From contig JAQWCB010000019.1 in the NCBI GenBank assembly GCA_028707375.1, forward strand, positions 1 through 10,810: a DNA stretch of 10,810 nt, given 5' to 3'. This stretch comes from Bacilli bacterium. GTDB taxonomy: Bacteria > Bacillota_I > Bacilli_A > RFN20 > CAG-288. This document shows, piece by piece, positions 1 to 10,810 of this stretch. Position 1 is the first letter of the stretch, and each line of letters starts with the position of its first letter. The notes beneath the pieces were generated by a model. That model was given only the letters and a program-made list of their open reading frames with translations, ran no database searches and was not told where the DNA came from. The position numbers were made by a program, and so were the translations under genes.

Positions 1-498
1 TATTCGCCAGAATTACTGAAACTTATAAATTTTGACAAAGATTATTTCAAAAAGATCATGAACATCAAAAGAGAACAAGAAAAGCCGCGAAAAGACTATG
101 AAAAATATTCAGACATTGTTGACCATATCAAGTTCTTTTATCCATCAGAGTACGATCAGTTATTCAGTTCTCAACCCTTGCCATTTAATGAATTTATCGA
201 TAGATCGTTGATTAAGAAAATATTGGAAGAATTCCATACGAGTTTAGACTATTCGATGGATAAAGAAGAATGGTTTAACACATTGAAAGAATTAGGAGTT
301 GAAAATGGGTTCGCACCTAATTTTAAGACGTATAAGAAAGACAAATTAGCATATAAAGGTCATGTTGGCGATGTGGCTGAAATGGTTCGCATTGCGTTGA
401 CAACATCAAAACGTTCTCCTGATCTCTATTCAATTCTACACATTTTATCCAAAGAAGAGATTGATAGACGATTTGCAAAAACTATTGATAGTTTGTAG
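1..498 (+). CDS. gltX: glutamyl-tRNA synthetase, C-terminal part (5' end outside window)
   Basis: This is the last 165 codons of a class I glutamate--tRNA ligase, which charges tRNA-Glu in the cytoplasm. The frame is open from base 1, so the ATG at 58 is an internal Met and not the start; residues before it (YFKKIM) read straight on into the family pattern. The recognisable piece is the C-terminal anticodon-binding helical region: the KPRKDYEKYSDI segment and the near-C-terminal AYKGHVGDVAEMVRIALT block followed by SPDLYSI, typical as I recall of the roughly 550-residue GltX type found in clostridia and relatives rather than the shorter Bacillus type. The catalytic HIGH-like and KMSKS-like motifs lie upstream of the window. 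It ends with TAG, and its transcript probably stops at the hairpin near 616-653, though a weaker hairpin lies closer. The family call is from recalled similarity, not a search. Confidence 0.88.
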   Translation, partial: YSPELLKLINFDKDYFKKIMNIKREQEKPRKDYEKYSDIVDHIKFFYPSEYDQLFSSQPLPFNEFIDRSLIKKILEEFHTSLDYSMDKEEWFNTLKELGVENGFAPNFKTYKKDKLAYKGHVGDVAEMVRIALTTSKRSPDLYSILHILSKEEIDRRFAKTIDSL

Positions 499-516
499 AA
501 TAATTAGTAATTGATG

Positions 517-540
517 TTTAGAAAGGAATCTCTTTCTAAA
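517..540 (+). repeat. 9-bp inverted repeat downstream of gltX
   Basis: TTTAGAAAG (517-525) and CTTTCTAAA (532-540) form a perfect 9-bp AT-rich stem with a 6-base loop. It could slow polymerase or stabilise the gltX 3' end. There is no real U-tract after it, so it is a poor terminator on its own. The stronger hairpin about 100 bases further on is the more credible stop. Confidence 0.4.
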
Positions 541-615
541 TTTCAAGTAATTAATTGTGTTGGTTGCAGATTAGAAAAAGCGACAACAGGTAGTCTTTAT
601 TCTTCTAATTTACAA

Positions 616-653
616 TAAAAAAGTCAGTAGAGCATTACGCTCTACTGATTTTT
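616..653. terminator. bidirectional intrinsic terminator between gltX and the aconitase X operon
   Basis: CAGTAGAGC (625-633) and GCTCTACTG (639-647) make a perfect 9-bp stem around the loop ATTAC. An A-run lies on the left (616-622) and a T-run on the right (649-653), so the structure ends with a U-tract when read from either strand. It sits between the convergent gltX (+) and aconitase X small-subunit gene (-) and can end both transcripts. Confidence 0.85.
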
Positions 654-672
654 ATGTATAGAAATTCTTTTA

Positions 673-1113
673 TCACAGGATGATTACTGTACCATCTTCC
701 TTAACTTCAATTTGATCACCAGTTTTGATTGTATCCAAAAATTCTTTGCCAAGTTGATCAATACAAACTATATTTGAATTTTCCCATACGCGAGCGAGAA
801 CGATTCCTGAAGCGGCGAGCGAATCGATGTGTTCTGAAAAAAGAAAACACGCGGGATTTATTTTCATTGAGCATATGGTTTGAATCACTAAGCCACCGGT
901 TGTTGAACCGATGGTAATCGGGAGGCAAAGCGCTTTGTCAGTTACATCCTTGTTAAATAAATCAGGATTATTTTGGTCAGAAACGACCAATCTTTTCTTA
1001 TTGGCGAGAGCAGCCTTTTGGAAAGAGGCTAACGTATTGACTCCTTGATGGGAAACAATTGCTTCTCCCTTATATTTTCCTGAAGCGAGAACTCGGCCTT
1101 TAAACTCTTTCAT
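673..1113 (-). CDS. aconitase X small (swivel) subunit, DUF126 family
   Basis: This 146-residue protein is the small swivelling-domain subunit of an aconitase X (AcnX) dehydratase, which covers the active site of the separately encoded large subunit. Visible family signatures are SGKYKGEAIVSHQG at about 11-24, NTLASFQ at 26-32, SDQNNPDL at about 45-52 and CLPITIGSTTGGLVIQT at 63-79; the Ser/Thr/Gly-rich loop is the usual substrate-closing element. Characterised AcnX members are archaeal phosphomevalonate dehydratase and bacterial cis-3-hydroxy-L-proline dehydratase. Their small subunits, as I recall, carry an SF(W/L)GxVD motif where this one has NTLASFQ and DQNNPDL, so the substrate may differ. 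The ATG lies 2 bases after the large-subunit stop, with AAGGAAAA inside the upstream gene as ribosome binding site, so the two are very likely co-translated at similar levels. It ends TGA directly followed by TAA. Confidence 0.85.
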   Translation of the reverse strand: MKEFKGRVLASGKYKGEAIVSHQGVNTLASFQKAALANKKRLVVSDQNNPDLFNKDVTDKALCLPITIGSTTGGLVIQTICSMKINPACFLFSEHIDSLAASGIVLARVWENSNIVCIDQLGKEFLDTIKTGDQIEVKEDGTVIIL

Positions 1114-1115
1114 GG

Positions 1116-2411
1116 CTACATATTTTCCTTTCTTGTTATAGCATCTAGTATTTCATGGTCTTTATAGTATCTTGCGCGAGAGTAGGTGCGCAATTTGTTT
1201 GAGTTTGTCATAATCCGGCGCTTGTGAGTTAACGGATTATTAGTGTACATCAAAGGACAAATGCTCGATAGCGTACAACCGGTACTAAGCAGTTTCTTGT
1301 ACGCTGGAGTCTTGATGAATTTATCTTTGATATCTGGAGCAGTTGTAAGAATGGTTCTTATAGCAACCTTGTGAAGATGATTCTTATTTAAAGCCTCAGA
1401 TATCTTATCTGTCCAATCATTTAATTGCTTAAAGGTAAGATGTGGGCATCCAATGAACACTAGTTGTCCCTTTTTATCTTTATCTTTCCACATAACAGGA
1501 TATGATTGATATATTCTTTCCAGTTCTTTGTCATCAATGATGTATTCTCTTACTTTTTCATCAAGCAATTTGTTACCGAGTTCCTTGGCTTCAGGTGTGA
1601 GATTTTCAATGTGATATAATCCCACAGCCCCATTAGAAGCGGTAGCTGCTCCGAAATCTTTCAAATATGCAATAGTGTCATCATTTAACTCATTGCCAAT
1701 AAATCTATCTAGACCGACGATGTAAGGAACATCCTCCATTACTTTCATTCCGACAGCGGAACCAAGAATTTGAGCCTCGGGCTTTTTAGTGGTTTTTATT
1801 ACGATTTTCCACTTTGCTTTTCTTCCTTCATCGGTCAAGAATCCATAGTAGGGAACAAAACCTGAAATGGCTCCAAATAAATCAAGCATACCAGAATTCC
1901 GATTGCACCTCGCTCCTAAAACAGAGTTGGCAAAGACTACCGCTGAAGATTCAGCCCACGAAAGAATATCGCCTTTTTGAGGGATATTTCCGATTTCTGG
2001 TAGATATGAAGTGCAAGTAAAGGCCTGAGAATTTTTCAAACCAACTTTAGTTAGTTGCTCTTCGTATCTTTTTTGATCACCATAAATAATTTTGGAAAAC
2101 ACCAATTTTTCTAAGATATTGCACTTAACATTTTTATAGTCAATCGGTCGCGGATCGACCGTGAACTTGGCCTCGGTATGAATATCATTCGCAACTAACT
2201 GATCCATTGTCTTAAACAATGGTTTCATAATTGATATTCCAAACGAAGTCACTAAATGTGCTTCTTTATGAGTGACTTCAGCAAGGCGCGGGGCTTCAAA
2301 CATATCGCCGTATCGAACAATGGTTTCGAGAGTTTTGGCGTATACTTCACCCTTGGAGCCATTGAGAATATCAATCTGTTCAGGGGTGAGTTTCATTTTA
2401 GCGTTGTACAT
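1116..2411 (-). CDS. aconitase X large (catalytic) subunit, DUF521 family
   Basis: This 431-residue protein is the catalytic [Fe-S] subunit of an aconitase X family dehydratase, a cytoplasmic hydro-lyase distantly related to aconitase. Family landmarks include the N-terminal LTPEQIDILNG, the FTCTSYLPEIGN block (Cys133), WAESSAVVFANSVLGAR at about 152-168, GSAVGMKVMEDVPYIVG at 217-233, GCPH (Cys322) and STGCT (Cys379) near the end, then TNSNK at 402-406. Cys133, Cys322 and Cys379 fall in the blocks where the family keeps its cluster ligands, so a functional cluster is expected. The start is set by AAGGAG six bases before the ATG. The gene begins 14 bases after the oxidoreductase stop and is followed after 2 bases by the swivel subunit. 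Known AcnX reactions dehydrate mevalonate 5-phosphate or cis-3-hydroxyproline; neither is supported by neighbours here, so the substrate is left open. Confidence 0.88.
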   Translation of the reverse strand: MYNAKMKLTPEQIDILNGSKGEVYAKTLETIVRYGDMFEAPRLAEVTHKEAHLVTSFGISIMKPLFKTMDQLVANDIHTEAKFTVDPRPIDYKNVKCNILEKLVFSKIIYGDQKRYEEQLTKVGLKNSQAFTCTSYLPEIGNIPQKGDILSWAESSAVVFANSVLGARCNRNSGMLDLFGAISGFVPYYGFLTDEGRKAKWKIVIKTTKKPEAQILGSAVGMKVMEDVPYIVGLDRFIGNELNDDTIAYLKDFGAATASNGAVGLYHIENLTPEAKELGNKLLDEKVREYIIDDKELERIYQSYPVMWKDKDKKGQLVFIGCPHLTFKQLNDWTDKISEALNKNHLHKVAIRTILTTAPDIKDKFIKTPAYKKLLSTGCTLSSICPLMYTNNPLTHKRRIMTNSNKLRTYSRARYYKDHEILDAITRKENM

Positions 2412-2425
2412 ATATATCTCCTTTT

Positions 2426-4684
2426 TTATATTGAGCGCGCTTTGCGATAGGCTGCCCGTGTGGCTTGGTGCACCTTAGCTGATTTAAAGGCATCACCGAT
2501 TAAATTGATCTCTGGTGCAGCATTGGCCGCTACTAAATCATAGTAGAGTTTGCAGTTAGGGGAAACTCCCATAGCTAAAACGATGGCATCTGCTTCGAGT
2601 TCTTTTGTTACATATTTATCCTTTGGGTTCTTCGCCAGGGGATTATTCACATTTTCTGGAAGAATAGGATTCCAAGTGAGATAAGGATTGGGAACATTTT
2701 TATCAATGTTTTGGGCGACAACAATTGAGTGTTCTTTCATTTCTAAGCAGCGAGTCATATTGTATAATTTAACATTTTTTTCTTGCAAATAATGAATAAT
2801 ATGACCACGATTGGCGGTACAAACGTGGTTCATAATATATTTATCCATTTCAATGACAAAGGGCTGCTTGTTAAATTCGTAAGCGAGCATATAAGCTGTC
2901 TCAGTACCAACGACTCCGCCGCCGACAACAGCAATCTTGTTATAATTTTTAACCAATTGAGGATCGATTAAGACATCGACAGCGAAAAAGACATTTTTAT
3001 TGTCAATTCCCTTGATGGTGAACTTGTTATTGTGAGCTCCGGAAGAAACGATAATAGAATCAAAGTTTTCGGCCTTAATATTTTCTACCTTCGCCTCAGT
3101 ATTGAGCAGGAGAGTTAATTTCCCAGTCGCTTTGAGTTTGTTGACAACGTGTTCAAGATAGATTAGATAGTTGGCGATGCCATATTTTATCTTGGCCTTG
3201 CTTCCCGCTAATAGTTGGCCTCCAATCACTTTATTCTTTTCAAAGATAGTAACGGTGTGTCCGCGTTTGATTAAAACTTCAGCTGCAGTTATGCCAGCCG
3301 GACCCGCTCCGATAACTGCAACTTTTTTCTTGATGTCAGCCGGAGGAATCTCTTTGGATAATTCCTCTTCAAAGGCGGTTCGCGGGTTAACTGCACACTG
3401 AGGGTGTCCGCCTTCCACAAATTCATTTAGACATCCTTCCTGACATCCGATGCACGGAATGATATCTTCATTTTCTCCACGATAGGCTTTATTAGGCCAT
3501 TCAGGATCGGCCAGCAAGGGACGAGCGAGCATTACCATATCGCATTTATTGTCGCGAAGTGACTTTTCGGCCAAATCGGGATATCCCAATTTTCCAACTC
3601 CTACAATGGGAACTTCTAAGCCGGAATTAGCTTTGATTTTGGCGGTGGCAAAATGTTCCTTAACCATTTTTGCAATCTCTAAAAAACATCCCGCGGGCAT
3701 ACTTGAGGGGGGATGAGGTAGCCACCAGTTGTCATAGCAACCTAAATCAACATCAAAGATATCGACTCCGGCTTCTACTAAATGTTCCATGTATTTCAAA
3801 GTTTGTTCGATGCTTCGACCATTTCTAAATTTTTTCAAGCTCTTAGTTTTATTCATCGTATCTTTGTAGGTTTCATTTAAAGCCAAAGATAGGTCAATGC
3901 GATACATAATGGGATACTTCGCCCCACATCTTTTTCGTATTTCCTTAATTATATCGATTCCGAATTGTTCGTAGTTTGCATATCTTCCCAATTTGCGCCG
4001 ATTGAAAGCGGGGTTAGTTATTTGTTCAAGCAAATATCCCTCATGTCCGTGAAGATAGACTCCATCAATATTGCTGGCTTTAGCATCAGCGGCTGCCTGT
4101 CCAGCATTCTTAACAATCTTTTTTAAAGAGTGATCACTCAATCGTAAACACGGTATTTGTGGAATATACCAACTGGGGTTATTTGAAGCTGAGCGCGGAA
4201 ATTTCTTCTGCGTTATCAAACACTGCGGATTGCCTACGCGCCCTAGTCCTGGAGTTAACTGGATAAAGAATTTTGCTCCTTGAGCATGGCATATCTCGGC
4301 TAAATCACGCCAACCAGCAAAAACTGTTCGCGAACGATCGATTCGAGGAAAATAAGTTAAATCTCCAAGTTCGATAAGCGATTTATCGATACCATAGGAA
4401 ATGGGTATAAGTCCTGAGGTTATTAAACCGACTCCGCCAGCCGCACGCGCTTCAAAATATTTCAGCATTTTAGCATTGGGACGCCCGGTCTCATCGCACA
4501 TATTGATATTTCCCATAGGCCCCATTACTATTCTATTCTTAATAGTGATGCTATTAATTTTTATCGGTGAGAAAAGATGAGTATACGGATACAATTTTTT
4601 GGTCATTTTTGGTATATCAAAACCATGGTTCCACCAATCGCCATACGAGTCGACTAACTCTTGAACCTTTTTGTCAAATTTCAT
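2426..4684 (-). CDS. Old Yellow Enzyme/2,4-dienoyl-CoA reductase-like FMN/FAD/[4Fe-4S] oxidoreductase
   Basis: This 752-residue protein has the three-part layout of FadH-type 2,4-dienoyl-CoA reductases, trimethylamine dehydrogenase and BaiCD/BaiH. An FMN-binding TIM barrel (about 36-405) contains LHGHEGYLLEQ, whose Tyr217 aligns with the proton-donating Tyr of E. coli FadH. A [4Fe-4S] motif follows, CX2CX3CX11C at Cys411, 414, 418 and 430, the same spacing as FadH. Then come an FAD Rossmann fold (GAGPAG, 459-464) and a nested NAD(P)H fold (GGGVVG, 588-593). It should pass electrons from NAD(P)H through FAD and the cluster to FMN, which reduces, or in reverse oxidises, an unsaturated or N-methylated substrate. 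There is an N-terminal extension of about 35 residues and an insertion near 655-690. AGGAGG precedes the ATG. It leads the operon with aconitase X, so it probably acts in the same pathway. A reductase of an enoyl compound and an N-demethylase are both possible. Confidence 0.85.
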   Translation of the reverse strand: MKFDKKVQELVDSYGDWWNHGFDIPKMTKKLYPYTHLFSPIKINSITIKNRIVMGPMGNINMCDETGRPNAKMLKYFEARAAGGVGLITSGLIPISYGIDKSLIELGDLTYFPRIDRSRTVFAGWRDLAEICHAQGAKFFIQLTPGLGRVGNPQCLITQKKFPRSASNNPSWYIPQIPCLRLSDHSLKKIVKNAGQAAADAKASNIDGVYLHGHEGYLLEQITNPAFNRRKLGRYANYEQFGIDIIKEIRKRCGAKYPIMYRIDLSLALNETYKDTMNKTKSLKKFRNGRSIEQTLKYMEHLVEAGVDIFDVDLGCYDNWWLPHPPSSMPAGCFLEIAKMVKEHFATAKIKANSGLEVPIVGVGKLGYPDLAEKSLRDNKCDMVMLARPLLADPEWPNKAYRGENEDIIPCIGCQEGCLNEFVEGGHPQCAVNPRTAFEEELSKEIPPADIKKKVAVIGAGPAGITAAEVLIKRGHTVTIFEKNKVIGGQLLAGSKAKIKYGIANYLIYLEHVVNKLKATGKLTLLLNTEAKVENIKAENFDSIIVSSGAHNNKFTIKGIDNKNVFFAVDVLIDPQLVKNYNKIAVVGGGVVGTETAYMLAYEFNKQPFVIEMDKYIMNHVCTANRGHIIHYLQEKNVKLYNMTRCLEMKEHSIVVAQNIDKNVPNPYLTWNPILPENVNNPLAKNPKDKYVTKELEADAIVLAMGVSPNCKLYYDLVAANAAPEINLIGDAFKSAKVHQATRAAYRKARSI

Positions 4685-4736
4685 AAAATCCTCCTAGATT
4701 TATTTAGTTAAGTATATCAAAAAAGGCAATAACAAA

Positions 4737-4766
4737 TATATAGAAAAAAATGCCTATATAGTGCAA
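4737..4766 (-). promoter_or_regulatory. candidate promoter of the oxidoreductase/aconitase X operon
   Basis: Read on the minus strand, TTGCAC (4761-4766) and TATATA (4737-4742) are separated by 18 bases, a fair match to a housekeeping sigma promoter, with AGGAGG and the ATG downstream. A second possible -10, TATACT, lies at 4711-4716 but lacks a good -35. The choice is an inference. Confidence 0.45.
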
Positions 4767-4811
4767 AGAAAGCACTAACATTTTATTAACGTTAAATTTA
4801 AGTGACGTATA

Positions 4812-4829
4812 TATGATAAAATAGGATGG
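4812..4829 (+). promoter_or_regulatory. candidate -10 element and ribosome binding site of mntP
   Basis: TATGAT (4812-4817) resembles a -10 box and would start transcription just before the AGGATGG at 4823-4829, which is the only plausible ribosome binding site for the ATG at 4841. No good -35 lies at 17 bases; a palindrome TTAACGTTAA (4786-4795) sits where an operator could be. The leader between the divergent genes is too short for a yybP-ykoY manganese riboswitch, and none is seen. Confidence 0.3.
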
Positions 4830-4840
4830 TAAAATCAATT

Positions 4841-5413
4841 ATGGAATATGGTGCAATCTTTTTATTGGCAATAGCACTCGGAATGGATGCTTTTGCAATA
4901 TGCATCGTTGATGGCCTTGTCTATCCACGAATGAATATGAATCAAAAAATCAAAACAGTCATAACTTTTGGTGTATTCCAAAGTGCTATGCCTGTAATAG
5001 GATACTTTTTAGGCTTAACATTCTATGACTATATAAAAGAATATATAAAGTGGATATCCTTTGGAATTTTTATCATTCTAGGGGTGCAGATGCTATTTGA
5101 AGGAATAAAGCAAGTAGTGAAGAAGGAAATAGACAATAAAGAAATCAAAGAGTACAAATATAGCAAAATACTAATCCAAGGTGTGATTGTGTCTTTGGAT
5201 GAATTAGCGGTCGGCATTACTCTTCTTAATTTAGCAAATAATCAAACGATTTTTATTTGTGCCTCTATTTTCTTAATCGTGTGTCTAGTTCTATCATCCG
5301 TAGGAATATTTTTAGGCAAACAAATAAATCGCTTATTTAAAAACAAGTATGGAATAGCTGATATTGTCGGCGGAGTTATTTTTTTGATAATTGCTATCAG
5401 TACTATAATATAA
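4841..5413 (+). CDS. mntP: MntP-type manganese efflux pump (DUF204)
   Basis: The 190-residue hydrophobic protein is a member of the MntP/YebN family, inner-membrane exporters that lower cytoplasmic Mn2+. It shows the two-fold internal repeat of the family: ALGMDAFAI near the N-terminus (Asp16, at the position of the conserved Asp16 of E. coli MntP) and VSLDELAVG (Asp120) in the second half, separated by the polar loop KKEIDNKEIKEYKYSK. Six membrane spans fit, and FQSAMPVIGYFLG matches the family's second-helix block. Translation could also start at 4826, but that ATG overlaps the AGGATGG that would serve as ribosome binding site, and family members begin close to the first helix, so 4841 is preferred. 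It ends 6 bases from the convergent transporter ATPase gene with no terminator between them. Specificity for manganese is by family only. Confidence 0.85.
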   Translation: MEYGAIFLLAIALGMDAFAICIVDGLVYPRMNMNQKIKTVITFGVFQSAMPVIGYFLGLTFYDYIKEYIKWISFGIFIILGVQMLFEGIKQVVKKEIDNKEIKEYKYSKILIQGVIVSLDELAVGITLLNLANNQTIFICASIFLIVCLVLSSVGIFLGKQINRLFKNKYGIADIVGGVIFLIIAISTII

Positions 5414-5419
5414 AAAGAT

Positions 5420-6169
5420 TTAATCCTTATTTTCATATTTTTGATGCAAAAAATTATTAACTCTTTCATCCTTACACGCGGTAAAAACTTTTTCTGGAGT
5501 ATCAGCCGCCAAGATGTATCCACCATCCATAAATATAAGTTTATTGGCAACAGCGCGAGCAAATTGCATTTCGTGAGTGACAACGGCCATCGTCATTCCT
5601 TGATTTGCCAGTTTTTTCATAACATCTAAAACTGAGGCAGTCATTTCTGGATCAAGAGCGGAGGTGGGTTCATCAAAAAGAAGAACTTCGGGTTTCATAC
5701 ACAAAGCTCTAGCAATAGCTACTCTTTGCTTTTGCCCTCCAGAGATATTTTCAGGCTTATAGTACATGCGATCGCTCATTCCTACTAAACTGAGATTTTG
5801 TTGGGCGATAGTTATGGCTTCTTTTTTCTTCCTTTTTAAAACAGTGCGCTGCGGTAATACGCAATTATCTAAAACTGATTTATTGTTAAATAGATTAAAG
5901 GACTGGAAAACCATTCCGACGTGGGAACGATAATTGTTGAGGTTGAGTTGATTAATATTTTTCCCGTGGAAACTTATTGTCCCCTTAGTCGGCATTTCCA
6001 ATTGATTGATACAGCGAAGTAAGGTCGATTTTCCTGAACCAGATGGTCCGATAATAGCGATGACGTCGCCTTTAAAAATTTCAAAAGAAATATCTTTCAA
6101 AACCTCTGTTGCTCCATCAAAACTTTTGGCGAGATTTTCAACCTTTATTATTGAATTATTAGAGGGCAT
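5420..6169 (-). CDS. amino-acid ABC transporter ATPase (GlnQ/HisP/ArtP family)
   Basis: This 249-residue protein is the nucleotide-binding subunit of a polar-amino-acid importer; as a dimer on the inner face of the membrane it hydrolyses ATP to drive uptake. All motifs are intact: Walker A GPSGSGKST (41-49), Q-loop Gln89 in MVFQSFNLF, signature SGGQKQR (143-149), Walker B VLLFDEP (162-168) and the switch His199 in VTHE. The length is normal for the family. The start is supported by AAGGAG nine bases upstream, inside the permease gene, and the two genes overlap by 11 bases, which implies translational coupling. It is the last gene of the lysine-riboswitch operon. The leader RNA, not this sequence, is what points to lysine as cargo. 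Confidence 0.95.
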   Translation of the reverse strand: MPSNNSIIKVENLAKSFDGATEVLKDISFEIFKGDVIAIIGPSGSGKSTLLRCINQLEMPTKGTISFHGKNINQLNLNNYRSHVGMVFQSFNLFNNKSVLDNCVLPQRTVLKRKKKEAITIAQQNLSLVGMSDRMYYKPENISGGQKQRVAIARALCMKPEVLLFDEPTSALDPEMTASVLDVMKKLANQGMTMAVVTHEMQFARAVANKLIFMDGGYILAADTPEKVFTACKDERVNNFLHQKYENKD

Positions 6170-6950
6170 TGTTACTTTCTCCTTGCGTTAGATTATCGTG
6201 TTTGAGCGTAAAGGGATTGGAAATCTTATTCTTCTTGCTTTTTGACAACCATCTGATCAATAACGATGTACAAAGAGTAAGGACTAGATAGATTAAAGCG
6301 ACGATAATATAACCAGCAATTTGGAAATAATTTCGATTGGTCGCGGCAGAAACCGAAGCGTAAAGCTCGGTCAATCCAATAACATTTAAAACAGATGAAT
6401 CCTTAATATTGACAATAAATTCATTTCCAATCGTGGGCAGAGAATTTTTTAAAGCTTGCGGAATGATAACGTGCCAAATAGTTTGCATATAACTCATTCC
6501 TAAACTTCTTGCTGCTTCCATCTGTCCCTTATCGACTCCATTCATACCTGAACGAACAATTTCGGCCATATAGGCTGAGGTATTGACAGTGATAACGAAT
6601 AGTCCACAAATCATATAACCATTAAAAAAATCGGAGAAGCCGAGTCGAGCCCAACTTATACCTATGGCGGCTCCGCCAAAGAAAACGAGCATGGCTTGAA
6701 CCATCATTGGAATACCACGCCAAATTTCGATATGAACAGTAGCGACAATTTTTCCGATGATTTTTAGAATTCGTTGCAACCGATTGTCGTGTTCATCAAG
6801 ACTGAGGTTCCTTAAAAGTGCAAAAAATATTCCTAAGAATAGCCCAACCAGCGTACCAACTATGGCAAGGACTAATGTTGCCATTAGTCCTTTTATAAAA
6901 TACGAACCATAATTAGAAATCAAATAATTGATTTGTTCAAATAGTGTCAT
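6159..6950 (-). CDS. amino-acid ABC transporter permease (HisM/GlnP family)
   Basis: This 263-residue membrane protein forms the transport channel, probably as a homodimer because the operon has only one permease gene. About five membrane spans are visible, beginning with the GLMATLVLAIVGTLVGLFLG helix (21-40). The coupling (EAA) loop that docks on the ATPase is EAARSLGMSYMQTIWHVIIP (145-164), and the conserved AYMAEIVRSG block (126-135) precedes it. The C-terminus carries about 25 polar residues past the last helix, rather more than usual. Its ATG follows the solute-binding-protein stop by a single base (TAAGATG), and only a weak GGAAC is available as ribosome binding site, so it probably relies on ribosomes finishing the upstream gene. 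Confidence 0.93.
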   Translation of the reverse strand: MTLFEQINYLISNYGSYFIKGLMATLVLAIVGTLVGLFLGIFFALLRNLSLDEHDNRLQRILKIIGKIVATVHIEIWRGIPMMVQAMLVFFGGAAIGISWARLGFSDFFNGYMICGLFVITVNTSAYMAEIVRSGMNGVDKGQMEAARSLGMSYMQTIWHVIIPQALKNSLPTIGNEFIVNIKDSSVLNVIGLTELYASVSAATNRNYFQIAGYIIVALIYLVLTLCTSLLIRWLSKSKKNKISNPFTLKHDNLTQGESNNAL

Positions 6951-6951
6951 C

Positions 6952-7845
6952 TTAATTGGTTGTTCCGTTAACGATAGAAACGGCGACAGGATATTCAGCC
7001 GTCATTGCATCAGCAACTCCAGTTTGCACAGCTGTTGCACACGCTGAAAAGGTTTTGAGAGCCGATTCGTGAATAGCTCCGTATTCCGGAACCAAAACTT
7101 CTTCAATGACATCGTCAGTTACAGTTTGAATCTGCGAAACGACCTTTCGTCCATTTAAATCGTTTAGATCAGTCATTTCAGCTAAATCTGAATCTGCAGA
7201 AACGATGAGTACTAATTCGGAAGTGTAATAAGGATTAGTAAAATCAATCGACAATCGACGCTCAGGAGTATCGGTCATACCGGCAATGATCATATTTATT
7301 TCACCGGAATTCAATGCAGGAATCAAGGCTTCCCACGTATACTTTTTAATAACTAAATTGTAATCGAGATTTTCGGCACACATCTTAGCAATTTGAACAT
7401 CGTATCCATCGGCATATTCACCAGTCTTGTCGTAAAGAGGATAAGTATAGGAAGATGGAGAAGTCTCGGTCCAGTTAAATGGGGCGTAATTTGCTTCCAT
7501 GCCAACGATGAGCGTTTCCTTGGTTTCATCATAGGGGGCCTCAGTTAAAACTGTTTCACTTGAATCGCCTTGAACTTGCTCAAGCGCAGTGGCTCTTTCA
7601 GTTGCTTCAGTCATTAAAGTGTTTCGCGTATCCGCGGAAATATCTGCGAGAACCGAATTGAGACTATCAGTTAATTCCGAATCCTTTTGGACACCGATAG
7701 AAACCGATAAATCTTTTTGTGTCTCTCCGAGAATAGATTGCTCAAAGTGAACAATGGCTAGACTTGAAGAAGAATTGCATGATGAAAGTGGTGTAACCAA
7801 TCCCACCATCAGGGCTGAACATAGAATTAATTTTGCTTTATTCAT
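6952..7845 (-). CDS. circularly permuted amino-acid-binding lipoprotein (SBP_bac_3-like), probable lysine binder
   Basis: This 297-residue protein is the substrate-binding component of the transporter. A lipoprotein signal peptide ends at PLSSC, with Cys23 as the lipid-anchored residue. After a Ser linker, residues 28-88 (from LAIVHFEQSILGE through VSIGVQKDSELTDSL and ADISADTRNTLM) match the segment that normally ends this family: last strand of lobe 2, second hinge crossover, and final helix. A linker at about 89-110 leads into the usual mature N-terminus, TLIVGMEANYAPFNW, then GYDVQIAKM, IIAGMTDTPERR and VADAMTAEYPVAV. The chain stops at IVNGTTN, just where the displaced segment would follow. 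Ligand residues survive: the aromatics in YAPFNW, Arg196/197 for the substrate carboxylate, and Asp279 for the amino group. Nothing appears missing, so this looks like a complete permuted domain rather than a fragment. The lysine assignment comes from the riboswitch. The ribosome binding site AAAGGAG is unusually far from the ATG (13 bases). Confidence 0.88.
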   Translation of the reverse strand: MNKAKLILCSALMVGLVTPLSSCNSSSSLAIVHFEQSILGETQKDLSVSIGVQKDSELTDSLNSVLADISADTRNTLMTEATERATALEQVQGDSSETVLTEAPYDETKETLIVGMEANYAPFNWTETSPSSYTYPLYDKTGEYADGYDVQIAKMCAENLDYNLVIKKYTWEALIPALNSGEINMIIAGMTDTPERRLSIDFTNPYYTSELVLIVSADSDLAEMTDLNDLNGRKVVSQIQTVTDDVIEEVLVPEYGAIHESALKTFSACATAVQTGVADAMTAEYPVAVSIVNGTTN

Positions 7846-7914
7846 ATATAAAAAAAGCTCCTTTCTTAAGATCGCATTCTATCAATGCAACCTTTCCGAA
7901 TGGAACGTTTATAC
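7846..7914 (-). promoter_or_regulatory. expression platform of the lysine riboswitch and start region of the binding-protein gene
   Basis: Between the aptamer and the ATG, the minus-strand RNA has a small TTCC/GGAA hairpin, a GCATT/AATGC hairpin, then AAAGGAG followed by C and seven U residues. No GC-rich terminator stem is visible. AAGAAAG and CTTTTTT flank GAG and could fold into a weak hairpin that buries the ribosome binding site. The AAAGGAG could also pair with CTCCT inside the aptamer. Control at translation start therefore seems more likely than termination, but this is inference. Confidence 0.4.
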
Positions 7915-8080
7915 ATCAATAGCTCCTCTATTCTTTTGGAATAGGAGTATATAAGATATTTTCTTATATCCCAACTCAACATTTTTGGCACAATGCTGGT
8001 TTCGGCTCACTTACCTTTTGAATAACTTCAATTTGCCAGTGAAGTTACTTTACTTTTTAAGCAAGCTCCTCTATCGGATC
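7915..8080 (-). ncRNA. lysine riboswitch (L-box) aptamer
   Basis: Read on the minus strand, the leader begins with CCGATAGAGGAGC and AAAAAGTA, which match the conserved 5' core of the lysine riboswitch (AGAGGNGC ... AGUA). A hairpin GTAACTTCA/TGAAGTTAT follows, then AAAAGGTAAGTGAGCCGAAAC, a close match to the conserved GAAAGG...GCCGAA core. Further hairpins are CAGCATT/AATGTTG, ATATAAGA/TCTTATAT and CTCCTATTC/GAATAGAGGAG. The closing stem P1 pairs CGATAG (8071-8076) with CTATTG (7917-7922). This gives a five-way junction of about 165 bases, the normal size. Known L-boxes bind lysine and switch off lysine biosynthesis or uptake genes, so the downstream transporter is expected to be repressed when lysine is plentiful. 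A covariance-model search was not possible here. Confidence 0.87.
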
Positions 8081-8091
8081 TTATACGTAAG

Positions 8092-8120
8092 TTTATAGAG
8101 CATTTGATAGTGGTTGTCAA
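8092..8120 (-). promoter_or_regulatory. promoter of the lysine-riboswitch transporter operon
   Basis: On the minus strand a perfect TTGACA (8115-8120) is separated by exactly 17 bases from TATAAA (8092-8097). This is a near-consensus housekeeping promoter, and transcription would start a few bases before the riboswitch aptamer. It is the strongest promoter in the window, which fits a leader whose control is exerted after initiation. Confidence 0.88.
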
Positions 8121-8165
8121 GATAAAGATTCATAAATTTTCCACTTGATCATAATCACAATCTTA

Positions 8166-8191
8166 ATGCCTATCTCATGCATAATAGGTAT
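8166..8191. repeat. inverted repeat in the ldh/transporter intergenic region
   Basis: ATGCCTAT (8166-8173) and ATAGGTAT (8184-8191) are inverted copies with one mismatch, separated by 10 bases. The repeat lies upstream of the TATAAT box proposed for ldh and upstream of the divergent transporter promoter, so it could be an operator for either. No regulator binding site that I know matches it. Confidence 0.3.
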
Positions 8192-8210
8192 CACATATAT
8201 CAAAATCTAG

Positions 8211-8216
8211 TATAAT
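8211..8216 (+). promoter_or_regulatory. candidate -10 box of ldh
   Basis: A perfect TATAAT lies 90 bases before the ldh ATG. The -35 region is poor (TATCAC at 15 bases is the best), so a helper protein or another promoter closer to the gene is possible. The leader between it and the ATG contains only weak inverted repeats. Confidence 0.4.
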
Positions 8217-8262
8217 TATATTAGGATAGCTTTTGTTATCTTGATATATATTGGAAATCATA

Positions 8263-8283
8263 TTGTAAAAATGTGTTAAACAA
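8263..8283. promoter_or_regulatory. weak Rex-like inverted repeat before ldh
   Basis: TTGT (8263-8266) and ACAA (8280-8283) flank an AT-rich centre that includes GTTAAACAA on the right. Rex, the NADH-sensing repressor of fermentation genes, binds TTGTTAA/TTAACAA-type inverted repeats of about 18 bases; this one spans 21 and is symmetric only at its ends. It is placed where a repressor would block ldh, but the match is loose. Confidence 0.2.
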
Positions 8284-8306
8284 TAGGAGAGAGGGAGATA
8301 TTATTT

Positions 8307-9239
8307 ATGAATGGAAAAAGAAAAGTGGTATTAGTTGGAACGGGAATGGTAGGAATGAGTTTTGCCTTTGCTGCCCTGAATCAGCATCTATTTGATGAAT
8401 TAGTACTTATCGATATGAATAAGGAAAGAGCGATTGGTGAGGCAATGGACTTGAATCACTCATTGGCTTTCTCGGGAATGAACATGAACATATATGCGGG
8501 TGATTACTATGATACGGCCGATGCCGACATTGTTGTTATTGCGGCTGGAGTATCACAAAAACCTGGTGAATCGCGAATGGACTTATTAAAGAAAAATGCT
8601 GCAATTATGAAATCAATTGTTGATTCAGTTGTCAAAGCTGGATTTGAAGGACTTTTTCTCATTGCATCAAATCCAGTGGATGTTATGACCAAAGTGGCTT
8701 ACGATGTTTCAGGATTTAATCCGTATCGTGTCATTGGTTCAGGAACGGCGCTAGATACGGCTAGACTCCGCTATATCTTGGGAAATAAGCTTTATACCGA
8801 TCCTCAAAATATTCATGCCTATGTTATGGGAGAACACGGTGATTCCGAGTTTATTCCCTGGAGCCAAGCTATGATGTCGACAAAGCCCATCAATCAAATT
8901 ATTCCCAAGACGGAACAGGAATCGATGTTTCAAGAAATTGAGACTCAGGTTCGCGATGCAGCACAAAAGATTATTAAAGCTAAGCGTGCAACTTATTATG
9001 GAATCGGAATGGCTCTTTGCCGAATCGTGAGAACTATCTTAGGAAATCAAAGATCAATTCTTACAGTCTCTGCTATGCTCAAAGGCGAATATGGCGAACG
9101 TGATGTCTTTATCGGGGTTCCAGCAATCATAGGAAAAAATGGTATTCAATCAGTGATTGAACTAGAATTATCAAAGGAAGAAATCAATAAACTCCACGCT
9201 TCGTGTGATACCTTGCGCGACGCGTTTGCTGAATTATAA
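8307..9239 (+). CDS. ldh: L-lactate dehydrogenase, fructose-1,6-bisphosphate-activated type
   Basis: This 310-residue cytoplasmic enzyme reduces pyruvate to L-lactate with NADH, regenerating NAD+ in fermentation. The NAD fold begins VVLVGTGMVG (Gly11/13/16), with Asp36 ending the second strand (LVLID), which marks NAD over NADP. The active-site loop GVSQKPGESR carries Gln84, the residue that selects lactate over malate, and Arg90 that polarises the substrate. Asp150 and Arg153 lie in LDTAR, and catalytic His177 in GEHGD. Arg155 and His170 occupy the positions that bind fructose bisphosphate in Bacillus enzymes, so allosteric activation by glycolytic flux is predicted. The ribosome binding site GGGAG lies 9 to 10 bases before the ATG, and a strong terminator follows the stop directly, so it is a single-gene unit. 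It is divergent from the lysine transporter, with no obvious functional link. Confidence 0.94.
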   Translation: MNGKRKVVLVGTGMVGMSFAFAALNQHLFDELVLIDMNKERAIGEAMDLNHSLAFSGMNMNIYAGDYYDTADADIVVIAAGVSQKPGESRMDLLKKNAAIMKSIVDSVVKAGFEGLFLIASNPVDVMTKVAYDVSGFNPYRVIGSGTALDTARLRYILGNKLYTDPQNIHAYVMGEHGDSEFIPWSQAMMSTKPINQIIPKTEQESMFQEIETQVRDAAQKIIKAKRATYYGIGMALCRIVRTILGNQRSILTVSAMLKGEYGERDVFIGVPAIIGKNGIQSVIELELSKEEINKLHASCDTLRDAFAEL

Positions 9240-9270
9240 AATAATGCTCCGCTACTGCGGAGCATTATTT
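9239..9270. terminator. strong bidirectional terminator between ldh and the DJ-1 gene
   Basis: ATAATGCTCCGC (9241-9252) and GCGGAGCATTAT (9257-9268) form a perfect 12-bp stem around the loop TACT, extended by two A-T pairs. A/T runs on both sides let it act in either direction. It starts at the ldh stop codon and lies about 37 bases past the end of the convergent DJ-1-family gene. Confidence 0.93.
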
Positions 9271-9306
9271 ATATAGATAAAGGGTGTCAGAATATCGTAT
9301 CCTAAA

Positions 9307-9852
9307 TTATATTCCTTTTGTTCCATGTTTAATTTTATCCAAACCATCTTGACCTAAATAAAAACGAACAATCTCTTCAGCAAATGGAAGTGAATAATAC
9401 ATAGAACGTGCAGTAATTAAGTTTTTATCTACAACCACTGGATCAACTTTATTTCTTGTGGTTGCACCCACCTCAAACCCTGGGAAACAGGTAAAGTTAC
9501 GATTGTTCAATAAGTTTAGCTTTATTAGAAGCGATGGCCCAGCACAGATGGCACATATAAGTTTTTGATTTTGATAAAAGTGTTTTAGGACTGAAGCAAC
9601 TTCATTTGAGTTCGAAAGATTTTCTACTCCCGTGCTTCCGCCAGGGATAATAATAAAGTCATATTTTTCGAAATCAATATCTTCTAATGTGTATTGAGCA
9701 AAAACTTTGGTACCCATTGAGGATATGATATGATCTGTGTGATTGGTGGAAACTAAATCAGCTTTAATTCCTGCTCTCAATAGAATATCCTGTGGACCTA
9801 GTGCCTCGGTTTGCTCAAAACCATCGGCTAATAGTATAATTCCTTTTTTCAT
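9307..9852 (-). CDS. DJ-1/PfpI (ThiJ) family protein
   Basis: This 181-residue single-domain protein belongs to the DJ-1/ThiJ/PfpI superfamily. It has the flavodoxin-like fold start KKGIILLADGFEQTEALG with the conserved Glu16, the YDFIIIPGG strand-turn (64-72), and the nucleophile elbow AICAGP with Cys103. Members act as deglycases or glyoxalases, chaperones or peptidases, and the exact reaction cannot be told from the sequence; a bacterial YajL/DJ-1-like stress role is the best guess. The start is fixed by a strong AAGGAGG eight bases before the ATG at 9852; an in-frame ATG at 9918 would add 22 residues that match nothing in the family and has no such site. It appears to be transcribed alone, convergent with ldh and divergent from the MazF-like gene. 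Confidence 0.9.
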   Translation of the reverse strand: MKKGIILLADGFEQTEALGPQDILLRAGIKADLVSTNHTDHIISSMGTKVFAQYTLEDIDFEKYDFIIIPGGSTGVENLSNSNEVASVLKHFYQNQKLICAICAGPSLLIKLNLLNNRNFTCFPGFEVGATTRNKVDPVVVDKNLITARSMYYSLPFAEEIVRFYLGQDGLDKIKHGTKGI

Positions 9853-9873
9853 AATTAAGACCTCCTTATATCT

Positions 9874-9903
9874 AGTGTAGGCCAAGAAAAGAGTGAATAG
9901 CAA
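9874..9903 (-). promoter_or_regulatory. candidate promoter of the DJ-1-family gene
   Basis: On the minus strand TTGCTA (9898-9903) and TACACT (9874-9879) are 18 bases apart, just upstream of the AAGGAGG ribosome binding site. The -35 box overlaps the palindrome at 9899-9914, an arrangement expected if a repressor or activator controls the gene. Confidence 0.5.
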
Positions 9904-9914
9904 AAATATTTGCT
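9899..9914. repeat. palindrome overlapping the DJ-1 promoter
   Basis: AGCAAA (9899-9904) and TTTGCT (9909-9914) are perfect inverted arms around AATA. The palindrome covers the -35 box proposed for the DJ-1 gene and shares the octamer GCAAAAAT with the second palindrome near the divergent gene, so it is a candidate operator half of a common regulatory region. Confidence 0.35.
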
Positions 9915-9964
9915 TCAATTGTATGACTTTATATTTTTCCTAAGGCTTTAGTAACAACGAACTA

Positions 9965-9978
9965 ATTTTTGCAAAAAT
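9965..9978. repeat. 14-bp palindrome upstream of the MazF-like gene
   Basis: ATTTTTGCAAAAAT is a perfect 14-bp palindrome ending 3 bases before the -35 region proposed for the gene at 10034. It contains the same GCAAAAAT found at 9900-9907. In AT-rich DNA such runs arise by chance fairly often, so the operator reading is tentative. Confidence 0.3.
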
Positions 9979-9981
9979 GAA

Positions 9982-10010
9982 ATGATATGATTTAAATAAA
10001 ATGGTATAAT
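9982..10010 (+). promoter_or_regulatory. promoter of the MazF-like gene, extended -10 type
   Basis: TATAAT (10005-10010) is preceded by TGG, giving an extended -10 element, with ATGATA (9982-9987, four of six -35 consensus bases) 17 bases upstream. GAGGTG lies about 10 bases before the ATG. This arrangement supports the 10034 frame as a real gene. Confidence 0.7.
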
Positions 10011-10033
10011 AAGAAAAGAGGTGAACAAATTAT

Positions 10034-10810
10034 ATGGAAAAGAAATCCTATATTTATCCAGGGACTGTTTTTACTGCTAAAAATTATGATCCATTTACAA
10101 AACAAATACTAACTCATCCCTTTGTATGTGTATACAATCAGGCATTGGATCAAAATTTAAATGGTGAAACCAACATTCTTGCGTTGCTTATTACTTCTAA
10201 TAGTAAACAACTGAGCAGGCAGATTCCTATACTTAAATCTAAAAATAATTTTCTCGATAAAGATTCATATTGCTATTCAAATAATATCTATATGTTTTTA
10301 AAGGAAGACGTGACAATCATTGGCCAACTGGATTCCGACACATTCTTTGACATTGTACAAAAAAGACAATTAATGTTGCGTGGTGAGAATGATCAATGTG
10401 TTCAATCGTTGATGAATATGAAGGCATATGAATCTAAAATAGCTAAAGAAGAGACAAATTCTCATTGCAACAATCCTTCAAATAAAAAAGTTGTTCAGCA
10501 ATGTTCTAGCGCCAATACCAATAAAAAGAATGATGAGAGAAAAGATGACAATAACAACAATAAATTTTTAAGTGAAAGTCATGACTCTTCAAAAACTAAG
10601 AGTGATGAGAAAAAACACTTGCCGACCAAGAGCAAAAAAAAGAAGGCAAAAAACAAATCGAAAACTAATAGAAAATCTCAAATTAATAAAACAAATATTA
10701 ATCATCAACAGAAGACCCAAAAGATTCAATCGCATCAATTCAAGAAAACGGATGATGGTCCAGTAATAATAGGCGAACCAAATCAACGGAATTTTGTTAG
10801 CAAGTCTCAA
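10034..10810 (+). CDS. MazF/PemK-like N-terminal domain with long basic low-complexity tail (3' end outside window)
   Basis: An open frame of 259 codons runs off the right edge without a stop. Residues 8-115 resemble the MazF/PemK ribonuclease-toxin fold: YPGTVFTAKNYDP, HPFVCVYNQ, then ILALLITSN, IPILKSKNNFLDKDSYC, VTIIGQLDSDTFFDIV. These parallel the family's opening strand, (R)PxVVV strand, ITS loop, LxKDS loop and IGxLs segment. MazF toxins cut RNA, usually using a conserved Arg before that Pro and a Thr in the ITS loop; here the Arg is His28 while Thr53 is present, so activity is doubtful. Residues 140-259 are rich in Lys, Asn and Ser with runs such as KSKKKKAKNKSK, probably disordered and nucleic-acid binding. 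No antitoxin-like gene lies just upstream. The domain call rests on pattern memory; an unrelated SH3-like barrel is possible. Confidence 0.6.
   Translation, partial: MEKKSYIYPGTVFTAKNYDPFTKQILTHPFVCVYNQALDQNLNGETNILALLITSNSKQLSRQIPILKSKNNFLDKDSYCYSNNIYMFLKEDVTIIGQLDSDTFFDIVQKRQLMLRGENDQCVQSLMNMKAYESKIAKEETNSHCNNPSNKKVVQQCSSANTNKKNDERKDDNNNNKFLSESHDSSKTKSDEKKHLPTKSKKKKAKNKSKTNRKSQINKTNINHQQKTQKIQSHQFKKTDDGPVIIGEPNQRNFVSKSQ

Follow-up and report, generated by a model that had tools for sequence, protein, structure and literature searches.

Evidence for a naturally circularly permuted SBP_bac_3 binding protein, and for repeated reordering of its relatives, in one order of Bacilli

Natural circular permutants are already known among solute-binding proteins. 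Tp0684 (TpMglB-2) of Treponema pallidum is a naturally permuted binding protein for which the designation "Type Ic / Cluster Bc" was proposed; the available text of that study reports binding and ligand-induced closing, notes relatives in Gram-positive gut bacteria and raises tethering as a potential explanation of the topology (PMC4990184). A permutation family comprising glycine-betaine binders, molybdate binders and CysB is described in the accessible portion of a structure comparison made with CPSARST (PMC2395249). Importers of the GlnPQ type, as far as the available description goes, carry binding domains in tandem on the permease chain (PMC8025302). The solved binding proteins LAO, HisJ and GlnPQ SBD1 have the ordinary order. 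In the available part of PMC3779223, nothing on the SBP_bac_3 family was found, and among the papers listed from the open-access literature, a scope outside which most subscription papers lie, there was no permuted amino-acid SBP_bac_3 protein. Within that scope, the original prediction that no permuted member of this family had been described holds; however, permutants are known in other clusters, as the two studies of such proteins, in their available text, document (PMC4990184, PMC2395249).

Here, we analyse a stretch of DNA of 10,810 nucleotides (the window), in which a minus-strand ORF at 6952-7845 starts with ATG and encodes 297 residues. We propose, with a probability of about 0.87, that its product is a naturally circularly permuted SBP_bac_3 protein that is predicted to form a two-lobed flytrap and likely feeds lysine to the adjoining permease and ATPase. 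Like TpMglB-2, it is a membrane-tethered permutant of an ABC importer. However, TpMglB-2, as described in the available text, is a type I sugar binder that is permuted within its N lobe and matches its ordinary counterpart poorly in sequence, whereas the window protein belongs to SBP_bac_3, is cut elsewhere and has ordinary-order relatives that are ∼50% identical; the two are set apart by these descriptions. With the glycine-betaine binders it shares a permutation relation among ABC-importer binding proteins, but those proteins, according to the accessible text, belong to another family with <24% identity, whereas the present case is visible in sequence, lies inside one transporter clade and has arisen more than once. 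In contrast to the GlnPQ type as there described, the window protein has one permuted domain and is a separate lipoprotein. What is unusual about the SBP_bac_3 case is its recurrence and its ordinary-order sisters. The features of the locus are as follows, with pieces A, B and C named by their place in the ordinary order A-B-C.

7912..8081, minus strand: lysine riboswitch aptamer upstream of the operon (RF00168, 81.9 bits versus 30)
7858..7863, minus strand: Shine-Dalgarno-like AAGGAG, 12 nt ahead of the ATG (by eye)
6952..7845, minus strand: solute-binding lipoprotein of 297 aa, read as permuted with the order C-A-B (ORF list and homolog piece searches)
7777..7845, minus strand: signal peptide with the lipobox-like LSSC, Cys23 being the predicted lipid anchor (by eye)
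7582..7764, minus strand: piece C, residues 28-88, which in ordinary SBP_bac_3 proteins is the C-terminal segment and here stands at the front (homolog alignments)
7522..7581, minus strand: linker, residues 89-108, between what are ordinarily the C and N termini (homolog alignment)
7303..7521, minus strand: piece A, residues 109-181, the N-terminal segment of the ordinary order (homolog comparison)
6955..7302, minus strand: piece B, residues 182-297, the ordinary middle segment, which stops just short of the usual position of piece C (homolog comparison)
6159..6950, minus strand: ABC permease (BPD_transp_1; Pfam)
5420..6169, minus strand: ABC ATPase (ABC_tran; Pfam)

Three comparisons support the idea that the window protein is, near certainly, a permutation of the SBP_bac_3 order. 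First, residues 107-297 align with the front of the family; PF00497 matches residues 133-232 (profile positions 10-98 of 132) with 85.9 bits at a curated cut-off of 26.4, placing the protein in SBP_bac_3, and the alignment of piece B with LAO runs to LAO residue 177. In LAO, HisJ and GlnPQ SBD1, the part after about residue 177 is the one that corresponds to the front of the window protein. Second, residues 28-88 are identical to residues 222-279 of the ordinary-order homolog P0094 (281 aa) at 34 of 57 positions (60%), and this alignment scores 160 while the best of 200 shuffles scores 55, which rules out a chance likeness to the C terminus of the family. Third, a piece C profile built from permuted proteins only reaches solved binding proteins in their C-terminal part (AncQR 195-220, E 0.003; HisJ 195-220, E 0.076; LAO 196-221, E 0.39); its top match, a repetitive designed protein at E 0.00018, is spurious. 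The C-terminal segment of the family is thus present as residues 28-88, and the pieces follow each other as C-A-B rather than A-B-C. The proposal that the end of an ordinary SBP_bac_3 protein had been placed before the N-terminal part was, therefore, borne out by homolog order, by the P0094 alignment and by the piece C profile. The expected likeness of residues 28-88 to the C-terminal profile of the family was recovered by the alignment and the piece C profile but not by a Pfam search, which gave no match to this segment and limited PF00497 to the range above. Because Pfam annotation misses the moved piece C, permuted proteins can be mistaken for truncated ones.

The C-A-B order recurs in related genomes, as anticipated. 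When the 120 best homologs were searched with the separated pieces, 64 had the order C-A-B, 54 had the ordinary order and two were without piece C. C-A-B is kept down to 47-48% identity, and the border between the orders is sharp, query coverage being 97% for P0064 and 62% for P0065. The ordinary-order comparison range, P0065-P0120, is mixed in that it contains P0068 and P0090, the two proteins without piece C, and its minimum start of 0.00 is to be read accordingly. In the 64 permuted homologs (P0001-P0064), the C and A matches are spaced by a median of 17 residues (range 15-22), the linker of the window protein being ∼20 residues, and 63 of the 64 have a lipobox-like pattern. P0066 (375 aa) reads A-B-C-A-B, ends inside its second domain and is probably a protein of tandem domains that was truncated where its contig stops. 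That neighbouring binding-protein genes were misjoined in assembly or amplification is suggested by the incomplete assembly from which the window contig comes (194 contigs, 65.77% complete). However, P0002-P0004 are near-identical to the window protein and lie on other contigs, and P0005-P0064, i.e., 60 further proteins, as well as the loci L028-L033 in genome contigs, have the same order. We, therefore, reject a chimera, which the original prediction had named as a possible refutation, and consider it vanishingly improbable in view of the many independent homologs and assemblies.

In the window's order, 98 of 279 genomes have a match. Among the matches listed (hits and loci read), at least 12 genomes of the order have a permuted form. 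These include the groups CAB1 (G000, G022, G036, G037, G039, G041 and G163, from the four families f1-f4) and CAB3 (G191 and G192), both with the order C-A-B, and a group with the order B-C-A (G023, G025 and G145); G040, in which a fragment alone is visible, was left unclassed in this count. The named CAB1 records (L028-L033) are metagenome-assembled Bacillales, Erysipelotrichaceae and Bacilli. Outside the order, neither C-A-B nor B-C-A was found among the matches listed for 395 class genomes, a sample in which the known positives G000, G039, G023 and G025 were recovered. In 11 of the 12 genomes with a permuted form, the permuted gene is the sole match at E≤0.001 among the matches listed, with B-C-A genes appearing as two matches inside one ORF; G163 has two weaker matches besides, and because many of these genomes are incomplete metagenome assemblies, sole-copy status is provisional.

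Piece C in its moved position is under purifying selection. For pieces C, A and B, dN/dS is 0.15, 0.11 and 0.20 between L029 and L033 and 0.08, 0.02 and 0.05 between the CAB3 loci L132 and L133; it is 0.21-0.39 for the pairs L029-L031 and L028-L029, giving a span of 0.02-0.39 for all pieces in the four fully measurable locus pairs. Between the window and L002, piece B has 0.23, and C and A are saturated. An alignment of 35 sequences has 49 invariant columns. These values bear on whether the window gene is a decaying, non-functional remnant of a tandem gene pair, as might be supposed from an origin that itself involves tandem duplication and the loss of ends. The dN/dS values far below 1 for all pieces measured, the invariant columns, the retained signal peptide and operon and the sole-match status noted above all argue against it; we reject a pseudogene and regard decay as very improbable. 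Instead, because the C-A-B order is conserved in dozens of relatives, the gene product is very likely a working protein.

The AlphaFold2 model of the window protein is confident (pLDDT 88.2, pTM 0.77; pLDDT 85-96 over residues 31-90), and the closed two-lobe fold that had been expected stands as a prediction. Foldseek and VIA-align matched mainly the collinear part, residues 105-297, the placement of piece C falling outside that range. Based on alignment to solved folds, the linker of ∼20 residues would bridge the old N and C termini, and the new ends would sit in the lobe 2 loop that leads into the last strand of that lobe; the pocket and the surfaces that face the permease would remain as in ordinary proteins. 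With the new ends in this loop, the lipidated N terminus would tether lobe 2 rather than lobe 1, and we infer that the lipid anchor is on lobe 2.

The operon is intact and has the lysine-responsive arrangement that was first claimed for it. The permease ATG starts 1 nt past the stop codon of the binding-protein gene, and the ATPase gene overlaps the permease gene by 11 nt. BPD_transp_1 and ABC_tran genes downstream and the by-eye lipobox LSSC mark the product as an ABC-importer lipoprotein; binding protein and permease are separate genes and not a GlnPQ-type fusion. The RF00168 match upstream identifies a lysine-responsive transport operon. A promoter and terminator scan gave nothing above shuffled controls. 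In a survey of 32 chosen loci, a selection, the riboswitch lies upstream of 6/6 other CAB1, 3/3 B-C-A, 2/2 CAB3 and 6/7 ordinary loci and also ahead of 14/14 further ordinary-order loci. Because of the lysine riboswitch, lysine is the predicted ligand and the presumed substrate of the window transporter.

The original prediction concerned the window protein. The permutation is not one event, as at least three further rearrangements are seen in the same order of Bacilli. One of these concerns CAB3, represented by two loci.

L132:2634-3497, plus strand: CAB3 locus
L133, frame 3387-4292, minus strand: CAB3 locus

Both proteins have the order C-A-B and are 35% identical to the window protein; this order was read in 121 of 121 CAB3 proteins, i.e., the query and the best 120 of 3605 (P0175-P0295). 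They are cut in the same loop as the window lineage, with a tail that is a few residues shorter. With all pieces set in ordinary order, CAB3 falls into a supported group of 17 rows that includes seven ordinary-order proteins (100/98). Forcing CAB1, CAB2 and CAB3, groups that were named after the first tree had been seen, into one clade makes the tree 86.7 log units worse (AU p 0.00045, ten CAB3 rows); the same constraint with one CAB3 row gives an AU p of 0.026. A quick permease tree, used solely for the separate standing of CAB3, places the CAB3 permeases outside the starred group that holds CAB1; in the same tree, the window permease is not united with the other CAB1 permeases in the starred group, and the B-C-A rows and two ordinary rows lie near the CAB1 permeases. 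In the free trees, CAB2 groups with three ordinary-order rows (support 90; 96/88), but CAB1 and CAB2 as one clade have an AU p of 0.489, the constrained tree being 0.39 log units better; we, therefore, do not claim separate origins for these two. A single old permutation for all C-A-B proteins, with the second origin in CAB3 a tree artefact, would fit with cuts in about the same loop and with the unrejected CAB1 and CAB2 clade, but it conflicts with the rejected three-group clade and with the position of the CAB3 permeases, and we judge it quite unlikely. CAB3 is, apparently, an independent permutation event.

A different cut site is found in 562-aa proteins (L106 and L107) that have the order B-C-A and are fused to the permease.

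L106:3899-5584: B-C-A locus
L107:3899-5584: B-C-A locus
L131:2316-3995: third B-C-A locus

The cut falls between the helix ending in WDALLPW and the strand with IIAGMTDT, corresponding, by homology, to the interval from H171-180 to E185-190 in the window model. All 26 proteins P0121-P0146 read B-C-A, P0137 and P0146 being short, and all 26 have a lipobox-like motif; in P0121 the binding domain is on the permease chain, as in the GlnPQ type. The structure model of the B-C-A form is poor overall (pLDDT 55.1). CAB1 and B-C-A as one clade are not rejected (AU p 0.284), and B-C-A may derive from the CAB1 lineage, though an event of its own is still needed for its different cut.

A distantly related transporter from the same order shows a third cut site.

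L164:1347-3815, minus strand: half-whole-half array in an 823-aa frame
L165:1130-3472, minus strand: half-whole-half array in a 781-aa frame
L167:1201-2958, plus strand: permuted single-domain sister in a 586-aa frame

L164 and L165 each consist of a second half, a whole domain, a first half and the permease. Against the middle domain of L164, the leading 135 aa of the protein match residues 107-226 (E 1.6e-12), and the 113 aa that precede the permease match residues 7-91 (E 6.9e-10), so that the outer halves are complementary and do not overlap on the middle domain; the outer halves of L165 behave likewise (E 8.9e-8 and 2.5e-9). PF00497 finds three stretches in L164 and two in L165. Tandem SBP_bac_3 domains occur naturally in importers of the GlnPQ type, as available descriptions show, and L164 and L165 resemble such an array but open with a second half and close with a first one. 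In L167, a second half is followed by a first half and then by the permease. This second half is 45% identical to the middle one of L164 versus 26% for the alternative, and the first half is 49% identical to the last one of L164 versus 37%. L169 (805 aa) and L170 (811 aa) have two second halves each, and L170 alone shows a weak sign of a first half. Relatives of the L164 protein occur in 5 of 279 genomes of the order (E≤1e-40), comprising two clear arrays, one permuted single domain and two unclear cases; none was found in the 395 genomes of the class sample at E≤1e-60, a sample without a positive control for this protein. Trimming of an array may have given the permuted single domain, or a permuted unit may have been duplicated to give an array.

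We suggest that two binding domains would have been brought together by tandem duplication or fusion, and that C-A-B would then have arisen when the first copy lost its front and the second its tail; a like process would account for the remaining reordered forms in this bacterial order. Duplication and trimming is the likely origin of the window gene, for which the half-whole-half arrays provide circumstantial support from a distant transporter. The pieces could alternatively have come from two different paralogs rather than from duplication of one gene, and the concatenated tree of pieces C and A+B cannot separate the two origins. However, the ordinary proteins nearest to piece C, P0094 among them, are the same lysine-type ones that are nearest to A+B, and tandem domains of one family do occur in the order, as seen in the half-whole-half array; we consider a fusion of paralogs unlikely, if a little less so than a single old permutation.

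Altogether, the data support at least four events in one order, three of which are required by the cut sites and the distant transporter, while the AU test supports a convergent fourth. We lean, with some reserve, toward a broader reading for this order of uncultured gut Bacilli: binding proteins would have been recut at least four times at three sites, twice independently in the same lobe-2 loop behind a lysine riboswitch, by way of tandem arrays in which complementary outer halves flank a whole domain, and switching of the anchor would be a recurrent retuning of the importer. Related bacteria have one lysine-type transporter in ordinary, tail-first and differently cut form; these versions are ∼50% identical in their shared part and have the same riboswitch. 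They, thus, form natural matched pairs for asking which lobe is tethered and how lobe closing couples to the permease, and the reordered versions would show how binding proteins can change their membrane-tied end. In the arrays and their permuted single-domain sister, stages in the rise of a circular permutation may still be visible today.

Elsewhere in the window, the minus strand at 673-4684 carries closely spaced genes for the swivel and main subunits of aconitase X (PF01989, PF04412), adjoined on the same strand by a 752-aa FMN/FAD oxidoreductase (PF00724, PF07992). On the plus strand, an ORF at 10034-10810 is open-ended; it codes for at least 259 aa, and its tail is rich in lysine and asparagine.
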